64,000 bases of DNA, taken from contig NZ_JWID01000001.1 of assembly GCF_001466305.1 (NCBI RefSeq), positions 62,001 to 126,000 on the forward strand, read 5' to 3'. Shown piece after piece: positions 1 to 64,000 of this stretch. The notes beneath the pieces were generated by a model. That model ran no database searches and was not told where the DNA came from. It worked only from the letters and a program-made list of their open reading frames with translations. How positions within the stretch are numbered: position 1 is the first letter of the stretch; each line of letters starts with the position of its first letter. The DNA is from Defluviitalea phaphyphila (GTDB lineage: Bacteria > Bacillota > Clostridia > Lachnospirales > Defluviitaleaceae). Both the position numbers and the translations under genes were made by a program.

Positions 1-1293
1 AACTGCCATACCAACTTCTGTGCTTCCTTTATCCGCTGCTTCTATTCTACTTTCTCCTTTTTCTCTATGTCTATATATATTTTCTAAAACAACAATAGCA
101 TTATCTACTAACATCCCAACTCCTAAAGCTAAACCACCTAAAGAAACCATATTAAGAGTTAATCCACTAAAATACATTAAAGCAAAAGTAGCAATAACAG
201 ATACAGGAATAGATACTCCAACTATTAATGTACTTCTTATATTACGGAGAAAGATAAAAAGTATAATTACTGCTAAAATTCCACCCATAATTGCAGTAAA
301 CGAGACATTTCCAATAGATGCATTAATAAACTCTGCACTATCATAAATTGTAGTTATATTTATATCATTTAATTCATCTTCTAATTTCTCTAATTCTTCA
401 TTTACTTTTTCTGATACTTTAACTGTATTAGCAGTGGATTGTTTTTGAATTGATAAACTAATACTTGGATTCCCATTAATATATGCGTAAGAATCCATAT
501 CTTTAAATGTTTCTTCAACTTCTGCTATATCTCTTAAATAAATTATCCCCCCAGCTGTAGTAATTGGAATATTTTCTATTTCTTCTATACTTTGAAATTC
601 TCCTACAGAACGAAGGGTAAGTGTACTAATTCCTTGTTTTACTTCTCCTAAAGGAAGATTTAAATTTTCTGCCGCTATATATTGAGCAACCATTGAAGGA
701 GTTATATTATAACCTATTAATTTATCTGGAAATAATGTTACTTTTATTTCTTTTTCTTTACCACCATTTACACTAACAGATGCCACTCCTTCTATTCGTT
801 CTATTCTTCCAACTATTTTATCCTCTACTATATTTTTTAATTCTACTAAATCTTTTTCTCCACTAATTCCTATTTGCATAATAGGCATCATATTAGGGTC
901 AGCTTCTAATATAATAGGTTCTTCTGCCTCTTCTGGCAAATAATCTTTTATCATATCTATTTTTTCTCTCATATCTAACATTGCAACATCCATATCCGTA
1001 CCTTCATTAAACTCAAGTATAACCATTGAAGAACCATTAGAAGATGTTGAAGATATATTTTTTAAATTACTAACAGTACCAACTGCACTTTCTATTGGTT
1101 TTGTTATTAATGTTTCTATTTCTTCAGGTCCTGCTCCACTATACTCAGTCATAACTAATGCATAAGGAAGAGTAAACTGAGGTAATAAATCTACCGATAA
1201 TCTTCCTATTGAAACTATTCCAAGTAATATAACAATAAACATTGCCATGACAGTGGTTACAGGACGATTTATAGATATTTTTGAAAGCTTCAT
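1..1293 (-). CDS. RND efflux transporter permease (AcrB/MdtB/HAE1 type), 5' part, runs off the window
   Basis: This reading frame starts at 1293 and continues past base 1, giving about 431 N-terminal residues of a protein normally near 1,000-1,050 residues. It begins MKLSKISINRPVTTVMAMF, the usual RND start with TM1, followed by a periplasmic-type porter domain with LLPQF and SGAGPEEIE, and ends in the second membrane block with VSIPVSVIATFALMYF and GMLVDNAIVV, which carries the conserved Asp of TM4. The family exports drugs, metals or lipids with proton antiport. AAAGGAG lies 7 bases before the ATG. It sits 35 bases after the adaptor gene and is probably co-transcribed with it and the MarR gene. 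The substrate cannot be told. Confidence 0.93.
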   Translation of the reverse strand, partial: MKLSKISINRPVTTVMAMFIVILLGIVSIGRLSVDLLPQFTLPYALVMTEYSGAGPEEIETLITKPIESAVGTVSNLKNISSTSSNGSSMVILEFNEGTDMDVAMLDMREKIDMIKDYLPEEAEEPIILEADPNMMPIMQIGISGEKDLVELKNIVEDKIVGRIERIEGVASVSVNGGKEKEIKVTLFPDKLIGYNITPSMVAQYIAAENLNLPLGEVKQGISTLTLRSVGEFQSIEEIENIPITTAGGIIYLRDIAEVEETFKDMDSYAYINGNPSISLSIQKQSTANTVKVSEKVNEELEKLEDELNDINITTIYDSAEFINASIGNVSFTAIMGGILAVIILFIFLRNIRSTLIVGVSIPVSVIATFALMYFSGLTLNMVSLGGLALGVGMLVDNAIVVLENIYRHREKGESRIEAADKGSTEVGMAV

Positions 1294-1328
1294 TACTATT
1301 CTCCTTTCACTAAACAATACTAATTTGA

Positions 1329-2609
1329 TTATTCTACAATTTCAACTTTACCACCGTCTTCAAGATAATTTTGTCCTCTTACTACTATTTGGTCTCCTTC
1401 TTTTAATCCTGTGACAACTTCTACTTTTTCTCCATTATCAAGACCTAATTCAACTTCTACTTTTTTAGCTTTATCTCCATCAATTACATAGACATAATCT
1501 ATATCTCCTTCAGTTAATACTGCTTCTCTTGGAACTATTATGGTATTATCTACTGTATCAATAGAGAACTCTACTTCTGCAAACATCCCCGGTTTTAAAA
1601 TACTATCTTTATTATCTATTTCTATTTTAACAGGATAGGTTAAAGTATTTTCATTAGCAACAGGACTAATCGTTTTAATTATACCTTTAAAAGGTTCATC
1701 AAAAGCAGATTTTACATAAATATCTACATCTTGTCCTGTCTTTATTTTATTTATAATTTGCTCTGATACATTTACGTCTACAAATACTGTATCCATTTGC
1801 ACAATAGTGAAAGGAGCAATAGCAGCACTAACCATTTCTCCTGGGTCTATCATACGGCTGCTTACTATTCCATCAATTGGACTTTTAACCGATGTATCAT
1901 TTAAACTATCATAAGCATTAGCTAATTGAATTTCTAATGCTTCTTTTGTGGCTAATGCTTGAGATAATTGATTTTGAGCTAATTCAACATTCTCTTCCGA
2001 AAGATTATTTATAAATAAATCATATGCTTCTTTTGCTGATTCATAATTAATCATTGCTGTTTTATATGCCGTTTCTAATTGATCTAATTGTTGTTTTGAA
2101 GCTGACCCAATATCATATAAAACTTTCGTATCTTCATATGCCTTTTTTGCGTCGTTAAGTTGAATTTCTGCCATTTTTAAAGAAGCTTCTAATTGGTTCT
2201 TTTGCTGTTCTTGCTGACTTCCTTTAGCACTTTCTAAATTTAATTTACTCATATTTACTGAAGCTTCAGCTGACTTAAGTTGTGCTTCTAAATTATTTAT
2301 AGTATTTTGAATATCTCTTTCATCTAAAGTAAACAGTATATCTCCTTCTTTTACACTATCTCCAACATCAAAATTTACTTCCTTTACTTTACCTACTATT
2401 TTAGGGGTTACTGATATTTGCTGTTTAGGATTAATTTTCCCTCCATAAATTAAAGTATTAGAAATCTCTCCTTTTGAAACACTTTCTACCTTAACATAAG
2501 TTACTTTTTCTTCTTCTACTTGATTAGTTGATTCTTCATTTACTTGACTACATCCAACAACTGATAACCCTAATATAATTATTATTAAAACTAAATTTTT
2601 CAACTTCAT
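1329..2609 (-). CDS. RND efflux membrane fusion protein (HlyD/AcrA-type lipoprotein)
   Basis: This 426-residue adaptor links to the RND pump encoded just downstream. Residues 1-20 form a lipoprotein signal ending in the lipobox LSVVGC, so it should be anchored to the outer face of the membrane. Then come a lipoyl-like barrel (about 60-110 with GDSVKEGDILFTLD), a long helical hairpin (about 110-235, rich in Gln, Glu and Ala), the second lipoyl half (VKSPIDGIVSSRMIDPGE) and a beta-barrel near 285-360. The length suits the family. In a Gram-positive host the pump-adaptor pair would act without an outer membrane channel. It follows the MarR gene by 23-24 bases. Confidence 0.92.
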   Translation of the reverse strand: MKLKNLVLIIIILGLSVVGCSQVNEESTNQVEEEKVTYVKVESVSKGEISNTLIYGGKINPKQQISVTPKIVGKVKEVNFDVGDSVKEGDILFTLDERDIQNTINNLEAQLKSAEASVNMSKLNLESAKGSQQEQQKNQLEASLKMAEIQLNDAKKAYEDTKVLYDIGSASKQQLDQLETAYKTAMINYESAKEAYDLFINNLSEENVELAQNQLSQALATKEALEIQLANAYDSLNDTSVKSPIDGIVSSRMIDPGEMVSAAIAPFTIVQMDTVFVDVNVSEQIINKIKTGQDVDIYVKSAFDEPFKGIIKTISPVANENTLTYPVKIEIDNKDSILKPGMFAEVEFSIDTVDNTIIVPREAVLTEGDIDYVYVIDGDKAKKVEVELGLDNGEKVEVVTGLKEGDQIVVRGQNYLEDGGKVEIVE

Positions 2610-2632
2610 ATAAAATCCTCCTAGCCTTTTTA

Positions 2633-3094
2633 TTAATCATTAAAAACATTATTTAATTTTTTTATTCCTTCTTTAAAATCTTGTTTTTTATTTTCATTTA
2701 AATTATTATAAAAATCATCAAATATTGTATTTAGCCTGTTATAAAACTTTATAAGTATATCTTTTCCTTTATCAGTTAACGATAAATAAACTTTTCTTCT
2801 ATCTTTATCTTCTATATCATAAGACCTTTTTAAATATCCTCCCTTAACTAATTTAGAAACTACTATAGATAAACTACTATTACTTACGTTTAATTCTTTT
2901 TGCAAGTCTGATATAGTACACATTTTTAATCTATGAACAAAAACTAATATAGTAAACTGTCTGTCACTAATACAATGATTTTTATTACCATTAATATTAA
3001 ATTCTTTAAAATAATTTTTATGCAACCATTTGGTTAAATTAAATATAAATTTTAGAAATTGTTCATTTAGATAATTTATTTTATTTTCCTTCAT
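2633..3094 (-). CDS. MarR-family transcriptional regulator
   Basis: This is a winged-helix dimeric repressor of about 153 residues. The HTH is at roughly 55-85 (TISDLQKELNVSNSSLSIVVSKL) and the wing contains DKDRRKVYLSLTDKG, the classical MarR signature. I chose the ATG at 3094 because AGGTGAT lies 4 bases upstream; the alternative GTG at 3103 would lie inside this site. It is first in an operon with the HlyD and RND genes, so it probably represses the pump and responds to a small ligand. Two near-identical inverted motifs in the divergent promoter region (3117-3137 and 3212-3232) are candidate operators and would also affect luxS. Confidence 0.9.
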   Translation of the reverse strand: MKENKINYLNEQFLKFIFNLTKWLHKNYFKEFNINGNKNHCISDRQFTILVFVHRLKMCTISDLQKELNVSNSSLSIVVSKLVKGGYLKRSYDIEDKDRRKVYLSLTDKGKDILIKFYNRLNTIFDDFYNNLNENKKQDFKEGIKKLNNVFND

Positions 3095-3116
3095 AATTAT
3101 CACCTATATATTTATA

Positions 3117-3137
3117 ATAAAATAGTTTTACAATAAA
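3117..3137 (-). promoter_or_regulatory. Candidate MarR operator upstream of marR
   Basis: Read on the minus strand this 21-base element matches the element at 3212-3232 at 18 of 21 positions. It contains the partial palindrome TAAAATAGTTTTA (3118-3130). It lies just upstream of the MarR/RND operon start. MarR proteins usually bind such AT-rich palindromes near their own promoters; assignment to this MarR is inferred. Confidence 0.5.
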
Positions 3138-3211
3138 CATATTATAGTGGGAAAATAATTTTATTTCAACATAATTTTCAAATAATATTCTATATTTTAA
3201 AAAACATATTT

Positions 3212-3232
3212 TTTATTGTAAAGTTACTTTAT
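3212..3232 (+). promoter_or_regulatory. Candidate MarR operator within the luxS promoter
   Basis: This is the inverted partner of 3117-3137 and contains the 6-1-6 palindrome TAAAGTTACTTTA (3219-3231). It overlaps a plausible luxS promoter with -35 TTGTAA (3217-3222) and -10 CATAAT 17 bases downstream (3240-3245). A TATAAT also sits at 3233-3238, so the exact -10 is uncertain. Confidence 0.5.
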
Positions 3233-3274
3233 ATAATACATAATAAATAATATAAAAAGATTGGAGGAATGATT

Positions 3275-3754
3275 TTGAAAAAAATTACTAGCTTTACCGT
3301 AAATCACATTAAACTTTTACGAGGAATCTATGTTTCTAGAAAAGATTCTGTAGGTAATGAAATAATAACTACTTTTGATATAAGAATGAAAAAACCAAAT
3401 ACAGAACCTGTTATTAATACTGCAGAACTTCATACCATTGAACATTTAGGAGCAACTTTTTTAAGAAATCATGAAATTTATGGTAAAAAAATAATTTATT
3501 TTGGTCCTATGGGCTGTCGAACAGGTTTTTATCTTGTAATCCATGGAGATTTTTCCTCAGAAAATATACTTCCTTTAATAAAAGAAATGTTTGAATTCAT
3601 ATCAAACTTTGAAGGAAATATTCCTGGTGCTTCTGCCATTGAATGTGGAAATTATTTAGATATGAATCTACCCATGGCTAAATATGAAGCAAGAAAATTT
3701 TTAGAAGAAATTTTAAACAATATAAAACAAGAAAATCTATATTATCCTAAATAA
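3275..3754 (+). CDS. luxS: S-ribosylhomocysteine lyase LuxS
   Basis: LuxS cleaves S-ribosylhomocysteine to homocysteine and DPD, the AI-2 precursor, in the activated methyl cycle. The zinc site is visible: H53 and H57 in HTIEHL and C124 in IECGNY; C81 (GCRTGFY) matches the conserved catalytic-pocket Cys. GGAGG ends at 3267, which leaves only one base before the ATG at 3269 but seven before the TTG at 3275. I therefore take the TTG start, giving MKKITSF and 159 residues, the usual family length. It is divergent from the MarR/RND operon. No other methyl-cycle gene is nearby. Confidence 0.93.
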   Translation: MKKITSFTVNHIKLLRGIYVSRKDSVGNEIITTFDIRMKKPNTEPVINTAELHTIEHLGATFLRNHEIYGKKIIYFGPMGCRTGFYLVIHGDFSSENILPLIKEMFEFISNFEGNIPGASAIECGNYLDMNLPMAKYEARKFLEEILNNIKQENLYYPK

Positions 3755-3833
3755 TAATATTACAATTATCTCCTCACATATATATTTTTTTATTACATAA
3801 ACTATTATCGAAAATATATAAAGGAGAATTATT

Positions 3834-4001
3834 ATGATTAAATTCCCTAACTCATCTTTTCGTAAATACAGTTATCCTCAAAATAATAGTTTAAAATTAA
3901 GATCAATTAATTCTTTTTTAGTTTCTCAAAATTATATGCAATACGAAGATTGTGAAACATATAATAAAAAAGATAATAATATTAACAATTCGATAAAATA
4001 A
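3834..4001 (+). CDS. Small orphan protein, 55 residues
   Basis: A short frame with a good ribosome binding site: AAGGAG at 3821-3826 lies seven bases before the ATG. The product starts MIKFPNSSFRKYSYPQ and is polar and Asn-rich, with one Cys and no membrane segment or signal. It lies 80 bases after luxS on the same strand and before a strong terminator. I do not recognise it. The good Shine-Dalgarno and terminator argue for expression, but it could be a chance frame. Confidence 0.4.
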   Translation: MIKFPNSSFRKYSYPQNNSLKLRSINSFLVSQNYMQYEDCETYNKKDNNINNSIK

Positions 4002-4043
4002 AAACTTTTTTAACAACAAATGATTGTATTATAATAGGCATAT

Positions 4044-4080
4044 AAAATAGTGCCTATCCTTTTTTGATAGGCACTATTTT
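4044..4080. terminator. Bidirectional terminator between the luxS side and pheT
   Basis: A perfect 15-bp stem (4044-4058 with 4066-4080) has a 7-base loop and U-rich flanks on both strands. It abuts the pheT stop codon and can end transcripts from both directions. Confidence 0.8.
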
Positions 4081-6467
4081 TAACTTCTTAATTTAGCTCC
4101 TAATCCTTCTAAACCATTTAATATTTTTTTCATTGTCTTATTTACTTCTTCTTCTGTTAAGGTTCTATCAGAAGCTCTAAAAGTAATAGAATAAGCCACT
4201 GATTTATACCCTTCTTCTATTTGCTTTCCTTTATAAACATCAAATAATTTATAAGATTCTAAAACTTTTCCTCCTCTTTGTTTTATTATTTTTTCGATAT
4301 CTTTTACTGGCATTGTATCTTCAACTAGCATAGCTATATCCCTTGTTACTGCTGGATATTTAGGAAGAGGTTTGTATTCTCTTTCTAAATTAGCATATTC
4401 TATTATACTAGGAACATCTATAACTCCTATATAGACTCTAGTGTCTATTTCATAATTTTTAGCTACATCAGGATGAACTTCCCCTATATAACCTATTTCC
4501 TTTTTATTAATAGAAATAATTGCTGTTCTTCCAGGATGCATCCAAGTTAAATCTTGTTTTAAATCATATTCTACTTTACTATCCATTCCTAGCTTTTCAA
4601 ATAATACTTCTACTACTCCTTTTAAATCATAAAAATCTACTTTACCATACATACCTATAGTAAGTTTATTTATTTCCTCAGGTAATTCTTTTAAAGGCAA
4701 TTCTTTTGGTATGTAAACTTTTCCTAATTCATAGAGAAAAGCTTCTTCATTTCTTCTGTTATAATTAGTAGAAAGAGAAGTAAGCATACCATTTAAAGTT
4801 TGAGTTCTCATTATACTAAAATCTTCTCCTAAAGGATTAGAAATTGTAATAACTTTTCTAAGGTCGCTATCTTCTTTAATATTTAACTTATCAAATACCT
4901 TAGGGCTTTCAAAAGAATAATTCATTATTTCATAAAAACCTTGAGCTTCTATAGTATCTTTTATTATATATTCTATATTTTGAGAATAAGATCTTTTTCC
5001 AACAGTTGGTGTTCCTGTTTCTAAAGTAGTTTCTATCTTATCATATCCATATAATCTTGCCACTTCTTCTGCTAAATCAGCATTTCCTTCTATATCAGGG
5101 CGAAATGTTGGTATAGTAACTGTTTTCGCTTCTTTATTTACTTTAAATTCTAGACGAGTTAAATAATCTATTATTTCATCTTCTGATAAGGAAGTTCCTA
5201 ATAAAGCATTAATTTTTTCTATGGAATATGATATAGTCTTAGGTTCTCTTTTATTTGGATATACATCAACAATCCCACTAACTACTTCTCCTGCTCCTAA
5301 TTCTACTACTAATTGAGCAGCTCTATTTAAAGCATCTATTACAATATTAGGATCTAATCCTTTTGAGTATTTTACTGAAGCATCTGTTCTAAGTCCTAAT
5401 TTTTTAGCTGTAACCCTTATATTAGCTCCATTAAAATTAGCAGATTCAAATAAAATAGTATTGGTTTCTTCTGTTACTTTAGTTTCTTCTCCACCCATAA
5501 CACCTGCAATGGCTAAAGGTTTTTCTCCATCTGTAATTAAAAGCATGGATTCATCTAGATTTCTTTCTTCTCCATCTAATGTCATAGTCTTTTCTCCAGG
5601 CTTTGCATTACGCACTACTATTTTTTTCTTCTCTAATTTTGAAAGATCAAAAGCATGCATTGGCTGTCCCATTTCAAGCATAACATAGTTTGTAATATCC
5701 ACTATATTATTTATTGGTCTAATTCCTGCTGCTAAAAGACGTTGTCTCATCCATTTAGGAGAAGGTTCTATTTTTACATTTTTAATAACTCTTGCAGCAT
5801 ATCTTGGACATAACTCTTTATTTTCTATTTCTACTGAAATATAATCAGAAACATTTCCTCCTTTTTCATCTACAAAAATTTCAGGATAGCCAAAGGGTTC
5901 ATTAAAAGTAGCTGCTACTTCTCTAGCAATCCCTACTACGCTAAAACAATCAGGTCTATTAGAAGTTATTTCATACTCTACTACTATATCATTTAGTCCA
6001 AAAATTTCTTTTACATCTTTCCCTAATGGGTATTCTTGTTGAAAAATATATATACCATGCTCTGGTGCTTCTGGATAATCTGTACGATCAAATCCTAATT
6101 CTTCAATAGAACACATCATACCTTGAGATTCTATTCCACGAAGTTTTCCAGTTTTTATTTTTATTCCTCCAGGAAGAGTTGACCCATTAAGAGCAACAGG
6201 CACATAATCTCCCTCTGAAATATTATTAGCTCCTGTAACTATTTGAAGTACTTCTTCTCCTACATCAACCTTAGTAATTACTAATTTATCTGCATTAGGA
6301 TGTTTTTCTATGGATAAAATTTTCCCTACTACAACTTTATTAATCTCTTTTCCTAATTCTTCATAAGTTTCTACTTTAGAACCAGACATAGTCATTCTAT
6401 CTACAAAAGTTTCTATATCACATCTAATTGGCACATAATCTTTAAGCCAAGACATAGGTATATTCAT
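4080..6467 (-). CDS. pheT: Phenylalanyl-tRNA synthetase beta subunit
   Basis: This 795-residue protein is the beta subunit of the alpha2-beta2 enzyme that charges tRNA-Phe. In order it shows an OB-fold tRNA-binding domain (about 40-150, with HPNADKLVITKVDVG), the B3/B4 editing region (about 210-390), the B5 domain (about 400-475), a catalytic-like core and a C-terminal anticodon-binding FDX-ACB domain (about 700-795, beginning KYPAVTRDIAMLVED). The length is normal. It lies 12 bases after pheS and should be controlled by the same T-box leader. Confidence 0.97.
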   Translation of the reverse strand: MNIPMSWLKDYVPIRCDIETFVDRMTMSGSKVETYEELGKEINKVVVGKILSIEKHPNADKLVITKVDVGEEVLQIVTGANNISEGDYVPVALNGSTLPGGIKIKTGKLRGIESQGMMCSIEELGFDRTDYPEAPEHGIYIFQQEYPLGKDVKEIFGLNDIVVEYEITSNRPDCFSVVGIAREVAATFNEPFGYPEIFVDEKGGNVSDYISVEIENKELCPRYAARVIKNVKIEPSPKWMRQRLLAAGIRPINNIVDITNYVMLEMGQPMHAFDLSKLEKKKIVVRNAKPGEKTMTLDGEERNLDESMLLITDGEKPLAIAGVMGGEETKVTEETNTILFESANFNGANIRVTAKKLGLRTDASVKYSKGLDPNIVIDALNRAAQLVVELGAGEVVSGIVDVYPNKREPKTISYSIEKINALLGTSLSEDEIIDYLTRLEFKVNKEAKTVTIPTFRPDIEGNADLAEEVARLYGYDKIETTLETGTPTVGKRSYSQNIEYIIKDTIEAQGFYEIMNYSFESPKVFDKLNIKEDSDLRKVITISNPLGEDFSIMRTQTLNGMLTSLSTNYNRRNEEAFLYELGKVYIPKELPLKELPEEINKLTIGMYGKVDFYDLKGVVEVLFEKLGMDSKVEYDLKQDLTWMHPGRTAIISINKKEIGYIGEVHPDVAKNYEIDTRVYIGVIDVPSIIEYANLEREYKPLPKYPAVTRDIAMLVEDTMPVKDIEKIIKQRGGKVLESYKLFDVYKGKQIEEGYKSVAYSITFRASDRTLTEEEVNKTMKKILNGLEGLGAKLRS

Positions 6468-6479
6468 GCTTCTTCCTCC

Positions 6480-7499
6480 TTAAAATTGTTCTAAAAATCT
6501 AACATCATTTTCTACAAATAAACGTAAATCTTTTACTCCATATTTACTCATAGCCAATCTTTCAAGTCCCATTCCAAAGGCAAACCCTGTATATATATCA
6601 GGATCAATTCCTGCCATTTTTAAAACTTTAGGATGTACCATTCCACAACCTAAAATCTCAATCCAACCACTACCTTTACAAATATTACATCCCTTACCCC
6701 CACAAGCTACACAGGATATATCCATTTCTGCACTTGGCTCAGTAAAAGGGAAAAAATGAGGGCGAAATCTTACCTTAACCTTATCTCCAAATAATTCCTT
6801 TGCAAACACTTCTAAAGCCCCTTTAAGGTCTGCAAAAGTAATATTTTTATCTACTACTAATCCTTCTAATTGATGAAAAACTGGTGAATGGGTAGCATCT
6901 ACTTCATCAGAACGATATACTTTCCCTGGGCATATTATACGAATTGGAGGTTTTTCCTTTTCCATTACCCTAACTTGAATAGGAGAAGTTGCTGTACGAA
7001 GCATAAAATTTTCATTAATATAGAATGTATCTTGCTCATCTCTTGCTGGATGTTCTTTAGGAATATTAAGAGCTTCAAAATTATAATATTCTGTTTCTAT
7101 TTCAGGGCCTTCTGCTATTTTATATCCCATTCCAAGAAAAATTTCTTTTATTTCATCTACGACCAAATTCATAGGGTGGCGATGACCTAATCTTCTTTTT
7201 TTACCAGGCATAGTGACATCTATTACTTCTGATTTTAATCTTTCTTCCTGTTCTTTTTTCATTAATTCATTTTTAACTTCCTCTATTTTTTCCTCAATAG
7301 CTTCTCTTATATTATTTGCCAATTGTCCAATGGCTGGACGTTCTTCAGGAGATAAGTTTTTCATTCCACGTAAAACCTTAGTTAATTCTCCTTTTTTACC
7401 TAAAAACTCAACTCTAATTTCGTCTAACCTTTTTAATTCCTTTACATTATTTAAAAGGTCCATAGCCTTTTCCCTAATAGCTTGCAAGTTTTCTTTCAC
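6480..7499 (-). CDS. pheS: Phenylalanyl-tRNA synthetase alpha subunit
   Basis: This is the class II catalytic subunit that makes Phe-AMP and transfers Phe to tRNA. It has an N-terminal coiled coil (about 1-85), then the catalytic core with [20 protein letters not shown] (motif 2 region) and the motif 3 sequence [11 protein letters not shown] Cys-rich insert [12 protein letters not shown] is typical of bacterial PheS. I chose the GTG at 7499 (339 residues) because GGAG lies eight bases upstream and the length fits. The frame remains open upstream to 7586, but that extension reads through the T-box terminator and is not expected to be translated. Confidence 0.96.
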
Positions 7500-7535
7500 A
7501 ATAAAAACTCCTTTCTCTATTATAAATTCACACAT

Positions 7536-7800
7536 CAAAAAACTCCGTCCCCATAAAAAGGGACGGAGTATAATCCGCGTTACCACCCTAATTCCTACAA
7601 AAGTAGGCTCTCAAAACCCTTAACGGAGGTTAACCGATATTTCTTACTAAAACTTCAGAAATATAGCTCCAGTGGGAAATTCGATAATGAAAGAACCTGA
7701 GAATGCTTTCAGCCTTTGACATTCTCTCTCTGAAGGGATTTCATTATCTACTTTTAGCTTAAAAGCTAACACACCTTCATAGCCTTTAATATTTACTTAC
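7536..7800 (-). promoter_or_regulatory. T-box leader (Phe) controlling pheST
   Basis: On the minus strand the leader contains the T-box motif AGGGTGGTAACGCGGA (7574-7589). It is followed by a 10-bp terminator hairpin (7542-7551 with 7560-7569) and a run of U. In stem I the paired segments GATAATGAA and TTCATTATC flank an internal loop with AGTA on one side and GAATTTC on the other. The UUC there (7676-7678) is the expected Phe specifier codon. Uncharged tRNA-Phe would pair with the specifier and T-box and prevent termination. Confidence 0.93.
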
Positions 7801-7805
7801 GTATC

Positions 7806-7833
7806 ATTTTAACATATATCTCTATGTTGTCAA
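7806..7833 (-). promoter_or_regulatory. Promoter of the pheST T-box transcript
   Basis: TTGACA (7828-7833) and TAAAAT (7806-7811) are separated by 16 bases on the minus strand, placing the start near 7799. A near-identical copy of this promoter lies at 8324-8351. Confidence 0.8.
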
Positions 7834-7853
7834 GATTACAAATCTAAAGCTTT

Positions 7854-8093
7854 TTAATTTAATTTATTATTTTTTTTAAATAATAAAATATAAGTCATCC
7901 ATCCAATGAAAATCAATAGTACTCCTGTAAAGATTGTTGAAAATATCGTAACAACTATTTCAATACCTAATCCAATAAATACAAATAACAACAAAATCGT
8001 AGTAGCTAAGTCCGTACTACTATAAATTCCATAAAACACAACTACAATACCTACAATTAAACATAATATTATATTTCTAGTTAGTTTATTCAT
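7854..8093 (-). CDS. Small integral membrane protein, copy A of a tandem pair (79 residues)
   Basis: The protein starts MNKLTRNIILCLIVGIVVVF and consists almost wholly of hydrophobic segments (about 8-27, 31-50 and 52-73), with a charged end LLFKKNNKLN. I chose the ATG at 8093 because AAAAGGGG lies just upstream; a longer frame begins at 8177 without support. It is a paralogue of the gene at 8372-8614: both ends are nearly identical while the middle differs. The family is not recognised. It could be a membrane stress peptide or a transporter accessory, but nothing here proves a role. Confidence 0.6.
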   Translation of the reverse strand: MNKLTRNIILCLIVGIVVVFYGIYSSTDLATTILLLFVFIGLGIEIVVTIFSTIFTGVLLIFIGWMTYILLFKKNNKLN

Positions 8094-8255
8094 AATTTTT
8101 CCCCTTTTCTTGTATAACATTTTTATCGTTATATACGAAAAAAAATAAAATATGTACATCTCTAGAATCAGATCCAAAAGACATTATCAAAATTAATAAA
8201 AAACGTTGAGAAATACTAAAAAAGCAAAAAAGTACGCAAAAAAATAAAATATTAA

Positions 8256-8297
8256 AAAAGCTTGTAAGGCTCTTTTCATAAGGGTTTACAAGCTTTT
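8256..8297 (-). terminator. Hairpin terminator of a possible short RNA
   Basis: A 12-bp stem (8256-8267 with 8286-8297) is followed on the minus strand by a U-rich run. It lies only about 20-60 bases downstream of the start expected from the duplicated promoter at 8324-8351. No reading frame fits between, so it would end a transcript of about 60 nucleotides. Confidence 0.55.
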
Positions 8298-8323
8298 AAT
8301 GTTCTACAAGTGTCAAAAACGAG

Positions 8324-8351
8324 ATTTTAACATATATCTTTATGTTGTCAA
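8324..8351 (-). promoter_or_regulatory. Duplicated copy of the pheST-type promoter
   Basis: TTGACA (8346-8351), a 16-base spacer and TAAAAT (8324-8329) reproduce the pheST promoter almost exactly. The following DNA has no T-box but has the hairpin at 8256-8297. Confidence 0.6.
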
Positions 8352-8371
8352 GATGACAAATCTAAAGCTTT

Positions 8372-8614
8372 TTAATTTAATTTATTATTTTTTTTAAATA
8401 ATAAAACATAAATTATCCATCCAATTATAATTAATGGTACTACTATAAAAATTAGTCCAAATATTAGCCCAATTATTCCAAATCCTAATCCAATAACTCC
8501 AAAAACCAAACCAAACATAGCAGTGACTAATTTTATAATAATAGGAATTCCGTAAAATACAGCTACAATACCTAAAAATAAATATAATATTATATTCCCA
8601 ACATGTTTATTCAT
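8372..8614 (-). CDS. Small integral membrane protein, copy B of a tandem pair (80 residues)
   Basis: The protein starts MNKHVGNIILYLFLGIVAVFYGI and ends IIYVLLFKKNNKLN. Its middle is Gly/Phe/Ile-rich (VFGVIGLGFGIIGLIFGLIF), suggesting two or three packed membrane helices. It is a paralogue of 7854-8093, sharing start, end, untranslated flanks and promoter-like upstream DNA. The ATG at 8614 follows AAAAGGAG by a suitable distance. Each copy seems to have its own promoter. Function unknown; the glycine zipper pattern fits a pore- or oligomer-forming small membrane protein, which is only a guess. Confidence 0.6.
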   Translation of the reverse strand: MNKHVGNIILYLFLGIVAVFYGIPIIIKLVTAMFGLVFGVIGLGFGIIGLIFGLIFIVVPLIIIGWIIYVLLFKKNNKLN

Positions 8615-8745
8615 AATTTTTTCTCCTTTTCTTGTATAGTATTTTTATTATTATATACGAAAAAAAATAAAATAAGTATGAATGTCAATAAAATTACAAA
8701 TGGTAATATTTCTTAAGCTTATATTTTATAAACAACTCAAAATAT

Positions 8746-8779
8746 ATTGTTAACTTATATTTAAATATATGTTGACAAT
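8746..8779 (+). promoter_or_regulatory. BirA operator over the bioY promoter
   Basis: ATTGTTAAC (8746-8754) and GTTGACAAT (8771-8779) form a 9-16-9 inverted repeat with one mismatch, matching the biotin repressor box of Firmicutes. It overlaps the -35 TTGACA (8772-8777), which pairs with -10 TATACT (8795-8800) at 17 bases. Biotin-loaded BirA would block transcription. Confidence 0.8.
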
Positions 8780-8856
8780 ATCGTTTTTTTTATATATACT
8801 TCAAATATATTTTATAAAATTTTAATAATAGATTAACATCAGAAAGGGGTAAAACT

Positions 8857-9408
8857 ATGGAAAATAAATCTCATTTATATCAAATGGTCTATATAGGAGT
8901 TGTGACAGCAGTTATTTGCATTCTTGCTCCATTATCTATTCCTATTGGATTAGTTCCTATTTCCTTTACTAATCTAGCTATTTATTTTGCTGTTTACATA
9001 CTTGGAATGAAGAAAAGTGTTCTAAGCTGTATACTATATATATTGATTGGCTTTATAGGTGTACCTGTATTTTCTCAATTTACTGGAGGTCCCGCTAAAC
9101 TTTTAGGTCCAACTGGAGGATATATTATAGGTTTTATATTTATGGCTTTAGTTTCTGGGTTTTTTATTGACCGTTTCTTTGATAAATGGTATTTATGTTT
9201 TACAGGTATGGTATTAGGAACGATTGTATGCTACATCCTTGGAACTATTTGGCTATCCTATCAAGCTAATTTATCTATTAGTTCTGCTCTTGGCGTAGGA
9301 GTTATTCCCTTTATTCCTGGAGACTTAATTAAAATTGTGATTGCTACCTTTATTGGTCCTCTTATAAGAAAACAATTAATGAAATCTAATATGTTTTTTA
9401 ATTATTAA
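8857..9408 (+). CDS. bioY: Biotin transporter BioY (ECF S-component)
   Basis: BioY is the biotin-binding membrane component of an energy-coupling-factor uptake system. The 183-residue protein has about six membrane helices and the BioY signatures VPISFTNLAIYFAVYILG and FTGGPAKLLGPTGGYIIGF, plus a late PFIPGDLIKIVIA. AAAGGGG lies before the ATG. It is a single-gene unit behind a BirA operator, ended by the hairpin at 9476-9523. The ECF energising subunits are not in this window, so it presumably shares a common module. Confidence 0.94.
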   Translation: MENKSHLYQMVYIGVVTAVICILAPLSIPIGLVPISFTNLAIYFAVYILGMKKSVLSCILYILIGFIGVPVFSQFTGGPAKLLGPTGGYIIGFIFMALVSGFFIDRFFDKWYLCFTGMVLGTIVCYILGTIWLSYQANLSISSALGVGVIPFIPGDLIKIVIATFIGPLIRKQLMKSNMFFNY

Positions 9409-9475
9409 TATTTAACGAATATAAGATTATTAAAGTAGATGATAAGCTTTTTCATGCTTTATGAATAGTTATAAA

Positions 9476-9523
9476 ATAAGAAAAAAGATTGTATTTTTAA
9501 TAAAATACAATCTTTTTTCTTAT
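9476..9523. terminator. Bidirectional terminator between bioY and the sensor kinase
   Basis: A 22-bp perfect stem (9476-9497 with 9502-9523) with a 4-base loop has A and U runs at both sides, suited to stop both convergent genes. Confidence 0.85.
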
Positions 9524-9527
9524 ATAA

Positions 9528-11690
9528 TTATAATCCACGAGGAACTACTATAATAGTTTTAAATAAATCTCCATCAATTTTAATATCTAAGTTTCCACCA
9601 TGATTGTCTACTATAGATTTAGCTATAGCTAATCCAAGCCCAGAGCCTTCCGTATTTCTTGACTTATCTCCTCTTTTAAACCTTTCTAAAAATTCTTCTA
9701 CATTTTCTCCTAATTCATATTTAGAAATATTTTTAAAGCTAATTACTACCTCATTATTTTTTTGTTCAATATTAATATACACCCTTGTATTATCCATGGA
9801 ATATTTTAAAATATTATTAATTATATTTTCAAATACCCTCCACATTTTTCTACCATCAACTACTGCATATATATGAGAACTACTAGATGATACTTTAAAA
9901 TCAAGGAGTGATTCTTTTATTTTTTCATCATATTCTGCTAAAGCTTGATTAATTAATAAAACTATATCTGCTTTTTCTTTTTTTAATTCTATATTCCCTG
10001 TTGCCATCTTAGATACTTCAAATAAATCATCAATTAATACCTTTAATCTTTTAGACTTCTTTTCTATAATCTCTATATATTCTTTTTTCTTATCTTCTGT
10101 AATATTTTCATCTTTAAGAAATTCCGTATAATTTATAATAGAAGTTAAAGGAGTTCTAAGGTCATGACTTACATTAGATATAAGTTCTGTTTTTAATCTT
10201 TCACTTTTTATTTCAGACATTCTCGATTTATCCATACCTGCTTTTAGCTTATTTATATTTTCTGCTAAATTGCTTAATAATCCTCTCCCCTTTAGATTAA
10301 TATTTGCATTATTATTTCCCAATAGAATGTCTTCACTAAATTTTAAAATTTGATTAAAATACCCTAATTTACTAAAAACATAATAAAGAATTCCTCCTCC
10401 TAATATTAATGCAATGGGAATATATAATACAATTAACTCTATTCCAAAAAGAATAACAACTGCTCCTACTCCTAATACAAATATACTCCCCATAATAAAT
10501 AGTATCTTAAATACTGCACTTTTAAATATAAAACTTTTTTCTAAAGATTTTTTTATCCTACAAAAAATACTATCTTTCCATTGTAATTTAAACTCATCTA
10601 AAGATTTAAATACTGGTATTAAAAAATATATTTGAACAATTAAAATTCCTAATAATATAGTATATACCATTAACTTTTGAATTTTTATGCTTAAATATTT
10701 AATATTAATATCAAAAAAGGTAATTCCTATTTGGCTACTTAAAAACAACATTAGTAACACGCTAAACAGACGGATATCTATAGGTAATCTATCATAATAT
10801 TTTTTTAAGGGATCAACTGTCTTTAAAATATCTTTTCTATATTTTATACCTATTATAACAGCAGTTATAAAGGTGAAAATTGAAATTAAAAAATATATTA
10901 AAAACATAGTAGCCTCTTCTTTGTAATCATAAAAATTTTCCACGATTAAACTATGTTTATCCTTAGGAATAGCTATAAATCCTTGCAAATTTCTAGTAAT
11001 AAAAAACCTATTGACTGATGTCATATTATCTTTAAGCTTCGTATGATAAGGAAACTCTTGTATGTAAAGGCTTGACTCTTTTAAAATATTGATATCTTGA
11101 ATGTCATCTGAAAGATTAGAATATTTTTTCCCATTCGATTCTACTATATAATACTTTATATAATCCTGTTTATATAAAAATCTAGATTTAACATTTTGTA
11201 TCTCATTTTGTAATTCATCTATTTTTTTATTTTTTATTTCTTCTACTAATTCTTCTTTTGTTTTTGTATATTGCTTTTTTATTTCTTCTATTTTTTTATC
11301 TCTTTCCCTTAATAATTCTTCAACATAAGCTACAGCATTATTATTAGTAGCTTCTACTATTCTATTTTCATATTCTAATTTAACAGAAGATATCTCTTCA
11401 TTCATTGTAGTTTCATATTGTTCTTTTAAATTTTCTATATCATTATAATCTACTTCCATATTTTCTTTAACTTTATCTATATCTCCATAATCTAAATAAA
11501 TATATTCAAATAAATCAATAAAATCCTCTATATCCTCTGCAAATTCTTCTGTTTTAAAATAACTTCCTTTTAATCTAAAATGAAATTGTCCTAAACTATC
11601 TCTTAAAGTTCCAAGACCATAGGAAAATAATAAAAGAAATATTATTCCTAAAATTATTTTACTTGATTTATTTTTCAATTTTATATCCAA
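9528..11690 (-). CDS. Membrane sensor histidine kinase
   Basis: This 720-residue kinase has a first helix at about 12-28, then an extracytoplasmic domain (about 30-258) dominated by a Glu/Lys-rich coiled coil at about 75-170. A block of further helices lies at about 260-450 (seven or so). The DHp domain has SNVSHDLRTPLTS with phosphoacceptor H509. The ATPase domain has the N box (ENIINNILKYS) and the G box GSGLGLAIAKS near 683-692. It overlaps the response regulator gene by 23 bases and is certainly its partner. The extra membrane block makes it longer than a simple two-helix kinase. The signal is unknown; the absence of an adjacent target transporter prevents a firm guess. Confidence 0.92.
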   Translation of the reverse strand: MDIKLKNKSSKIILGIIFLLLFSYGLGTLRDSLGQFHFRLKGSYFKTEEFAEDIEDFIDLFEYIYLDYGDIDKVKENMEVDYNDIENLKEQYETTMNEEISSVKLEYENRIVEATNNNAVAYVEELLRERDKKIEEIKKQYTKTKEELVEEIKNKKIDELQNEIQNVKSRFLYKQDYIKYYIVESNGKKYSNLSDDIQDINILKESSLYIQEFPYHTKLKDNMTSVNRFFITRNLQGFIAIPKDKHSLIVENFYDYKEEATMFLIYFLISIFTFITAVIIGIKYRKDILKTVDPLKKYYDRLPIDIRLFSVLLMLFLSSQIGITFFDINIKYLSIKIQKLMVYTILLGILIVQIYFLIPVFKSLDEFKLQWKDSIFCRIKKSLEKSFIFKSAVFKILFIMGSIFVLGVGAVVILFGIELIVLYIPIALILGGGILYYVFSKLGYFNQILKFSEDILLGNNNANINLKGRGLLSNLAENINKLKAGMDKSRMSEIKSERLKTELISNVSHDLRTPLTSIINYTEFLKDENITEDKKKEYIEIIEKKSKRLKVLIDDLFEVSKMATGNIELKKEKADIVLLINQALAEYDEKIKESLLDFKVSSSSSHIYAVVDGRKMWRVFENIINNILKYSMDNTRVYINIEQKNNEVVISFKNISKYELGENVEEFLERFKRGDKSRNTEGSGLGLAIAKSIVDNHGGNLDIKIDGDLFKTIIVVPRGL

Positions 11691-12357
11691 TACCCCACAC
11701 CACCTTTAAATACTTTGGATCTTTAGGATTAATCTCTATTTTTTCACGAATTTTTCTAATATGAACTGCTACCGTATTTGCTGGATTAAAACTTGGTTCA
11801 TTCCATACTTTTTCATAAATTTCATCAATGGAGAAAACTCTTGGAGCATTTACCATTAAAAGTTCTAAGATTTTATATTCCGTTGGAGTTAACCTAACAT
11901 TTTCTCCATTTACTATTACTTCTTTTGTTTCTTGATTTAATATAAGTCCATTTATGTCAATTACTTTTTTAAGCCCTTCATATACTCCTAACTTCATATA
12001 TCTTCTAAGTTGTGATTTTACTCTTGCCACTAACTCTACAGGATTAAAAGGCTTAGTTACATAATCATCAGCACCTATTTGAAGTCCTAATATTTTATCT
12101 GTATCCTCACTTTTAGCTGATAACATAATAATTGGTATATTTTTATCTTTACGGATTTTAAAAGTTGTACTAATTCCATCTTGTTTAGGCATCATAATAT
12201 CCATAATAATTAAATGTACTTCATTGTGTTTTAAAATTTCTATTGCCTCTATCCCATCTTTAGCTTTAAGTACATCTATGCCTTCATTTTTTAAATAAAT
12301 TTCAATAGCATCTCTTATTTCCTTTTCATCATCTACAATTAAAACTATATTTTTCAT
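11668..12357 (-). CDS. Response regulator, OmpR/PhoB family
   Basis: This 229-residue regulator has a receiver domain with acidic pair D9/D10, phosphoacceptor D53 (IMDIMMP) and conserved Lys in DDYVTKPFNP. A winged-helix DNA-binding domain follows at about 130-229 (LTPTEYKILELLM, HIRKIREKIE, VWGIGYKIEK). Its C-terminus overlaps the start of the kinase gene, giving translational coupling. AAGGAAGGTG lies before the ATG. It probably activates unseen targets on signal from the kinase. Confidence 0.95.
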   Translation of the reverse strand: MKNIVLIVDDEKEIRDAIEIYLKNEGIDVLKAKDGIEAIEILKHNEVHLIIMDIMMPKQDGISTTFKIRKDKNIPIIMLSAKSEDTDKILGLQIGADDYVTKPFNPVELVARVKSQLRRYMKLGVYEGLKKVIDINGLILNQETKEVIVNGENVRLTPTEYKILELLMVNAPRVFSIDEIYEKVWNEPSFNPANTVAVHIRKIREKIEINPKDPKYLKVVWGIGYKIEK

Positions 12358-12499
12358 AATACACCTTCCTTTAATATTAAAAAAACTATTATAACATAAT
12401 TTATCACCTCTCTTATTATTGATAAACTTATTATAAAAATCAATTCTAAAATATCTCTTAATAAAATTCTTAAATTTTTCTTAAGATTTAACAAAAAAA

Positions 12500-12520
12500 A
12501 GATAGGCACATAGCCTATCT
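12500..12520 (-). terminator. Terminator of the NSS transporter gene
   Basis: An 8-bp stem (AGATAGGC and GCCTATCT) with a 5-base loop is followed on the minus strand by a run of seven U. Confidence 0.8.
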
Positions 12521-12533
12521 CCAAAACAATATT

Positions 12534-13907
12534 TTAAGCAAATTTTTCTATATATCCGAAAACAAAAATAATCAAAACAATAATTGGTAAAATAAATGTA
12601 AGATAAAATCTTAATCCTTGAGGAAATTTTAGTCCTACTCCTGTATTGGCTTCTTTAATAAAGTTATCCCATCCCCAGCCATAACGGGTAACACAAAAAA
12701 GTACATATACTAAAGATCCTAAAGGTAATATATTATTACTAACTATAAAATCTTCTAAATCTAAAATAGTACTGCCTTCTCCAAAAGGAGTAATAAAACT
12801 CCACATATTAAAACCTAAAGCGGCTGGTAAAGATAAAATAACAATAGCAATAAAATTAATAAGTACTGCCTTTTTCCTTGATAAACCTATAAGATCAATC
12901 CCAAAAGAAACTATATTTTCAAATACAGCAATAACTGTAGACAAAGAAGCAAAAACCATAAATACAAAAAATGCTATACCCCAAAAACGACCCATGGGCA
13001 TATGATTAAAGATATTAGGTAAAGTAACAAAAACAAGCCCTGGTCCACTATCTGGATTTACTTCAAATGCAAAACATGCCGGGAATATAATAAGACCAGC
13101 CATCACAGCTACAAAAGTATCTAAAATTGTGATATTTAGTCCTTCTCCTAATAAACTTCTTTCCTTAGAAACATAACTCCCAAATATAGCCATACTTCCC
13201 ATACCAATACTTAGAGTAAAAAATGCTTGACCCATAGCTGCATAAATGGTGGACCATATACCATTTTCTTCTAATCCTTTAAGATTTGGCAATAAGTAAA
13301 ATTTAAGTCCTTCTCCTGCATTAGGTAAAGTAACTGAACGAATTACTAAAGCAATCATTATTAAAAATAATGCAGACATCATAACCTTTGTTATTTTTTC
13401 TACTCCATTTTGGAGTCCTAAAGAACATACTCCAAAGCCTAAAATAGAAACAATAATCATCCAAAATACATTAGCTCCGGGATTTGAAATAAGTGAACCA
13501 AAAACTTCTCCTACTTCTTCTGGAGTAATATTAACAAAATCTCCTCTTATCATAAAAAATAAATAAGCTAACATCCAACCTGATACAGTAGTATAAAACA
13601 TCATAAGTAGATAATTCCCTGCCATAGCAAACCATTTGAAAATATGCCATTTACTACCTTTAGGTTCTAATACATCAAAAGAAGTAGCAACACTTTGCTT
13701 ACTAGCACGTCCAACAGAAAATTCCATAACCATAATCGGCAATCCTAATATTAAAAGAAAAATTATATATATTAGTACAAAAAGTCCTCCTCCATAGACT
13801 CCTGTAATATATGGAAACCTCCATACATTTCCTAATCCAATGGCACATCCCACTGAAATTAGTATAAATCCTAGCCGTGATGAAAAATTTTCTCTTTCTT
13901 TAACCAT
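12534..13907 (-). CDS. Sodium-dependent transporter, NSS/SNF family
   Basis: This Na+-coupled symporter family imports amino acids or related amines. The 457-residue protein opens with RLGFILISVGCAIGLGNVWRF (kept short here), the TM1 Na+ and substrate motif, followed by GVYGGGLFVLIYI and about 11 membrane helices. I chose the ATG at 13907, six bases after GGAGG; an upstream in-frame ATG at 13934 lacks such a site. Bacterial members are commonly annotated as Na+:tryptophan or Na+:alanine symporters, but the substrate cannot be told. It is a single-gene unit with its own terminator. Confidence 0.93.
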   Translation of the reverse strand: MVKERENFSSRLGFILISVGCAIGLGNVWRFPYITGVYGGGLFVLIYIIFLLILGLPIMVMEFSVGRASKQSVATSFDVLEPKGSKWHIFKWFAMAGNYLLMMFYTTVSGWMLAYLFFMIRGDFVNITPEEVGEVFGSLISNPGANVFWMIIVSILGFGVCSLGLQNGVEKITKVMMSALFLIMIALVIRSVTLPNAGEGLKFYLLPNLKGLEENGIWSTIYAAMGQAFFTLSIGMGSMAIFGSYVSKERSLLGEGLNITILDTFVAVMAGLIIFPACFAFEVNPDSGPGLVFVTLPNIFNHMPMGRFWGIAFFVFMVFASLSTVIAVFENIVSFGIDLIGLSRKKAVLINFIAIVILSLPAALGFNMWSFITPFGEGSTILDLEDFIVSNNILPLGSLVYVLFCVTRYGWGWDNFIKEANTGVGLKFPQGLRFYLTFILPIIVLIIFVFGYIEKFA

Positions 13908-14028
13908 AACCTTCCTCCTTGTATAAATTTTCAATACTATTATAATGTATTTCTTTTAATATTAAAATATAAATTTATTTTTTATATCTTTTTACTGAGA
14001 TTTTTTACACTATTATTTTATAAATAAA

Positions 14029-14051
14029 AAAGCCCATTATTTATGGACTTT
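14029..14051 (-). terminator. Terminator at the end of trkH
   Basis: A 9-bp stem (14029-14037 with 14043-14051, one G-U pair in RNA) is followed by a U-rich run on the minus strand. It overlaps the trkH stop codon. Confidence 0.6.
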
Positions 14052-15498
14052 ATATCTCATTTCTCCAACCTTTAGGAGAAATTAACGCTATAATTGTAAA
14101 TAATTCTAATCTTCCCAGCAACATAAGCAACGATAACAATATCTTACTGAAAGGATTAAAAAATACAAAAGTTCTAGTAGGTCCTACCATTCCAAAACCA
14201 GGTCCAATATTCCCAAGAGTAGCCGCTACAGCACTAGCCGCACTTTCTAAATTTATCCCTTCTAGAGAAATTATTATAGTAGATATAACAAAAATTAAAA
14301 AATACAATATAAAAAAACTTGTAATTGCTGATATCGTTTCTTCTTTAATTATTTTTTCTCCATTTTTTATTGGTATCATTGCTCTAGGATGAAATATCTT
14401 TTGAATATCCCTTTTTATAATCTTTAATAACACTAAAATTCTAATACCTTTTATTCCTCCTGCTGTAGAACCTGCGCATCCACCGACAAACATAAGCATA
14501 AATAAAATTGACTTACAAAAAGATGGCCATAAATCAAAATCATCTGTAGCATATCCTGTAGTAGTAATAATCGAACTAACTTGAAATAGAGCATCTCTTA
14601 AAGAGACTCCTATACTCTTTTGAGTATTCATTTTTAATCCCAAAGATATTAATATAACTGATACAAAAATAATCCCTAAATATAACCTTAATTCTTCATT
14701 TTTTAATACCTCTTTCCACTTTCCTTTAAATACTGAATAATATAAAGAAAAATTTATACCTGATAATATCATAAAAATAGAAATTACTATATGAATATAT
14801 ACACTGTTATAAGCTCCTATACTTTGGTTTCTTGTAGAAAATCCTCCTGTTCCCACAGTTCCAAAGGTATGAATAATAGCCTCAAATAAATTCATTCCTC
14901 CTATAAGTAAAAGCACTATTTGAATTATAGTAAGAGATAAATAAGTTATATATAAAAGTTTTGCTGTATCTTTTATTCTTGGAACAAACCTATCAGCAGT
15001 AGGCCCTGGGCTTTCTGCTTTAAAAATTTGAAAGCCTCCTACTCCAACCATAGGTAAAAGTGCAACTGTAAAAACTAATATCCCCATGCCTCCTATCCAA
15101 TGGGTAAAAGAACGCCAAAATAAAATTCCTTTTGGAAGTTTTTCAACATCATTGATTATGGTAGCTCCTGTTGTAATAAATCCAGAAACCGTCTCAAAAA
15201 TAGCATCTATAAAAGAAGGAATACTTTTCGATAATACAAAGGGTAATGCTCCAAATATAGAAATTAAAATCCAACCAAAAGTAGCTATAGCTAATCCTTC
15301 TTTAATTTTTATTACATTTTTCTTAACATTTAACTTATACATAATATATCCAATTATTAAATTTAATGTTATACAAATTAAAAAAGCATATTTATCTTCT
15401 TGATTATAATACATTGATATCAAAAAAGATGGGATCATAAATATAGCTTCAAAAATAAGCATAATGCCTAGTATCTTTCTTATTATTCCGTAATTCAT
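14050..15498 (-). CDS. trkH: Potassium uptake protein TrkH (channel subunit)
   Basis: This 482-residue protein is the K+-translocating subunit of the Trk/Ktr system. Four pore-loop repeats are visible, each with a filter glycine: [38 protein letters not shown] and [13 protein letters not shown]. Length and TM pattern fit the TrkH rather than the shorter KtrB branch. Its start overlaps the trkA stop by 4 bases (ATGA), so the two are translationally coupled. Cytosolic TrkA gates it. Confidence 0.95.
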
Positions 15499-16856
15499 TT
15501 GAAAAATCTGCCTTTCACTGGTTTTATAAATTTTTCTAAAGATTTAACATCCGATGATAAACAGAAAATAATTAACCTATCATTAGGCTCTATAATAGTA
15601 TTCCCATTAGGAATAGTAACCTTCCCTTTTTGTACCACTGCTCCTATAATAATGCCCTTAGGTAATCCTAATTCGGATATAGGTTTTCCTACAATACGAG
15701 AATCTTTAATTGCTATTACTTCAGTAACTTCGGCCTGTTCCCCTAATAAAAGAGAAACTGAAACAACTTTTCCCCCTCTAATAAATTTAAGAATATTACT
15801 AGAGGCAATATTAGTAGGATTAAAGGCAACATCTATACCCAAATTATCAATTATCTTTACATAATTTGGTCTACTTATTTTTGCTATTGTCTTTTTTACT
15901 CCAGCTTGTTTAGCCATTAATGTCATAAGTAGATTTTGCTCATCATACCCTGTTGCAGAAATAAAAGCATCTATTGATTCTAATCCTTCTTCTTCTAAAA
16001 GATTAATATCAGTTCCATCTCCCTTTATAACTAATACTCCATCTAATTTTTCGGATAAATACTTACATCTTTCTTGATCTTGCTCAATTATACTAACTTT
16101 CACGTTAGATAGTTTTAATTTTTTAGCTAAATAATATGATATATTCCCTCCACCTAAAATCATTACATTTTTAGCTTTACCATTATCAGTATCTAAATTG
16201 AAATTTTGTGCTAACTTATTGATATTATCACAACTACCTATTACATGAATTATATCATTTTCAAGAAGCTTAGTATCTCCATAAGGAATAATAATATTAT
16301 CATTTCTTGTAATAGCTGCTATAAGTAAATTTTCCATGTTATTAAGTTCTACTATTTTCTTTCCAACAAGCTCTGGAGAATTTTTTAAGCAGATATCTAC
16401 AATAGAAACTTTCCCTTTAGCAAAATCTTCCGAATAAAAATTATAACTTTTAAGCAAATATCTGGCTATTTCATTAGCAGTAGCTAATTCTGGATTTATA
16501 ATGTGGTCTATTCCCATTTCTGACTTTATAAAGTCTATTTGTTTGCTATATTCTGGATTCCTTATTCTCCCCATAGTTTTTTTACAACCTAATTTTTTTG
16601 CTATACTACAAATAATAACATTTGTTTCATCACTATATGTTGTAGCTATTAATAAATCATATGATTTTATATTTAACTCTTTTAAAGTTTCAATTTCCAA
16701 TCCATTAGCTGGAACAGTAAGCACATCTAAATACTCATTTACCCTTTCTAAAACCTTAGGATTTCTATCTATCAAAGTAATATTAATATCTGTATTTATC
16801 ATAGCTTCTGCTAGCTTATACCCTAATTTGCCAATACCAACTATAGCCACTTTCAT
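15495..16856 (-). CDS. trkA: Trk system regulatory subunit TrkA
   Basis: TrkA is a peripheral NAD(H)/ATP-binding gating subunit of TrkH. The protein has two repeats, each with a Rossmann RCK_N fold (GIGKLGYKLAEA near the start and GGGNISYYLAKKL near 230) and an RCK_C lobe. I chose the ATG at 16856 because AGGTGAT lies 4 bases upstream, the same layout as the MarR gene; a GTG at 16865 is the alternative. It is first in a two-gene operon with trkH. Confidence 0.94.
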   Translation of the reverse strand: MKVAIVGIGKLGYKLAEAMINTDINITLIDRNPKVLERVNEYLDVLTVPANGLEIETLKELNIKSYDLLIATTYSDETNVIICSIAKKLGCKKTMGRIRNPEYSKQIDFIKSEMGIDHIINPELATANEIARYLLKSYNFYSEDFAKGKVSIVDICLKNSPELVGKKIVELNNMENLLIAAITRNDNIIIPYGDTKLLENDIIHVIGSCDNINKLAQNFNLDTDNGKAKNVMILGGGNISYYLAKKLKLSNVKVSIIEQDQERCKYLSEKLDGVLVIKGDGTDINLLEEEGLESIDAFISATGYDEQNLLMTLMAKQAGVKKTIAKISRPNYVKIIDNLGIDVAFNPTNIASSNILKFIRGGKVVSVSLLLGEQAEVTEVIAIKDSRIVGKPISELGLPKGIIIGAVVQKGKVTIPNGNTIIEPNDRLIIFCLSSDVKSLEKFIKPVKGRFFK

Positions 16857-17017
16857 GATTATCACCTTTCATTTTTATCATTATATCACTTAAGTTACTA
16901 TAATATAATATTCAATAATATTATTTAATAGTTCATACATAAAATTATCTTTAATGAGATAATATATCTTTATAATCATAAAGTCAACCAAAATAATTAT
17001 AAAAAAGAGGTGGAAAA

Positions 17018-18571
17018 ATGCCCACATCTTATCGTAAACTCACTAAAAAAAATTCCTCACTATCGCCTTCTTTTAAAAAAAATGATCAAAATATTAATAA
17101 AGAAAAGTTAACCGGAGATTTATCTAAAGATTTAGAAACTCTTGAAAATATATTTTTTTCTTCTAAAAACCATGATTTCATTATTCGCCCAGTGTATATC
17201 TCTGCCCTTAATATTAAAGGAACTTTAGTATATCTAAGTGGGTGTGTATGTGTCAATACCCTAACCAAAGATATTATAGAACCATTAATAAATACTATAC
17301 AGACTTCAGGAAATGACATTATATCAAGTATCATTAATAATATCATAACTAATAAAAATGCTAAAAAAATTACTGATATTCCCCTTATTACTAAAGCTAT
17401 CATACAAGGAAATACCATATTACTTTTAGAAAATTGTAAAGAAGCTATTTGTTTTTCTACACAAGAATTTGAACATCGTGCCATAGAAAAACCCGTAATA
17501 GAAAATACTATAAAAGATTCAAAGGAAGCCTTCGTTGAATCTGCAGAAGTTAATCGTTCTTTAATAAGAAAATATCTTAAATGTGAAAATCTAATATCTG
17601 AAAGTATAGAAGTTGGAGAAAAATATAAAAACACCATTTACGTGATGTACATCGAAGGAATTGCAGACCCTGATGTAGTCAATGATGTAAAAAATAGAAT
17701 TAAAAATATACCATTTGATACTATATTAAATGTTTCACTATTAGAACAATATATAGAAAATAGGAGTTATTCCCTTGTACCCACTTTACTATATACTGAA
17801 CGACCTGATAGAGCTACATTTTTTTTAAGTGAAGGACATGTAATTTTAATTATAGATGGATCTCCGTCTTGTTTAATTGCTCCTGCTACTTTTTGGGCAT
17901 TATTTCATGCTGCTGAAGACCAATATCAACGAATGCCTTACGGAAATTTTATAAGAATAATTAGACTTATAGCATTTCTTATTGCTCTTTTACTTCCTGC
18001 TTTATATGTTGCCATTACTAGTTATCATTCGGAAATGATACCCAGTGATTTAGCTGTATCCATAGCTTCTGCTAGAGAAGTCCTTCCTTTTCCAAATATT
18101 ATAGAAGTAATTTTAATGGAAATATCCTTTGAATTAATAAGAGAAGCAGGAGTAAGAGTTCCCACTACCATAGGGCCTACTATAGGCATTGTAGGAGCTT
18201 TAATATTAGGGCAAGCTGCCGTAGATGCAAATATAGTTAGTCCTATTTTAGTAATTATAGTTGCTCTTACAGGTTTATCTTCCTTTGCTATTCCTGATTC
18301 TTCTTTAAACTATGCAGTTAGAATGATGAGATTTGTATTTATACTTGTGGGAATTTCCATGGGTTTTTTAGGAATTGCCATTGCTTTAATTGTATCCATT
18401 ACTTATTTAGTTAATGTTACTACTTTTGGAATTCCTTTTTTATCTCCTATTGCTCCTAATTATCCTTCTTCCCATGACACATTTACTAGAGGTTCTCTTT
18501 TAAAACAAAAAATCAAACCTTTTAATATTTCAACTTTAAATCCTTTAAAAAGAAAAACTAGACGAAAGTAG
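17018..18571 (+). CDS. Spore germination receptor subunit A (GerA/GerKA family)
   Basis: This 517-residue protein is the A subunit of a germinant receptor in the inner spore membrane. It has a soluble N-terminal region (about 1-300) with the family motifs KYLKCENLISESIEVGEKY and LYTERPDRATFFLSEGH, then about five membrane helices (PYGNFIRIIRLIAFLIALLLP onward, in parts). It ends in a basic tail KRKTRRK. AGAGGTGG precedes the ATG. It is the first gene of a compact A-B-C operon, the standard Ger layout, and indicates that the host sporulates. Confidence 0.95.
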   Translation: MPTSYRKLTKKNSSLSPSFKKNDQNINKEKLTGDLSKDLETLENIFFSSKNHDFIIRPVYISALNIKGTLVYLSGCVCVNTLTKDIIEPLINTIQTSGNDIISSIINNIITNKNAKKITDIPLITKAIIQGNTILLLENCKEAICFSTQEFEHRAIEKPVIENTIKDSKEAFVESAEVNRSLIRKYLKCENLISESIEVGEKYKNTIYVMYIEGIADPDVVNDVKNRIKNIPFDTILNVSLLEQYIENRSYSLVPTLLYTERPDRATFFLSEGHVILIIDGSPSCLIAPATFWALFHAAEDQYQRMPYGNFIRIIRLIAFLIALLLPALYVAITSYHSEMIPSDLAVSIASAREVLPFPNIIEVILMEISFELIREAGVRVPTTIGPTIGIVGALILGQAAVDANIVSPILVIIVALTGLSSFAIPDSSLNYAVRMMRFVFILVGISMGFLGIAIALIVSITYLVNVTTFGIPFLSPIAPNYPSSHDTFTRGSLLKQKIKPFNISTLNPLKRKTRRK

Positions 18572-18578
18572 TGATATA

Positions 18579-19670
18579 GTGATTAAAAAATATGATGGTA
18601 AGATTGGGGCTAAAGAGCTTTTTTCTATTATTTTCTTTGCTATCGGAATAAAATTTTCAGATTCAACTCCAAATCTACTTATTGATGCAGGATTAAATGC
18701 TTCTTGGGTAATTCCTATTATTTCTGGATTAATTATGATTATTCCTCTTTTATGCCTTCTTTCATTACTAAAACTTTATAAAAATAAAAATTTACTAGAA
18801 ATTATTTCTCATCTTATGGGTAAATATTTAGGATTGATTATTATTTTATTACTACTTTTTTCTAGTTTAAAAAATACCGTCATATTTACAAGGGATTACA
18901 CAGATATTCTTAGTACAATGTTTTACTTAAAGACTCCCATGCCTTTTATATTATTTATCATAATTATAAGTAGTGCTTATATTTCAAGTAAAGAAATTAA
19001 CATAATAGGAAGTTTAGGTTGGTTTTTATTCCCTATTATGGAAGCTTCAACAGTTTTATTAATTGTAATGTCTTTTAACAAAATTGATATTCATTATATA
19101 TTTCCTCTAGGAGGACCTGGAATAAAAACTATATTAAAACAAAGCTTATACTTTTCAACCATACTATGCGAATTAATTTTTCTTGCCATATTTTTCCCTA
19201 GGATAAGATTCTATGAACAATATAAAAAAGGTATTTTATGGGGATTTATTTCATCTATAATACATTTTTCATTGTTTATGTTAATTTATATAACGGTTTT
19301 TGGATATGCTACCTTATTAACTCTTAATTACCCTTTACATCAATTAACTAGACTAGTGCAAATAGGTCGTTTTATAAAAAATGTAGAAGCACTATTTTTA
19401 GGATTTTGGGCTATGGCCTCTTCTATACGTCTTGCAATTTATTTTTATATAACTTCTTCAATTTTAGCCTTTTTACTAAAAAAAAATGTAAAAACAATAA
19501 TATCCTTTGTTTCAATTATAGTTTTTTTAATTGCATTAGTACCATCAAACTATGTATCATATATTTTACTTACTCATAAAATGCAATCTTACTTTTATTG
19601 TATTTCTATTATATTTTTCCCTGTAGTTTTGTATATAATTGCTAAATTGAAAGGAGATTACAAAAATTGA
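18579..19670 (+). CDS. Spore germination receptor subunit B (GerB/GerAB family permease)
   Basis: This 363-residue protein of about ten membrane helices belongs to the amino-acid permease-like GerAB family, the subunit that binds the germinant. It begins with a GTG start 8 bases after gerA; the ribosome site is weak, suggesting coupling to gerA. Typical features are IGAKELFSIIFFAIGIKFSD at the start and the FTRDYTDILSTMFYLKTP region. The germinant cannot be told from sequence. Confidence 0.92.
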   Translation: MIKKYDGKIGAKELFSIIFFAIGIKFSDSTPNLLIDAGLNASWVIPIISGLIMIIPLLCLLSLLKLYKNKNLLEIISHLMGKYLGLIIILLLLFSSLKNTVIFTRDYTDILSTMFYLKTPMPFILFIIIISSAYISSKEINIIGSLGWFLFPIMEASTVLLIVMSFNKIDIHYIFPLGGPGIKTILKQSLYFSTILCELIFLAIFFPRIRFYEQYKKGILWGFISSIIHFSLFMLIYITVFGYATLLTLNYPLHQLTRLVQIGRFIKNVEALFLGFWAMASSIRLAIYFYITSSILAFLLKKNVKTIISFVSIIVFLIALVPSNYVSYILLTHKMQSYFYCISIIFFPVVLYIIAKLKGDYKN

Positions 19671-20884
19671 AACTCTTAAAATTCATTCCTATATTATTAA
19701 TACCATTCTTACTTACGGGATGTTGGGATGAAATACAAATAGAAGAATATGCCTATGTATCAGTTATAGGTATTGATAAAGGTACTGATGATAAAATAAG
19801 TGTAACTTTTCAAATTATAAATCCTCAGATTGGAACGGCCACCTCAATAGAAGCAAACGAACCTCCTAGTGATATTCTTACTTTTCTATCTCCAGACCTT
19901 GTTTCTGCTAGGGATTTATCTAGCATTTCTATTGCAAGAAGATTGACTTTCTCCCATACAAACGCAATAGTAGTAAGTGAAGAATTTGCAAAAACAGACC
20001 GTTTTTTCCCATTATTGGAAGCAACTCAAAGAGATGTAGATATGAGACGAGAATTTAGCATTATTATCTGCAAAGAAAAAGCTTATGAATTTATTAGAAA
20101 TAATAAACCACCCTTTGATACAAGAACTTCTAAATATTATGATTTTTTAACATCTAAATGGAAAGAAACAGGATTAGTTCCTCTATCTACTCTTCATAAA
20201 GTTTCTCAAAAAACTCTAGATGATACTGGTCTACTTTTAATGGCTTATGCTACTACAAAAAAAGAAGATGTAAAAACCAACTTTGATAGTGAAGGAGATT
20301 TTATTGCAGGGCAAATTGATAAAACAGATGATAATCCAATTCAAATGATAGGAGCTGGAGTTCTAAAAAAAGGTAAAATGATCGGGGTATTAACAGGAGA
20401 TGAAACTAGATTATCTCTTATGTTAAGACCTCATGTAGTAACAAATAATATGTTAGCAACTTTTCCTGACCCTTTAGCAGAAGATTTTAAAATATCCGCA
20501 AAGGTAAGTAAAAGAAGTAATAAAATAGATATAAAAATAACAGATGACTATCCTATTATAGATGTTACTGTTCCTATAATACTTAGTATAACTGCTATTC
20601 CCAGTCAAATTGATTATGTAGAAAATATGGAAAATCAAAAAACCCTCATTAATTACTTAGAAAAACGTTTAGAAGAAAAAACTATGAAATTAGTTAAAAA
20701 AACTCAAAAAGAATTTGAAGGAGAACCTTTCTTTTGGAGTTATGTGGCAAGACAAAAATTTTGGCTTTATGAAGATTTTAAAAATTATAATTGGATGGAA
20801 AAATATAAAAATGCCAAAATCACTATAAAATACGATGTTAAAATAGAAGATTTTGGTAAACATAGAATAGACCTTAAAATATAA
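19667..20884 (+). CDS. Spore germination receptor subunit C (Ger(x)C lipoprotein)
   Basis: This 405-residue lipoprotein has a signal ending in the lipobox LLTGC (Cys at residue 19), followed by WDEIQIEEYAYVSVIGID, the hallmark opening of GerC proteins. It starts at a TTG that overlaps the gerB stop, with GGAG upstream. The mature part forms the GerC three-domain fold on the outer face of the inner spore membrane. It closes the A-B-C receptor operon. Confidence 0.94.
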   Translation: MKLLKFIPILLIPFLLTGCWDEIQIEEYAYVSVIGIDKGTDDKISVTFQIINPQIGTATSIEANEPPSDILTFLSPDLVSARDLSSISIARRLTFSHTNAIVVSEEFAKTDRFFPLLEATQRDVDMRREFSIIICKEKAYEFIRNNKPPFDTRTSKYYDFLTSKWKETGLVPLSTLHKVSQKTLDDTGLLLMAYATTKKEDVKTNFDSEGDFIAGQIDKTDDNPIQMIGAGVLKKGKMIGVLTGDETRLSLMLRPHVVTNNMLATFPDPLAEDFKISAKVSKRSNKIDIKITDDYPIIDVTVPIILSITAIPSQIDYVENMENQKTLINYLEKRLEEKTMKLVKKTQKEFEGEPFFWSYVARQKFWLYEDFKNYNWMEKYKNAKITIKYDVKIEDFGKHRIDLKI

Positions 20885-20990
20885 TATTTTTAATATCTAA
20901 ATATAAAAAGCATAAAATTTAATAGTACTTTTATTTATCTTTACATTATGTTAAAATTTAATAATATTGTGTTTATTGAAGGGGGATTAT

Positions 20991-21833
20991 ATGGAATATA
21001 TAAGTTTTATAATTAAATCTATAATCTTAGGAATAATAGAAGGACTAACTGAATTTTTACCAGTATCTTCTACTGGACATCTTGTTATTTTTCAAAATTT
21101 AATAAAATTTAAGGGAATAACGGAAAATTATGTAGAAATGTATACCTATGTAATACAACTTGGAGCAATTTTAGCTGTCATTGTTCTCTACTGGTCTAAA
21201 ATTTATGACACTTTAATAAACTTTTTCCCTCAAAAAGTAGGCTATGAAAAATCAGGGTTTAAATTCTGGTTTATGATATTTATTGCTTGTATTCCCGGTG
21301 GAATCTTTGGAATATTATTAGATGATTTAGCTGAAGAGTATTTATTTTCTCCAGTTCCTGTAGCACTCACCTTGTTTTTAGGAGCATTATGGATGATATA
21401 TGCCGAAAGAAATTTTAGAAGCACTAAAAGACATAAAGATTTAAATGTAACAATAAAACAAGCAATAATAATAGGTTTATTTCAATGCTTAGCAATAATT
21501 CCTGGTATGTCAAGATCTGCTTCTACCATTATAGGTGGTTGGGTAGCCGGTCTTTCAACTGTTGCTGCTGCTGAATTTTCATTTTTTTTAGCTATACCTG
21601 TTATGGTTGGTATGAGCCTTTTAAAAATTATAAAAATAGGGGGTTTATCAACTATTACTTCTCAAGAAATGATATCTTTAGTAGTTGGTTTTATAACTTC
21701 TTTTATAGTGGCTGTAGTAGTCATTGATAGATTTATTACATATTTAAAGAAAAAGCCTATGAAAGTATTTGCATATTATAGAATGGTATTTGCTATTATA
21801 GTCTTATTATCTGGAATCTTAGGATTTTTCTAA
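20991..21833 (+). CDS. uppP: Undecaprenyl-diphosphatase UppP (BacA)
   Basis: UppP dephosphorylates undecaprenyl diphosphate to recycle the lipid carrier for cell wall synthesis and gives bacitracin tolerance. The 280-residue membrane protein has the catalytic motif EGLTEFLPVSSTGH with E17, E21 and H30, and the second motif GMSRSASTI with the essential Arg. I chose the ATG at 20991 because AGGGGG lies just upstream; an earlier in-frame start at 20967 has no support. It is monocistronic, with its own terminator. Confidence 0.95.
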   Translation: MEYISFIIKSIILGIIEGLTEFLPVSSTGHLVIFQNLIKFKGITENYVEMYTYVIQLGAILAVIVLYWSKIYDTLINFFPQKVGYEKSGFKFWFMIFIACIPGGIFGILLDDLAEEYLFSPVPVALTLFLGALWMIYAERNFRSTKRHKDLNVTIKQAIIIGLFQCLAIIPGMSRSASTIIGGWVAGLSTVAAAEFSFFLAIPVMVGMSLLKIIKIGGLSTITSQEMISLVVGFITSFIVAVVVIDRFITYLKKKPMKVFAYYRMVFAIIVLLSGILGFF

Positions 21834-21876
21834 AAATTTATATTTACATAAATAAATCATAAACTTAATATTAAAT

Positions 21877-21922
21877 AAAAATTCGCAGTTTTTAGTATAT
21901 AAATTATTAACTGCGAATTTTT
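21877..21922 (+). terminator. Terminator of uppP
   Basis: A 14-bp perfect stem (21877-21890 with 21909-21922) with an 18-base loop is followed by a T-rich run. Confidence 0.8.
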
Positions 21923-21940
21923 ATTTTTTTATAAAAACTA

Positions 21941-21987
21941 TTGACAAATATTAAAATAGTGATAAAATAAACTTATAATAATTATTA
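21941..21987 (+). promoter_or_regulatory. Reverse rubrerythrin promoter with PerR box
   Basis: TTGACA (21941-21946) and TAAAAT (21963-21968) are 16 bases apart. Directly downstream lies TTATAATAATTATTA (21973-21987), which matches the 7-1-7 PerR box at all but one position. PerR would repress from this site until oxidised by peroxide. Confidence 0.75.
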
Positions 21988-22018
21988 AAAAATAACAATT
22001 ATTAATGGAGGTATTGAA

Positions 22019-22567
22019 ATGAAAAAATTTATTTGTACTGTCTGTGGTTATGTTTATGAAGGAGAAGAAGCTCCTGAAAAATGTCCTCAATGTGGAGCTC
22101 CAAAAGACAAATTCCAAGAACAAAGTTCAGAAAATTTAACTTGGGCTGACGAACATAGAATTGGTGTAGCTAAAGATGTTGACCCTGAAGTATTAGAAGG
22201 ATTAAAACAAAACTTCATGGGAGAATGTACAGAAGTAGGAATGTATTTAGCAATGTCTAGACAAGCTGATCGTGAAGGATATCCTGAAGTTGCTGAAGCT
22301 TATAAAAGAATTGCTTGGGAAGAAGCAGAACATGCAGCTAAATTTGCTGAACTTCTAGGAGAAGTAGTAGCTGCTGATACTAAGAAAAATCTTCAAATGA
22401 GAGTGGATGCTGAACACGGTGCCTGTCAAGGTAAAAAAGACCTTGCTACTAAAGCAAAACAATTAGGATACGATGCAATCCATGATACAGTTCACGAAAT
22501 GTGCAAAGATGAAGCACGCCATGGTGCTGCATTCAAAGGATTACTTGATAGATACTTTGGAAAATAA
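22019..22567 (+). CDS. Reverse rubrerythrin (N-terminal rubredoxin, C-terminal ferritin-like)
   Basis: The 182-residue protein has a rubredoxin domain first (about 1-35, CTVCG and CPQCG for the Fe(Cys)4 site). A four-helix diiron domain follows (about 50-182) with [32 protein letters not shown] and DEARHGAAF supplying Glu/His ligands. This order is the reverse of classical rubrerythrin. Clostridial homologues act as the terminal part of NADH peroxidase and oxidase pathways that remove H2O2 and O2. GGAGG precedes the ATG. The PerR box in its promoter agrees with that role. The electron donor partner genes are not adjacent. Confidence 0.95.
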
Positions 22568-22580
22568 AATAAATATACAT

Positions 22581-22613
22581 AAAAAAGAAAGGCTTAAATT
22601 GCCTTTCTTTTTT
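22581..22613. terminator. Bidirectional terminator between reverse rubrerythrin and nucleotidase
   Basis: A perfect 13-bp stem (22581-22593 with 22601-22613) with A/T runs on both sides serves the convergent genes. Confidence 0.85.
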
Positions 22614-22615
22614 TA

Positions 22616-24559
22616 TTATGCTGCATTTGGTAACTCTATATCCACTTCACTAATTGGGTCAATTGCTTTAATTCTTCCATCTACTTTTGCAGCGTTAAAT
22701 CCATTCTTTTGAATATAATTAATTAATTCTTGGTCTAATGTGTTATATTCAGCAACTACCTTTTTATTTACTAACATATCATATCCATCTCCACCAGCTG
22801 CTAAGAAATCATTTGTTACCAATGTATAAGTTTTATTTTCATCTAATGGCTTTCCTACAACTTTAATTTCTACTACTCTATTCCCTGCTTCTTTACTTGG
22901 ATCAAAGGTTACTGTCATTCCTGCGATATGTGGAAATGCTCCTAATGGTTCAGGATAAGTACTTAATCCCTGTTCCATCATAGCTTTTATATCTGCTCCT
23001 GTTACTTCAAGAACTCTAACTGTATTTCCAAAAGGTAAAACTGTAAGAACTTCTCCCTTTGTTACTTCTCCTGCTGGAATTGAAGCTCTAATTCCTCCGC
23101 CATTCATAAGAGCTACATCTGCACCACTTACATCTAGCATAGCTGCTGTAATAAGATTCCCTAAATTAGTTTCTTTAGTTCTTACATTTTCTCTTTCACC
23201 ATCTAAATCAATAGGACTATTGGCAACTACTTCATTTTCTATTTTTTCGTTTTCAAGTTTTATTTTATCTATTAAAGTTTTAATAGTTTCATCTTCTTGT
23301 AGGTAACTTGCTTCTTCCTTGCTAAATAAATAACCATATTTACTTACTAATTCTCCATCTTTAAATGCTAATTGAACAACTCCTAAATTATTGCTTTTTT
23401 CTCCTGCTTGTACAATTAAAGTACCATTTTCTACTCTATTTTCAACGACACTATGACTATGTCCATCAATAATTACATCTATTCCTTCTACATTTTGGGC
23501 TAACTTAATACTCGTATCTTCTCCCTCAATTCCTAAATGAGCAAGAGCAATAATTACATCAGTTTGTTCTTCTAATTCCTCTACCATTTCTTTAGCTGTT
23601 TCTACAATATCGTTAAATTTAAGTCCTTTTGTATTATCTGGGTGAGACTTATATGTGGTTTCTGGAGTAGTAAGCCCAAATATTCCAACCTTAATACCAC
23701 CTACTTCTTTAATTACATATGGAGTTAGGAAATCTGTTCCATCTTCATATTTTATATTTGCACCAAGAATTGGAAAGTTAGCCATCTCTTCTAATTCTTT
23801 TAACCGTTCTTTTCCATAATCAAATTCATGGTTCCCTGCTACCATAACATCATAGTTCATTTCATTCATGACTTCAATTGCTGCTTCCCCTTCATTTAAA
23901 GTAACAAGATTTGACCCTTGAATAGCATCTCCAGCATCAAGTAAAAGTACATTTTCTTGTTTTGCCTTTGTTTGATTGACTTTTGTAGCTATTTTAGCGT
24001 ACCCCATGCCATCATAAGCTCCTTCTTCCATAAAGCCATGAATATCATTGGTATGAAAAATTGTTAAAGTGTCATATCCTGAAAGTTTTCCTTCTTCAAT
24101 AAGTTCATTTACATTAATAGATTTTACATTAAAAGCTTCAATGGTCTTATCTAAAAAATCTTTTCCAAAATTAAATTCATGATTTCCCAATACCCAAATA
24201 TCATCATTTATTGTATTTAAAACTTGAATCATTAGATGTATAGGAAGATCATTAAATAGTTCTTCACTATTATCTTGCACCGTATCTCCCATACCCATTA
24301 AAATAACATTGGAGTTTTCTTCCTTTTGTTTTTTTATTATAGTTTGAACCTTTGCTAGCCCTGCATCAGAGTCTTCAGAATCTGTAGCATAGTCATATGT
24401 ATAAATTCGTCCATGAATGTCAGATGTACCAAGAATAGTAATTTTAACTACGTTAAAACTAGCTGCATTTACTGGCACTGTAACCATAATATTAGCTAGT
24501 AATATTGTAAGTCCTAATGCAATGGATAATAAACAGTTATATTTTTTCTTTCTTTTCAT
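22616..24559 (-). CDS. Exported 5'-nucleotidase / 2',3'-cyclic phosphodiesterase with a truncated extra domain
   Basis: This is a 647-residue secreted metallophosphoesterase that releases phosphate from extracellular nucleotides. It has a signal peptide (about 1-32, ending VNA). A partial calcineurin-like domain (about 37-146) has DIHG, MGDT and GNHEF motifs but no later His motifs. A complete metallophosphatase domain follows (about 164-400) with D172/H174, D211, N243-H244, AHLG at 341 and GHSH at 367-370, then a C-terminal 5'-nucleotidase domain (about 430-600, with MNGGGIRA). The ATG at 24559 follows GGAGGAGGG; the ATG at 24574 overlaps that site. The half-domain suggests an internal deletion in a YfkN-like two-module ancestor. 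No anchor motif is seen. Confidence 0.9.
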   Translation of the reverse strand: MKRKKKYNCLLSIALGLTILLANIMVTVPVNAASFNVVKITILGTSDIHGRIYTYDYATDSEDSDAGLAKVQTIIKKQKEENSNVILMGMGDTVQDNSEELFNDLPIHLMIQVLNTINDDIWVLGNHEFNFGKDFLDKTIEAFNVKSINVNELIEEGKLSGYDTLTIFHTNDIHGFMEEGAYDGMGYAKIATKVNQTKAKQENVLLLDAGDAIQGSNLVTLNEGEAAIEVMNEMNYDVMVAGNHEFDYGKERLKELEEMANFPILGANIKYEDGTDFLTPYVIKEVGGIKVGIFGLTTPETTYKSHPDNTKGLKFNDIVETAKEMVEELEEQTDVIIALAHLGIEGEDTSIKLAQNVEGIDVIIDGHSHSVVENRVENGTLIVQAGEKSNNLGVVQLAFKDGELVSKYGYLFSKEEASYLQEDETIKTLIDKIKLENEKIENEVVANSPIDLDGERENVRTKETNLGNLITAAMLDVSGADVALMNGGGIRASIPAGEVTKGEVLTVLPFGNTVRVLEVTGADIKAMMEQGLSTYPEPLGAFPHIAGMTVTFDPSKEAGNRVVEIKVVGKPLDENKTYTLVTNDFLAAGGDGYDMLVNKKVVAEYNTLDQELINYIQKNGFNAAKVDGRIKAIDPISEVDIELPNAA

Positions 24560-24881
24560 TTTGCCCTCCTCCATTCTTTTATGTTATATACTACATATAC
24601 ATTTTAATATATCAAATAAATATTTTCTATATTTTTTAATATTTTTAAATATTTTTTAACATTGACAAAATATTGATTTAACAAAAATTACATACACAAA
24701 ATATATATTTGTAATTTAAAAATTGATTTTCTGTTTCTATAATAGATAATTTTTTATCATATCTTACCTAATACTTGTATTTATAATAAATTATTATATT
24801 ATCATAATATGATATTATTTTACTTATAAATCCTTCCACTATATAATGTAACTTATAATATAAATTTTTAAGGAGGCACAT
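24560..24881. other. Non-coding gap between nucleotidase and chromate transporter
   Basis: These 322 bases are about 85% A+T and hold no convincing gene. They contain the divergent promoters of the two flanking genes and, at 24800-24814, the perfect 7-1-7 inverted repeat TATCATAATATGATA, a possible operator for the chromate transporter genes. Confidence 0.5.
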
Positions 24882-25475
24882 ATGAAACATAATTTTAAAA
24901 CTTATATTAAACTTTTTACTTCAACTTTTTATATAAGTGCATTTACTTTTGGAGGAGGATTCGTTATTATCCCTTTAATGCGGAAAAAATTTGTAGAAGA
25001 TTTAAAATGGATTGAAGAAGAAGAAATGATTGATTTAACAGCCATTGCACAATCTTCTCCCGGAGCAATTGCTGTAAATGCTTCTATTTTAGTAGGATAT
25101 CGTGTTGCAGGACTTTTAGGAGCTTTAATAACTGTTCTTGGAACTATTTTACCTCCTCTTATTTGTTTATCTATTATATCTATGTTTTATACAGCTTTTA
25201 AAAATAATGCTATAGTTAGTGCTGCTCTTAAAAGTATGCAAGCAGGAGTAGCTGCTGTTATAATCGATGTTGTTTTAAGTATGGGAAACGATATTATAAA
25301 GCAAAAAAGTATCCTATCTATAATTATTTTAATAATTTCTTTTATTAGCGTATATTTTTTTAAAATTAATGTTATTTACATTATCATTACTTGCATTATT
25401 CTCGGAATTATTCAAGCCTTTTTAAATAATAGAAAGGATGATCATAATAATGATTTACCTAAAAATATTTCTTAG
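24882..25475 (+). CDS. Chromate transporter, half-size subunit 1 (CHR family)
   Basis: This 197-residue membrane protein is a half-size CHR family member, which works as a pair with the next gene. Family motifs are FTFGGGFVIIPLM and, after the first helices, IAQSSPGAIAVNASILVG. Full-size CHR proteins contain two such halves fused. CHR proteins transport chromate or other oxyanions such as sulfate; the real substrate here is unknown. A strong AAGGAGG precedes the ATG. It overlaps the next gene by about 26 bases. Confidence 0.9.
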   Translation: MKHNFKTYIKLFTSTFYISAFTFGGGFVIIPLMRKKFVEDLKWIEEEEMIDLTAIAQSSPGAIAVNASILVGYRVAGLLGALITVLGTILPPLICLSIISMFYTAFKNNAIVSAALKSMQAGVAAVIIDVVLSMGNDIIKQKSILSIIILIISFISVYFFKINVIYIIITCIILGIIQAFLNNRKDDHNNDLPKNIS

Positions 25476-26016
25476 TTTCATGCAAATAGGTCTATTTAGT
25501 ATAGGTGGAGGATATGCAGCTATTCCTCTTATACAAAATCAAGTTGTAGAAGTTAATCATTGGCTTAGTTTATCTACATTTACAGATTTAATTACCATTG
25601 CGGAAATGACTCCAGGTCCTATTGCAGTTAATTCAGCAACTTTTGTAGGTCTTCAAATCGCAGGATTACCTGGTGCTATTATTGCTACTTTAGGTTGTAT
25701 TTTCCCTTCTTGTATTATTGTTTCTATTTTAGCTTATGTATATTATAAATATAGAAATTTAAGTACAGTCCAAAGTGTTTTAAAAAGCTTAAGACCTGCT
25801 ATAGTAGCTTTAATTGGTTCTGCTGGCTTATCAATTCTTATTTTAGCACTATGGGGTGAAAATGGATTTTCTTTTAATTTTACAGATATCAATTTTTCAT
25901 CACTGTTTGTATTTGTTGTAGGTATTTTTATTTTAAAAAAATTTAAACCTAATCCTATTTATGTTATAGGAGGGTCTGGAATTTTAGGTATCATATTTTA
26001 TTTTATAACTTATTAA
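25450..26016 (+). CDS. Chromate transporter, half-size subunit 2 (CHR family)
   Basis: This 188-residue partner of the previous gene has the same motifs in order: FSIGGGYAAIPLIQ and IAEMTPGPIAVNSATFVG. I prefer the ATG at 25450, since AAAGGA lies about 11 bases upstream; an ATG at 25438 falls almost on that site. The two halves probably form an antiparallel heterodimer in the membrane. The unit ends at the hairpin 26018-26047. Confidence 0.88.
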   Translation: MIYLKIFLSFMQIGLFSIGGGYAAIPLIQNQVVEVNHWLSLSTFTDLITIAEMTPGPIAVNSATFVGLQIAGLPGAIIATLGCIFPSCIIVSILAYVYYKYRNLSTVQSVLKSLRPAIVALIGSAGLSILILALWGENGFSFNFTDINFSSLFVFVVGIFILKKFKPNPIYVIGGSGILGIIFYFITY

Positions 26017-26017
26017 A

Positions 26018-26047
26018 AAACTCCTGTGCTTTTAAGCACAGGAGTTT
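26018..26047. terminator. Bidirectional terminator between chromate transporter and PFOR
   Basis: A perfect 14-bp stem (26018-26031 with 26034-26047) has a 2-base connection, so the real loop is slightly larger. A and T runs flank both sides. Confidence 0.85.
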
Positions 26048-26059
26048 AATTTTTTATTT

Positions 26060-29000
26060 TTATTCCATATTAGCTAATTTTTGATAAGCTTCAAATCTTT
26101 CTTTTGCATCTTTTTCTGATTGTTCGAATAGCTTATCTGCTATTTCTGGGAATGTTCTTGTAAGAGCTGAATATCTTACTTCATTCATTAGATATTCTTT
26201 ATAATCTGCTGTTGGAGCTTTAGAATCTAATATAAATGGATTCTTTCCTTGTTCCTTAAGAAGAGGATTATATCTATATAAATGCCAGTATCCTGCTTCT
26301 ACAGCTTTCTTACTTTCAATTTGAGCACATCCCATTCCACCTTTAATACCATGGTTAATACATGGAGCATAAGCAATAATTAAAGATGGTCCTGGATAAC
26401 TTTCTGCTTCAACTAAAGCTTTAATTAATTGATTTTGATTTGCTCCCATAGCCACTTGTGCTACATATACATATCCATAGGACATCATCATTCTTCCAAG
26501 GTCTTTTTTCTTTATTGGTTTACCAGAAGCTGCAAATTTAGCAACGGCACCTGTTGGAGAAGCTTTAGATGCTTGACCTCCTGTATTAGAGTAAACTTCT
26601 GTATCAAATACAAGAACATTTACATCTTCGCCTGAAGCTAATACATGGTCTAAGCCACCAAATCCGATATCATAAGCCCATCCATCTCCACCAATAATCC
26701 ATTGAGATTTTTTAACTAAGAATTCTTTTTTATCTAGAATTTCTTCAAAAATTTCTTTAGCTTTTGCATTGCTTCCGTCATAAGCTTCTAATAAAGGTAA
26801 TAATGTTAATGTAGCTTTCTTAGAACCAGCTGCATTATTCATATTTTCTACCCAATCTTTTAAAGCTGCTTTCAATTCATCAGAAATATCTAACTCAGCT
26901 GCTTCTAATGCTATATCTTTAAGTCTATTTCTTATTTGTTTTACAGCTATATACATACCAAATCCATATTCTGCATTATCTTCGAATAAGGAGTTAGCCC
27001 AAGCTGGTCCATATCCTTTTTCATTTACTGTATATGGAGTAGATGGTGCACTACCTCCCCAAATTGAAGAACATCCTGTAGCATTAGCAATATACATTCT
27101 ATCTCCAAATAATTGAGTTACAAGTTTTGCATAAGGAGTTTCTCCACATCCTGCACAAGCTCCTGAGAATTCAAGTAATGGTTGTTCGAACTGACTTCCT
27201 TTTACAGTGTTAACATTTAAAGGATTTTCTTTCTTGGATAAAGTCATTGCATATTCCCAATTTTCAATTTCTTTAGTTTGAGTTTCAATAGGTTTCATAA
27301 CTAATGCTTTATTTTTAGCTGGGCAAACTTGAGCACAGTTTCCACAACCTGTACAATCAAGAGCTGATACTTGAATCTTATATTGATAATTTTCTAATCC
27401 TTTACCAATTGCTTTCTTTGTTTTAAATCCTTCTGGTGCATTGTTTGCTTCTTCTTCTGTTAATAAGAATGGACGAATTGCAGCATGAGGACATACATAA
27501 GAACATTGATTACATTGTATACAATTATCAATTTGCCATTCTGGTATTTCTACAGCAATTCCTCTTTTTTCATATTTAGCAGTTCCTTGTGGGAATGTAC
27601 CATCTTCTCTACCAACAAAAGCACTAACAGGAAGTTTATCCCCTTCTTGTCTATTCATTGGTTCTAAGATTTTTGTAATAAATTCTGGTACATCTTTTGT
27701 TGCTGCTGCTTCTTCTTCAGCTTCAGTAGCATTAGCCCAACTTGCTGGAACTTCTATTTTCTTAATTTCTTTTATACCTCTATCTACTGCTGCATGGTTC
27801 ATATTAACAATTTTTTCACCTTTTTTACCATAGGAATCTACGATAGCTTGTTTCATATATTTAACAGCATCTTCTATAGGAATAATATTAGCTAATTTAA
27901 AGAATGCTGCTTGTAATACTGTATTAACACGGTTTCCTAAACCAATTTCTTTAGCAATATGAACACCATCAATTGTATATAAATTGATTTTTCTTTCTGC
28001 AATGATTCTTTTCATTTTTGCAGGAAGTTTTTTGTCTAATTCTTCTAAATCCCAACCACAGTTAAGTAAGAAAGTTCCACCTTCTTTTAAGTCTGATACC
28101 ATATCATATTTATCTACATAAGATGGATTATGGCAAGCTACAAAATTAGCTTTATTAATTAAATATGTAGATCTAATAGGATCTTTACCAAAACGAAGGT
28201 GAGAAATTGTTACTCCACCAGATTTTTTGGAATCATAAGCAAAATATGCTTGAACATACATATCTGTATGATCTCCAATAATCTTAATAGAGTTTTTATT
28301 AGCTCCTACTGTTCCATCAGAACCAAGTCCCCAGAACTTACAGCTAATTGTATTTTCTCCTGATACATCTAATTCTTCTCCTATTGGAAGAGATTTGAAT
28401 GTAACATCATCAACAATACCAATTGTAAAACCATTCTTTGGATTGTCTGATTTAAGATTTTCATATACTGCAGCAATTTGTGCTGGAGTTGTGTCTTTAG
28501 AACCTAATCCATAACGTCCGCCTACAATAACTGGACGTTCTGCTTTATCAATATAAGCTGAGCATACATCAACATAAAGAGGTTCTCCAACTGCTCCTGG
28601 TTCTTTTGTTCTATCTAATACAGCTATCTTCTTAACTGTATTTGGAATTTGTTTTAAGAAATGTTCAATAGAGAATGGTCTATATAAGCGAACTTTAACA
28701 ACTCCTACTTTTTCACCTTTACTATTTAAATAATCTACTGTTTCTTCTATTGTATCAAGCACAGAACCCATAGCAACAATTACTCTATCTGCATCAGGAG
28801 CTCCATAATAATTGAATAATCCATAATTTCTTCCAGTGATTTTATTAATTTCATTCATATAATCTTCAACAATAGCTGGAACTCTTTCATAGAAAGGATT
28901 AGAAGCTTCTCTTGCTTGGAAGAAAATATCAGGATTTTGTGCTGTACCTCTAAGAACTGGATGTTCAGGATTTAAGGCATTTTTTCTAAATGCTCTTACA

Positions 29001-29596
29001 GCATCCATATCAATTAATTTTTTATATTCTTCATAATCTATTAATTCAACTTTTTGAATTTCATGAGATGTTCTAAAACCATCAAAAAAGTGAAGGAATG
29101 GAACTCTTGCTTTTATAGCACTTAAATGAGCTACAGAAGCTAAATCAATTACTTCTTGAACATTAGTAGATGCAATCATTGCAAATCCTGTTTGACGGCA
29201 AGCCATAACATCAGAGTGATCTCCAAAAATAGAAAGAGCATGACTTGCTACTGCACGAGCACTTACATGAATAACTCCAGGTAATAATTCCCCTGCAACT
29301 TTATACATATTAGGAATCATAAGAAGTAACCCTTGAGAAGCTGTGTATGTAGTTGTTAATGCACCTGCTGCTAAAGAGCCATGAAAAGTTCCTGATGCTC
29401 CAGCTTCAGATTGCATTTCAACAACTTTTACTGTTTGACCAAAAATATTTTTCTTACCATTAGCAGCCCATTCATCAACATGTTCAGCCATAGGTGATGA
29501 TGGTGTAATAGGATAGATACCAGCAACTTCTGTAAATGCATAGGAAACATGAGCAGCTGCTGTATTTCCATCCATAGTCTTCATAACTTTTGACAT
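26060..29596 (-). CDS. nifJ: Pyruvate:ferredoxin (flavodoxin) oxidoreductase, single-chain
   Basis: This enzyme oxidises pyruvate with CoA to acetyl-CoA and CO2 and reduces ferredoxin, the core of anaerobic energy metabolism. The 1,178-residue chain has, in order, domain I with YPITPSSPMAEH, a transketolase C-like part, the gamma domain, two 4Fe-4S motifs (CIQCNQCSYVCP and CTGCGNCAQVCP), a third cluster Cys set beginning CAGCGETPYAKL, and the TPP-binding GDGWAYDIGFGG...N region near the end. I chose the ATG at 29596 because AGGGGG lies just upstream; an earlier in-frame start at 29638 is unsupported. It is monocistronic. Confidence 0.97.
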   Translation of the reverse strand: MSKVMKTMDGNTAAAHVSYAFTEVAGIYPITPSSPMAEHVDEWAANGKKNIFGQTVKVVEMQSEAGASGTFHGSLAAGALTTTYTASQGLLLMIPNMYKVAGELLPGVIHVSARAVASHALSIFGDHSDVMACRQTGFAMIASTNVQEVIDLASVAHLSAIKARVPFLHFFDGFRTSHEIQKVELIDYEEYKKLIDMDAVRAFRKNALNPEHPVLRGTAQNPDIFFQAREASNPFYERVPAIVEDYMNEINKITGRNYGLFNYYGAPDADRVIVAMGSVLDTIEETVDYLNSKGEKVGVVKVRLYRPFSIEHFLKQIPNTVKKIAVLDRTKEPGAVGEPLYVDVCSAYIDKAERPVIVGGRYGLGSKDTTPAQIAAVYENLKSDNPKNGFTIGIVDDVTFKSLPIGEELDVSGENTISCKFWGLGSDGTVGANKNSIKIIGDHTDMYVQAYFAYDSKKSGGVTISHLRFGKDPIRSTYLINKANFVACHNPSYVDKYDMVSDLKEGGTFLLNCGWDLEELDKKLPAKMKRIIAERKINLYTIDGVHIAKEIGLGNRVNTVLQAAFFKLANIIPIEDAVKYMKQAIVDSYGKKGEKIVNMNHAAVDRGIKEIKKIEVPASWANATEAEEEAAATKDVPEFITKILEPMNRQEGDKLPVSAFVGREDGTFPQGTAKYEKRGIAVEIPEWQIDNCIQCNQCSYVCPHAAIRPFLLTEEEANNAPEGFKTKKAIGKGLENYQYKIQVSALDCTGCGNCAQVCPAKNKALVMKPIETQTKEIENWEYAMTLSKKENPLNVNTVKGSQFEQPLLEFSGACAGCGETPYAKLVTQLFGDRMYIANATGCSSIWGGSAPSTPYTVNEKGYGPAWANSLFEDNAEYGFGMYIAVKQIRNRLKDIALEAAELDISDELKAALKDWVENMNNAAGSKKATLTLLPLLEAYDGSNAKAKEIFEEILDKKEFLVKKSQWIIGGDGWAYDIGFGGLDHVLASGEDVNVLVFDTEVYSNTGGQASKASPTGAVAKFAASGKPIKKKDLGRMMMSYGYVYVAQVAMGANQNQLIKALVEAESYPGPSLIIAYAPCINHGIKGGMGCAQIESKKAVEAGYWHLYRYNPLLKEQGKNPFILDSKAPTADYKEYLMNEVRYSALTRTFPEIADKLFEQSEKDAKERFEAYQKLANME

Positions 29597-29632
29597 ATCT
29601 TTACCCCCTTGAAATAAAAATATATTTATATA

Positions 29633-29692
29633 ATACAATAGATAGCGTATATTGTATACATCTATTATATCATATTTAATACATTTAGTAAA
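29633..29692 (-). promoter_or_regulatory. PFOR promoter with downstream inverted repeat
   Basis: On the minus strand TTTACT (29687-29692) and TATAAT (29664-29669) are 17 bases apart. An inverted repeat, ATACAATA (29633-29640) and TATTGTAT (29650-29657) with a 9-base spacer, covers the expected start site and could bind a redox or carbon regulator. It does not match the Rex box known to me. Confidence 0.5.
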
Positions 29693-29879
29693 ATATCTTA
29701 AATATTTTTACTAAAATACCTTTTCCCCTTTGAATTTATTATATTATAAATCTTAAAAAATGCCAACCTTCTAAAAAAGTTTGAAGTTTTATTGGAATAC
29801 TCAATTTTACCTTTAGATTTAATTTATAAAAATTTATAGCCTAAAGATATTATAACATGAAAAATTAATTTATACTATT

Positions 29880-30845
29880 TTAAAAACCTAATAAATCTAA
29901 TAACTTTCTTTCTACATGTCTATTTTCCCCTTTATAAGGAAAATTGTGCATATAGATTGCTGGATTAAAATTTAATTCGATAATACTATGGTTGCCTCTA
30001 TTTGGAAATTCATCTATATTTTTAATTATCATATCAACACCACAAATTTTAGCTCCTACCGCCTTTGTAGCATCTACTGCTATCTTTTTATATTCCTCTC
30101 CTATTATATCTGTAAAATCTATGCTTTCTCCTCCAGTACTTACATTAGAATTTTCTCTTAAATAAACTATTTCTCCTTCTTTAGGAATATAATTAATATC
30201 TTTCCCTTGAGATTTTAAATAATCTAATTCTATTTTCCCTAACTTAATTTTTTCAAAAGGAGTAGTATGGCCTTCCCCTCTTAAAGGATTTTTATTTTTT
30301 TCTTTTACTAATTCTTCAATGGTCTTATTCCCATCTCCTATTACATTAGCAGGAATTCTATGAATTATTCCTACTACTTCTTCACCCATAACTAAAAATC
30401 TGTATTCTTTTCCAGAAATAAATTCTTCAATTAAAACTGTATCATCATACTTTAAGGCTTGTTTTATAGCATCTATATACCATTCTTTAACATTATTTTC
30501 AGGGAGTATTACAACCCCTGTCCCAAAATTTGTATTTTTAGGTTTTATAACTGTTGCTTTATAAGCAAAATTTTCCCAAAATTTTTCTCCTTCTTCTATA
30601 GATTTTACTATTACTCCTTCTGGCACACAAAATCCCGATTCTTTTAAAATAATTTTAGTTACTAATTTATTTTCCATAATAAGGGGTGCAATATATGTAT
30701 CTAATGAAGTCTTTGTGGCTTGTTTTATATATTCTATTTTATTTCCTTTTTTAAGACGAATAAAATTATCCTGTTCATCTAATATATCTACTTCTATATT
30801 TCTATTTTTGGCTTCTTCTATAAGAATTTTTGTAGAAAGTTCCAT
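29880..30845 (-). CDS. ATP-grasp glutathione synthetase, GshF C-terminal-domain type
   Basis: This 321-residue protein corresponds to the ATP-grasp half of the bifunctional GshF enzyme, which joins gamma-glutamylcysteine and glycine to glutathione. Visible motifs are TVIKPKNTNFGTGVVI (ATP-binding), LIEEFISGKEYRFLVMG, NPLRGEGHTTPFEKI and VDMIIKN...IELNFNPAIYMHNFP (metal ligands). It follows gshA by 15 bases, in the same frame, with its own AGGAGGT site in the gap. Fused GshF proteins are about 750-790 residues, equal to this gene plus the preceding one. Confidence 0.88.
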   Translation of the reverse strand: MELSTKILIEEAKNRNIEVDILDEQDNFIRLKKGNKIEYIKQATKTSLDTYIAPLIMENKLVTKIILKESGFCVPEGVIVKSIEEGEKFWENFAYKATVIKPKNTNFGTGVVILPENNVKEWYIDAIKQALKYDDTVLIEEFISGKEYRFLVMGEEVVGIIHRIPANVIGDGNKTIEELVKEKNKNPLRGEGHTTPFEKIKLGKIELDYLKSQGKDINYIPKEGEIVYLRENSNVSTGGESIDFTDIIGEEYKKIAVDATKAVGAKICGVDMIIKNIDEFPNRGNHSIIELNFNPAIYMHNFPYKGENRHVERKLLDLLGF

Positions 30846-30860
30846 TTTTACCTCCTGAAT

Positions 30861-32264
30861 TTATTTTATTTGTTTATTTAATATAGCTCGTCTAAGACCA
30901 AATTCTAAAAAAGTTTCATTACATTTATGCATTTCATTAATAATTTTAGAAGATAATATTCCTGATGTATTTAATACCTTTTCATATTCTTTATTAATTA
31001 TATATTCATATTTTTTGTATTTTTGGCATTTATCCATAAATATTGCAATATCCCTGATTTTTCTAAAAATATCTTTGCTCCAATTTTTTAAATTAATTTT
31101 ACTACCATCATAATTTTCTAATATTAAATTATCTTTTCTTCCATAAAGAGACACTAAATCATGATTTCTATTAATTTTTTTCATTATTTCTTTACTTATT
31201 TTTTCTGAAGTTTCAAATAAACAAAAGAGCATAAAAACATGCATAAAATATAATTGATCTATAGAAATCCCTGTTTTTTCAAAAGGATTAATATCTAAAA
31301 CTCTAACTTCTATATACTTTATTCCCCTTTTTTGTAAGGCTTGCAAAGGAGTTTCTCCCTTATTAGTAGCTTGTTTAAATCTGATACAAGAATATAACTC
31401 TCCTTCTGTTTGAAGAATATTATCATTTAATTGAATTTGTTCACCATTCTTATAAATACCTAACTTTGTGAATTGGGGATTTTTTGTATTTAACAATTTT
31501 TTTACATCTTTTATATGTTCTGATAAACTATTATAACTTATATAATATTTATCTCTAGATATGTTTCCATATCCTAGTGGACTAACTCTTATTGATGTAG
31601 CGAAACTCAAATCTTGATTATTAAACGAACCAAAACTATTATCAAAATTTGGCGAAGCTCCAAAAAGATATATTAAAAGCCAACGATATTTTAAAAAATT
31701 TCTTGCCATACAAAAATAAATTTCATCTATAAATTGTCTTTTATTTTTACCTTGTCCAAAATGTTCAAATAAATAATCAATAATTTTATTTCCTAAAGAA
31801 AAATTATAATGAATACCTGATATCATCTGCATCTTTTTACCATATCTTATGGCTAAACCTCTTCTATATATTTCTTTTATCTTTCCTTCCTCTGTGTTAT
31901 TAAATTTTGCAATAGGTATATCTTCTTCTTTAGGAAGTCTTGGTGGCATACTCATGGACCATAATATTTCATCTTTAAGAATTTCTTCTGTTTTTATATG
32001 CAAACTTTTTAATTCTTCATAAACTTTTTCTAAAGAGTTATATGGAAATGTAATAAACTCTAATTGACTTTCACCAAAATCCGTAGTAATATTAGGATTT
32101 TCTAATTTATCTCCTAATTCTTTTGGATGATTGGTTAAAGCAATATCTCCTGTATTAGTTATCCTGTGAGTTTCCCTTTCTAATCCCCACATTCCATCTA
32201 ATAATAAGTTAACTTTATTATCACTATCAAATAAATTTAGTATTTTATAAAAATTCCAAGTCAT
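30861..32264 (-). CDS. gshA: Glutamate-cysteine ligase, GshF N-terminal-domain type
   Basis: This 467-residue protein makes gamma-glutamylcysteine, the first step of glutathione synthesis. It has the GshF-type opening GMWGLERETHRIT, TDFGESQLEFITFP, MSMPPRLP, SGIHYNFSLG and the later RKDNLILENYDGS. GAGGG lies five bases before the ATG. The stop codon is separated from the ATP-grasp gene by 15 in-frame bases. This resembles a bifunctional enzyme cut into two chains rather than unrelated gshA and gshB genes. The cell likely makes glutathione. Confidence 0.9.
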   Translation of the reverse strand: MTWNFYKILNLFDSDNKVNLLLDGMWGLERETHRITNTGDIALTNHPKELGDKLENPNITTDFGESQLEFITFPYNSLEKVYEELKSLHIKTEEILKDEILWSMSMPPRLPKEEDIPIAKFNNTEEGKIKEIYRRGLAIRYGKKMQMISGIHYNFSLGNKIIDYLFEHFGQGKNKRQFIDEIYFCMARNFLKYRWLLIYLFGASPNFDNSFGSFNNQDLSFATSIRVSPLGYGNISRDKYYISYNSLSEHIKDVKKLLNTKNPQFTKLGIYKNGEQIQLNDNILQTEGELYSCIRFKQATNKGETPLQALQKRGIKYIEVRVLDINPFEKTGISIDQLYFMHVFMLFCLFETSEKISKEIMKKINRNHDLVSLYGRKDNLILENYDGSKINLKNWSKDIFRKIRDIAIFMDKCQKYKKYEYIINKEYEKVLNTSGILSSKIINEMHKCNETFLEFGLRRAILNKQIK

Positions 32265-32334
32265 AAAAACCCTCTATTCATATATATATTATAATTATAT
32301 TATATATAAATTTATCAAATTATCCAATGAAAAA

Positions 32335-32354
32335 AGTTCTCATAAAAGAGAACT
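32335..32354 (-). terminator. Terminator of arsRC
   Basis: A 7-bp stem (AGTTCTC and GAGAACT) with a 6-base loop is followed on the minus strand by a run of six U. Confidence 0.75.
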
Positions 32355-32379
32355 ATTACATATAAATTTGTTAAAAATA

Positions 32380-32796
32380 TTATTTTTCTAAATTAATTTC
32401 TTTGTTTTTAATTCTTCTTGCTAAATCTTTTACTTTTTCTTCTATGATCTTTGCAGTTTTTATGAATTCTTCATCGGATTTCCCTGATGGGTCTTCTAAT
32501 CCCCAATCTTCTTCATATTTTGAAGGTAAATAAGGACAAACCACATTACATCCCATCTTAATTACAATATCTACCTTTGGGATATCTGTTAATAATTTAG
32601 ACTTTTGAGTTTTATTCATATCTACATTATATAATTTTTTAATAATTCTCACTGCATCTTGATTAATCTGATCTTTTAATTGAGTCCCAGCAGAATAAGA
32701 TTCAAATACATCTGAAGCAAAAAGTTTTCCTAAAGCTTCCGCCATTTGAGACCTACAAGAATTATGCACACATATAAAAGCCACCTTCGGTTTCAT
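32380..32796 (-). CDS. arsC: Arsenate reductase ArsC, LMW-phosphatase fold
   Basis: This 138-residue enzyme reduces arsenate to arsenite. The P-loop CVHNSCRSQ has nucleophile C9 and C14, and the relay cysteines C83 and C87 lie in MGCNVVCP, matching the thioredoxin-coupled Gram-positive type. It follows the ArsR gene by 18 bases. No ArsB or Acr3 arsenite pump is nearby, so arsenite export must come from elsewhere, or the enzyme serves as a small phosphatase. Confidence 0.9.
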   Translation of the reverse strand: MKPKVAFICVHNSCRSQMAEALGKLFASDVFESYSAGTQLKDQINQDAVRIIKKLYNVDMNKTQKSKLLTDIPKVDIVIKMGCNVVCPYLPSKYEEDWGLEDPSGKSDEEFIKTAKIIEEKVKDLARRIKNKEINLEK

Positions 32797-32814
32797 TATA
32801 ATACCTCCATAATT

Positions 32815-33183
32815 TTATTTAAAATATAATTTTCCACATTTTAAATCATCACAACTTACTCCACTATCTTTATATCTTTTTAATTTTTTATAGTCTTTAT
32901 TATATGGTTCAAGTTTAAAAGTATTATGACTTAATATTTCATTTATAAAAGGATATTCTTTTATAGTATCCTCATTAAGTTTGTAATATACATACTTTGC
33001 TACTTTATAATGGTTTACTATTTTAGCATTAGTTAGTTTATTTAGATGTCTTGACACATTTGATTGACTCATACTAAGCAAAATTTCTAACTCGCAAACA
33101 CACAAATCTCCATATTTTAAAAGATTTAATATTCTTATTCTATTTTCATCAGAAAGAGCTTTTAAAATCTGTATTAAGTTCAA
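32815..33183 (-). CDS. arsR: ArsR-family metalloregulator
   Basis: This 122-residue winged-helix repressor has the metal motif DLCVCELE (C28 and C30) in the recognition region and HTH residues MSQSNVSRHLNKL. Metal binding would release DNA. A C-terminal extension contains two further cysteines (SCDDLKC), perhaps a third-ligand site. It heads an operon with arsC. AGGAGG lies before the ATG. An inverted repeat ATGAA-N4-TTCAT (33205-33218) in its promoter is a plausible operator. Confidence 0.88.
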   Translation of the reverse strand: MNLIQILKALSDENRIRILNLLKYGDLCVCELEILLSMSQSNVSRHLNKLTNAKIVNHYKVAKYVYYKLNEDTIKEYPFINEILSHNTFKLEPYNKDYKKLKRYKDSGVSCDDLKCGKLYFK

Positions 33184-33204
33184 ATCTTCTCCTCCTTAAC
33201 TCAT

Positions 33205-33218
33205 ATGAACGTATTCAT
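33205..33218 (-). promoter_or_regulatory. Candidate ArsR operator
   Basis: ATGAA and TTCAT are separated by four bases, upstream of arsR. The flanking TCATATG also occurs twice (33201 and 33225 region). ArsR boxes typically contain such short inverted halves; binding is inferred. Confidence 0.35.
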
Positions 33219-33417
33219 TTTTAATCATATGTTACTTTTATAATACTTAATTTTTGTTCATTAGTCAACATATTTATAATTTTTCTATTTAAAATTACAA
33301 TTTTTTATTTTAATTCTTTATTTATTTAAAATTTAATATTTTTCAATTTTTAATCAAAATTTTTATTGGAAATCATATAATGTAAATGTATATTTTTATA
33401 AATAAAGGAGGTCAAAA

Positions 33418-34875
33418 ATGAGAAAATTTTATACTATTATTCTTATTTTATTTTTAACTCTAAGTACTTTTAATGAAAAAATGAATGTTTACGCTACTTC
33501 TACTGAAACAAATAATATATATGTATCTACAAATGATGAATTAGAAGATGCGGTAAATAATGCTGTACCAGGTGATACAATTATTGTGGCAGATGGAAGT
33601 TATGAAGCTTTTAAAATTAAAAATAAAATTGGAACAGAAGATGCTCCTATTACAATAACTGCTGAAAATACATTAGGTGCAACCTTTGATGAAGGACAAT
33701 TACACTTTTATGAATGTGAATATATTGTTTTTAAAGGCTTTGGAATCTATACAGATTCAGAAATTAAAATCGAGGGGTCCAATCATATACGTTTAACAAA
33801 TAATCATATAAGATTAAATGAAGAAGATACGGATTCTTTAAAATGGATTAGAATTTATGGAGAAAACAGTGGTTATAATCAAATAGATCATAATATATTT
33901 GATGAAAAAACAAAACTTGGAAATTTTATTACCATTGATGGAACAAATGAAGATGATCATGGTTCTTGTGTTTCTTCTCAATATGATGTTATTGAATATA
34001 ATTATTTCTATAACATTGGTCCACGGGCAGATAATGAAATGGAAGCTATCCGGGTTGGTTGGAGTGAAATGTCTGAATCAAGTGGCTATACAACTATTCA
34101 ATATAATCTATTTGAAGAATGTGATGGTGACCCTGAAATTATATCTATTAAAACTTGCGATAATATAGTTAGATATAATACCTTTAGATCTTGTCAAGGA
34201 GTAGTAAGTTTAAGACACGGTAATCGCAATGAAGTATATGGGAATTTCTTCTTTGGAGAAGGTAAAGAAGGAACTGGTGGTATTCGTGTTTATGGTTCCG
34301 ACCATAAAATATATAATAATTATATGGAAGGATTAACTGGTAGTGGATACTCTGCACCTATAATCTTAGATGGTGGAGATGTTGACACTAGTGGAGCTTT
34401 AAATAAACATTTTAGAGTATACAGAGCTGAAGTTGTTAATAATACAATAGTAAACTGTGATTATGGTATAGAAATAGGTACAAATTATTCTTATGCTCCT
34501 TCTGATTGTATCATTGCTAATAATCTAATTGTAAATTCAGAAAATGAAGCCATTGCAGAGTATAATGAACCAGTAAATATGACATATGAAGGAAATATAG
34601 TATCAGGTTCTGGAGATATTATCACATTTTCTTCTATAACTGATGATGAAATTAAATTTGTAGAAGAAGTTGAATTAGAATTAAGTAATGATGGACTTTA
34701 TAGATTAAAACAAGATAGTGTATCAATAGATTCCTCTGTTGGAAATTATTCATATGTCACAATAGATATGGATGGACAGTCAAGATCTTTAGCTGATGTA
34801 GGAGCCGATGAATTTTCTTCTGACGATATTGTTATATATCCTTTAACTTCGTCAGATGTAGGTATAGATAATTAA
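33418..34875 (+). CDS. Secreted PL6-family polysaccharide lyase (alginate or chondroitin B lyase type)
   Basis: This 485-residue parallel beta-helix protein has a signal peptide (about 1-26, ending VYA). The family catalytic pair is visible as K245 (ISIKT) and R266 (SLRHG), 21 residues apart, exactly as in chondroitinase B. Short repeats of the NxIxYNxF kind run through the helix. PL6 enzymes cleave alginate or dermatan sulfate by beta-elimination at uronic acids. It is a lone gene on the plus strand with AAGGAGG before the ATG. It may act together with the giant lyase at 47464, although no shared operator is seen. Confidence 0.85.
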   Translation: MRKFYTIILILFLTLSTFNEKMNVYATSTETNNIYVSTNDELEDAVNNAVPGDTIIVADGSYEAFKIKNKIGTEDAPITITAENTLGATFDEGQLHFYECEYIVFKGFGIYTDSEIKIEGSNHIRLTNNHIRLNEEDTDSLKWIRIYGENSGYNQIDHNIFDEKTKLGNFITIDGTNEDDHGSCVSSQYDVIEYNYFYNIGPRADNEMEAIRVGWSEMSESSGYTTIQYNLFEECDGDPEIISIKTCDNIVRYNTFRSCQGVVSLRHGNRNEVYGNFFFGEGKEGTGGIRVYGSDHKIYNNYMEGLTGSGYSAPIILDGGDVDTSGALNKHFRVYRAEVVNNTIVNCDYGIEIGTNYSYAPSDCIIANNLIVNSENEAIAEYNEPVNMTYEGNIVSGSGDIITFSSITDDEIKFVEEVELELSNDGLYRLKQDSVSIDSSVGNYSYVTIDMDGQSRSLADVGADEFSSDDIVIYPLTSSDVGIDN

Positions 34876-34968
34876 CAATTTTTTAGTTCTAAGGGGATAT
34901 TTATTTTTTAATATATTCCCTTAATTTTTATTTACCTACTTTTTTATCTATATTCTTAAATAAAAATA

Positions 34969-34984
34969 GCCTCTTTTATGAGGC
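34969..34984 (-). terminator. Terminator of the DUF134/Mrp operon
   Basis: A 5-bp GC-rich stem (GCCTC and GAGGC) with a 6-base loop is followed on the minus strand by a U-rich run. Confidence 0.6.
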
Positions 34985-34998
34985 CTGTAAAAATTTAT

Positions 34999-35421
34999 CT
35001 ATCTATGACAAAATCTATTTCTTTTTTGACAAATAATTTCTTTAGAACCACAGTGAGGACAAATATGTCTATTATGTTCATCATTTAAATCATAAATTTC
35101 TCCACAATTTAAACATTTAAATTTACATGAACCTAAAGTATAGTTTCCTCCACTTATGTGTATTGCATTTCCCTTAGTTAAAGCTATAGTTACTTTTTTT
35201 CTTGCACTATCTATAATATTTTGAAAAGTTTGTCTTGAAACCTGCATTTTCTTCGCACATTCTTCTTGATTAAGTTCTTCAATATCTTTTAATCTCATAG
35301 CTTCGAGTTCTTCAACTTTAAGAATAATTTCTTCTATGTCACATTTTCTTTTTCCTAATGGTATAAAATAAGTATTTTCTGGGAAAAATTCTACTTTTCT
35401 ACATTTTATTGGCCTTGGCAT
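34999..35421 (-). CDS. DUF134-family DNA-binding protein with zinc ribbon
   Basis: This 140-residue protein has an HTH domain (about 40-90, ECAKKMQVSRQTFQNIIDSARKK, in parts) like sigma region 4, and a C-terminal ribbon with CLNCG and CPHCG. DUF134 members regularly sit beside NifX-like and Mrp-like genes in anaerobes. It is the last gene of this operon and overlaps the Fur gene by 16 bases. It is probably an operon regulator; its ligand is unknown. Confidence 0.85.
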   Translation of the reverse strand: MPRPIKCRKVEFFPENTYFIPLGKRKCDIEEIILKVEELEAMRLKDIEELNQEECAKKMQVSRQTFQNIIDSARKKVTIALTKGNAIHISGGNYTLGSCKFKCLNCGEIYDLNDEHNRHICPHCGSKEIICQKRNRFCHR

Positions 35422-35891
35422 TTATTTACCTCCCTGCATCTTTTACACAATCCAATAAGCATTATATTAATATCATATATTTCCAGTTCATTCTTGTCTT
35501 CTATAACATTATTTAATTTCAAATATTCTAAGGAAATATCTTTTTCATCAATATCTATTATATCATGACATTGGATACATTTAAAATGTATATGCAGGGG
35601 TTTTTTACTATACATTTTTAATTCGTAATAACTTACTCCATCCACTACAATTTCTTTTATTATTCCCATATTACTAAATATTTTTACATTCCTATATATT
35701 GTAGCAAGACCAATATTCGTCCCTTTTAATCTATCATATATCTCTTCCACACTTAAATGCTTATTAGCAAGAAAAAATTCATTAATAATTAATTCTCTTT
35801 GTTTTGTAAATTTAAATCCATGTTTTTCTATTATTTTTTTAATTTTATCATAATATTCTACTATCAAAATATTATTTATCCCCCCGCTCAT
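35406..35891 (-). CDS. Fur-family metalloregulator
   Basis: This 161-residue protein has a Fur winged-helix domain (KFTKQRELIINEFF, HLSVEEIYDRL, LATIYRNVKIFSNMGIIKE) and a dimerisation domain with HIHFKCIQCHDIIDID and late CKRC, fitting the structural zinc site. The start is uncertain: the ATG at 35891 has a weak AAGG, and a TTG about 27 bases later follows GGGGGG. Sitting inside a metal-cluster operon, it may sense iron, peroxide or another metal for that operon rather than act globally. Confidence 0.88.
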   Translation of the reverse strand: MSGGINNILIVEYYDKIKKIIEKHGFKFTKQRELIINEFFLANKHLSVEEIYDRLKGTNIGLATIYRNVKIFSNMGIIKEIVVDGVSYYELKMYSKKPLHIHFKCIQCHDIIDIDEKDISLEYLKLNNVIEDKNELEIYDINIMLIGLCKRCREVNKCQGQ

Positions 35892-35905
35892 AAATACCTT
35901 TTTAA

Positions 35906-36262
35906 CTATTCATTACAGTGTCCTGCATGTTGATGTTCCCTACATACACTTCCTGTTGATCTTAATTCATTTTTTAAATATTTATCTATAACTTCATCAC
36001 TAACCCCTTCCACTCCTACTATTACTTCTATATTATTTTGATTAAATAACTGTTGGGCTGTTTCACCCATACCTCCAGAAATTATAACATTTATGCCTAA
36101 TTCATTTAAATATTTAGGCAAAAATCCTGGTCTGTGTCCTGGGTTTTTAACAAACTCTTTATTTTTTATCTTATTTTCTTCTACTTCATATACTGTAAAT
36201 CCTTCACAATGTCCAAAATGTCCACTAACCATTTTTCCTTCACTAGCAACTGCTATTTTCAT
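35906..36262 (-). CDS. NifX/NifB-like cofactor-binding domain protein, 118 residues
   Basis: This protein has the dinitrogenase iron-molybdenum cofactor-binding fold: MKIAVASEGKMVSGHFGHCEGFTVY, then VIISGGMGETAQQLF. The tail contains CREHQHAGHC, a possible metal-binding site. The same fold holds Fe-Mo or Cu-Mo clusters in NifX, NafY and the orange protein. AAGGAGG precedes the ATG. It ends just before the Fur gene in the same operon. No nif structural genes are here, so a cluster carrier outside nitrogen fixation is likelier. Confidence 0.87.
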   Translation of the reverse strand: MKIAVASEGKMVSGHFGHCEGFTVYEVEENKIKNKEFVKNPGHRPGFLPKYLNELGINVIISGGMGETAQQLFNQNNIEVIVGVEGVSDEVIDKYLKNELRSTGSVCREHQHAGHCNE

Positions 36263-36279
36263 TTTTAAATTCCTCCTTC

Positions 36280-37146
36280 TTAAAAATTATTTTTTATTTG
36301 ATTTATATGTTCTTTAATATTTTCCCACATACTTCTTATAGCTTTATTAGCCATACTATTTTCATAATAAATAATAGGTTTTAATTCATTAATTGACTTT
36401 ATAACTGTATCATCATAAGGAATTTTACCTACCAAATGCACATGATTTTCTTCACAGAATTTTTCAATATTTTCCGACATTACTTTGTTTATATCATATT
36501 TGTTTATACATACTAATGTAAGAATTCCAAAATGATTACAAAGTTCCATTACCCTTATAAAATCTTCCATTCCTGACTGAGTTGGTTCTGTAACAATAAG
36601 TACAGCATCGCTACCTGTAATAGATGAAATTACAGGGCATCCAATACCTGGAGAACCATCTATAATAATAAGGGTATTATCCTCTGTAACCTCTCTTATA
36701 TTTTGACGAAGTTTAGTAATTAATTTCCCTGAGCCTTCAGCACCTATCTCCATATCAGCTCTTGAAATAACACCTTTTTTAGTTTTTGTTATATAAGTAT
36801 TAGCAGTTTTATAATCTTCTAAAGTAATGGCATTTTGAGGACAAACTAAAACACAAGCTCCACATCCTTCACATTTAAAAGAATTTATTATGCCATTTTC
36901 TATAGCATCAAATCGACATATATTTTCACAAGTCTTACATCCGTTACAAATTTCTTTATTAATAACTGCTTTTTTTTCTCCATAAAAAACTTCTTTTTTT
37001 ATATCTATTCCTTTATGAAAAAGATATAGATTAGGAGCATCCACATCACAATCTGCCTTAGCCACATCTTTAGCCAGCTCAGATAATGATAATGCTATTG
37101 TAGTTTTACCGGTGCCACCCTTTCCACTTATTACTGTTAGTTCCAA
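36280..37146 (-). CDS. MinD/Mrp-type ATPase with two ferredoxin clusters (paralogue 1)
   Basis: This 288-residue P-loop ATPase has a deviant Walker A motif (ISGKGGTGKTT) and an inserted ferredoxin domain (about 60-110) with CNGCKTCENIC and CEGCGACVLVCP, each completing a 4Fe-4S set. DGSPGIGCPV marks Walker B and switch II. Such ATPases are paired with NifX-like proteins in anaerobes, including the orange protein complex of Desulfovibrio. It overlaps the second ATPase by 10 bases. It probably moves or assembles metal clusters using ATP. Confidence 0.88.
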   Translation of the reverse strand: MELTVISGKGGTGKTTIALSLSELAKDVAKADCDVDAPNLYLFHKGIDIKKEVFYGEKKAVINKEICNGCKTCENICRFDAIENGIINSFKCEGCGACVLVCPQNAITLEDYKTANTYITKTKKGVISRADMEIGAEGSGKLITKLRQNIREVTEDNTLIIIDGSPGIGCPVISSITGSDAVLIVTEPTQSGMEDFIRVMELCNHFGILTLVCINKYDINKVMSENIEKFCEENHVHLVGKIPYDDTVIKSINELKPIIYYENSMANKAIRSMWENIKEHINQIKNNF

Positions 37147-37967
37147 GGGAACACCTCCTTTAAATTCTTAACTATTTCTTTAAATGCTTTTTTATATTCT
37201 TCTATTTCTATAATCATTTTCCCAGAAGAATATGTTTCTGCCACTTTTCTACTATAATTTATAGTTCCTAATATTTTTATATTTTCTTTTTGACAATATT
37301 TTTGAATTCTATTATCTTTAGGATTATATTTATTAATAATAACTCCAAAAGGTATATGAAAATTTCTCACCAAATTTACTGCCATATTTAAATCATGTAA
37401 TCCAAAAGCAGAGGGTTCGGTTACAAGTATCGCTCCATCTGCATATGAAAGAGAATTTACCACATTACAAGAAGTACCTGGAGCACAATCTATAAAATTT
37501 ATACCATTAGGAAGGTCTTTTAATACATCTTTTATTACTGGTACTGCCATAGGTTCTCCTATATTTAATATCCCTCTTTTACAAATTATATTATTGTATT
37601 TACCTTCTTCTATTATCCCAATTTCTCTCTTTTTAAAACTTATAGCTTCATATTTACAAACTATCTTACAAGCATGACAGCTGTGGCAAAGTTTATCAAA
37701 TAGAATAATATTTTTCTTAGTTCTTACTAGAGCATTAAACTGACATACTTTAGCACAATCTCCGCACAAAGTACAATTATTATCATTAATAACTGGATAA
37801 TCTACTTTTACTTCTTCTTTTTTTAAATCTGAAGGATTTAAGAATATAAATCCATTAGGTTCTTCCACATCGCAGTCTATATAATTCCCTCCTGCCATAA
37901 CTGCAAGATTAGTGGATATAGTAGTCTTTCCTGTACCTCCTTTGCCACTTAATATAGCTATGTTCAA
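37137..37967 (-). CDS. MinD/Mrp-type ATPase with two ferredoxin clusters (paralogue 2)
   Basis: This 276-residue paralogue of the next gene has LSGKGGTGKTT at the start and the ferredoxin insert with CTLCGDCAKVC and CHSCHACKIVC. FIDCAPGTSCNVV matches switch II. The pair probably forms a heterodimer, since both deviant Walker A motifs signal dimeric nucleotide sandwiches. It lies one base after the NifX-like gene upstream and overlaps its paralogue by 10 bases. The tight spacing implies a fixed stoichiometry. Confidence 0.88.
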   Translation of the reverse strand: MNIAILSGKGGTGKTTISTNLAVMAGGNYIDCDVEEPNGFIFLNPSDLKKEEVKVDYPVINDNNCTLCGDCAKVCQFNALVRTKKNIILFDKLCHSCHACKIVCKYEAISFKKREIGIIEEGKYNNIICKRGILNIGEPMAVPVIKDVLKDLPNGINFIDCAPGTSCNVVNSLSYADGAILVTEPSAFGLHDLNMAVNLVRNFHIPFGVIINKYNPKDNRIQKYCQKENIKILGTINYSRKVAETYSSGKMIIEIEEYKKAFKEIVKNLKEVFPWN

Positions 37968-37968
37968 T

Positions 37969-38358
37969 TTATCTTCCTCCTCTAAAACCCCTTCTTGCTC
38001 CCATTCCTGCGTGAGCAGGGCCTGCTTGCGATATCTCTTCCAATTTTTGTTCTTTTAATAATTCTATAGCCCTCTCAACCTTCATGCTTCCACAAGAATA
38101 AACTTTTATATCAGAAGTTTTAAAAAGATTAAAACTATTAGGCCCCATATTTCCTGTAATTACAGCGTCTACATCTTCATCAATAATTTGCTGAGCTGCA
38201 GCTATTCCTGCTCCTCCTCCTGATACTTGTCCTCTATTTGCAATGGCTTTTATAAACCCTTTATCTGTATCATAAATTATAAAATAATTACATCTTCCAA
38301 ATCTTATATCAACCATATCATCTAAATTTTTTCCTATAGAAGAAACTGCTATTTTCAT
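37969..38358 (-). CDS. NifX/NifB-like cofactor-binding domain protein, 129 residues
   Basis: This second cluster-binding protein of the operon has MKIAVSSIGKNLDDMVDIRFGRC at the start, ANRGQVSGGGAGIAAAQ and AVITGNMGPNSF. The C-terminus is Gly/Arg/His-rich (GPAHAGMGARRGFRGGR). It lies between mrp and the two ferredoxin-ATPases. It and the 118-residue paralogue could carry different clusters or pass one between them. Confidence 0.86.
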   Translation of the reverse strand: MKIAVSSIGKNLDDMVDIRFGRCNYFIIYDTDKGFIKAIANRGQVSGGGAGIAAAQQIIDEDVDAVITGNMGPNSFNLFKTSDIKVYSCGSMKVERAIELLKEQKLEEISQAGPAHAGMGARRGFRGGR

Positions 38359-38372
38359 AAAACATCTCCCCT

Positions 38373-39203
38373 TTATTTTTTATTCACTGAAGTTATTATC
38401 TTTTCAGTAATACTTTTTATAGTATCATCTATATCCTCCGTACTTTTACTTTTATCTTCCATAGCTATATTCGCTATATCTTGACACATAGGTAATTCTC
38501 CAAGAAGTTTTAAATCTAATCCTTCTAAAAATTCCTTTGTATTTTTGCTATCAAATATTCTAATTTTTTTATTACAATCTGGGCATAAAATATAACTCAT
38601 ATTTTCAACTACTCCAATAACTTGTATATTCATTTTTTTAACCATATTTACTGCTTTTGCTACTATCATAGATACTAAATCTTGAGGAACTGATACCATA
38701 ACTATTCCATTAATAGGAATAGATTGCATAACAGTAAGTGCAACATCTCCTGTTCCTGGTGGCATATCAATAATTAAATAATCAAGGTCTTCCCATAAAA
38801 CATCAGTCCAAAATTGTTTTACCATTCCTGCTATTAGAGGTCCTCTCCATATAACAGGCTGTTGTTCATCTTCCATAAGTAAATTAAGAGACATAACTTT
38901 AATTCCAGTATCAGTAGTAACTGGCAAAATCCCTAGTTCATGTGGTTTTGCTTTTTTATCTTTTACCTTTAAAAGTCTTGGTATACTAGGGCCTGTAATA
39001 TCCGCATCCATAATTCCTACCTTATATCCTTTTTTACTTAACTCCTCTGCAATAAGAGCCGATACCGTTGATTTTCCTACCCCTCCTTTCCCACTCATTA
39101 CTCCAATTATTTTCTTTACAGAATTGTATGGACTATTTTCTATCATACATTCTCCTTGTGTTGTACAATTATCTTTTGTAGGACAATTATCACAATTAGA
39201 CAC
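38373..39203 (-). CDS. Mrp/NBP35-family Fe-S carrier ATPase
   Basis: This 276-residue P-loop protein has an N-terminal Cys-rich segment (CDNC..CTTQGEC), the Walker A motif SGKGGVGKST, DADITGPSIPRLL, IDMPPGTGDVALT and a CPxC (LCPDCNKK) that bridges Fe-S clusters between subunits. I chose the GTG at 39203, about six bases after GAGGTG; the frame is open to 39233 without support. Mrp/ApbC proteins carry 4Fe-4S clusters to target enzymes. It is first in a six-gene operon and has a consensus promoter. Confidence 0.93.
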   Translation of the reverse strand: MSNCDNCPTKDNCTTQGECMIENSPYNSVKKIIGVMSGKGGVGKSTVSALIAEELSKKGYKVGIMDADITGPSIPRLLKVKDKKAKPHELGILPVTTDTGIKVMSLNLLMEDEQQPVIWRGPLIAGMVKQFWTDVLWEDLDYLIIDMPPGTGDVALTVMQSIPINGIVMVSVPQDLVSMIVAKAVNMVKKMNIQVIGVVENMSYILCPDCNKKIRIFDSKNTKEFLEGLDLKLLGELPMCQDIANIAMEDKSKSTEDIDDTIKSITEKIITSVNKK

Positions 39204-39227
39204 CTTTAACACCTCTTTTTTAGTTAT

Positions 39228-39285
39228 TAGCATATGCTATTTATATTATATGATTGTTTTATGTTATTGTCAAATGCCATTTATA
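39228..39285 (-). promoter_or_regulatory. mrp operon promoter flanked by direct repeats
   Basis: On the minus strand a perfect TTGACA (39268-39273), 17 bases and TATAAT (39245-39250) place the start near 39238. ATGCTATTTATA (39234-39245) and ATGCCATTTATA (39274-39285) are direct repeats 40 bases apart that bracket the promoter; each overlaps a palindrome, TAGCATATGCTA (39228-39239) and AAATGCCATTT (39272-39282). They are candidate operators for the Fur-like or DUF134 protein. Confidence 0.6.
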
Positions 39286-39299
39286 ATTTTATAAAATAA

Positions 39300-39339
39300 A
39301 ACCTTACAGTAAATAGAAAAACTATTTATCTGTAAGGTT
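39300..39339 (-). terminator. Terminator downstream of the phosphomannose isomerase gene
   Basis: A 17-bp stem with one bulged base (39300-39316 with 39322-39339) and a 5-base loop is followed by a U-rich stretch on the minus strand. It lies 100 bases after the isomerase stop and just before the mrp promoter. Confidence 0.7.
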
Positions 39340-39438
39340 AAGCTACCCTCGTATCATAAAATAATTCATAAATAAAAATTTTATATTTATATTTTTATAT
39401 AATAACCCCGTTCCATCTACAAATGAAAAAACTAATTT

Positions 39439-40536
39439 TTATTTTATCTTTGGACCATAAAATTTAATTAATTCTATTGGTTTGTCTTTTGCTTTAATGG
39501 TAAATTCTTTACATACAGAGGGTATAAAATATTGATCAGTTGCATTTATATATCTCTCTCCATTAATTGAAATCAATTTTCCAAAACCAGATAGTATATA
39601 GATACCATAAAATTCATTTTCTCCTTTTAAGTCAATTTGAGAATTAACTACTATTTTTTCCATTTTAAAACATTCTGTATTTTCATAGTCTATAAGAGTA
39701 ATTAATTCATTATCATTAATTTTCTTTTTTCTTTCAGGTATTTTATATGAATCAATTATCTCTTTTAAACTTTTCCCATCATAATTAAAACAATCAAACA
39801 TTTTTTCAAAGCCTATGCCTTGATGACAAGATAAATCATCTATTTTGTAACCTGCCGGTGTAGTTTTTTCAACTCTTAATGTATAATCTGTAGGTTCCTG
39901 AATTTCAATTAAAGTACATCCTGGACCTATAGCATGGGGTAATCCTCCAGGAATAATATAAGTTTCGCCTTTTTTTACCTTTATTTTATGTAAAAAGGAT
40001 AACATTTTTTCTAAATCTTGTTCTTCAAAACATTTTATAAATTCTTCTTTTGTAACATGTTCTTTAAATCCCATATACACACAAGGTTCTTCTTCTTCAT
40101 CTTCTCTTGTATCTAATATATGCCAACACTCTGTTTTTCCATAATCAGAATTAAAATATTGCCTTGCCTTTTCTTTTGTGGGATGTACTTGTATAGTCAA
40201 TCTCTCTTTAGAATCTATAATTTTTACTAAGACCCCCATTTCTCCTTTTAACTTTTTACTATGTTCTTTCCCTAGCATTTCTTCAGGATATGTTTTAATT
40301 AAATCTAGTAAACTGACTTCTTCATTATTTAATTGTATTTTACAAATTCCTTCAATTATACCTTCCCTTTGACTGTTATTAGCTTGTACAGTTGAGAGGA
40401 TCCATAATTCTGGAAAATGATTATCCTCAATATTTTCTTTTCCCATCATTTCATCTATTTTTTTACCACCAACATACGTACGCCAAACTCGTTCTCCTTT
40501 TGAAAACAAGGGTTCATATAAGTCTTCTTTTTGCAT
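39439..40536 (-). CDS. manA: Mannose-6-phosphate isomerase, type I (class I)
   Basis: This zinc enzyme interconverts mannose-6-P and fructose-6-P. The 365-residue protein has the zinc motif QVHPTKEKARQYF, KTECWHILD, GGLPHAIGPGC and IQEPTDYTLRVE, typical of type I isomerases. The ATG at 40536 is the only good start, though GGAGG lies about 12 bases away, which is long. It is on the same strand 88 bases after the TRAP large subunit and may share its transcript, linking TRAP uptake to hexose-P metabolism. Confidence 0.9.
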   Translation of the reverse strand: MQKEDLYEPLFSKGERVWRTYVGGKKIDEMMGKENIEDNHFPELWILSTVQANNSQREGIIEGICKIQLNNEEVSLLDLIKTYPEEMLGKEHSKKLKGEMGVLVKIIDSKERLTIQVHPTKEKARQYFNSDYGKTECWHILDTREDEEEEPCVYMGFKEHVTKEEFIKCFEEQDLEKMLSFLHKIKVKKGETYIIPGGLPHAIGPGCTLIEIQEPTDYTLRVEKTTPAGYKIDDLSCHQGIGFEKMFDCFNYDGKSLKEIIDSYKIPERKKKINDNELITLIDYENTECFKMEKIVVNSQIDLKGENEFYGIYILSGFGKLISINGERYINATDQYFIPSVCKEFTIKAKDKPIELIKFYGPKIK

Positions 40537-40624
40537 TGAATTAGCAGACCTCCTCTGATTTGTTTAAAAAGTAGTTAATATATTATAGTATACTCTTATT
40601 AAAATTGATATTATTTAAAATTTA

Positions 40625-41917
40625 TTATAATATTTTAGATGGAAGCCATAAACATAATTGTGGAAATGCTATAATAATAGTTAATAATAACAATATAGCT
40701 AAATAAAATGGTAAAAATGCTTTTATTGATTTTTCTATTGGAAGTTTTGCGATTGCACATCCTACAAACAAGGAATTTCCTACTGGTGGAGTACATAATC
40801 CAATTCCTAAGTTTAATATCATAATAACTCCAAAATGTATAGGACTATAACCTATTTGAGTCGCAACGGGCAATAGTATTGGAGTTAGCATAAAAATAAG
40901 TACACTCATATCCATAAACATTCCTGCTATTAAAAGTATAATATTAATCATTAACATTATTAATATAGGATTATCTGTTATACTTAACATTCCTTCAGAA
41001 ATCATTGCAGGAACTTTCAAATATGCTAATATATATCCAAACATAGAAGACATAGAAATAACCGCCATAATTGTTGCTAATGAACTAAGAGAAGATACAA
41101 ATACTTTTTTTAATTTTTTAAATGTCATTGTTCTATAAACAAAAGTAGTAATAATAAGACCATATATTGCTGCAATTCCAGCTGATTCTGTAGGAGTAAA
41201 TACTCCACCTACAATACCACCTATAATAATAACAATAGTTATTAATCCTAAAATTGAATCAACTGTAGCTCTTATAGCTTCTCCCATAGAATATCTATCT
41301 CCTACTGGATAATTCCTTTTTACTGCTACAAAATAAGCTACTATCATAAGTACAATCCCAAGTAAAACTCCTGGAATATATCCAGCCATAAACAATTCAC
41401 TGATAGATAATCCTCCTGCAGCAATTGCATAATAAATCATATTTTGACTTGGTGGTATAATAATACCCTGGATAGATGAGGTTACTGTTACAGCTACGCT
41501 ATAATCTTTGTCATACCCTTCTTTTTCCATAGCTGGAATTAATAATGCACCAATGGATGATACATCTGCAACTGAAGAACCAGAAATTCCACCAAATAAC
41601 ATACTTACTACTATGTTCACCATAGCTGTTCCGCCTCTGATTCTTCCTACCAATACATTGGCAAATTTCATTAACTTATCACTAATACCCCCTTCAGTCA
41701 TAATAGCAGCAGATATTATAAAAAAAGGAACTGCTAGAAATCCAAAATTATATAAAGAAGTAACCATTTTCTGAAATAAAAGAAATAAATCTATCTTTAA
41801 AAAAAGTGCTGTGATCAGACTTGAAATCCCTAATGAAAATGCAATAGGTATTCTTATAAACATTAAGAGTGCTAAAATTCCAAATAACATGATAACTCCT
41901 ATAGTTTCTGATCCCAC
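40625..41917 (-). CDS. dctM: TRAP transporter large permease (DctM)
   Basis: This 430-residue protein with about 12-13 helices is the Na+-driven translocating subunit of a TRAP system. Family motifs are PFFIISAAIMTEGGIS, GGISGSSVADVSSIGALLIPAM (in parts) and PPSQNMIYYAIAAGG. Its start overlaps the DctQ stop by 19 bases. With DctP and DctQ it imports carboxylated solutes such as dicarboxylates, uronates or sialic acid. The substrate is unproven. Confidence 0.94.
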   Translation of the reverse strand: MGSETIGVIMLFGILALLMFIRIPIAFSLGISSLITALFLKIDLFLLFQKMVTSLYNFGFLAVPFFIISAAIMTEGGISDKLMKFANVLVGRIRGGTAMVNIVVSMLFGGISGSSVADVSSIGALLIPAMEKEGYDKDYSVAVTVTSSIQGIIIPPSQNMIYYAIAAGGLSISELFMAGYIPGVLLGIVLMIVAYFVAVKRNYPVGDRYSMGEAIRATVDSILGLITIVIIIGGIVGGVFTPTESAGIAAIYGLIITTFVYRTMTFKKLKKVFVSSLSSLATIMAVISMSSMFGYILAYLKVPAMISEGMLSITDNPILIMLMINIILLIAGMFMDMSVLIFMLTPILLPVATQIGYSPIHFGVIMILNLGIGLCTPPVGNSLFVGCAIAKLPIEKSIKAFLPFYLAILLLLTIIIAFPQLCLWLPSKIL

Positions 41918-42414
41918 AATTCTTCCCTCCTATTATTACGAATAATATTTATTATCGAATTAATAAATAATACAATACTATATAAACACATCATTATAGC
42001 TGCTAAAATTACTGGAATATACATAAATATTTTAGGAATACCACTAACCGGTAATTTATTTTTACCAATAGACATGGTTATCACAAATAAATATTTAGTC
42101 ATAATTACAGAATATATAGTAATTATAAGATGTCTTATTATATCTAAAATTTGTTTCACTTTTTTAGGGAACTTATCATAAAACATAACAATAGCTATAT
42201 GATTTTCATAATATAATTCATTTGAAATAGAAAAGAAACCAAACCATATTAATAATAATAAAGAGGTTTCTTCTGACCAAATTAAAGGACTATTCATAAC
42301 ATATCTAAAAAATACATGTAGAGATGTAATAATTAACATAATTCCTAACAAAACAGAACAAAAATTTCTAAACAAGTCAATACATTTTGAAATAATTTTA
42401 TCAATGTAGTCCAT
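41899..42414 (-). CDS. dctQ: TRAP transporter small permease (DctQ)
   Basis: This 171-residue protein with four membrane helices has RNFCSVLLGIMLIITSLHVFFRYV at the front and SEETSLLLLIWFGFFS (W..E motif) typical of DctQ. It bridges DctM and the binding protein. It lies 78 bases after dctP; that gap holds a strong hairpin (42441-42479). Confidence 0.92.
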   Translation of the reverse strand: MDYIDKIISKCIDLFRNFCSVLLGIMLIITSLHVFFRYVMNSPLIWSEETSLLLLIWFGFFSISNELYYENHIAIVMFYDKFPKKVKQILDIIRHLIITIYSVIMTKYLFVITMSIGKNKLPVSGIPKIFMYIPVILAAIMMCLYSIVLFINSIINIIRNNRREELWDQKL

Positions 42415-42440
42415 AATACACCTTCTTTCATTTAATTATA

Positions 42441-42479
42441 AAGGTTTATCCAATAATTAGAAATTACTGGATAAACCTT
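42441..42479 (-). other. Intercistronic stem-loop between dctP and dctQ
   Basis: A 12-bp perfect stem (42441-42452 with 42468-42479) extends inward by five more pairs after one mismatch, leaving a 3-base loop. There is no U run on the minus strand, so it is not a typical terminator. It may protect the 3' end of dctP mRNA and raise binding-protein yield over the permeases. Confidence 0.65.
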
Positions 42480-42491
42480 ACTAACTTAAAA

Positions 42492-43547
42492 TTATTGCAT
42501 TGCTTTAATTTCTTCTATTATTGGTTTTAAATCTTCATATTCATCATACATTGGAGCAACTGCTTCTTGAAATTCTGTCATATCGACTTCTGTAATAGTT
42601 GAACCAGCTTCTATTACATCTGCCTTACATTCTTCTTGTTCTTTAACCATAGCTTCTCTTTGCCATTCAGCAGCCTCTTTAGCGCATTCTTGAAGAATCT
42701 CATACTGTTCTTCAGTTAATTTTTCTTTTATAGCATCGCTAGTTATAAAAACTCCAAATCCTGCAGTATGTCTATCTACCATATAGTATTTTGCAACTTC
42801 AAAATGTCCTGATGTTTTATAACTAACATAATCATTTTCTGCTCCATCTATTACTCCTGTTTGAAGAGCTGTAAAAACATCTGAATATGGCATTGGAGTA
42901 GGAGTTGCTCCTAAATATTTAATCATATTAACATTAGCTGCTGAATCCATAACTCTAATTTTCATTCCTTTTAAATCTGCTAAAGAAGTAGCTTTTTCTT
43001 TCGTATAAAAACATCTCCAACCAGAATCAAGAAAAGCTAAAACATTAATACCTGTTTCTTCAGCTAATTTTTTATTAATGGATTGTCCAATTTCTCCATC
43101 TGTTACACTCCATCTATGCTCATCACTAGAAAACATATAAGGAAGTGTGAATACTTCATATTCTTTTAAATATTGTGTTAATTGTATTACATTTACCCTT
43201 GCTAAATCTAATACTCCAGCTTTTACTTGTTCAGTAGTTTCTGCTTCTTCTCCTAATTGAGCATTAGGATAAACTTCTATCCTAACAGCCCCATTAGTTT
43301 TTTCTTCCACAAGTTCACTAAGTTTTTGTCCTGCTTGTGCTAATGGACTTTCAAGAGGTTGATTATCTGCAAGTTTTAACACAATAGTTTCTTGTTGTAA
43401 AGACTGGTCTTGAGATTGTTCTTGAGATTGTGTTTCAATATTACTTTCTGTTGAATTTGCAGTAGTTTCTTCCTTATTATTACACCCTGTAAATAACATT
43501 AGTATCAATGCTGAAATCAAAAACAAAGTAAAGATAGTCTTTTTCAT
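42492..43547 (-). CDS. dctP: TRAP transporter solute-binding lipoprotein (DctP)
   Basis: This 351-residue binding protein has a lipoprotein signal ending LFTGC (Cys at residue 22), a low-complexity Gln/Glu/Ser linker (about 27-53), then the TRAP receptor domain. DLKGMKIRVMDS supplies the conserved Arg that grips the solute carboxylate, and FTALQTGVIDGAEND is typical of the DctP family. It heads the dctPQM operon. A LacI-type operator (43734-43753) lies in its promoter. Confidence 0.94.
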   Translation of the reverse strand: MKKTIFTLFLISALILMLFTGCNNKEETTANSTESNIETQSQEQSQDQSLQQETIVLKLADNQPLESPLAQAGQKLSELVEEKTNGAVRIEVYPNAQLGEEAETTEQVKAGVLDLARVNVIQLTQYLKEYEVFTLPYMFSSDEHRWSVTDGEIGQSINKKLAEETGINVLAFLDSGWRCFYTKEKATSLADLKGMKIRVMDSAANVNMIKYLGATPTPMPYSDVFTALQTGVIDGAENDYVSYKTSGHFEVAKYYMVDRHTAGFGVFITSDAIKEKLTEEQYEILQECAKEAAEWQREAMVKEQEECKADVIEAGSTITEVDMTEFQEAVAPMYDEYEDLKPIIEEIKAMQ

Positions 43548-43733
43548 TTTAATACTCCTTCCTCATTTTTTCGTTTTGTAAACTTAAATGAAAGAAACTT
43601 TTGATATTTTTAAAACTAAATTTGAAGTTATTCTATAAAACATTACGTTAATTTTTCATTTTAATTTATAAAATCTATATTTTTCGGATTATCAATAAAT
43701 ACTGTATTAATCATCTAGATTATTTTTATTAAT

Positions 43734-43753
43734 TTAGGACATCGATTTCCTAA
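43734..43753 (-). promoter_or_regulatory. LacI-type operator upstream of dctPQM
   Basis: The palindrome TTAGGACATCGATTTCCTAA has only one mismatched pair and shares its core with the operator upstream of lacI. On the minus strand it lies between a possible -35 TTGCAT and -10 TAAATT, so bound repressor would block transcription. Confidence 0.65.
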
Positions 43754-43769
43754 AATGCAAAAATATATA

Positions 43770-44834
43770 TTAATTTTGTCTAGGGATATCCGTACTCTCT
43801 CTAATAATCAAATTCACATTTTTTGAATAATCTTCGAAAATTTTAGTTGTATCATTTTCTATCATTTTTAATAATAATTGTACAGTTTTTTTCCCTAATT
43901 CATATTTATTAATCTTAAGAGTTGTAATTTTAGGGTCAATTAAATTAGAAAAAAATGTATCATCAAAACCTATAATAGAATAATCTTTTGGAACTTTATA
44001 TCCATTATTTTTAAGTACTAACATAGCTCCTAAAGCCACTAAATCATTCATGCATACAATCCCTGTAACTTCTTTACTAGTTGCTAACATTTTTTTTGCA
44101 CAATTGATTCCCGTATTACAATCTGGAACAGAATCTAAATCTGTTAAATTTTCATTTTCACTAACAAAAAGATATTTTTTATAATCTGTTATTCCATATT
44201 CTGCAAGCGCTCTTTTATATCCTTCTAGTTTATCTTTACGAATGCGATTAGTAATAGGTGATAAAAACATAGCTATTTTACGATGCCCTAGTTCTAATAA
44301 ATGTTTTGTAGATATATAAGCCTCATTGACTTTATTAAAACATATCACCCCCAAATTTCGATATTCTGGATAGGGTTGACCTTTGGTCCCTATAGATAAT
44401 ACTTTCCCTCCACGTTGAATAAAATTTTCTAGTGTCTTAGGCATATTATCTAAATAAATAGTAATGATTCCACTTACTCTATTCCCAATTAATGTTTCTA
44501 AATATTTATCTGTTCTTTGTTCTTCTCTATCACAGCTACAAATATGTATAGAATAATTATTAAGAATTGCTTCATCTTCCATTCCACGAACTATTGATGG
44601 ATAAAATGGATTGGATATAGAGGGTAAAATCACTCCTATTGTGTAATTATTATTAGTTTTTAAACTTCTAGCAATAGTATTAGGATAATAATTCATTTTT
44701 CTTGCAGTTTCTTCTATCAACTTTTTTGTTTTAGGATTAACCCTATGTGTAGAATTACTTAATGCACGGGAAACTGTACTAGGAGATAAATTTAATTCTT
44801 TTGCTATATCATAAATTGTTACTTTCTTTTTCAT
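43770..44834 (-). CDS. LacI-family transcriptional regulator
   Basis: This 354-residue repressor has the LacI HTH and hinge (VTIYDIAKELNLSPSTVSRAL, in parts, then YYPNTIARSLKT) and a periplasmic-binding-protein-like ligand domain from about 60 on (TIGVILPSISNPFYPSIVRGM). I chose the ATG at 44834; another ATG sits directly before it. It is adjacent to dctPQM and has two matching palindromes, one before that operon and one before itself, so it probably represses both and is released by a sugar or uronate. Confidence 0.92.
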   Translation of the reverse strand: MKKKVTIYDIAKELNLSPSTVSRALSNSTHRVNPKTKKLIEETARKMNYYPNTIARSLKTNNNYTIGVILPSISNPFYPSIVRGMEDEAILNNYSIHICSCDREEQRTDKYLETLIGNRVSGIITIYLDNMPKTLENFIQRGGKVLSIGTKGQPYPEYRNLGVICFNKVNEAYISTKHLLELGHRKIAMFLSPITNRIRKDKLEGYKRALAEYGITDYKKYLFVSENENLTDLDSVPDCNTGINCAKKMLATSKEVTGIVCMNDLVALGAMLVLKNNGYKVPKDYSIIGFDDTFFSNLIDPKITTLKINKYELGKKTVQLLLKMIENDTTKIFEDYSKNVNLIIRESTDIPRQN

Positions 44835-44853
44835 CATCTTTCCCTTTCTGTTT

Positions 44854-44906
44854 GGAAATCGATTTCCTTATATAAAAATAATATCATTTTACATATCACA
44901 TGTCAA
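44854..44906 (-). promoter_or_regulatory. lacI promoter with operator
   Basis: On the minus strand TTGACA (44901-44906) and TATTAT (44878-44883) are 17 bases apart. The perfect palindrome GGAAATCGATTTCC (44854-44867) lies just after the expected start, consistent with autorepression. Confidence 0.75.
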
Positions 44907-45015
44907 TATTTTTTATGAAATTTCACTAAATTATAAACTTTTTATTTTTACATTCGCTTTTTATTATGCAATATATTTAAAAATACCCTTAATTATTATA
45001 ATAAATAGTATATAT

Positions 45016-45906
45016 TTATGATATCGTTTCTTTAATACAAAATCTTATAAATTCATCAATAAATTGTTCCTTTTTATCCTTTAAATATATAAAATTAAAT
45101 TCTCTAACTATATGTAAATCTCTAATAGGTACAATTTTTATACTCCCCATTTCTAATTCCTTTTTTATTGTTTCTTTTGAGATTATCGTGTATCCAAGAT
45201 TTTTTTCAACTAATGATTTAATAGCACTAATACTTCCTATTTCCATATAATTATCTATATCTTTTAAAGCATAACCCATATTAATAAGTTTGTCTTCTAA
45301 TATTTTTCTAGTTCCAGAACCTCTTTCTCTTAGAATTAAATTTCCTTTTATAACATCTTCTATATCTACAACCTTTTGTTTTGCAAAGGGATGATTTGAA
45401 GAAACAGCTAACACCAATTCTTCTTCTTTAAACTTTTTAAAATTAAATTTTTTCTTATCAAAAGGTCCTTCTACAATGGCAAAATCAAGTTTTCTATTTA
45501 ATAATTTTTCTATAATATCTTTAGTATTATATACTTGTAAAAGTAAAGTAATGTTTTTATATATCTTTTTATGCTTCGCCAAAATTTCTGGAAGTACATA
45601 TCCTCCAATAGTCATAGTGGCTCCTATATTATATGTTTTTAAAACTCCTGATTTATTTTTTATTTCTGTTTTAACAGTTCTATATAAGTTTTTTATTTCC
45701 TTTGCATATTTAAATAATATCTTTCCTTCATCAGTTAATTCTATTTCTCTCCCATTTTTTTTAAAAAGTTTGGCATTATAATATTCTTCTAAAAATTTAA
45801 TATGTTGGGAAACTGCTGGCTGAGTTAAATTTAAAATTTCAGCAGTTCTCGTATAATTTTTTACTTGCGAAAGGGTTATAAAAGTATTTAACTTAACATC
45901 TATCAA
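45016..45906 (-). CDS. LysR-family transcriptional regulator
   Basis: This 296-residue regulator has the LysR HTH (SQVKNYTRTAEILNLTQPAV, in parts, then SQHIKFLEEYYNAKLFKK) and a C-terminal substrate-binding domain (about 90-296). I chose the TTG at 45906, six bases after GGGAGGG; an upstream TTG at 45921 would sit on that site. It faces away from the aldo/keto reductase gene, with an ACT-domain remnant between. Targets are unknown, possibly the reductase gene. Confidence 0.9.
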   Translation of the reverse strand: MIDVKLNTFITLSQVKNYTRTAEILNLTQPAVSQHIKFLEEYYNAKLFKKNGREIELTDEGKILFKYAKEIKNLYRTVKTEIKNKSGVLKTYNIGATMTIGGYVLPEILAKHKKIYKNITLLLQVYNTKDIIEKLLNRKLDFAIVEGPFDKKKFNFKKFKEEELVLAVSSNHPFAKQKVVDIEDVIKGNLILRERGSGTRKILEDKLINMGYALKDIDNYMEIGSISAIKSLVEKNLGYTIISKETIKKELEMGSIKIVPIRDLHIVREFNFIYLKDKKEQFIDEFIRFCIKETIS

Positions 45907-45952
45907 TTTCTTCCCTCCCAATATATTTATAAATAAAAAATTTAATTAGATC

Positions 45953-46069
45953 TTATCTTAAAATTTCATAACCTTCTTTAATAAGAACGTTAATAGCTTT
46001 ATCTATGTATCCATTTTTAACTAGAATATAATCTGTATTATATGTAGAAATGACAAAAATACTTATTCC
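45953..46069 (-). pseudogene. Remnant of an ACT-domain (ACT_7-type) protein gene
   Basis: Thirty-eight codons on the minus strand read GISIFVISTYNTDYILVKNG and then YIDKAINVLIKEGYEILR followed by a stop. This matches the C-terminal end of small ACT_7 (CASTOR-type) proteins, which normally have about 130 residues. An in-frame stop lies directly upstream and there is no start codon or ribosome site, so it is a decayed fragment. Confidence 0.6.
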
Positions 46070-46282
46070 TTATTTTAAACTTAAATTTGAAATTTTTTAA
46101 AAATAATCTTATTTTAATAAATAAATTATAATATATATTTTAAACTAATTTAAAAACAAAATTAATATTTCTCAATCATTGAATAATAATTCTTTTTAAA
46201 TTACAATTATATATGAACTTTATTGATAATATTACATTTTTATTAATTCCCCCTTTATTAATATTTTATGGAGGTATTTATT

Positions 46283-47404
46283 ATGGCTAATTCACATATT
46301 GAATTTACTATTCCAAAACTTGGATTTGGATTAATGCGGTTACCAATGGTTGGAGAAGAAGTAGATATGGAACAAACTATATCTATGGTAGATTACTTTA
46401 TGGAAAAAGGGTTTACTTATTTTGATACAGCCTATCCTTATATTAATGGTAAATCAGAAGTAGTAGTTCGTGAAGCTATAGTAAAACGTTATCCAAGAGA
46501 GTCTTTCCAATTAGCAACCAAAATGCCTGTTCTACTATGTAAAACTTATAAAGACCTTGAAAAAATATTTAATATACAATTAGAACGTACAGGAGCTTCT
46601 TATTTTGATTTTTATCTTTTACATGCCCTTAATCGTGATAGAATAATTCATGCTGAAAAAATCAAGGCATGGGATTTTATAAAAGATATGAAGAAAAAAG
46701 GCTTTATAAAACATATTGGATTTTCATTTCATGATACTGCAGAATATTTAGATAAAGTTCTTACATCTCATCCTGAAACAGAATTTGTACAACTACAAAT
46801 TAATTACGCAGATTGGGAAGATAAAAAAATCCAATCTCGTTTATGTTATGAAGTAGCTCGTAAACATAATAAACCTATAATTATTATGGAACCAGTAAAA
46901 GGTGGTAATCTAGCTTCTATGTTACCACAAATACAAGATATTTTAAAATCTGCCAATCCAAAAGCTTCTATTGCTTCCTGGGCATTACGTTATGCTGCTT
47001 CATTAGATGGAATTATAACTGTATTAAGTGGTATGTCTAATATGGAACAACTAATTGATAATATAAATTCTATTTCTAATTTCAAACCATTAAATGAAGA
47101 AGAAAAATTAATTATTCAAAAAGTACAAAAAGAACTTTTAAAAATTAAAACTATCCCCTGTACATTATGTCAATATTGTGTAAAAGATTGTCCACAAAGT
47201 ATAAATATTCCTAAAATTATTTCAATTTATAATACATATAAAGTTTACAATAATTTTGAAAAATCTAGAAATAATTATTCTAAACTTATAAAAAAATGGG
47301 GTAAAGCTTACGAGTGTATCTCTTGTAAATCTTGTGAATCCAACTGTCCACAGCATATTAAAATAATTGATACTTTAAAAGAAGCTGCGAAACAATTTGA
47401 ATAA
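46283..47404 (+). CDS. Aldo/keto reductase with C-terminal 4Fe-4S domain
   Basis: This 373-residue protein has a TIM-barrel AKR domain (about 1-290): LGFGLMRLPM, FTYFDTAYPY (catalytic Asp and Tyr), LATKMP (Lys), DFYLLHAL (His). A ferredoxin-like tail (about 300-373) has CTLCQYCVKDCP and CISCKSCESNCP. Such clostridial fusions reduce carbonyls with electrons from NAD(P)H or ferredoxin. I chose the ATG at 46283 after GGAGG; the ATG at 46268 overlaps that site. It is a single plus-strand gene convergent with the giant lyase. Confidence 0.9.
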   Translation: MANSHIEFTIPKLGFGLMRLPMVGEEVDMEQTISMVDYFMEKGFTYFDTAYPYINGKSEVVVREAIVKRYPRESFQLATKMPVLLCKTYKDLEKIFNIQLERTGASYFDFYLLHALNRDRIIHAEKIKAWDFIKDMKKKGFIKHIGFSFHDTAEYLDKVLTSHPETEFVQLQINYADWEDKKIQSRLCYEVARKHNKPIIIMEPVKGGNLASMLPQIQDILKSANPKASIASWALRYAASLDGIITVLSGMSNMEQLIDNINSISNFKPLNEEEKLIIQKVQKELLKIKTIPCTLCQYCVKDCPQSINIPKIISIYNTYKVYNNFEKSRNNYSKLIKKWGKAYECISCKSCESNCPQHIKIIDTLKEAAKQFE

Positions 47405-47420
47405 TTAAATAAAAAATTAT

Positions 47421-47455
47421 AAAAAAGGGTGTGATTTATTATCACACCCTTTTTT
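47421..47455. terminator. Bidirectional terminator between AKR and giant lyase
   Basis: A perfect 15-bp stem (47421-47435 with 47441-47455) and 5-base loop have A and T runs on both sides. Confidence 0.85.
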
Positions 47456-47463
47456 TATTATTA

Positions 47464-53391
<5,928 letters not shown>

Positions 53392-54402
53392 TTATTTTTC
53401 TATAGCAGCTTTTATTTCATCCAGCATTATTTTTGTTCCTTTTAAACCTCCTGGTGATACATACCAAACTTCAGGGTCTACATATATGATATTATCATTT
53501 TTATAAGCTTTAGTTTTTTTAACTATTTCATTATCAAACATTTCCTTTGTACTTATACTTCCACCACTAATAGCTGTTTTATCAACAATGAAGATATAGT
53601 CTGGATTTTGTTCTAATATATATTCAAAGGAAATATTTTGTCCATGGGTACTAGTTTCTATATTTTCAGCTACTTGTTTAAATCCAAACTCTGTATAAAT
53701 CATACCAAATCTTGAATCTTCTCCAAAGGCACTCATTGAACCATCATTAGCTAAAAGTACAATTGCATTTTTATCTTCTTCTTTAACCTTATTATTTATA
53801 TCTTCTATATCTTCTTTTATTTTTGCTAATTCTTGTTCAATAAAATCTTCTCTATCAAAAATTTCTCCTAAAATATTAAAATTATCAGTAATGATATCTA
53901 TATAGTCAGCTCCTGAAAGCTCTAAATATACAGTAGGTGCTATTTTAGAAAATTCTTCGTATAGTTTTGCTTGTCTTGCTGAAATAAATATAACCTCTGG
54001 TTCTAATTCAAATATTTTTTCAAAATTAGGTTCAAATAAAGTTCCTACATCTACATATTTATCATCATTAAATTTTTCTAAATAAGCTGGTATATTAGAT
54101 TTAGGCAATCCCTTTACTTCAATCCCTAACTCATCTAAAACATCTATTGTAGCATAATCAAAAACAACTATATTTTTAGGATTTTTATTTACTACTACCT
54201 CTCCTAATTTATGATTAATAGTAATTGTCTCTGGTTCTGATTCAGATTTAGTTTCTATAGCTGATGTATCATCTTTAGATTCTATATTTTCTGTAGTTTC
54301 TACTTCTATAGATTCTACACTTTCTGTAGTATTAGAACTACACCCCATAACTCCTAAGGCAAAAATTACAATTATTGATAATAAAATAGTAAGTTTCTTC
54401 AT
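53392..54402 (-). CDS. Siderophore ABC transporter substrate-binding lipoprotein
   Basis: This 336-residue protein has a lipoprotein signal ending GVMGC (Cys at residue 21), a Glu/Ser/Thr-rich linker (about 23-60) and a FatB/YclQ-like binding domain with ITINHKLGEVVVNKNPKNIVVFD and GRYDSxx-type loop replaced by DDKYVDVGTLFEPN. It captures an Fe-siderophore outside the cell. It is last in a permease-permease-ATPase-binding protein operon, the same order as yclNOPQ of Bacillus. Confidence 0.9.
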   Translation of the reverse strand: MKKLTILLSIIVIFALGVMGCSSNTTESVESIEVETTENIESKDDTSAIETKSESEPETITINHKLGEVVVNKNPKNIVVFDYATIDVLDELGIEVKGLPKSNIPAYLEKFNDDKYVDVGTLFEPNFEKIFELEPEVIFISARQAKLYEEFSKIAPTVYLELSGADYIDIITDNFNILGEIFDREDFIEQELAKIKEDIEDINNKVKEEDKNAIVLLANDGSMSAFGEDSRFGMIYTEFGFKQVAENIETSTHGQNISFEYILEQNPDYIFIVDKTAISGGSISTKEMFDNEIVKKTKAYKNDNIIYVDPEVWYVSPGGLKGTKIMLDEIKAAIEK

Positions 54403-54430
54403 TTTCTTCCCTCTTTCGTAAATTTTTTAA

Positions 54431-55186
54431 TTAATAATATACGCATATTTTATTATTTTTGATATCATATATATCAAATCCTATATCATAAATATCTTCT
54501 AAAATTTCTCTCTTTATTATTTCTTTCACCTCCCCTTCCTTAGCAATTTTTCCATTCTTTAAAATAACAATATAATCTGAATAGCAGGAAGCAAAATTAA
54601 TGTCGTGAATAACTATAGCTACTGTTTTCCCTAATTCATCAACTAATCTTCTTAAAGTCTTCATAATATCTACTGAATGTTTCATATCTAAATTATTAAG
54701 AGGTTCATCTAAAAGTATGTATTCTGTATCTTGAGCTATAACCATAGCTATATAAGCTCTTTGCCTTTGTCCTCCACTTAATTGATCTAAATATCTATCT
54801 TGTATATCTTCAAGTTTCATATATCTAATGGCTTCATCTACTAATTCCCAATCTTTAGATGTAAGTTTTCCCCCTGAATAAGGAAAACGTCCAAAACTTA
54901 TTAAATCTCTAACAGTAAGTCTTATATTAATATGATTAGACTGTTTTAAAATAGCTACTTTTTTAGCTAATTCCTTAGTATCCCAAGAACTTATTTCTTT
55001 ACCGTCTATAAAAACTTCTCCTTCATCTTTTCCTATAATTCTACTTATTATAGACAATATAGTGCTCTTTCCTGCTCCATTAGGTCCTATAAAAGAAGTA
55101 ATCTTTCCTTTTTTTAATTTAAAACTAACATCATTAACAACTTTATTATCTCCATATTTTTTTACTAATTTTTTTGCTTCTATCAC
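54431..55186 (-). CDS. Siderophore ABC transporter ATPase (FecE/YclP-like)
   Basis: This 251-residue ATPase has Walker A GPNGAGKST, signature LSGGQRQRAYIAMV, Walker B EYILLDEPLNNLD and the H-loop IHDINFAS. It powers the two FecCD-type permeases encoded upstream, and its start overlaps the second permease by 4 bases. In the YclP subgroup the substrate is a catecholate siderophore such as petrobactin; here this is inferred. Confidence 0.93.
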   Translation of the reverse strand: MIEAKKLVKKYGDNKVVNDVSFKLKKGKITSFIGPNGAGKSTILSIISRIIGKDEGEVFIDGKEISSWDTKELAKKVAILKQSNHINIRLTVRDLISFGRFPYSGGKLTSKDWELVDEAIRYMKLEDIQDRYLDQLSGGQRQRAYIAMVIAQDTEYILLDEPLNNLDMKHSVDIMKTLRRLVDELGKTVAIVIHDINFASCYSDYIVILKNGKIAKEGEVKEIIKREILEDIYDIGFDIYDIKNNKICVYY

Positions 55187-56133
55187 ATTTTACCCTCCCT
55201 TAATAAGGTATGTATAAAATAAATTCCTCCAATAAAATTAATAATTACACTAATAGGGGTGGCAAAATTCATTACCCTTGAAACAATTAATTGTCCACCA
55301 ACTAAAGTAATACTACCAATTAACATAGAACCTAAAATTAAATAATAATGTTTATAAGTCTTTAGATATACTCTAGTAAGATTAACTACTAATAACCCTA
55401 AAAATATTATAGGTCCTACTAAGGCTGTAGATATAGATACTAATATTGCTGTAACAACAAGCATCTTTTTTACAACCTTTTTATAATTTACTCCTAAATT
55501 AATTGCATTTTCCCTTCCTAGAGAGATAACATCTAGGTTTGGTAAAAGCTTGTAAACATAAATTAACACTAATAATTCTACTAGAAACGCTATCCATAAA
55601 ATTTTGGAATTCATATTATTAAAACTTGCAAACATACTACTTTGTATTGATAAAAACTCATTAGGATCTATTATAAATTGCATAAATGATGAAATACTTT
55701 GAAAAAAGGTTCCTAGAACCATTCCAACTATCACTATAAAAAATACATTATGGCTTTCTTTACTAAAAAGAAATCTAAACAATATCATGGAAAATAAAAT
55801 CATAGATCCTACAGCCATAAAAAAATTCCATATTGGATTGGCACTTATTAAAGAATTAGAACCAAATATAAACACTATACAAGTTTGAATAAAAAGATAT
55901 AAAGAATCTAAACCTAATACACTTGGTGTTAATATATGATTATTAGTTATAGTTTGAAAAATCACCGACGAAAACGCTATAGATGTTCCCGTTAGTATAA
56001 TTCCAATTATTTCAGGTATACGTCTTGATAAAGCGTATTCAAAGTTTTTACTATTTAATCCTATAACAAGGAAAAATATTATTAATATTACTAATATAAT
56101 AAAGAGGAATCCTATTTTTCTTTTATTTTTCAT
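55183..56133 (-). CDS. Siderophore ABC transporter permease (FecCD family, YclO-like)
   Basis: This 316-residue membrane protein of 9-10 helices belongs to the BtuC/FecCD family. Typical are RIPEIIGIILTGTSIAFSSVIFQ (in parts), LGLDSLYLF and the late GPIIFLGLLVVNL ATPase-contact region. Its start shares one base with the stop of the other permease and its stop overlaps the ATPase start, giving tight coupling. It forms the heterodimeric channel with the 56133-57077 product. Confidence 0.92.
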   Translation of the reverse strand: MKNKRKIGFLFIILVILIIFFLVIGLNSKNFEYALSRRIPEIIGIILTGTSIAFSSVIFQTITNNHILTPSVLGLDSLYLFIQTCIVFIFGSNSLISANPIWNFFMAVGSMILFSMILFRFLFSKESHNVFFIVIVGMVLGTFFQSISSFMQFIIDPNEFLSIQSSMFASFNNMNSKILWIAFLVELLVLIYVYKLLPNLDVISLGRENAINLGVNYKKVVKKMLVVTAILVSISTALVGPIIFLGLLVVNLTRVYLKTYKHYYLILGSMLIGSITLVGGQLIVSRVMNFATPISVIINFIGGIYFIHTLLREGKM

Positions 56134-57077
56134 TATTTGTTCCTCCTTATAAGTAAATAAATAAAAATAAAGCTTCCTATTACCCCTACCGTAAGTCCTA
56201 TAGATACTTCATAGGGATATATTATTACCCGGGATATAATATCACAAATTAAAAGAAATATAGCTCCAAATAAGGATGTAGATAAAATATTTTTATTCAA
56301 ATTATCGCCTTTATATATACTAACAATATTAGGCACTATAAGACCTAAGAAAGGAATCTGTCCTACGGTAATAACAATTATAGAAGATATTAATGCCACA
56401 ATAGTAACCCCTAAATTTACTATATTGTTATATTTTAAACCTAAATTAGTAGAGAATTCTTCTCCCATTCCTGCTATAGTAAACTTATTAGCATATAAAA
56501 AAGCTATAAATACCAACGGTATGCTAATGTATAAAAGCTCATATCTTCCCTTTATAATCATAGAAAGATTTCCCTGCATCCACGCCGATATGTTTTGAAT
56601 TAAATCATATTTATATCCAAAAAAAGTTGTTATAGAGTCTATTACATTTCCCATCATTATTCCAAGAAGGGGTATTATTATTGTGTTTTTGTATTTTATT
56701 TTTTTCAAAACTCCCATAAATAAAAAACTCCCTAATAAAGCAAACAAAAATGCTATAAGCATTTTTAAAATAACATTTTGTGATGAAAATAACATTAAAG
56801 AAACTAAAATTCCAAGTTTAGCAGAATTAATAGTACCTGCAGTTGTTGGAGAAACAAATTTGTTTTGGGTTATCTGCTGCATTATAAGACCACTAACACT
56901 CATACCTATTCCTGCTACAATGATACTAATAAGTCTAGGAATCCTAGTTAAAAAAAGTATCTCTATACTATCTAATTCTAAATGATATAAATCTACTATA
57001 GATACTTCCTTAACTCCAATAAATAATGATATTGATGACAAAGCAATTAATATAAAAATTAAATATCTATTTTTCAT
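56133..57077 (-). CDS. Siderophore ABC transporter permease (FecCD family, YclN-like)
   Basis: This 314-residue membrane protein is the first gene of the siderophore operon. It has FLTRIPRLISIIVAGIGMS, VSGLIMQQITQNKFVSPTT (family hallmark) and GQIPFLGLIVPNIVSIYKG. I chose the ATG at 57077, four bases after GGAGG; the frame is open to 57113 but without a ribosome site. A Fur box lies 74-92 bases upstream, so low iron should induce the operon. Confidence 0.92.
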   Translation of the reverse strand: MKNRYLIFILIALSSISLFIGVKEVSIVDLYHLELDSIEILFLTRIPRLISIIVAGIGMSVSGLIMQQITQNKFVSPTTAGTINSAKLGILVSLMLFSSQNVILKMLIAFLFALLGSFLFMGVLKKIKYKNTIIIPLLGIMMGNVIDSITTFFGYKYDLIQNISAWMQGNLSMIIKGRYELLYISIPLVFIAFLYANKFTIAGMGEEFSTNLGLKYNNIVNLGVTIVALISSIIVITVGQIPFLGLIVPNIVSIYKGDNLNKNILSTSLFGAIFLLICDIISRVIIYPYEVSIGLTVGVIGSFIFIYLLIRRNK

Positions 57078-57150
57078 ATAACCTCCTAATTTTAAAACAC
57101 TCATTACTCCCATAGTTGCAAAATAATAAATTTATAGTATAATTTGATAT

Positions 57151-57169
57151 GAAAATGATAATTATTATT
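57151..57169. promoter_or_regulatory. Fur box upstream of the siderophore operon
   Basis: GAAAATGATAATTATTATT matches the 19-base Fur consensus at 16 positions. It lies in the divergent region between the siderophore operon and the AraC-type gene and probably mediates iron repression. Confidence 0.75.
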
Positions 57170-57294
57170 ATTTATTTTCCCTTAATTAGTATAGCATCTA
57201 TCTCATATAAAAAATTAAATATATTTAGTTTTTTATAACTAAATTAAGTTATTTTAAATATTATTCATATGATAATTAGGAGGTATATATAACG

Positions 57295-57639
57295 ATGATA
57301 GTTAGTGACAGAATATGTAATTTTCATATAAAAAGAGCTATAAAATATATGGAAAATAATTATGATAAGGATTTAAGACTACATAGCATGGCAAAATTTT
57401 TAGGATTAAATAAACACTACTTGAGTTATTTATTTAAAAAAGAAACTGGTATAACTTATTCTGACTTTGTAAATTACATAAGAATAGAAAAAAGTAAAGA
57501 ATTAATAAAAAATACTAACTTATCTATATTAGAAATAGCATTATCAGTAGGATATAATAATCAAAATTACTATACCATTGCTTTTAAAAAAATACATGGT
57601 ATCTCTCCTTTAAAATATAGACATACAGTTACATCATAA
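57295..57639 (+). CDS. Short AraC-family DNA-binding protein (HTH only)
   Basis: This 114-residue protein consists of the AraC double HTH only: KDLRLHSMAKFLGLNKHYLSYLF and LSILEIALSVGYNNQNYY followed by AFKKIHGISPLKYR. There is no ligand or receiver domain, although most AraC proteins have 250-300 residues. GGAGG lies 11 bases before the ATG. It diverges from the siderophore operon and shares the Fur-box region, so it may activate that operon. The terminator at 57668 follows. Confidence 0.88.
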   Translation: MIVSDRICNFHIKRAIKYMENNYDKDLRLHSMAKFLGLNKHYLSYLFKKETGITYSDFVNYIRIEKSKELIKNTNLSILEIALSVGYNNQNYYTIAFKKIHGISPLKYRHTVTS

Positions 57640-57667
57640 ATACTTGATTGTTATTTAACTTTAGAAT

Positions 57668-57697
57668 ATATTCCAAAAGTTAATTTGGAATATTTTT
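57668..57697 (+). terminator. Terminator of the mini-AraC gene
   Basis: A 10-bp stem (57668-57677 with 57684-57693) with a 6-base loop is followed by T residues. Confidence 0.65.
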
Positions 57698-57819
57698 ACT
57701 GATAATTCATCTAAAATGTAAAAGATATGTAAAGATAAAAATATAGAATATTAAATAACATTTTTTATAAAACTAAATTTAAAACTCTTTATTTTAAAAT
57801 ACAAAAGGAGAGAAATACC

Positions 57820-58488
57820 ATGGATAAAAAAATTGAATTATTAAAAGCTTATAATTTTAGATTTGCATGTAAGGAATTTGACCCTAAAAAGAAAATATCT
57901 GATGAAGATTTTGAATTTATTTTAGAAACAGGAAGGCTCTCCCCAAGTTCCTTTGGTTGGGAACCATGGAAATTTGTAATTGTTCAAAATATGAATATAA
58001 GGGAAAAATTAAAAGAATTTGCATGGGGTGCAAAAAAGCAATTAGACACAGCTAGTCACTTCGTTCTTCTTATGGTAAGAAAAGCAAACTCCTTAAAACC
58101 CGATTCTAAATACATTAAATACATTGCAGAAGAAATTGAAAAATTGCCACAAGATATTCTTGATATGAAATTAAAGTTTTATAAAAACTTTCAAGAAAAT
58201 GATTTTGATTTAACCGATGATAGAAAATTATTTGACTGGGCTTGTAAACAGGTATATATCCCCTTAGGAAATATGATGACTGCTGCTGCTTTTATTGGTA
58301 TTGACTCCTGCCCAATAGAAGGCTTTGACAGAGAAAAAATCGAAAATATTCTGAAAGAAGAGAATATAATCAACACAGAAGAATTTGGGGTAGGAGTTAT
58401 GGTAGCCTTTGGATATAGAAATCCCGAAGCACCTATGTTCCCAAAAACAAGAAGACCTATAGAAGAAGTTGCTAACTGGGTTAAATAG
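57820..58488 (+). CDS. Nitroreductase-family FMN oxidoreductase
   Basis: This 222-residue enzyme belongs to the NfsB-like family, which uses FMN and NAD(P)H to reduce nitro groups, quinones or similar acceptors. Family signs are RFACKEFDPKKKISDEDFEF (in parts), LETGRLSPSSFGWEPWKFVI for FMN binding, and GVGVMVAFGYRNPE near the end. AAGGAG precedes the ATG. It is monocistronic and ends in a strong bidirectional terminator. The physiological substrate is unknown. Confidence 0.9.
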   Translation: MDKKIELLKAYNFRFACKEFDPKKKISDEDFEFILETGRLSPSSFGWEPWKFVIVQNMNIREKLKEFAWGAKKQLDTASHFVLLMVRKANSLKPDSKYIKYIAEEIEKLPQDILDMKLKFYKNFQENDFDLTDDRKLFDWACKQVYIPLGNMMTAAAFIGIDSCPIEGFDREKIENILKEENIINTEEFGVGVMVAFGYRNPEAPMFPKTRRPIEEVANWVK

Positions 58489-58574
58489 TTTTTCAACCAT
58501 TATTCAAATGTAAATTTAGATTATCTAAGTAATTTTATATAAAAATCAGATAAAATTTATAAACTAAAGTAAAT

Positions 58575-58622
58575 AAAAATCCAGTAGAAATATTAGTACA
58601 TTTAATTTCTACTGGATTTTTT
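58575..58622. terminator. Bidirectional terminator between nitroreductase and BCCT transporter
   Basis: A stem of about 17 bp (58575-58591 with 58605-58622) and a 13-base loop have A and T runs at both sides. Confidence 0.8.
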
Positions 58623-58635
58623 ATATCAACTTATT

Positions 58636-60264
58636 TTATTTAACATTATTTATACTCTGTATTACCATCAATTTTTTAAGTCTTTTCTTTAATCTAATAA
58701 CTGTATTAAATTCATGTTTTTTATAACTTATCTGTAATTCTTTAATTAATGAAAACATCATAATAATAAGAAGTATTGAAAAAGGTAGTGCCGTAATAAT
58801 TACCGCTGATTGAAGGGTTTTTAAGGCTACTTTTCCTCCAAGGAATAAAACTGATAAAGCTATAAGTCCTTCCATAGCAGCCCAAAAAACTCTTTGAGTT
58901 TTTGGAGAATCTTCTTTTCCTCCACTGGTTAAATTATCAACTACTAAAGAACCAGAATCACTACTGGTTACAAAGAATAAAACTACCGCTATAATTCCTA
59001 CAAAAGATAATACCATCTGTATAATATATGAATTATTTAAGTATTTAAACATTTCAAACATTGAAGTTGCTATATCACTATTAATGGCTTTTTCTATTAC
59101 TCCATTGTATAACTTATTAGTATAAACTCCTGAAGCTCCTAGTATTGTCATAGCAAATGTAATTATTACAGTAGGAATAATTACAGTTCCAATGGCAACT
59201 TCCCTAATAGTTCTTCCTTTAGAAATACGAGCAATAAAAGTTCCTACAAATGGAGTCCAGGTTATCCACCATGCCCAATAAAACACTGTCCAATTACCTT
59301 GCCAAGCAACATCATCAGGTTTAACTGCTGTAAATAGTCCTATATTAAAAAATTCTTTCATGTATAATCCAAAAGATGAAAAATAGGTGGACAAAGTATA
59401 TACTGTAGGTCCTATTAATAAAATGGCAAATAATAACCCTCCACTAATAAACATATTAGCTTGACTTAAAAATTTAATACTCTTTGATATTCCACTAACA
59501 ACTGATAGAGTAGCAATGCATGTTATGATTATAATTAAAGTTATTTGGACTTTATAATCCATTGGGATACCAAATACATAATTTAAACCTGAGTTAATTT
59601 GTTGAGCTCCAAGTCCTAAAGAAGTAGCTAGTCCAAATAATACTGCCAATACTGCAAAAACATCTATTATATCTCCCCATATACCAAAAATCTTATCTTT
59701 TATCAATGGATAAAAAAGACTTCTAAGAGAAAATGGTAATTTTTTATTAAAAGAAAAATATCCTAATCCTAAGGCCACTAATCCATAAATTGCCCATGCA
59801 TGAGCTCCCCAATGCATATACATAACTTTAAAATTATCAAATGTAGACCCTGTACTAAGTTCTTGTGGTATATTAAGATGATAAATAGGTTCTGCCACTC
59901 CATAAAAAAATATGCCAATACCTATTCCTGCACTAAATAACATGGCATACCATGAGAAATTACTATATTCTGGTTTAGCTTGAAACCCTCCTAAACGTAT
60001 TCTGCCAAACTTAGAAAGTCCTATAACTATTAAGAATATAAATGCTCCATTAATAGTTAATACATATAACCAGTTAAACTGTTTATTAAGAACATCATTG
60101 ATATTACTAAAAATTGTCGCAGATTTATCTGGCATTACAATAGTAAAAATTATAAATCCTAAAACTAAAAAAGCAGATACTAAAGACACAAATAAATTCA
60201 TGTCGAATCCAAACTTTTTAAAATTTCTTGACTGTAGCTTTTTACTTAAATTTTCTAACTCCAT
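58636..60264 (-). CDS. BCCT-family transporter (betaine/carnitine/choline type)
   Basis: This 542-residue carrier has 12 helices and the family's Trp-rich motifs: MHWGAHAWAIYGLVAL, the core WTVFYWAWWITWTPFVGTFIAR and FLFFVTSSDSGSL-like VLFFVTSSDSGSLVVD. BCCT carriers import quaternary ammonium compounds using Na+ or H+, or exchange them. Osmoprotection fits the Na+-rich transporter set of the window. The termini are short, without a long osmosensing tail, so osmotic regulation is doubtful. AGGAG precedes the ATG. Confidence 0.93.
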   Translation of the reverse strand: MELENLSKKLQSRNFKKFGFDMNLFVSLVSAFLVLGFIIFTIVMPDKSATIFSNINDVLNKQFNWLYVLTINGAFIFLIVIGLSKFGRIRLGGFQAKPEYSNFSWYAMLFSAGIGIGIFFYGVAEPIYHLNIPQELSTGSTFDNFKVMYMHWGAHAWAIYGLVALGLGYFSFNKKLPFSLRSLFYPLIKDKIFGIWGDIIDVFAVLAVLFGLATSLGLGAQQINSGLNYVFGIPMDYKVQITLIIIITCIATLSVVSGISKSIKFLSQANMFISGGLLFAILLIGPTVYTLSTYFSSFGLYMKEFFNIGLFTAVKPDDVAWQGNWTVFYWAWWITWTPFVGTFIARISKGRTIREVAIGTVIIPTVIITFAMTILGASGVYTNKLYNGVIEKAINSDIATSMFEMFKYLNNSYIIQMVLSFVGIIAVVLFFVTSSDSGSLVVDNLTSGGKEDSPKTQRVFWAAMEGLIALSVLFLGGKVALKTLQSAVIITALPFSILLIIMMFSLIKELQISYKKHEFNTVIRLKKRLKKLMVIQSINNVK

Positions 60265-60543
60265 ACTTCTCTCCTTTATATATTATTTCTTATTATTACA
60301 ACTGACAACTCTAAACTCATTCCAAAGATGTCTCTATCCTATGCCAAAATTATAACATTCTAATTTAATTATGTCAAAAAACCAAAGTTTCTATTCTTCT
60401 TAAAATACTTTAAAATTTTGCAATATATAAATAATTTTATGTTAATCTCTTAGGCATAATAGTTAAATTACTAAACACTTTTAAATATATTTTATATAAT
60501 TTTTATAAAATTTAATTATATTTTCAATTTCAATTATTTTAAA

Positions 60544-61731
60544 TTAATTTATACTATTTTCTAATAACTTTTCTGATAAATAATGAATTCCAATCGCTCC
60601 TAATGGTGCAGTTATCAATATAGATAATACTGCAATAGCTAAAATCACATCTCCTCCTTCTACTCCCAAACTTAAAGGGAGTCCTCCAATAGCAGCTTGA
60701 ACTGTTGCTTTTGGAATATAAGCAATAATACAAAATAATCTTTCTTTTAAGTTATATTCACTGCCTAATAAAGCTATTAAAACTCCTATACTTCTCCCTA
60801 TTAATCCTACTAATATTATTATAAATCCTATTTTCCCAGCTTCTAAAGCTACAGTAATATTTACTTGTGCTCCGACTAACACAAATAATAAGATTTCAGC
60901 TAATATCCATATTTTATTAAATTTATTAGATAAACGTTTTCCTACTTCAGGAAGTTTCTCAATTATCACAAATCCAATAGTCATTACTCCTAATAAAGAT
61001 GCTATCTCTAATTTAGATTTTAGTATATGTTCTATTTCATTAAGTAGTATTGCTAATCCAAGTATTAATAATACCTTTTTTGTATCTCTTAAATGATATA
61101 TTTTAAAAATTTTTATCAGTATAAGTCCAATAACTCCTCCAAATATAATTCCTAATATAATGGATAAAGGTATATTTAATAGTCGAACCCCAATATTTAT
61201 TTTAGAACCACTATAAATTCCTAAAAAAGCACTAAATATTGTAATAGCAAAAACATCATCAATAGATGCTCCTGCTAATATTAATGTTGGTATTCTTTTT
61301 TTCATCCCAATATTATTTTCCATCAATCTAAGCATAGAAGGAACTACCACAGCGGGAGAAACTGCAGCTATAATAAAAGCTAGTATCCCTCCTTGTACAA
61401 ATGAAAAATTTAAAAATTTCATAGAAGCAAACATAATAAAAGTACCTTCTATTAAGCCAGGGATAAAACTCATTTTAAGGGTAGCACTTCCAACTCTTTT
61501 TAAATCATCTTTATTAATCCCAAGGCCTGCTCTAATTAAAATAATTATTAAAGCAATTCCCCTTAAATCCTCTGATATATTCATCATATCTTTTTGCAGT
61601 AAATTAAACCCATAAGGTCCTATACAAATCCCCAATATTAACATTCCTAATAATCCTGGTAATCTTAACTTTTCAAATATTCTTTTTGCTGGTAATCCTA
61701 ATAATAAAATTACTGCTAAACTTGTAGCCAT
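60544..61731 (-). CDS. Cation/proton antiporter (CPA family) under fluoride control
   Basis: This 395-residue membrane protein has 11-13 helices and the CPA motif GASIDDVFAITIFS with the conserved Asp pair, as well as RLPGLLGMLILGICIGPYG at the N-terminus. It resembles Na+/H+ exchangers of the NhaP/KefB group. AGAAAGGAG precedes the ATG. The upstream fluoride riboswitch and terminator imply induction by fluoride; antiporters of this kind are known riboswitch targets, so it likely exports fluoride or restores ion balance under fluoride stress. Confidence 0.9.
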   Translation of the reverse strand: MATSLAVILLLGLPAKRIFEKLRLPGLLGMLILGICIGPYGFNLLQKDMMNISEDLRGIALIIILIRAGLGINKDDLKRVGSATLKMSFIPGLIEGTFIMFASMKFLNFSFVQGGILAFIIAAVSPAVVVPSMLRLMENNIGMKKRIPTLILAGASIDDVFAITIFSAFLGIYSGSKINIGVRLLNIPLSIILGIIFGGVIGLILIKIFKIYHLRDTKKVLLILGLAILLNEIEHILKSKLEIASLLGVMTIGFVIIEKLPEVGKRLSNKFNKIWILAEILLFVLVGAQVNITVALEAGKIGFIIILVGLIGRSIGVLIALLGSEYNLKERLFCIIAYIPKATVQAAIGGLPLSLGVEGGDVILAIAVLSILITAPLGAIGIHYLSEKLLENSIN

Positions 61732-61765
61732 AATATTTCTCCTTTCTAATCATAAAACATAAAAA

Positions 61766-61801
61766 ACTCCTACAAAAAATATTAATATTTTTTGTAGGAG
61801 T
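61766..61801 (-). terminator. Terminator of the fluoride riboswitch
   Basis: A 36-base perfect palindrome (18-bp arms, centre near 61783) is followed by a U run at 61760-61765 on the minus strand. Its 5' arm ACTCCTAC also belongs to the 3' end of the aptamer, so ligand binding would compete with hairpin formation. Confidence 0.8.
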
Positions 61802-61840
61802 CATTAGCATTATGCGATTCAGGTGAACTCCATCACCATT
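61795..61840 (-). promoter_or_regulatory. Fluoride riboswitch (crcB motif)
   Basis: On the minus strand the aptamer shows GGTGATGGAGTTCACC (61822-61837), the conserved hairpin with the GATGG core, and then GCTAATGACTCCTAC, the conserved 3' pairing element. The order and spacing match the crcB motif. With the terminator just downstream it fits a transcriptional ON switch for the antiporter. Confidence 0.88.
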
Positions 61841-61858
61841 TATTAAATTTACTAATAA

Positions 61859-61887
61859 ATTATAATATATTCTATAATACATGTCAA
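61859..61887 (-). promoter_or_regulatory. Promoter of the fluoride-riboswitch transcript
   Basis: A perfect TTGACA (61882-61887) and TATAAT (61859-61864) with a 17-base spacer on the minus strand put the start near 61852, just upstream of the aptamer. Confidence 0.85.
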
Positions 61888-61902
61888 TGAATTATCAAAT
61901 CC

Positions 61903-63009
61903 CTACTCAACACAATTTATACATTCATTATCATATAATACCACTTTATCTCTTCCTGTTCTTTTTGCTCTATATAAAGCACTATCTGCTTTTTCTTTTA
62001 TTTCATTTATATCTTTAATGGTTTCTGGATAATTAGCTACACCAATAGAAACTGTTATATTTATAGATTTTCCTATAGATGTTATAAAAGAATGATTTTT
62101 AACAGCTATTCTAATTCTTTCCGCAATATCTACTGCCTTTTTAGACGAACAGTTAATTAACATAACTGAAAATTCTTCCCCTCCATTTCTTGATACTATA
62201 TCAAAATCCCTACAATTTTTTACTAATATCTTTCCTAATTCTTTTAGAACCATATCTCCTACAGCATGTCCATATGTATCATTTACTTTTTTAAAAAAAT
62301 CTATATCAATAAATAATAAAGATAATTGCTCTTTATTTTTTATAACCCTATTACAAATAGAATTGAAAACTTCATCAAATTTTCTTACATTGTTTAAGCC
62401 TGTTAAAAAATCCTTTGTTGATTCAAGTCTGTACTTAGCTAATAATTCATTAGAAGCTATAATATATTCAATATATCTATATAATATAAAGCTAACTATA
62501 AAGTTCATAATCCAAAATATAATATTCATCTCAATTAAATAATGATACTCAGGAATTAATATAGCCCAAGAAATAGTAACAATAATATTATATAACAAAG
62601 CTGTATTAAGCCATTTATTTCTCAAAGTCTTAGTTTTATTTATAATTATAGGAAATAATATTCCTACTATTATCATATCTATAAAGGCTACAATAGAAGG
62701 ATTTGTTGCACCAAAGTATATTATACGAAATATCCCTATTATGATACTTGTAATAATAGCTGATATAAAGCCACCAAATAATGCGGACAAAGTAATAGCT
62801 ACACCTCTAAAATCTATAATAACATCTTGTATAACATTCACACTATATAACATTAATATAATTCCTAATATACTATTTAGAATCGCAAATATAATTTGAA
62901 GTATCAAAGAAGAATTTTTATTAATTCTATTTTCTTTTAAAAAAACTTGATTTAATATGGCTATAAATGCAATTATTATTGATGCATTTATAAATAAATC
63001 TTCAATCAT
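61903..63009 (-). CDS. Diguanylate cyclase with 5TM sensor domain
   Basis: This 368-residue protein has an N-terminal membrane domain of about six helices (residues 5-185), like the 5TMR-LYT receptor type. The GGDEF domain (about 205-365) has the intact active site GGEEF (RNGGEEFSVML) and DIDFFKKVNDTYGHAVGD, the metal and substrate motifs. It should make c-di-GMP. No EAL or effector gene is adjacent. It lies head to tail after the fRMsr gene, with a 77-base gap, and may be separately expressed. Confidence 0.92.
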   Translation of the reverse strand: MIEDLFINASIIIAFIAILNQVFLKENRINKNSSLILQIIFAILNSILGIILMLYSVNVIQDVIIDFRGVAITLSALFGGFISAIITSIIIGIFRIIYFGATNPSIVAFIDMIIVGILFPIIINKTKTLRNKWLNTALLYNIIVTISWAILIPEYHYLIEMNIIFWIMNFIVSFILYRYIEYIIASNELLAKYRLESTKDFLTGLNNVRKFDEVFNSICNRVIKNKEQLSLLFIDIDFFKKVNDTYGHAVGDMVLKELGKILVKNCRDFDIVSRNGGEEFSVMLINCSSKKAVDIAERIRIAVKNHSFITSIGKSINITVSIGVANYPETIKDINEIKEKADSALYRAKRTGRDKVVLYDNECINCVE

Positions 63010-63086
63010 TTACTTCTATTGCTCCTTTTATCCATTTATATAAATTTACATTTTATCTATTAGTATTTACACAATATTTCTTCTCT

Positions 63087-63590
63087 TTAAAATTTTTCTG
63101 GCCAATCAATATGTCTATTTAAAATATCTACAAAATCTTTTAAGCCCTTGGCATCATTTTCATCAAATCTAGCTTTAATAGGACTATCAATATCTAACAC
63201 CCCTATCAACTTACCATCTTTTATAATAGGAATTACTATTTCTGATTTTGAAATAGGGTCACAAGCAATATGTCCTTTAAATTCATGTACATCTTCTATT
63301 ACTTGTATTTTTCTTGTCTTCGCAGCAGTACCACATACTCCTTTTCCTAAAGGAATTCTTACACAAGCTACTTTCCCTTGAAAAGGCCCTAACACTAATT
63401 CTTCATCCTTATATAAATAAAATCCTGCCCAATTAATATCCTCCATTAATTGATATAATAGGGCAGAGGCATTAGATATATTGGCAAGCCAATCTTTTTC
63501 ATCAGCAATTATTCCCTTTAAATATGTATTTAGTTCTTTGTAAAATTCTTCCTTACTATTAATATTTATTTTATCTGTTCCTTGAAACAT
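63087..63590 (-). CDS. Free methionine-(R)-sulfoxide reductase (GAF-domain fRMsr)
   Basis: This 167-residue GAF protein has the three catalytic cysteines at C76 (ACVRIPLG), C86 (KGVCGTAA) and C110 (HIACDP), with spacing identical to E. coli fRMsr, plus the WAGFYLY and GVLDIDSP motifs. It repairs free methionine R-sulfoxide with thioredoxin. It lies upstream of the diguanylate cyclase, but a shared function is not implied. AGGAG precedes the ATG. Confidence 0.93.
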   Translation of the reverse strand: MFQGTDKININSKEEFYKELNTYLKGIIADEKDWLANISNASALLYQLMEDINWAGFYLYKDEELVLGPFQGKVACVRIPLGKGVCGTAAKTRKIQVIEDVHEFKGHIACDPISKSEIVIPIIKDGKLIGVLDIDSPIKARFDENDAKGLKDFVDILNRHIDWPEKF

Positions 63591-63734
63591 ATTTTTCTCC
63601 TTTCATTCAAATATTTTGTTTATAATTTTAATTATATAATACTTTATATTTTTTAATTAATTTTATTATATCATTTTATTTATAATAATATTGAACAAAA
63701 TTTATTATTTTTAAATATTATATTTAAAATATAA

Positions 63735-63781
63735 AAACCCTTCTTTACAAATAAAACTAATATTTTGTAAAGAAGAGTTTT
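63735..63781 (-). terminator. Terminator of the edge gene
   Basis: A stem of about 16-17 bp (63735-63752 with 63762-63781, one mismatch) is followed on the minus strand by a U-rich run. Confidence 0.7.
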
Positions 63782-63798
63782 ATATATAATATCAAAAT

Positions 63799-63990
63799 CT
63801 ATAAATAAATAAGTAAATCATTCATAAATTCCTGCTCTATTTTTACAAGTCTATGAGCTAACTCTATACTTTCTTTAGAGGCATTTTTATATTGATTAAG
63901 ATATCTACTTACAGATTTAATTCCCATATTACATCCATCAATCATTAATTCTGCAATTTTATCATCATCATTCTTTAACATTAATTTCAT
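63799..63990 (-). CDS. Small helical protein, possibly partial at the window edge
   Basis: This 63-residue frame begins MKLMLKNDDDKIAELMIDGC and is helical and charged, with no membrane segment. Only ten bases remain upstream in the window and they contain no stop, so the true start may lie outside. No ribosome site is visible before the ATG. A terminator follows at 63735-63781, which supports a real gene end. I do not recognise the family; the Glu/His-rich second half could be a two-helix bundle. Confidence 0.45.
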   Translation of the reverse strand: MKLMLKNDDDKIAELMIDGCNMGIKSVSRYLNQYKNASKESIELAHRLVKIEQEFMNDLLIYL

Positions 63991-64000
63991 TTCTGTAGTA

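Follow-up and report, generated by a model that had tools for sequence, protein, structure and literature searches.

The window analysed here is a stretch of 64,000 nucleotides from the genome of the anaerobe Defluviitalea phaphyphila. Its minus strand encodes, in this order, gshA, a stand-alone glutamate-cysteine ligase gene (30861..32264, 467 aa, ATG start, TAA stop), and the gene of a stand-alone GshF-type ATP-grasp ligase, the glutathione synthetase half of GshF (29880..30845, minus strand, 321 aa, ATG start). Both were delimited by open reading frames and profile matches. The 15-nt gap between them (30846..30860, minus strand) was read directly; from stop to start the junction is TAA-ATTC-AGGAGGT-AAAA-ATG, and its AGGAGGT is the second gene's own strong ribosome-binding site. 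The starts are 1419 nt (473 codons) apart, i.e., in frame, and the two proteins sum to 788 aa, within the range of the fused GshF frames that we examined (759-813 aa). The ORF listing and the junction reading agree with the initial annotation of this locus, which described two in-frame genes of 467 and 321 aa at 29880-32264 with an AGGAGGT in the gap, together as long as a full GshF.

The same annotation pointed out the frame register, in which we found no diagnostic value. We compared 15 distinct unfused junctions, setting one locus (L033) aside. Their spacing ranges from gene overlaps to a 291-nt gap, and frames 0, 1, and 2 occur 7, 6, and 2 times, when about 5 in-frame junctions are expected. 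Besides the window's, the frame-0 junctions are those of L008, L009, L011, L035, L054 (the one with the 291-nt gap), and L074. Because of this distribution, the shared frame cannot be read as a relic of fusion, and the idea that the in-frame gap is such a relic or a stop-readthrough device was dropped. The gap region does not fold better than shuffled sequences either (58 of 200 shuffles fold at least as well).

Upstream of gshA, on the same strand, lie a gene of the arsC-like low-molecular-weight phosphatase family (32380..32796; PF01451, 58 bits), which arsenate-reductase models match below their cut-offs, and a gene for an ArsR/SmtB-family regulator (32815..33183; NF033788, 85.8 bits, cut-off 55). 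A hairpin resembling a terminator separates the arsC-like gene from gshA (32335..32354, minus strand); it comes from a pattern scan only, with 1 found and 0.7 expected in shuffles. Since it precedes gshA, this gene may have its own promoter, and a single arsR-arsC-gshA-ligase operon is uncertain. The window also contains a chondroitinase B-like polysaccharide lyase gene (33418-34875, plus strand; PF14592, 171.5 bits) and encodes a DUF134 protein with a cysteine-rich C-terminal stretch (34999-35421).

Six of the loci with gshA and the ligase gene as an unfused pair have an ArsR-type gene upstream of gshA. It is directly 5' of gshA in L054 (a call made by similarity only), L056, L062 (same as L035), L074, and L199 (in genome G053). 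None was seen upstream in L008, L009, L011, L014/L057, L052, L053, and L061, and L037 and L038 have flanks too short for a judgement. The gene just before the ArsR gene of Ruminiclostridium papyrosolvens encodes an arsenite exporter, ACR3 (436.3 bits, cut-off 282.8). L056 and L074 are followed by an ABC transporter pair, and L054 by its ATPase. Metal or arsenic stress might be one use of the pair. An arsenic setting is not special to pairs, since ACR3 matches are also found near fused genes (10 of 70 loci).

The homology of both halves to known glutathione enzymes is far beyond chance. GshA matches the Glu_cys_ligase family (PF04262) at 456.6 bits. It scores 390.3 bits with the model of stand-alone proteins (TIGR01434), a near miss, 3 bits below the curated cut-off of 393.3, and less with the bifunctional model NF002688 (343.7 bits). 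The closest solved structures are those of stand-alone GshA proteins, which rank before GshAB. The proteobacterial stand-alone GshA (TIGR01434; E. coli GshA, PDB 1v4g) is therefore the best known counterpart by both model and structure, even if the window protein has a shorter C-terminus than that of E. coli and a GshF-type ATP-grasp ligase as its neighbour. The C-terminal end of the window GshA lacks the fused-type linker. All 42 near-fixed columns of the alignment are kept, these being columns fixed to at least 97% in the outgroup and fused rows, whatever their role in catalysis.

The ligase matches NF002688 at 461.1 bits over positions 431-751, its whole length aligning with the C-terminal portion of GshF, and its top sequence match in the PDB is the same stretch of 3ln7 (residues 431-751). 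It keeps 42 of 44 near-fixed columns. Its predicted structural model has a mean pLDDT of 84.8, and the first PDB matches of this model are GshF structures. The overall superposition is poor (TM 0.54-0.66, rmsd 11.6-13.6), so the placing of parts within the model is unsure. The score exceeds the NF002688 cut-off of 425 although the protein is stand-alone and has only 321 aa. Automatic annotation would thus label it 'bifunctional', a trap set by the NCBI model. No other locus of the D. phaphyphila genome matches the bifunctional model. Several further stand-alone ligases of the class sample are likewise above the cut-off. The description of the locus as a GshF split in two, given by the initial annotation, therefore fits the ligase half, which is of GshF type, and is imprecise for GshA, whose score is better with the stand-alone model.

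Pairs of this kind characterise the window's family. Among eight genomes of Defluviitaleaceae, seven carry the genes, always unfused, and the one lacking a match is 78% complete. The junction could be read directly in six of the seven; in G002 both genes are at the ends of different contigs, and the pair labels of its loci (L015 and L018) rest on these positions. The closest records that carry a name are bins from metagenomes, labelled Candidatus Epulonipiscium (L051, L057, L077). In the window's order, GshA matches were found in 47 of 392 sampled genomes, and the genes are fused in other families. In the class sample (391 genomes), an uninterrupted fused gene was counted in 11 and an adjacent unfused pair in 4 (G000, G081, G188, G292). 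A further 5 have the ligase alone, one (G312) both parts on different contigs, and one (G143) a fused gene interrupted by a stop. Unfused pairs are scattered among the other Clostridia; those with names include Clostridium sp. N3C, R. papyrosolvens, and one bin labelled Neomarinimicrobiota. As judged from these genomes, the unfused state is inherited across the window's family and is not an accident of one genome.

We made separate phylogenetic reconstructions of the two halves. Fused rows were thinned by similarity ahead of the first trees, and identical sequences and fragments (GshA below 370 aa, ATP-grasp below 280 aa) were excluded. Both roots are assumed and rest on the chosen outgroups. 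The first GshA tree had 94 rows, with 8 proteobacterial GshA as outgroup. A more careful tree kept 59 of these, including 7 of the outgroup, after we dropped 10 rows and thinned 25. In the careful tree, fused GshF and derived GshA-only genes lacking the ligase form one clade (support 100/100), and the window GshA is outside it. The pairs fall on the proteobacterial side: 14 of them form a clade of their own (95/96), separate from that of the proteobacterial GshA (100/100), and neither L074 nor L017 branches inside the fused clade. The remaining stand-alone GshA proteins do fall inside, where their branch is long (1.45); they may truly have lost the ligase half, or this position may be an artefact.

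A 21-residue segment of GshA shows a similar divide. It is present in all 8 proteobacterial proteins and in 15 of 17 pairs, window included, and missing in all 54 fused proteins and in all 15 other stand-alone ones. Among the pairs, only L033, which is nested in the fused clade, and L017 are without it. The latter (locus L199, G053) is an unfused pair behind an ArsR-type gene in a family of which other genera have fused genes. Its ligase is cut by the contig end, and the remaining fragment of 179 aa was included in one additional tree, with unsure placement. The segment provides a simple marker to separate pre-fusion pairs from broken fused genes.

The ATP-grasp tree was first built with 107 rows and rooted with the ATP-grasp region of cyanophycin synthetase (TIGR02068), the nearest outgroup of the window ligase (276 bits). 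These synthetases have further domains (approximately 870-900 aa). The careful version has 73 rows, after removal of 8 long-branch, duplicate, or odd rows and thinning of 26. It places cyanophycin synthetase in a separate clade (100/100) and the fused proteins in another (100/97), with unfused lineages outside and the window's family and L074 nearest to it. The outgroup is distant (stem of 1.4 changes per column). Approximately unbiased tests rejected neither a clade uniting the unfused rows with the fused rows of Bacilli type (AU p = 0.42) nor a single clade of all unfused rows (p = 0.58). Hence it is the GshA half that decides, and the ATP-grasp half only agrees. The two parts do not belong to unrelated families, an outcome that the initial annotation had considered.

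Overall, these comparisons suggest that the two-gene form preceded the fusion and is not a broken fused gene. We consider it likely that the pair is a two-gene module for glutathione biosynthesis, of the kind from which the fused GshF arose. GshA would join glutamate and cysteine into gamma-glutamylcysteine, and the GshF-type ligase would add glycine to make glutathione, the two proteins presumably working together. Both halves are complete, and the product is probably glutathione, given the established chemistry of the two families. A single fusion of such a pair would then have produced GshF. The initial annotation had left the choice between an ancestral unfused state and a fission of GshF to the phylogeny. 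The ancestral state is favoured by the GshA tree and by the indel, and the ATP-grasp topology concurs, while admitting a rooting of the fission type.

One alternative is a secondary assembly, in which a stand-alone GshA of proteobacterial type was acquired beside an already free ligase; the pair would then resemble the state before the fusion and not descend directly from it. GshF-type ligases that stand free, with no gshA beside them, are indeed common, and the best scores of the GshA half are with stand-alone proteins. This scenario nevertheless seems unlikely, because the clade of pairs is distinct from the proteobacterial one and because the same partners recur in the same order in many lineages.

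The pair might instead make another gamma-glutamyl tripeptide, or stop at gamma-glutamylcysteine. Free relatives of the ligase adjoin other genes (for a condensation/acyltransferase-like protein and DUF6320; L041, L044, L068, L071, L101), so that specificity may vary within the group, and we found no match to glutathione peroxidase in the D. phaphyphila genome. Yet the window ligase is closely related to the ligase half of GshF and keeps nearly all of the near-fixed columns, and the genome has one glutaredoxin match, which together make a different product quite improbable.

The reading of the pair as a pre-fusion module must also be weighed against a fission, by which an ancestral fused GshF would have been cut in two within this lineage. 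In favour of it, the two genes share a frame and add up to the length of GshF, one rooting of this type is compatible with the ATP-grasp tree (the constraint with p = 0.42), and true cuts of fused genes do exist. In L033 (G143), which is inside the fused clade in both trees, the first frame ends early where its fused sister L031 continues to the linker. The end of the window GshA shows nothing of a fused-type linker. In the GshA tree, grouping the pairs with the fused row L006 is rejected (AU p = 1.4e-10), as is grouping them with L006 and the rows of Bacilli (p = 2e-75). Finally, a lineage issued from fission would need to have regained the 21-residue segment that every fused protein lacks. 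A fission is therefore very unlikely. As for the stop codon being a sequencing or assembly error within a fused gene, with fused relatives, as the initial annotation had envisaged, it is practically impossible despite the two frames being in register, since the genes are separate in all seven family genomes that have them and in further families, the junctions differ in sequence, frame, and overlap, and a ribosome-binding site in the gap leads up to a start codon.

The closest known system is GshF itself (GshAB; NF002688; PDB 3ln6, 3ln7), which combines the same pair of domain families in identical order and has a C-terminal half close to the window ligase over its full length. It differs in being one polypeptide, where the window encodes two proteins, their genes separated by a stop codon, a ribosome-binding site, and a start codon. 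Moreover, the window GshA keeps the 21-residue segment that all 54 fused proteins lack and is devoid of the fused-type linker. Copley and Dhillon reportedly treated the evolution of these genes in a major paper of 2002. Our search of the open-licence literature returned no title or abstract opening that describes such unfused pairs from Clostridia or gives an account of a state before the fusion. Unfused pairs as such are already known from methanogens: according to passages of a 2020 review (PMC7278568), some Methanobacterium encode a stand-alone protein resembling the GshF ATP-grasp domain, syntenic with GshA-like genes. These archaeal pairs are likewise separate neighbouring genes of both GshF domain families, and we liken them to the window pair by this description, the passages in question containing neither a tree nor an indel.

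Living bacteria that have the unfused pair would offer a direct test of the effects of the fusion, e.g., on feedback control or on the hand-over of the intermediate. GshF is used in biotechnology to produce glutathione, in part because glutathione does not inhibit it, as stated in a passage of PMC10295655. It is possible, if doubtful, that the steps towards GshF can still be seen in living Clostridia: first free ligases, next the pairing of gshA with a ligase, often behind an ArsR-type gene, after that the loss of 21 residues from GshA (which the unfused L017 already lacks), and at last one fusion, with cuts and losses later on.

We also observed other arrangements. Two genomes (G234 and G345) have a fused gene together with a free GshF-type ligase. 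One fused-type gene with an inner stop codon is in a genome, G143, that also has a free ligase of this type (L033/L149 and L134). In L144 (G342), a GshA-type domain is at one end of a 907-aa open frame. Stand-alone glutamate-cysteine ligase genes borne by plasmids of Pediococcus and Lactiplantibacillus (L158, L160) have very long branches in the GshA tree. Three genomes with a free ligase in a recurrent cassette (G117, G168, G213) have no gshA match at the threshold of the class sample. This cassette (L041, L044, L068, L071, L101, L202, L203) includes a DEAD-box helicase, the ligase, a DUF6320 protein, and a 420-aa protein weakly similar to alcohol acetyltransferase/condensation domains.

Follow-up and report, generated by a model that had tools for sequence, protein, structure and literature searches.

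A fluoride riboswitch before an NHA2-type cation/proton antiporter in Defluviitalea phaphyphila, and the alternation of related antiporters with known fluoride exporters

In Defluviitalea phaphyphila, a fluoride riboswitch precedes a gene for a cation/proton antiporter rather than one for Fluc (CrcB) or CLC-F, the typical targets of this riboswitch, which are protein families unrelated to the antiporter. The locus lies in a stretch of 64,000 nucleotides (referred to here as the window) from an assembly of 2.54 Mb in 76 contigs that is estimated to be 100% complete. Both the riboswitch and its association with antiporter genes have been described before, and the locus is a further case with the same gene pairing as that described for fluoride riboswitch-linked Na+/H+ antiporters, the second commonest class of targets (PMC11139923). 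An earlier note on this DNA had counted antiporters as a minority among the targets, which calls for a correction, since they are not rare and make up about half of the targets in the same bacterial class. What sets the locus apart from other riboswitch-linked Na+/H+ antiporters is that the gene stands alone in a genome without a detected Fluc or CLC and belongs to a clade that alternates with the known exporters.

On the minus strand, between 61887 and 60544, promoter, fluoride aptamer, terminator, ribosome site and antiporter gene follow one another in that order (Table 1). The earlier note had proposed a promoter, a crcB-type aptamer and an overlapping terminator directly before the gene, and all three are recovered, the promoter with full agreement to the consensus, the aptamer by cmscan and the overlap as a shared pseudoknot strand. 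The match to the Rfam crcB model, expected at 61795-61840, extends slightly further on both sides, spans the full model (positions 1-64 of 64) with E = 5.7e-13 in the window, and is the single RF01734 match in the whole assembly. As read from the sequence, the P1 loop pairs with the 3' strand to give the H-type pseudoknot of the family. The 5' arm of the terminator, GACUCCUAC, includes this same ACUCC strand, and because both structures need it, aptamer pseudoknot and terminator are mutually exclusive, which couples the expression platform to the aptamer. A U tract (T6) at 61766-61761 follows the terminator stem, and the 96-nt leader folds with -29.8 kcal/mol (z = -6.96), a value that none of 200 shuffles equalled. 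Upstream, the stop codon of a diguanylate cyclase gene (5TMR-GGDEF) lies 16 nt before the promoter, while the antiporter reading frame begins about 34 nt beyond the terminator stem. Directly behind the antiporter lies a BCCT betaine-type transporter gene (58636-60264, minus strand) with a perfect promoter of its own at 60377-60349 and a TG before the -10 box; the antiporter is therefore probably transcribed alone.

Table 1. Features of the riboswitch-antiporter locus, with coordinates in the window.
Feature	Position	Strand	Basis or remark
Promoter, TTGACA (61887-61882), 17-nt spacer, TATAAT (61864-61859)	61859-61887	-	12 of 12 consensus positions
Fluoride riboswitch aptamer (RF01734)	61788-61846	-	cmscan, 56.4 bits (gathering threshold 34)
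Aptamer P1	61837-61834/61825-61822	-	present in predicted fold
Aptamer P3	61815-61813/61809-61807	-	present in predicted fold
Aptamer pseudoknot	GGAGU 61831-61827 with ACUCC 61801-61797	-	pairing read from sequence
Intrinsic terminator	61765-61802	-	17-bp stem, 4-nt loop; stem covaries across 18 leaders
Ribosome binding site, AAAGGAG	61739-61745	-	read from sequence
NHA2/SLC9B-type cation/proton antiporter, 395 aa	60544-61731	-	PF00999, E = 1.5e-44, 152.8 bits

The arrangement is predicted to be a fluoride ON switch that acts by antitermination. RNA polymerase would start at the consensus promoter, and without fluoride the terminator would capture the pseudoknot strand of the aptamer and stop transcription before the antiporter gene, whereas with fluoride the Mg-F-bound aptamer would keep that strand and the antiporter would be made. 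The B. cereus crcB riboswitch has the same aptamer and the same antitermination layout, and in that case fluoride binding stabilises the pseudoknot and delays nucleation of the terminator (PMC10687018); in contrast to it, the riboswitch described here has a P3 reduced to 3 bp, with UAA as its loop, and controls an antiporter instead of crcB. The leaders of related genes point in the same direction. Of 53 riboswitch-antiporter leaders from relatives, at least 35 carry a terminator that overlaps the pseudoknot strand, as judged by a simple scan. For 18 leaders of GACTCCTAC type, 82 of the 90 cells that represent the first five stem pairs beyond the aptamer are paired, whereas a control with shuffled partners averages 49 and never exceeds 68 in 5000 trials. 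Since many different base pairs make up the paired cells, this part of the terminator stem covaries strongly, and the antitermination mechanism is therefore under selection in relatives of the locus. The earlier proposal that fluoride blocks termination thus agrees with the mutually exclusive structures and with their retention among relatives.

Among solved structures, human NHA2 is nearest to the antiporter both by sequence (phmmer, E = 4.5e-42) and by fold (AlphaFold model with a pLDDT of 90.8, best PDB match with a TM of 0.87), which together with the Na_H_Exchanger domain places the protein in the NHA (SLC9B) family. E95, D158, D159, R313, K341 and T343 align with residues assigned to the ion site and the salt bridge in NHA2. 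The DD motif (D158/D159) and the Glu-Arg pair (E95-R313) occur in at least 97% of 76 related sequences, in which K341 and T343 are nearly invariant as well, and the PKAT motif is likewise shared with NHA2/SLC9B2. Apart from its regulation by a riboswitch, the protein differs from NHA2 in lacking the N-terminal extension and in carrying Tyr338, present in 75 of the 76 clade sequences, where NHA2 has Trp456 beside the Glu-Arg pair. Being a PF00999 protein, it has neither the CLC fold nor the motifs of CLC-F (GNNLI/GMGLI, GREGT/V, GEVTP). NHA2 is an electroneutral exchanger of Na+ or Li+ for protons that was found not to transport Cl- (PMC8850199), and the kept DD motif, E95-R313 and K341 favour retained cation/proton exchange in the bacterial protein.

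The note had also stated that no crcB/Fluc or CLC-F gene is present in the window; this was borne out and extends to the whole assembly, in which neither CrcB/Fluc (PF02537) nor a CLC of any kind (PF00654) has a match; a missed exporter was rejected on this ground. How antiporter, riboswitch and known exporters are distributed among relatives was surveyed in 393 genomes of 90% completeness or more from the same class, which were searched for the riboswitch, the antiporter (E <= 1e-40), CrcB, CLC and CLC-F. The survey yielded 71 antiporter matches in 67 genomes, and for 54 of the 71 RF01734 lies 40-341 nt upstream on the same strand. Altogether, 109 riboswitches above threshold were found in 90 genomes, about half of them preceding an NHA2-type antiporter, and 50 of the 53 genomes with a riboswitch-antiporter pair have no second riboswitch. 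On a tree of 76 antiporters, riboswitch-linked members are found in all parts and those without a riboswitch are scattered, which does not correspond to one clean gain or loss. Riboswitches missed before the 17 unlinked antiporters were sought again at 15 loci; 13 of these gave none, while a weak candidate (19.9 bits) precedes the antiporter at L062 and a riboswitch lies 2.4 kb upstream at L068. A conserved downstream operon partner was looked for as well; none was found and the idea was rejected. Among 12 loci from named genomes, RF01734 lies upstream of the antiporter in nine, including Tissierella, Acetivibrio mesophilus, Clostridium punense, Erysipelatoclostridium, a Peptostreptococcaceae, a Fusobacteriaceae and a Spirochaete. 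The riboswitch also precedes the antiporter in Acetoanaerobium noterae. In Peptoclostridium acidaminophilum (L194, 2320-4143) the order is fluoride riboswitch, CBS-domain gene and antiporter, and the CBS regulator may act on the antiporter.

Antiporter and known exporter, the latter defined as CrcB or as a CLC-F with its three motifs, rarely share a genome. CrcB occurs in 2 of the 67 antiporter genomes compared with 83 of the 326 others (p = 6e-6), and known exporters together in 3 of 67 compared with 92 of 326 (p = 6.7e-6). When the CLCs of antiporter genomes, except that of G327, were read for the three CLC-F motifs, only G266 had them. The three exceptions (G266, G328 and G383) form one long-branched, diverged subclade of the antiporter tree, outside of which no antiporter was seen together with a known exporter in the 67 genomes. 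The alternation reaches down to narrow groups: in 12 families with both antiporter and CrcB a genome is shared only in G328 and G383, and in seven of nine genera with both, the genes are in different species. Counted by genus, the overlap (9 of 53) does not fall significantly below expectation (p = 0.15), in contrast to co-occurrence in the same genome (2, p = 7e-6), and shared ancestry could lie partly behind the alternation. Small or incomplete genomes were rejected as its cause, because genes for CLCs of any kind are not depleted in antiporter genomes (34 of 53 versus 149 of 340). Within riboswitch genomes an exporter is found in 3 of 54 versus 30 of 36, a comparison that looks stronger but presupposes a riboswitch, which has to have some target, and is not relied on here. 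About 60% of the class genomes lack both the antiporter and an identified exporter, so being without an exporter is not rare in the class.

The count depends on what is accepted as CLC-F. Taking every CLC for a CLC-F was rejected, since most CLCs in antiporter genomes are of the chloride type (GSGIP/GREGP) or without CLC-F motifs. Five antiporter genomes encode a CLC (L133-L137) with 45-50% identity to CLC-F that shows GNDLI or GNDLV, GREGA and GEVIP; if all five are taken for exporters, the exclusion test weakens to p = 0.005. In these five, GNDLI/GREGA/GEVIP replace GNNLI/GREGT/GEVTP, and none of the five genes, all of which were read, lies beside a detected riboswitch. A further borderline CLC, with GREGV/GEVVP, is found in G306.

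Taken together, an ordinary fluoride ON-switch whose antiporter target is a stand-alone fluoride-resistance gene, replacing Fluc or CLC-F, is the reading that is cautiously preferred. The antiporter would take the place occupied in related species by Fluc (CrcB) or CLC-F, would most likely still swap a cation of the Na+ or Li+ class for protons, and could protect by resetting the cytoplasmic pH together with the pH gradient that drives HF accumulation. The lack of a known exporter in the genome and the alternation among relatives lend support to the guess of the note, namely a possible main role for the antiporter in fluoride tolerance. Since a genome has either an NHA2-type antiporter or a known exporter and rarely both, the antiporter may suffice alone, and if it does, this would explain many fluoride-sensing anaerobes without a recognised exporter. 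The antiporter is accordingly a good candidate for a fluoride-resistance protein that is predicted to replace the known exporters in related anaerobes. In the literature searched, which excluded preprints and most subscription journals, nothing was found on an alternation of the NHA2-type clade with Fluc/CLC-F, nor any study of how a fluoride-linked antiporter from this family functions.

A less probable reading makes the antiporter clade a third family of fluoride exporters next to Fluc and CLC-F: an NHA-type carrier would have acquired the ability to move fluoride, either by itself, together with protons or coupled to a cation. The antiporter is the sole target of its riboswitch, without operon partners, and its link to the riboswitch, seen in 54 of the 71 surveyed cases, is tight when compared with about 15% of Flucs and 30% of CLC-F that are riboswitch-regulated (PMC11139923). 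Its alternation with CrcB within the same families and genera resembles the mutual exclusion of Fluc and CLC-F, which holds in most genomes (PMC11139923). Also in favour of this reading is Tyr338, which nearly the whole clade has at the position of NHA2 Trp456. On the other hand, the cation site formed by D158 and D159, the Glu95-Arg313 pair and Lys341 are kept as in NHA2, for which Cl- transport was excluded. We know of no case of halide transport by an NHA fold. That the riboswitch-linked NHA2-type antiporters represent a third dedicated family of fluoride exporters, one that repeatedly replaced Fluc/CLC-F in Clostridia and occurs in Fusobacteriota and Spirochaetota too, is put forward tentatively, the extension to the latter two phyla coming from single riboswitch-linked homologues.

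An accessory role, in which the antiporter only restores the pH after HF entry while an unrecognised protein elsewhere in the genome exports fluoride, appears improbable. It corresponds to the standard view in the literature, where Na+/H+ antiporters are seen as helpers in pH homeostasis (PMC11139923), and in C. difficile an NhaP-type antiporter indeed shares a riboswitch operon with a CLC-type gene (PMC11477304). An accessory should, however, co-occur with exporters, whereas the antiporter is anticorrelated with them and overlaps only in the one diverged subclade, and with a single riboswitch per genome no other riboswitch-controlled gene is left in 50 of 53 genomes. The alternation therefore fits a stand-alone resistance role better than that of a pH helper. 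Finally, a chance resemblance or a decayed, functionless riboswitch, for which nothing speaks except the usual possibility, is refuted by the score of the match in the window, the conservation of the aptamer in orthologous leaders and the covariation of the terminator stem.

Several further observations concern other loci. Two fluoride riboswitches (L123 and L121) lie near genes that look enolase-like by eye, in genomes without exporter or antiporter (G196 and G080). In the window itself, a T-box leader at 7556-7772 (minus strand, 121.1 bits) precedes a gene read by eye as the phenylalanyl-tRNA synthetase alpha chain and is an ordinary tRNA-sensing switch. An iron-siderophore-type ABC transporter cluster at 53392-57639 (binding protein, ATPase and two permeases, named by eye) adjoins a gene for an AraC-type regulator on the opposite strand. 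On the Klebsiella plasmid NZ_CP129736.1 (L196, 4001-4552), a fragment that covers the C-terminal half of an antiporter homologue (49% identity) adjoins the resistance gene rmtB. Fragments of this kind are present on hundreds of plasmids from enterobacteria (337 plasmid records), and the fragment may mark the donor of the rmtB element.
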